Part shown: positions 1 to 8,993 of the stretch, one piece after another
Layout: each line of letters begins with the position of its first letter
Position numbering within the stretch: position 1 is the first letter of the stretch
Assembly: GCA_015485995.1 (NCBI GenBank)
Contig: WFSP01000043.1
Span: 1-8,993, forward strand
From: Caldisericales bacterium
GTDB taxonomy: Bacteria; Caldisericota; Caldisericia; Caldisericales; Caldisericaceae
Length of the DNA: 8,993 bases
Reading direction: 5' to 3'
The notes under the pieces: model-generated
What the model saw: the letters and a program-made list of their open reading frames with translations, nothing else
Told to the model about the DNA's origin: nothing
The model's database searches: none
Translations under genes and position numbers: made by a program

Positions 1-375
1 ATCAGGGTTATCAGATTCGTCATGGAGATGTTTGTTGTTAGTATTAGGTTTATTGTTGTTATCAGTTTTGGATTTGTCTCTATTGGAAGATTCACCTTTA
101 GACTTGTTCTCAGACTTAGATTTCTTTCTTCCTTTTGTACTTTTTGTACTTCCTTTTTGTTTTAACCTCTCGTTTCTGTTTGAAGTGTTTGAAGTTCTTT
201 TAGATGATTTAATGTTAATGACCTTTAACACAAAAGCAAGCATTCTGTTTACACCTTTTGCACTGTTATCAAATATACCTGTTACATACCTATCACCATC
301 ATACACTGCAATGTCTACTTTGTCTTTTGAGATGTCTATGCCTACTGATAGCATATTATCCTCCATTGACAACAT
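1..375 (-). CDS. IS110-family transposase (DEDD), N-terminal 125 residues, partial
   Basis: The reading frame is open from ATG at 375 down to position 1 and continues beyond the window, so only the N-terminus is visible. GGAGGG at 387-382, 6 nt before the ATG, supports this start. Residues 9-50 carry the family's first RuvC-like block: VGIDISKDKVDIAV (Asp14 is the first catalytic acid of the DEDD set), then a DG turn, an F-DN segment and an amphipathic helix ending near residue 53. In ordinary members the second acid, a Glu in an E-(A/P)-T-G motif, follows soon after. Here residues 55-125 are instead a hydrophilic low-complexity stretch dominated by Lys, Ser, Asn, Thr and Arg, including a repeated Ser-Thr-Lys triplet from a 9-bp tandem duplication at 133-150. 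The protein would cut and join DNA under guidance of a bridge RNA. Family assignment is firm from the N-terminus, but whether the whole protein is intact is unknown. Confidence 0.8.
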   Translation of the reverse strand, partial: MLSMEDNMLSVGIDISKDKVDIAVYDGDRYVTGIFDNSAKGVNRMLAFVLKVINIKSSKRTSNTSNRNERLKQKGSTKSTKGRKKSKSENKSKGESSNRDKSKTDNNNKPNTNNKHLHDESDNPD

Positions 376-446
376 TTCTATCCCTCCTATAATTAAATAG
401 ATTTGGTTGTGATATGGAATGTTTCCTTTGCCTATCATCGTAATAC

Positions 447-460
447 GGGCTTTAATGCCC
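447..460 (-). other. small GC hairpin between the candidate bridge RNA and the transposase start
   Basis: GGGC (447-450) and GCCC (457-460) form a 4-bp stem with a 6-nt loop, reading as a hairpin on either strand. It lies in the transposase leader, 72 nt before the start codon. It has no T-tract and is not a convincing terminator. It may be a 3' part of the structured RNA. Confidence 0.3.
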
Positions 461-489
461 AATGTACTTGTCCAGGTTTTAAGGGAACA

Positions 490-625
490 GGGAAAGTGGG
501 TTTAACATCCTGAACGGTTTCTAAGAACCAATGACAACATCAAACTTGCTCACTTTCCCCCATATCTCCAATCATACATACTAAGTATAACGAGAGATAT
601 GTTTCCACACAATCCATATACAACT
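490..625 (-). ncRNA. candidate IS110 bridge RNA (two stem-loops with internal loops)
   Basis: Read on the minus strand, the leader of the transposase gene folds into two adjacent nested hairpins. The first has an 8-bp stem, CATATCTC (601-594) with GAGATATG (568-561). It encloses a 5-nt and a 9-nt internal-loop side around a small ATAC/GTAT hairpin (588-578). Four bases later comes the second: a 9-bp stem GGGAAAGTG (559-551) with CACTTTCCC (498-490). It encloses a 21-nt and a 17-nt loop side around an inner GGTT/AACC hairpin (529-516). Two consecutive stem, internal-loop, terminal-hairpin units are the layout described for the target-binding and donor-binding loops of IS110 bridge RNAs. A promoter ends about 7 nt before 625. 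The guides are not proven, since the other end of the element and the insertion target are outside the window. The 5' and 3' ends given are approximate. Confidence 0.45.
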
Positions 626-631
626 GAGAGT

Positions 632-660
632 ATTATATACGATGACCTCTCCCCTGTCAC
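632..660 (-). promoter_or_regulatory. sigma70-type promoter for the IS110 leader RNA and transposase
   Basis: On the minus strand, GTGACA (660-655, five of six matches to the -35 consensus) is followed after exactly 17 bp by TATAAT (637-632, a perfect -10). Transcription would start near 625, just before the two stem-loops. In IS110 elements the promoter for the bridge RNA is often completed at the circular junction. Here both boxes are present in the linear copy, so either the element extends past 660 or the flank happens to supply the -35. Confidence 0.55.
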
Positions 661-705
661 ACTGAATGCAGCGAAGAATCTCTGAATAAACAACCTCTCC
701 CCAGT
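645..705. repeat. 13-bp direct repeat pair, 48 bp apart
   Basis: ACCTCTCCCCTGT at 645-657 and ACCTCTCCCCAGT at 693-705 differ at one base. The first copy lies in the spacer of the IS110 promoter and overlaps its -35 box. The second lies between that promoter and the end of the DUF2892 gene. They may mark the element boundary, a regulator site, or a remnant of an earlier insertion. Confidence 0.5.
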
Positions 706-767
706 TATGCAAAGCAAAGAGCCCACTCCTCAACAATAAACAATATTAAAATTACGCAGGCGAAAAT

Positions 768-1076
768 TTACATCTTTGAGATTCTGGATTTATTTGTATT
801 TATATGGAGAACTTTATAAAAAGGACAAAATCCGTTTGCACCGGTAAATATCAATATAAATCCCAAAGTCCACCCCAAAACCCTATATAGATCAGGGTGA
901 GTAGAAACGATAGATGCAAAAATATACTTAAAAGTACCCTGCCGATAATAAGCAGATTGAAAAAGCTCTGCTATAATGTTGACTTCTGATCCAAACCACA
1001 ATAGCAAAGCACCCACCACAACTCTTATAATTCTTTCGATTGGATGTAAGTTAACAATTTCATCATCTTTAATCAT
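768..1076 (-). CDS. small DUF2892 (YgaP-like) inner-membrane protein
   Basis: A 102-residue protein whose start at 1076 is supported by AGGGAG at 1090-1085, 8 nt upstream. The N-terminal segment (residues 10-30: HPIERII then a hydrophobic helix) and the C-terminal segment (residues 66-92: a second hydrophobic helix, then a GxxGFCPFYKVLHI motif with Cys84) match the DUF2892 pattern. That family has two transmembrane helices with a conserved Gly-Phe-Cys-Pro-hydrophobic-Tyr turn. Family members are usually about 60-75 residues. This one is longer because residues 31-65 insert a partly aromatic, charged loop between the helices. The biochemical role of the family is not established, although in some proteins the domain is fused to rhodanese. 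The gene is convergent with nothing in view and its 3' end abuts the IS110 leader region. It points away from the citrate operon and is probably not functionally tied to it. Confidence 0.75.
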   Translation of the reverse strand: MIKDDEIVNLHPIERIIRVVVGALLLWFGSEVNIIAELFQSAYYRQGTFKYIFASIVSTHPDLYRVLGWTLGFILIFTGANGFCPFYKVLHINTNKSRISKM

Positions 1077-1090
1077 TGCTTTCGCTCCCT

Positions 1091-1716
1091 AATTTTGACA
1101 TTTTTACAACGTTACAACAATATAGGTAACCAACCAAATTTTGCATATACAGATTGTTATTACTACGTTTTCTTATGTATATCATAAGCAGGCTTCCTAA
1201 CCTAATTCCTTTTATTTCTTTAAATATTATAGGATAGTTGTATTCACGGCATTCTGTAAACAATAAAGAAACACTACTTGTTTTGTGCCATAAAAAGTAA
1301 TAGACTTGCACAAAATCATAGAGAACCCCATTAATTGCAACGTTAAAATAATCCATATAATTATCCATTTTTTTGCCACCATATTTTTTATATTTTACAC
1401 TTTTCAGGTATATTCACAAGCCGCTAAATTGCCTCGTATCGACTTTGGGAAATTCGGTACTATTGAAGTCCCCGGCAAATCCAAAGCAAAAAAAATATAC
1501 ACGGCAATAAAAACCTTTGGCAATAAAACGTGCTGTTCAAAAATAAGGAATTCTTTAAATGTAAACTTCAAAATAACAAAAAGAAGTATCATTTTACTGC
1601 AAATAGCTTGCTTTCAGTACCAAAATGTGTTTACATTCAACATAAATAGGTATATTGCCTTATTACTTCTACTTCTATTTTATTCATTATCTTTAAAATA
1701 TTTGCCAGGATAGTTT
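1091..1716. other. AT-rich intergenic stretch of about 630 bp with no supportable gene
   Basis: Short open frames on both strands (1306-1713 plus, 1069-1368 minus, 1404-1592 minus) have poor starts and low-complexity hydrophobic translations, and I do not accept them. The segment around 1420-1530 is less AT-rich than its surroundings and could be the decayed remnant of a gene. It contains an exact 10-bp direct repeat, GGCAATAAAA, at 1503-1512 and 1519-1528 (16-bp period). I see no tRNA, no convincing terminator hairpin with a T-run, and no CRISPR-like repeats here. Confidence 0.5.
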
Positions 1717-1756
1717 TTAGCTTGACACAAAAGTTTAAGCGTATATAATTAGCTTG
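1717..1756 (+). promoter_or_regulatory. candidate operator: 8-bp direct repeat bracketing the promoter
   Basis: TTAGCTTG occurs at 1717-1724 and again, identical, at 1749-1756. The first copy overlaps the -35 box and the second overlaps the last base of the -10 box and the expected start site. The 32-bp centre-to-centre distance is about three helical turns, so both lie on the same DNA face. This would suit repression or autoregulation by a dimeric HTH protein such as the one encoded immediately downstream. It is a pattern seen in the sequence; binding is inference. Confidence 0.4.
1722..1749 (+). promoter_or_regulatory. strong sigma70-type promoter of the citrate operon
   Basis: TTGACA at 1722-1727 and TATAAT at 1744-1749 are perfect consensus hexamers with 16-bp spacing. 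Transcription should begin around 1756, giving an untranslated leader of about 52 nt before the regulator gene. I found no other promoter of this quality ahead of or between the five genes, so this is probably the main promoter for the whole operon. Confidence 0.8.
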
Positions 1757-1807
1757 GTATTAAAAAAATTGTAAGGTCATAAAAAATTTTGTATAAGAGG
1801 CGATAGC

Positions 1808-2482
1808 ATGTTTTCAAAAACAGATGAAGAAATAATAGAAGCCCTAAAGCCGGTGGTAAAAGGAATTGCCTTACTTATTGGAAATGACTGTGAAGTTGTT
1901 TTGCATTCATTTAAAGATATGGAACGCTCAATTGTTGCAATCGAAAACGGAAAAGTTACCGGCAGAAAACTCGGCTCTTCACTTACAGATTCGGGCCTTG
2001 AAATTATAGAAGAAATAGTGAAGCAAGGGAAAGAAATCGTTGGACCCTACAGAGGGGTAGTACCCAACGGAAGGCCTCTCCGCTCTGTTACCGTACCAAT
2101 AAGAAACAAAAATGCAAGACTTATTGGAGCAATTTGTATGAATTTTGACATAAGTAAAATAACAAACATCAAAGAATTTATTGATAATATCACTACATTT
2201 CCACACGAAAAAATACTCGGTGCAAAAGTTGCAAAGAGCAGTTCCCTTTCCATAGATGAACTTATGAAACAAATTTTTAGAGAAGTTTTGCTATCCACCG
2301 GGGCAAAAGGAAACTTGCCACCTCACGAGCGAAACAGGCTCATAGTAAAAGAACTTTACAGAAGAAAATTCTTTCAGATAAAAGACTCTATAGATTTGGT
2401 GGCAAGCAAGTTAGGGATTTCACGCTTTACAATCTATAACTATATTAGAGAATTAAAGTTTGAAGAAAAGAATAGGGGGTAG
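1808..2482 (+). CDS. YheO/DauR-type transcriptional regulator (PAS-like sensor plus HTH)
   Basis: A 224-residue cytoplasmic DNA-binding protein. Residues 8-116 match the YheO-like PAS-type sensor domain: an N-terminal helix, GNDCEVVLHSF near 25-35, a G-x-x-L/T-D-x-G region at 56-63, and V-P-I-R-N-x-N-x-x-L-I-G-A-I-C-x-N-F-D at 96-114. Residues about 155-216 match the C-terminal HTH of the same family. This includes LPPHERNRLIVKELYRRKFF (170-189) and a helix-turn-helix at 196-215 (LVASKLGISRFTIYNYIREL). The start is supported by AAGAGG at 1795-1800, 7 nt upstream. The best-known member, DauR, represses D-arginine catabolism; the ligand here is unknown. The gene leads a tight operon, its stop lying 2 nt before the aconitase start, so it very probably controls its own operon. 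A TCA-cycle acid (citrate, isocitrate or 2-oxoglutarate) is a reasonable but untested ligand. Confidence 0.88.
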   Translation: MFSKTDEEIIEALKPVVKGIALLIGNDCEVVLHSFKDMERSIVAIENGKVTGRKLGSSLTDSGLEIIEEIVKQGKEIVGPYRGVVPNGRPLRSVTVPIRNKNARLIGAICMNFDISKITNIKEFIDNITTFPHEKILGAKVAKSSSLSIDELMKQIFREVLLSTGAKGNLPPHERNRLIVKELYRRKFFQIKDSIDLVASKLGISRFTIYNYIRELKFEEKNRG

Positions 2483-2484
2483 CT

Positions 2485-4443
2485 ATGGGGAAAAACATTA
2501 TTCAAAAAGTTATTGACGGCCATCTCATTGAAGGGAAGCCCATTCCTGGAGAAGAAGTGGGTATCCGCGTAGATCAAACTTTGACACAGGATGCAACAGG
2601 AACAGCGGCTTACCTTGAATTTGAGGCAATGGGATTTAAAGAAGTAAAAACAGAGGCTGTAAGTTTTGTAGACCACAACACTGTGCAAGTTGGATTCGAA
2701 AACGCTGATGATCATAACTATTTGAGGACTGTTGCAAAGAAATATGGAATCACCTTTTCACGTCCAGGAAATGGCATTTGCCATCAGGTTCAGCTCGAGA
2801 GATTTGCAAAACCAGGCAAAATATTGATAGGTTCCGATTCACACACACCTACGGCAGGAGGAATTGGTGAGCTTGCAGTAGGAGTTGGAGGATTGGACGT
2901 TGCTGTTGCTATGGGAGGAGGGCCGTATTATTTAACTTATCCGAAAGTTATTAAAATTGAACTTACGGGAAAGTTACGTCCCTGGGTTTCTGCAAAAGAC
3001 ATAGTACTCAAAGTGCTTTCGATTCTTCACACAAAAGGAAACGTAGGTTATGCAATTGAGTACAGCGGAGAAGGCCTAAAAACACTTACCGTTCCAGAAC
3101 GCGCAACAATCACAAATATGGGTGCGGAAACAGGAGTTACTACATCAATATTTCCGTCAGATGAGATGACTTATGATTTTATGAAAAAAGAAGGAAGAGA
3201 AAAAGATTGGATAGAATTAAAAGCAAACCCAGATGCAGAATATGATAGGGTAATAAAAATAAACCTATCTGATATTGAGCCAATGATCGCTTGTCCTGAT
3301 TCGCCCGGCAACGTAAAAACCGTAAGAGAAGTTGAAGGCATACATGTGGATCAAGTTGCAGTTGGAAGCTGTACAAACTCATCCTATAGAGACCTTATGA
3401 CCGTTGCGCACATTTTGAAAGGACAAGTAGCACATCCTGATATAGAGTTTGGCGTTGCACCGGGTTCAAAGCAAGTTATCGAAATGGTAGATGAAGGAAA
3501 GGGGCTTGAAACTCTTGTTAAAGCAGGTGCACGTATTTTTGAATCTGCTTGTGGTTTTTGCATAGGAAACAGTTTTGCACCGGGAACAAATGCCATATCA
3601 CTAAGGACAAACAACAGAAACTTTAAGGGAAGATGTGGTACTAAGAGCGCTCAGGTATATCTTGTTAGCCCCGAAACCGCAGCTGCTGCCGTAATTACAG
3701 GGCAAATTACAGACCCACGTAAATTAGAAAGTATGGGAATAAAGTATGAGGATGTAAGGCTTCCGGACAGGTTTATTTTGGATGATTCAATGTTTATATT
3801 CCCACTTCCTGCAGATGAAAGAAAACAGGTAGAAATCTTCCGTGGACCGAATATTAAACCGATTCCAAATAATGAGCCTCTTGCAGAATTCATAAAGGGA
3901 GTTATTACTATAAAAGTAGGGGATAAAACCACGACTGATCATATTATGCCTGCCGGTGCTTATTTAAAACTTCGCTCTAATGTGCCTAAGTATGCTACAC
4001 ATGTTTTTGAACCCATAGACCCTTCATTCCCTCAACGATCGCTAAATAACAAAGAAAAAGGCATTGCAAATATCATCGTAGGAGGAGAGAGTTATGGGCA
4101 GGGTTCATCCAGAGAGCACGCTGCTCTGTGCCCAATGTATCTCGGAGTAAAAGCAGTTATTGCGAAAACAATAGAGAGAATACACCAGGCAAATCTTGTA
4201 AACTTTGGCATTGTTCCGCTTTTATTCGAAAACTACGAGGATTATAATTCTATTGAGCAAGACGATGAAGTAGAAATCTCAAATGTAAGAAAAGCGATAG
4301 GCAATGGGGAAAAAGAGGTTATATTGAAAAATATCTCTAAAAATAAAGAAATTAAATTAAAACTGTTCCTTACTGATAGACAGAGAGAAATCATTCTTGA
4401 GGGAGGATTACTCCCCTATACAGCCAAAGGAGGTAGGTCTTAA
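2485..4443 (+). CDS. acn: aconitate hydratase (aconitase), mitochondrial-like 4Fe-4S type
   Basis: Catalyses the reversible citrate to isocitrate isomerisation through cis-aconitate in the cytoplasm. The 652-residue length fits the compact bacterial aconitase class, shorter than the roughly 890-residue AcnA or AcnB. The 4Fe-4S ligands are visible as Cys296 in VGSCTNSS and Cys356/Cys359 in ACGFCIGN. The substrate and dehydratase motifs include GSDSHTPTAGGIG (116-128), a glycine-rich VGGLDVAVAMGGGP (134-147), and in the swivelling C-terminal domain DHIMPAG (485-491) and GESYGQGSSREHAAL (534-548, active-site Ser/Arg region). LeuC-type isopropylmalate isomerase is excluded because both large and small domains are in one chain. 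The start has AGGGGG at 2474-2479, overlapping the end of the regulator gene, which implies translational coupling. The last base of the stop codon is the first base of the next gene (TAATG). Nothing is missing or broken. Confidence 0.95.
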   Translation: MGKNIIQKVIDGHLIEGKPIPGEEVGIRVDQTLTQDATGTAAYLEFEAMGFKEVKTEAVSFVDHNTVQVGFENADDHNYLRTVAKKYGITFSRPGNGICHQVQLERFAKPGKILIGSDSHTPTAGGIGELAVGVGGLDVAVAMGGGPYYLTYPKVIKIELTGKLRPWVSAKDIVLKVLSILHTKGNVGYAIEYSGEGLKTLTVPERATITNMGAETGVTTSIFPSDEMTYDFMKKEGREKDWIELKANPDAEYDRVIKINLSDIEPMIACPDSPGNVKTVREVEGIHVDQVAVGSCTNSSYRDLMTVAHILKGQVAHPDIEFGVAPGSKQVIEMVDEGKGLETLVKAGARIFESACGFCIGNSFAPGTNAISLRTNNRNFKGRCGTKSAQVYLVSPETAAAAVITGQITDPRKLESMGIKYEDVRLPDRFILDDSMFIFPLPADERKQVEIFRGPNIKPIPNNEPLAEFIKGVITIKVGDKTTTDHIMPAGAYLKLRSNVPKYATHVFEPIDPSFPQRSLNNKEKGIANIIVGGESYGQGSSREHAALCPMYLGVKAVIAKTIERIHQANLVNFGIVPLLFENYEDYNSIEQDDEVEISNVRKAIGNGEKEVILKNISKNKEIKLKLFLTDRQREIILEGGLLPYTAKGGRS

Positions 4444-5663
4444 TGAAAATTACAGTAGAAAATGGGAAGATGATTGTTCCCGACAATCCGACAATTCCGT
4501 ACATTATTGGCGACGGCATTGGAAGGGATATCACACCAGTTGCATTGAAAGTTTTTGACGCGGCAGTAGAAAAAGCTTATGGTGGCAAAAAAAAGGTAAA
4601 GTGGAAAAAAGTTCTCGCAGGCAAAGAGGCAATTCGGGAAAAAGGGGAACCTCTTCCCCAGGAAACAATCGACACATTGAGAGAATATATCGTATCAATA
4701 AAAGGTCCTTTAACAACACCGGTAGGCGGCGGTTACAGATCTCTGAACGTAACGCTTAGACAAGTTTTAGATTTATTTGTATGCTTAAGGCCAGTTAAAT
4801 ATTTGAAAGGCGTTCCTTCGCCTATGAAACATCCGGAACTTTTAGACATTGTAGTATTTAGAGAAAATACAGAAGATGTTTATGCCGGTATTGAATGGCC
4901 GTATGATTCGGCAGAAGCCGCAGAGATAAGAAATTTTCTTAAAAACAAGATGAATGTAAATCTAAGAGACGATGCCGGCATTGGAATAAAACCAATAAGC
5001 ATTTTCGGCTCAAGGCGAATTGGAAAAGCAGTAATTGATTATGCATTAAAGTACGGGAGAAAATCTGTTACTGTAGTGCATAAAGGAAATATTATGAAAT
5101 ATACGGAGGGGCTTTTCAAAAAAGTAATTTACGATCTTGCGGATACCCCGGGATACAAGGACAAATTAATTACAGAAGAAAGAGTAATGAAAGAATTTGA
5201 CGGTAAAGTTCCTGAAGGAAAGATAGTGCTAAAGAGTAGAATTGCGGATGCAATGTTCCAACAGCTCTTATTAAGGCCAAACGAGTATGATATGATCGTA
5301 ACACCGAACCTTGACGGCGATTATCTGTCAGATGCTGCAGCCGCACAAGTTGGAGGGTTAGGAATGGCACCCGGAGGAAATATCAACTTCGACACACACA
5401 TTGCTCTGTTCGAAGCAACTCACGGTACAGCACCGAAACATGCGGACAAAAATGAAATAAATCCAGGTTCAATCATACTTTCGGGTGGTGAAATGTTCCA
5501 ATACCTTGGTTGGAATAAAGTAAAATATATGATAACAGAAGCAATAGAAAAAACTATTGCAGAGAAATATGTTACATACGACCTTGCAAGGCAAATCGAG
5601 GGTGCAACAAAAGTTTCTACATCGGATTTTGGCGATAGAATAATCAAGAACTTGGAGGCATAA
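4443..5663 (+). CDS. icd: isocitrate dehydrogenase, NADP-type, homodimeric family
   Basis: Interconverts isocitrate and 2-oxoglutarate + CO2. In the reductive direction it is the carboxylating step. The 406 residues align with E. coli Icd without large gaps. The isocitrate site is intact: Ser100, Asn102, Arg106, Arg116 and Arg140 (E. coli 113, 115, 119, 129, 153), catalytic Tyr147 and Lys214, and metal ligands Asp293 and Asp297 in NLDGDYLSDA. Cofactor determinants point to NADP: Lys332, Tyr379 and Arg383 match E. coli Lys344, Tyr391 and Arg395. However, the Tyr345 equivalent is His333 and Val351 is Ile339. Ser100 is the residue that AceK phosphorylates in enteric bacteria. AAAGGAGG at 4426-4433, 9 nt before the ATG, is a near-perfect ribosome site. 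The gene overlaps acn by 1 nt and ends 3 nt before aclB. Confidence 0.95.
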   Translation: MKITVENGKMIVPDNPTIPYIIGDGIGRDITPVALKVFDAAVEKAYGGKKKVKWKKVLAGKEAIREKGEPLPQETIDTLREYIVSIKGPLTTPVGGGYRSLNVTLRQVLDLFVCLRPVKYLKGVPSPMKHPELLDIVVFRENTEDVYAGIEWPYDSAEAAEIRNFLKNKMNVNLRDDAGIGIKPISIFGSRRIGKAVIDYALKYGRKSVTVVHKGNIMKYTEGLFKKVIYDLADTPGYKDKLITEERVMKEFDGKVPEGKIVLKSRIADAMFQQLLLRPNEYDMIVTPNLDGDYLSDAAAAQVGGLGMAPGGNINFDTHIALFEATHGTAPKHADKNEINPGSIILSGGEMFQYLGWNKVKYMITEAIEKTIAEKYVTYDLARQIEGATKVSTSDFGDRIIKNLEA

Positions 5664-5666
5664 AGA

Positions 5667-6923
5667 ATGGCACAACGCGGAATTCGTGAACATGATGCTA
5701 AAAGGCTGCTTGCAAAATACATAGAAAAGTTTTCTAACAGGAAATTCCATTATGAGGGAAATATTGCACTGATTACTTCAAAATATTCAATTGAAGATGC
5801 TGTAAGAGAGAATGAATGGATTAAAACGAAACGCCTGACCGTAAAGCCAGACCAGCTATTTGGAAAAAGAGGAAAACACGGCTTGGTTTTACTTAATGCA
5901 GACTTTGAACAGGCAAAAGAATGGATTAATGAACGAATGGAAAAAGAGGTGCAAATAGGGAAAGCACGAGGAAAACTTACGCATTTTTTGGTAGAACCAT
6001 TTGTACCCCATAAAGATGAATATTACATTGCGATAAAAACCGAGGCAGGAGGTGATAGGATCTATTCTTCTGAAGAAGGAGGAATAGATATAGAAGAAAA
6101 CTGGGATAAAGTAAAACAATTTTTTATACCAGTTGATGCAACTGTTGACAATGTCAATTTTACAGGAATAGATTCTTTAATTGTTGATTTTATAAAGGCA
6201 TTGCATAGAATTTTTGCAGAACTTGACTTTACCTATCTTGAAATTAACCCGTTCACTGTTGTAGGCAAAGAAGTTATTCCGCTTGACCTTGTTGCAAGGA
6301 TGGATGATACTGCTTACTTTTGGAATAAAGACAAATGGGGAAATATCAAATTTCCTACACCTTTCGGTAGAACATTTACAAAAGAAGAGCAATTCATTAG
6401 AAACCTGGATGAGAAAACAGGTGCCTCACTCAAACTTACCATTCTAAATCCACAAGGAAGAGTATGGCTGATGGTCGCAGGTGGAGGCGCAAGCGTTATC
6501 TATGCGGATACAGTTGTAGACTTGGGTTTCGGGGAGGAGCTTGCAAATTATGGAGAATATTCCGGAAACCCCTCCGAAGAAGAAACTTATCTATATGCAA
6601 AAACTATCCTTGACCTTATGACACGCAACAAAGACCCACGTGGTAAAACCCTTATCATAGGTGGAGGAATTGCAAATTTTACAGATGTCGCAAAAACATT
6701 CAAAGGAATTATTCGTGCATTGAGAGAGCATAGAGAAAAACTTATTGAGAATAATGTAAAAATATACGTAAGAAGAGGCGGGCCGAATTATAAAGAAGGA
6801 TTAAAAATGATGAGAGAGCTAGGAAACGAACTTAATGTCCCTATAAAAGTTTATGGACCTGAACTTCCAATGACACGAGTTGTAACTCTTGCACTAACCG
6901 GAGGGAAAAATGAAAATAATTAA
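5667..6923 (+). CDS. aclB: ATP-citrate lyase subunit AclB (ATP-grasp / citrate-binding part)
   Basis: One of two subunits of the split bacterial ATP-citrate lyase: citrate + ATP + CoA gives acetyl-CoA + oxaloacetate + ADP + Pi. The 418 residues align with the N-terminal third of animal ACLY. ATP-grasp landmarks are TVKPDQLFGKRGKHGLV (58-74), LVEPFVPHKDEYY (108-120), EEGGID (136-141) and YLEINPFTVVG (190-200). The succinyl-CoA-synthetase-beta-like half has GASLKLTILNPQGR (252-265), AGGGASVIYADTV (271-283), the citrate-binding NYGEYSGNPSEEETY (294-308), IIGGGIANFTDVA (330-342) and VRRGGPNYKEG (368-378). YGEYSG and the citrate loop separate it from SucC, so succinyl-CoA synthetase is unlikely. 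GGAGG at 5654-5658, 8 nt upstream, supports the start. The 3' end overlaps aclA by 14 nt. The length is slightly above the roughly 398 residues of Chlorobium AclB. Confidence 0.95.
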   Translation: MAQRGIREHDAKRLLAKYIEKFSNRKFHYEGNIALITSKYSIEDAVRENEWIKTKRLTVKPDQLFGKRGKHGLVLLNADFEQAKEWINERMEKEVQIGKARGKLTHFLVEPFVPHKDEYYIAIKTEAGGDRIYSSEEGGIDIEENWDKVKQFFIPVDATVDNVNFTGIDSLIVDFIKALHRIFAELDFTYLEINPFTVVGKEVIPLDLVARMDDTAYFWNKDKWGNIKFPTPFGRTFTKEEQFIRNLDEKTGASLKLTILNPQGRVWLMVAGGGASVIYADTVVDLGFGEELANYGEYSGNPSEEETYLYAKTILDLMTRNKDPRGKTLIIGGGIANFTDVAKTFKGIIRALREHREKLIENNVKIYVRRGGPNYKEGLKMMRELGNELNVPIKVYGPELPMTRVVTLALTGGKNENN

Positions 6924-8742
6924 CGAGAAAACCCAAGCAATTATATACGGCAGACAGATGAAGGCCGTCCAACGGATGCTGGATTTTGATTATGTTTCAA
7001 AAAGAGAAACACCTTCCGTTGCTACCATTGTTGACCCTACTGGTAAGGGTTTTGAAACAGCATTTTTTGGAAGCGAAGAAATTCTTATTCCTGTTTATAA
7101 AACAATTCAAGAGGCGGTAGAGCATCACAAAAATGCAATTGTTTTAATTAACTTTGCGTCGTACAGATCAGCATTTGAAACAACAAAAGAAGCAATAGAA
7201 ACAGAAACGATAAAAATTATTGCAGTAATTGCTGAAGGAATTCCAGAGAGAAAGGAAAGAATCCTCGGCGCCCTGGCAAGAAAGAAAGGAAAGGTAATTA
7301 TTGGCCCTGCAACGGTAGGTGGCATCGCTGCAGGTAGGTTTAGAATTGGAAATGCAGGTGGCAGTATCGAAAACATTGTTGCTTCCAAACTCTACCGCCC
7401 GGGTTCTGTTGGGCTTGTAACAAAATCCGGCGGAATGCTCAACGAAATGTTCAATCTCATAGCAAGAAATGCAGATGGAATAAATATTGGAATAGCAATT
7501 GGCGGCGATAGGTTCCCCGGTTCCTCACTTATTGACCATATTATGGGTTTTGAATCTGACCCTGAAGTTAAATTTCATGTCGTTCTTGGGGAAGTAGGCG
7601 GCCTTGAAGAGTATAAGATTGTCGATGCACTAAAGGCGGGCAAATTTAAAAAGCCTCTTGTTGCATGGGTGACAGGCACCTGTGCAAAAGTGTTCCCTAC
7701 TGAGGTTCAGTTTGGTCATGCAGGTGCACGCGCTGGCGCAGAAAGAGAAACGGCAGATGCAAAAAATGCTGCGCTGCGTGAAGCCGGAGCAATCGTTCCT
7801 GATTCCTTTGACGGACTTCCGGAAAAAATAAACGAGGTATACAAAAAACTAAAGGAAGAAGGGGAAATACCAGAGATAGAAGAATTTACCCCTCCGAACA
7901 TACCAATGGATTTTGAAAAAGCAGTTAAAGAAGGCCTTGTTAGAAGACATAGGCAGTTTATAACAACAATTTCCGATGATAGAGGGGAAGAGGTAAAATA
8001 CGCAGGAATACCTCTATCAGAAATAATTGAAAGTAAAAAGGGGCTTGGTTATGTTATAGGTCTCCTCTGGCTAAAAAAATCCCTTCCGGAATATGCATCG
8101 AACTTTATTGAACTTGTGCTAAAAATTGTTGCCGACCACGGGCCCTGTGTTTCAGGTGCACACAATGCAATTGTTACAGCACGCGCAGGAAAGGATCTTG
8201 TTTCCTCTGTTGCATCCGGAATTCTCACAATAGGGCCAAGGTTTGGCGGTGCAATAGACGGGGCAGGGCACTACTTCAAGTGGGCAAAAGACAACAATTT
8301 CTCTCCTGATGAATTTGTTTCGCATATGAAAAAAGAAGGAATCCCGATTCCTGGCATAGGGCACAGAGTAAAAAGCGTACGTAATCCGGATAAACGTGTT
8401 GAAATATTGAAGAAATATGCAAAAGAAAGTTTCCCAAAAACAGAATACCTTGGTTATGCACTTAAGGTTGAGAAAATCACAACATCCAAAAAGGAAAATC
8501 TCATTCTCAACGTCGATGGCTGCACAGGCGTTTTGCTTGTTGACTTGATGAAGTCCATAGAGCTTTCTGATGAAGAAATAAATGAACGTATCGATGCGGG
8601 GCTTCTCAATGCATTCTTTGTATTAGGAAGAACAATTGGAATTATAGGGCATACAATTGACCAAAAATTACTCAAATCCAAACTTTACAGAACTCCGTAT
8701 AACGACGTTTTATATAAATTACCTAAAAAAGCAGATTTGTAA
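6910..8742 (+). CDS. aclA: ATP-citrate lyase subunit AclA (phosphohistidine plus citrate-synthase-like lyase part)
   Basis: This subunit completes the ATP-citrate lyase. Its 610 residues match the roughly 608 of Chlorobium AclA and the C-terminal two-thirds of animal ACLY. Residues 1-320 are the SucD-like CoA-binding half, with IIGPATVGGI (130-139), YRPGSVGLVTKSGGM (162-176) and GGDRFPGSSL (198-207). VQFGHAGA (266-273) carries the phosphorylated His270. Residues about 335-610 are the citrate-synthase-like lyase half, with ADHGPCVSGAHN (408-419; His410, His418), GIGHRVKS (482-489; His485), NVDG with Asp536, and RTIGIIGHTIDQK (574-586). These last motifs exclude plain SucD or citrate synthase. 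The start at 6910 is supported by GGAGGG at 6900-6905, inside the end of aclB, so the subunits are probably translationally coupled for equal amounts. No catalytic residue is missing. It is the last gene of the operon. Confidence 0.95.
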   Translation: MKIINEKTQAIIYGRQMKAVQRMLDFDYVSKRETPSVATIVDPTGKGFETAFFGSEEILIPVYKTIQEAVEHHKNAIVLINFASYRSAFETTKEAIETETIKIIAVIAEGIPERKERILGALARKKGKVIIGPATVGGIAAGRFRIGNAGGSIENIVASKLYRPGSVGLVTKSGGMLNEMFNLIARNADGINIGIAIGGDRFPGSSLIDHIMGFESDPEVKFHVVLGEVGGLEEYKIVDALKAGKFKKPLVAWVTGTCAKVFPTEVQFGHAGARAGAERETADAKNAALREAGAIVPDSFDGLPEKINEVYKKLKEEGEIPEIEEFTPPNIPMDFEKAVKEGLVRRHRQFITTISDDRGEEVKYAGIPLSEIIESKKGLGYVIGLLWLKKSLPEYASNFIELVLKIVADHGPCVSGAHNAIVTARAGKDLVSSVASGILTIGPRFGGAIDGAGHYFKWAKDNNFSPDEFVSHMKKEGIPIPGIGHRVKSVRNPDKRVEILKKYAKESFPKTEYLGYALKVEKITTSKKENLILNVDGCTGVLLVDLMKSIELSDEEINERIDAGLLNAFFVLGRTIGIIGHTIDQKLLKSKLYRTPYNDVLYKLPKKADL

Positions 8743-8753
8743 CCGCTTTCCTT

Positions 8754-8787
8754 GTTTCACTCCTCTAAACCTCCGCAGGAGTTAAAC
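8754..8787 (+). other. imperfect hairpin 12 nt after aclA, possible operon end structure
   Basis: GTTT-c-ACTCCT (8754-8764) pairs with AGGAGT-t-AAAC (8777-8787), giving ten pairs, one mismatch and a 12-nt loop. It is not followed by a T-tract, so it is not a canonical intrinsic terminator. It may protect the 3' end of the transcript or belong to the flank of the neighbouring insertion sequence. Confidence 0.35.
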
Positions 8788-8860
8788 TCCACTTTGACAG
8801 TTCGTCCCATACTTCAAAACGTAGTTTGTAGGTAAATAGCGGTGCCCTGCTCCCCAAATC

Positions 8861-8993
8861 TGAGACAAAAATAAAGAGAGTGTTTTGTGCTCAGGTTATG
8901 GAAGTATTAAAATTAAATTAGTAAGGAAAGGAGAGTGATTGGACAATGAAGAAAAGGAAATTTACAGTGGAACAGATCATTCAGATCCTTGCA
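8861..8993 (+). mobile_element. IS3-family insertion sequence, left end, truncated by the window edge
   Basis: The end of the window enters an insertion sequence whose first gene looks like an IS3 OrfA. IS3 ends normally begin with TG. TGAGACAAAAATAAAGAG from 8861 is the best candidate for the left terminal inverted repeat, 85 nt ahead of the start codon. The sequence around it also folds back: CTGAGACAAAA (8860-8870) pairs with TTTTGTGCTCAG (8883-8894), with one bulged G at 8889. The right end lies outside the window, so the boundary is provisional. Confidence 0.5.
8946..8993 (+). CDS. IS3-family transposase OrfA, first 16 codons only
   Basis: The visible peptide, MKKRKFTVEQIIQILA, has the basic start followed by FT-x-EQII-x-IL that opens the HTH domain of many IS3-family OrfA proteins. 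That domain binds the element's ends. Its role and any frameshift into OrfB cannot be seen. AGGAG at 8929-8933 lies 12 nt before the ATG, a little far for a strong ribosome site. A GTG slightly upstream (8936) meets a stop within five codons, so the ATG is the start. Assignment rests on a short peptide, so other helix-turn-helix transposases remain possible. Confidence 0.6.
   Translation, partial: MKKRKFTVEQIIQILA

Follow-up and report, generated by a model that had tools for sequence, protein, structure and literature searches.

The window, the whole 8,993-nucleotide stretch of Caldisericales DNA analysed here, contains five tightly packed, co-directional open reading frames on the + strand. 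The first (1808..2482, +) encodes a transcriptional regulator with a YheO-like PAS_6 domain (PF08348, 2.7e-36) and an HTH_22 domain (PF13309, 1.5e-16). It is followed by an aconitate hydratase (acn; 2485..4443, +; NF005558, 914.6 bits against a cut-off of 612), an NADP-dependent isocitrate dehydrogenase (icd; 4443..5663, +; TIGR00183, 577.4 bits against a cut-off of 567.3) whose best solved-structure match is 1hqs, and the two subunits of ATP-citrate lyase (ACL). AclB (5667..6923, +; PF24948, 3.3e-73; PF16114, 9.7e-89) combines ATP-grasp and citrate-binding regions, named Citrate_synth_N and Citrate_bind in the profile search. AclA (6910..8742, +; PF00285, PF00549, PF02629) joins a CoA ligase to a citryl-CoA lyase domain (CoA_binding, Ligase_CoA and Citrate_synt) and is matched over nearly its full length by the ACL chains 6hxi_B and 6znw_B. 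The pair has the domain make-up of heteromeric ATP-citrate lyase (AclBA) and is predicted to cleave citrate. The motifs GHAGA, SGAHN, GIGHR and NVDG, which hold the phospho-His and the lyase His/Asp, are all present in the window AclA. Three carriers (G010, G016 and G018) have lost the Asp of the lyase motif; a suspected loss of the GIGH motif in the same three was rejected, as the GFGHK found there keeps the His.

Recomputed from the open reading frame coordinates, the gaps between these genes are +2, -1, +3 and -14 nt, exactly as the initial annotation had them when it described a tight operon headed by its regulator, and the regulator, acn, icd and aclBA are likely to share a single predicted transcript. 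We compared the locus across 54 genomes of the phylum, of unstated completeness, 12 of which carry ACL. All ten relatives whose contigs span the operon have the identical five-gene order with a homologue of the regulator as gene 1, and intergenic gaps range from -32 to +5 nt across 11 loci. The operon-type isocitrate dehydrogenase occurs in 11 of the 54 genomes, namely the ten in which the entire operon can be seen and G017, which shows its front part. The earlier description of a complete segment from 2-oxoglutarate to acetyl-CoA and oxaloacetate is supported, and the segment behaves as a unit.

A sigma-70-type promoter, TTGACA-16-TATAAT (1722..1749, +), precedes the regulator with a 12/12 match. 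The window promoter alone is weak evidence, because a second 12/12 match lies in the window and a scan returned 36 promoter-like sites against 24.5 expected. The claim of one consensus promoter ahead of the operon draws its strength from recurrence: in every one of the 11 loci examined, that of the window among them, the top-scoring promoter shares the 16-nt spacer and sits 44-62 nt upstream of the regulator (a comparison with no shuffled control, and excluding L002, whose contig starts 63 nt before the regulator gene).

Between promoter and regulator lie two units of the pattern AAA-N(2-6)-TTGTA, ATTAAAAAAATTGTAAG (1759..1775, +) and, 20 bp from it and directly before the ribosome-binding stretch, ATAAAAAATTTTGTATAAG (1779..1797, +). 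Two such units were reached by 2 of 500 shuffles. Of 12 acl loci, 8, including the window, have the two units at a distance of exactly 20 bp; L001 has a repeat pair with mismatches. A strict version of the pattern has seven exact matches in the 54 genomes, each directly upstream of this operon, and none in controls. The rule was drawn up after sequences had been inspected, and the match in G017 is independent, as that genome was not used in writing it. By the same rule the repeats are absent from three carriers (G010, G016 and G018). Scored as a 17-mer without gaps, the repeat in the window is weak (12/17 identical, matched by 23 of 200 shuffles), and this plain test gave no significant repeat in the window, L057 (whose start is misplaced), L061, L062 or L063. 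We regard the repeats as a candidate operator of the PAS_6/HTH_22 regulator.

The regulator has PAS_6 followed by HTH_22, both above curated cut-offs, and a PDB sequence search with it gave no matches. DauR is presumably a relative. Another YheO-like protein, Cj1387c, shares the PAS_6-HTH domain pair but has different target genes; PMC4519771 reports that its loss led to more of the product of the neighbouring gene and describes the signal it senses as not known. The Caldisericota regulator, its gene transcribed first, most likely represses its own operon, and would do so by binding the two repeats, spaced 20 bp apart, that cover the transcription start. It would then be released by a small-molecule ligand of PAS_6, perhaps 2-oxoglutarate, glutamate or proline.

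A related regulator also occupies a matching position in some genomes without ACL. In G011, G013, G014 and G015 the order is PD complex, regulator, sucC-sucD-korA-korB and a DASS gene, with pheS following the DASS gene in three of the four loci; the fourth contig ends there. The same neighbours frame the acl operon: the PD complex lies upstream in six of the eight loci with enough upstream DNA, pheS follows the operon in three of them, and in G018 the acl operon has both flanks. The PD complex is amino-acid-dehydrogenase-like, with family scores below curated cut-offs. The sucCD-kor loci of ACL-lacking Caldisericota (L139-L142) share with the acl operon a related regulator, similar upstream repeats (found in 4/4) and the same flanks, but encode a 2-oxoglutarate-type oxidoreductase, succinyl-CoA synthetase and a DASS transporter where the acl loci encode acn-icd-acl. 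Of the 12 genomes that lack ACL but have a SucC-like gene, 4 show this arrangement with the regulator, and 8 have no such regulator next to sucCD within the stretch visible. In a midpoint-rooted tree that left out P0001-P0008, the nearest copies among 52 homologues, the suc-type regulators branch from within the acl-type ones (SH-aLRT 99 for a clade of 30 rows, 95 for the subclade and 100 for the suc group). Such a swap of enzyme modules at a matching chromosomal spot behind related regulators is new.

The acn/icd/aclBA gene set alone is not new, because full clusters for the C6 segment occur in three other phyla. The initial annotation set the operon against the case of Chlorobium, where aclB and aclA form their own pair. 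Comparing gene order around acl loci showed that full clusters with aclBA are not unusual, and rarity was rejected: acn-aclB-aclA-icd clusters are present in Thermoplasmatota (L003, L004 and L016) and Cloacimonadota (L007), and acn-icd-aclB-aclA in L005, titled Deltaproteobacteria and labelled Myxococcota. These hold the whole segment in one cluster, as the window does, but their isocitrate dehydrogenases come from other families (LEU3/NAD-like, monomeric and eukaryote-like NADP), and no match to the regulator was found in their loci (in L003 the contig starts within acn). Among the rows compared, the closest AclB from outside the phylum belongs to Thermoplasmatota. In Chlorobium, Aquificota and Campylobacterota, where aclBA serves a full reductive cycle, ACL is likewise heteromeric with aclB before aclA, and isocitrate dehydrogenase adjoins aclBA in both Aquificota loci read (L008 and L010). 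Unlike those of these autotrophs, the Caldisericota operon starts with a regulator, and several other enzymes of the cycle were not found. Among the articles listed by searches of the open PMC library, none dealt with this operon.

We looked in relatives' genomes for several further enzymes of the reductive cycle. No stand-alone, full-length citrate synthase was found in any of the 54. Beyond AclB, no SucC scored over the cut-off in the 12 ACL carriers: PF08442 exceeded it in 11 of 14 genomes, comprising ten carriers, all at AclB, and the non-carrier G011. G022 scored below it at its truncated AclB, there was no match in G003 or G004, and G023 had one sub-cut-off fragment. Class I fumarase was over the cut-off in none of 14 genomes, with one sub-cut-off match in G002. 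For PF02910-bearing reductases the search covered ten genomes (eight carriers and two others, with carriers G010, G020, G021 and G022 outside the set) and found no succinate dehydrogenase/fumarate reductase (SDH/FRD) flavoprotein in the eight carriers; the only two matches, in G009 and G016, were rejected as NadB, L083 by NCBIfam and L084 by eye from its neighbours. Re-citrate synthase and isopropylmalate synthase were rejected as hidden citrate makers, since the HMGL family appears in 3 of 10 genomes, where the G001 protein is classified as OadA/PycB and the remaining two have starts resembling its own. Ferredoxin oxidoreductases of the pyruvate, branched-chain and indolepyruvate types occur in G001-G003, the pyruvate type being a best match that falls below its cut-off; in G001 a butyrate kinase adjoins the branched-chain type. 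The same three genomes have an OAFO-type oxidoreductase pair that might oxidise 2-oxoglutarate, and none of their four POR_N genes encodes a KorA of the G011 type (36% at best). Genes of the ELFV (glutamate dehydrogenase) family are found in carriers, with strong matches in 11 of 12.

Together, we interpret the operon as a 2-oxoglutarate module that regulates itself in a heterotroph living on amino acids, and that probably carboxylates 2-oxoglutarate to citrate and then cleaves the citrate, a reading to which we give a probability of about 60%. Judged from relatives, the operon would represent the whole citrate metabolism of the organism, its enzymes forming a linear segment at the 2-oxoglutarate node with no cycle. 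The main flux would convert 2-oxoglutarate, CO2 and NADPH through isocitrate to citrate, and citrate with ATP and CoA to acetyl-CoA and oxaloacetate, probably taking up the carbon of glutamate-family amino acids. In the suc lineage, a related regulator sits in the same gene frame before what would be an alternative outlet for 2-oxoglutarate. A more specific version is tentative: an undescribed glutamate/proline fermentation, in which this reductive carboxylation and cleavage balances the NADPH of glutamate dehydrogenase, and in which one regulator and operator have been passed between this route and an oxidative KOR-SucCD route by in-place exchange of enzyme modules. Animal cells, which also run a full TCA cycle, carboxylate 2-oxoglutarate reductively by way of IDH, aconitase and ACLY. 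The reactions that lead there from 2-oxoglutarate to acetyl-CoA and oxaloacetate are the same, but their regulation is unrelated, and the Caldisericota operon would be the only citrate route.

The most serious competitor, which we consider unlikely, runs the same enzymes in reverse, with ACL as the only citrate synthase (acetyl-CoA, oxaloacetate, ADP and phosphate yielding citrate and ATP) and acn and icd leading on to 2-oxoglutarate for glutamate synthesis. In its favour are the lack of any other full-length citrate synthase in 54/54 genomes and of a recognizable Re-citrate synthase among the HMGL proteins found in 3 of 10 genomes, and oxidative operation is common for NADP-isocitrate dehydrogenases. 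The archaeal-type PEP carboxylase of G001 is another possible source of oxaloacetate, and on that point the biosynthetic direction fits equally well. However, citrate synthesis by ACL requires high oxaloacetate, the Chlorobium enzyme reportedly works in the cleavage direction only, and the module adjoins an amino-acid-dehydrogenase-like complex and alternates with sucCD-kor. Use of imported citrate, split by ACL to acetyl-CoA and oxaloacetate and oxidized by aconitase and isocitrate dehydrogenase to 2-oxoglutarate and NADPH, would employ all four enzymes at a branch point, but BLAST found no DASS-like gene in the 11 acl loci compared, and we consider it very improbable.

The initial annotation favoured a working reductive TCA cycle, autotrophic or mixotrophic, whose direction one signal could switch. 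Every enzyme of the citrate branch is present, G001-G003 have 2-oxoacid:ferredoxin oxidoreductases, and PMC9802188 relies on ACL as a key enzyme when screening metagenomes for autotrophic carbon fixation and proposes the cycle in Thermoplasmatota, the source of the nearest outside AclB. Against this, relatives' genomes yielded ACL but neither fumarate reductase nor succinyl-CoA synthetase in the carriers searched, nor class I fumarase, and Caldisericota are called thermophilic heterotrophs in PMC10356935. We therefore reject a working cycle as highly improbable, and a one-signal switch finds no support. The annotation's own alternative, a heterotroph drawing acetyl-CoA from citrate, lies nearer to the evidence from relatives.

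As the other cycle enzymes looked for were not found in this lineage, ACL as a marker would on its own mislead here. The comparison also reveals two 2-oxoglutarate-handling modules exchanged for one another next to related regulators that share similar repeats. Both the part played by ACL in heterotrophs and the ligand of PAS_6 regulators, of which little is known, thereby become open to direct tests. Finally, we note that a citryl-CoA synthetase gene, ccsA, is listed for a Caldisericum exile-like population from a hot-vent metagenome in PMC4620420; this gene may instead encode SucC, a relative.

Five co-directional genes spanning 1808–8742 and separated by +2, −1, +3 and −14 nt encode, in order, a PAS_6/HTH_22 regulator, aconitase (acn), NADP-isocitrate dehydrogenase (icd), and the AclB and AclA proteins of ATP-citrate lyase (ACL). 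The gene content, spacings and consensus promoter described in the initial annotation were borne out by recomputed ORFs, family assignments and a perfect TTGACA-16-TATAAT match at 1722–1749; the window contains one other match of this quality. Among 16 loci, the nearest relatives of the window's AclB come from three Caldisericaceae-titled MAGs (84% identity across an incomplete gene, then 80% and 78%). AclB matches occur in 24 of 54 genomes from the phylum, Caldisericota: 12 are true AclB (67–84% identity; 'carriers') and 12 are weak (26–33%), the latter looking by eye like SucC, with a SucD-like gene next in each and the assignment classified in G011. Gene order is identical in all ten contigs that span the operon, from 10 of the 12 carriers; those of G003 and G022 end within the operon and fall outside this count. 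The operon-type isocitrate dehydrogenase is confined to 11 of the 54 genomes, namely these ten and G017, which has regulator-acn-icd up to its contig end. Given this conserved order and restricted distribution, the gene set behaves as a unit. The operon itself is genuine, and its self-regulation is very probable. Gene sets of this kind are already known; what is new is the candidate operator, the segment's isolation and a module swap.

The proposal that the operon is a branch of the reductive TCA cycle did not hold up, and, judging from the relatives, the cycle appears to be absent. PF00285 matched only the 12 carriers among the 54 genomes, at AclA, and revealed no stand-alone full-length citrate synthase; a second match in G018 is a stand-alone lyase domain. 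As nine of ten other ACL genomes examined also have no full-length citrate synthase, that absence alone is unremarkable, and it is the joint absence with C4 enzymes that is remarkable. In ten genomes (eight of them carriers), PF02910 gave two matches, neither read as the SDH/FRD flavoprotein: one (L083) is NadB by NCBIfam, and the other (L084) is read as NadB because it adjoins apparent quinolinate-synthesis genes. The SucC family PF08442 exceeded its cut-off in ten carriers, each time at AclB and nowhere else; G022 (cut aclB) fell below the cut-off, G003 (cut aclB) and G004 had no match, G023 had an extra sub-cut-off fragment, and G011, which lacks ACL, had a true SucC above the cut-off. Class I fumarase was above cut-off in none of 14 genomes, with one weak match in G002. 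The HMGL family was present in three of ten genomes, the G001 protein being OadA/PycB and the other two similar by eye. Genome incompleteness could account for single absences, less easily for all.

The predicted enzyme equipment is that of an amino-acid user. All 15 genomes searched have an ELFV (glutamate-dehydrogenase family) gene; the match is strong in 14 of them, the carrier G021 being the one weak case. G001 has pyruvate-type (best match, below cut-off), branched-chain and indolepyruvate oxidoreductases and an OAFO-type pair, all four with counterparts in G002 and G003, and a butyrate kinase gene adjoins its branched-chain oxidoreductase genes. It also encodes an archaeal-type PEP carboxylase (locus L148, 11719–13170; TIGR02751, 617 bits, cut-off 146), about 4 kb from an ELFV-dehydrogenase gene. 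The equipment agrees with the description of the phylum as heterotrophic (PMC10356935). We propose that glutamate or proline would supply 2-oxoglutarate and NADPH, that isocitrate dehydrogenase would spend the NADPH in joining CO2 to 2-oxoglutarate, that aconitase would yield citrate, and that ACL would use ATP to split it into acetyl-CoA and oxaloacetate. The operon may instead run in the reverse direction, which we judge less likely. The proposed route from glutamate would be redox-neutral, whereas a KOR–SucCD route would yield reducing power needing an acceptor.

The best promoter, with a 16-nt spacer, lies 44–62 nt ahead of the regulator and has 10–12 of 12 matches in all 11 loci compared without shuffled control (window, nine carriers and G017; L002 was excluded for its short contig). 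Between promoter and regulator sits a repeat element, AAA-N(2-6)-TTGTA, whose paired units are exactly 20 bp apart in 8 of 12 acl loci, including the window (1759–1775 and 1779–1797), where two units were reached by 2 of 500 shuffles. L001 has one unit (equalled by 55 of 500 shuffles) and a mismatched second, and the same rule found none upstream of the regulator in L061, L062 or L063, the acl loci of G016, G010 and G018. Single units are common (4–18 per locus, both strands); the spaced pair is the distinctive part. Ungapped 17-mer repeats at 20-bp spacing match at 14–17 of 17 positions in L001, L002, L056, L058, L059 and L060 (0 of 200 shuffles); they are not significant in the window (12 of 17, matched by 23 of 200 shuffles) or in L061, L062 and L063, and L057 failed this test, its start codon having been misassigned. 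Both rules were devised after the sequences were inspected. A stricter pattern, built from six of its seven matching loci with G017 independent, gave seven exact matches in the 54 genomes, all immediately 5' of the operon, and none when reversed; it does not detect those of G001, G010, G016 and G018. The position of the site, downstream of the −10 element and ahead of the start codon, together with its specificity to the operon, suggests that the regulator represses its own operon there. For Cj1387c, a PAS6-HTH relative, one report states that its loss raised the product of its neighbour gene (PMC4519771).

Twelve ACL-lacking genomes carry a SucC-like gene. In four (G011, G013, G014 and G015), a regulator 38–42% identical to that of the window lies ahead of sucC-sucD-korA-korB, together with a small third subunit and a DASS gene; its domains were confirmed in the two of the four scanned, and locus functions were classified in G011 only, a single contig of 1,558,103 bases that we take to be Caldisericum exile. 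No such regulator lies beside sucCD in the remaining eight (G044–G050 and G054), within the stretch seen. A DAO/sarcosine-oxidase-like (PD) complex lies 5' of the suc-type regulator in all four, and pheS follows the DASS gene in three, the fourth contig ending there. The same flanks recur at the acl operon: the PD complex is upstream in six of eight loci with enough DNA (L001, L057, L058, L059, L063 and L143, not L061 or L062), and pheS is downstream in L061, L062 and L063. G018 (L063) has both, with indolepyruvate-oxidoreductase-like genes between. In a midpoint-rooted tree from a short search (44 of 52 homologues plus 16 locus proteins), the suc-type regulators nest, on a long branch, among acl-type ones, nearest those of G010 and G018 (SH-aLRT 99 for a 30-row clade, 95 for a subclade, 93 for an inner group and 100 for the suc type); unrooted, the two types are merely two sides of one branch. 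All four suc-type regulators have similar repeats upstream, spaced by 19–23 bp. On the simplest reading, sucCD-kor would have taken the place of acn-icd-acl in one lineage, with the regulator and operator kept in front. We place the operon at the 2-oxoglutarate node because this compound is what both modules act on.

The full cluster from 2-oxoglutarate to acetyl-CoA and oxaloacetate recurs in other phyla with differing isocitrate dehydrogenases: monomeric in Cloacimonadota (L007) and likewise, beside aclBA, in Aquificota (L008 and L010); eukaryote-like NADP-type in a locus labelled Deltaproteobacteria/Myxococcota (L005); and LEU3/NAD-like in Thermoplasmatota (L003, L004 and L016; L004 by BLAST only). 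That several dehydrogenase families adjoin aclBA in these loci suggests repeated assembly of the segment. In the rows compared, Thermoplasmatota supply the closest AclB from outside the phylum (SH-aLRT 96) and the aconitase groups with Cloacimonadota (99), so the parts of the operon may differ in history. Earlier work proposes a reductive cycle in Thermoplasmatota (PMC9802188) and notes ACL without other cycle genes in Patescibacteria (PMC9671151).

The AclA C-terminal domains of L061, L062 and L063 have NIGG for NVDG and thus lose an Asp that is catalytic in the lyase domain. G018 encodes an extra stand-alone lyase domain 3' of the operon (L063 5226–6191; 321 aa, motifs kept), 74% identical to the C terminus of the window's AclA versus 58% to its own; G010 and G016 have no second PF00285 match. 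Together, the Asp loss and extra domain give the appearance of an enzyme dividing into a two-part citryl-CoA synthetase/lyase system.

By eye, the two ends of the window resemble fragments of insertion sequences: an IS110-like start with a low-complexity tail (1–462, minus strand; no Pfam match) and an IS3-like OrfA start (8946–8993, plus strand). A YgaP-like membrane protein gene (768–1076, minus strand) has homologues that separate the PD complex from the regulator in L001 and L143; the complex may therefore have been present earlier on the left flank of the window. In L057, L058 and L059, an 8-oxoguanine-deaminase-like gene (classified in L058) lies 3' of the operon, and its similar-sized neighbours resemble, by eye, xanthine-dehydrogenase-type subunits.
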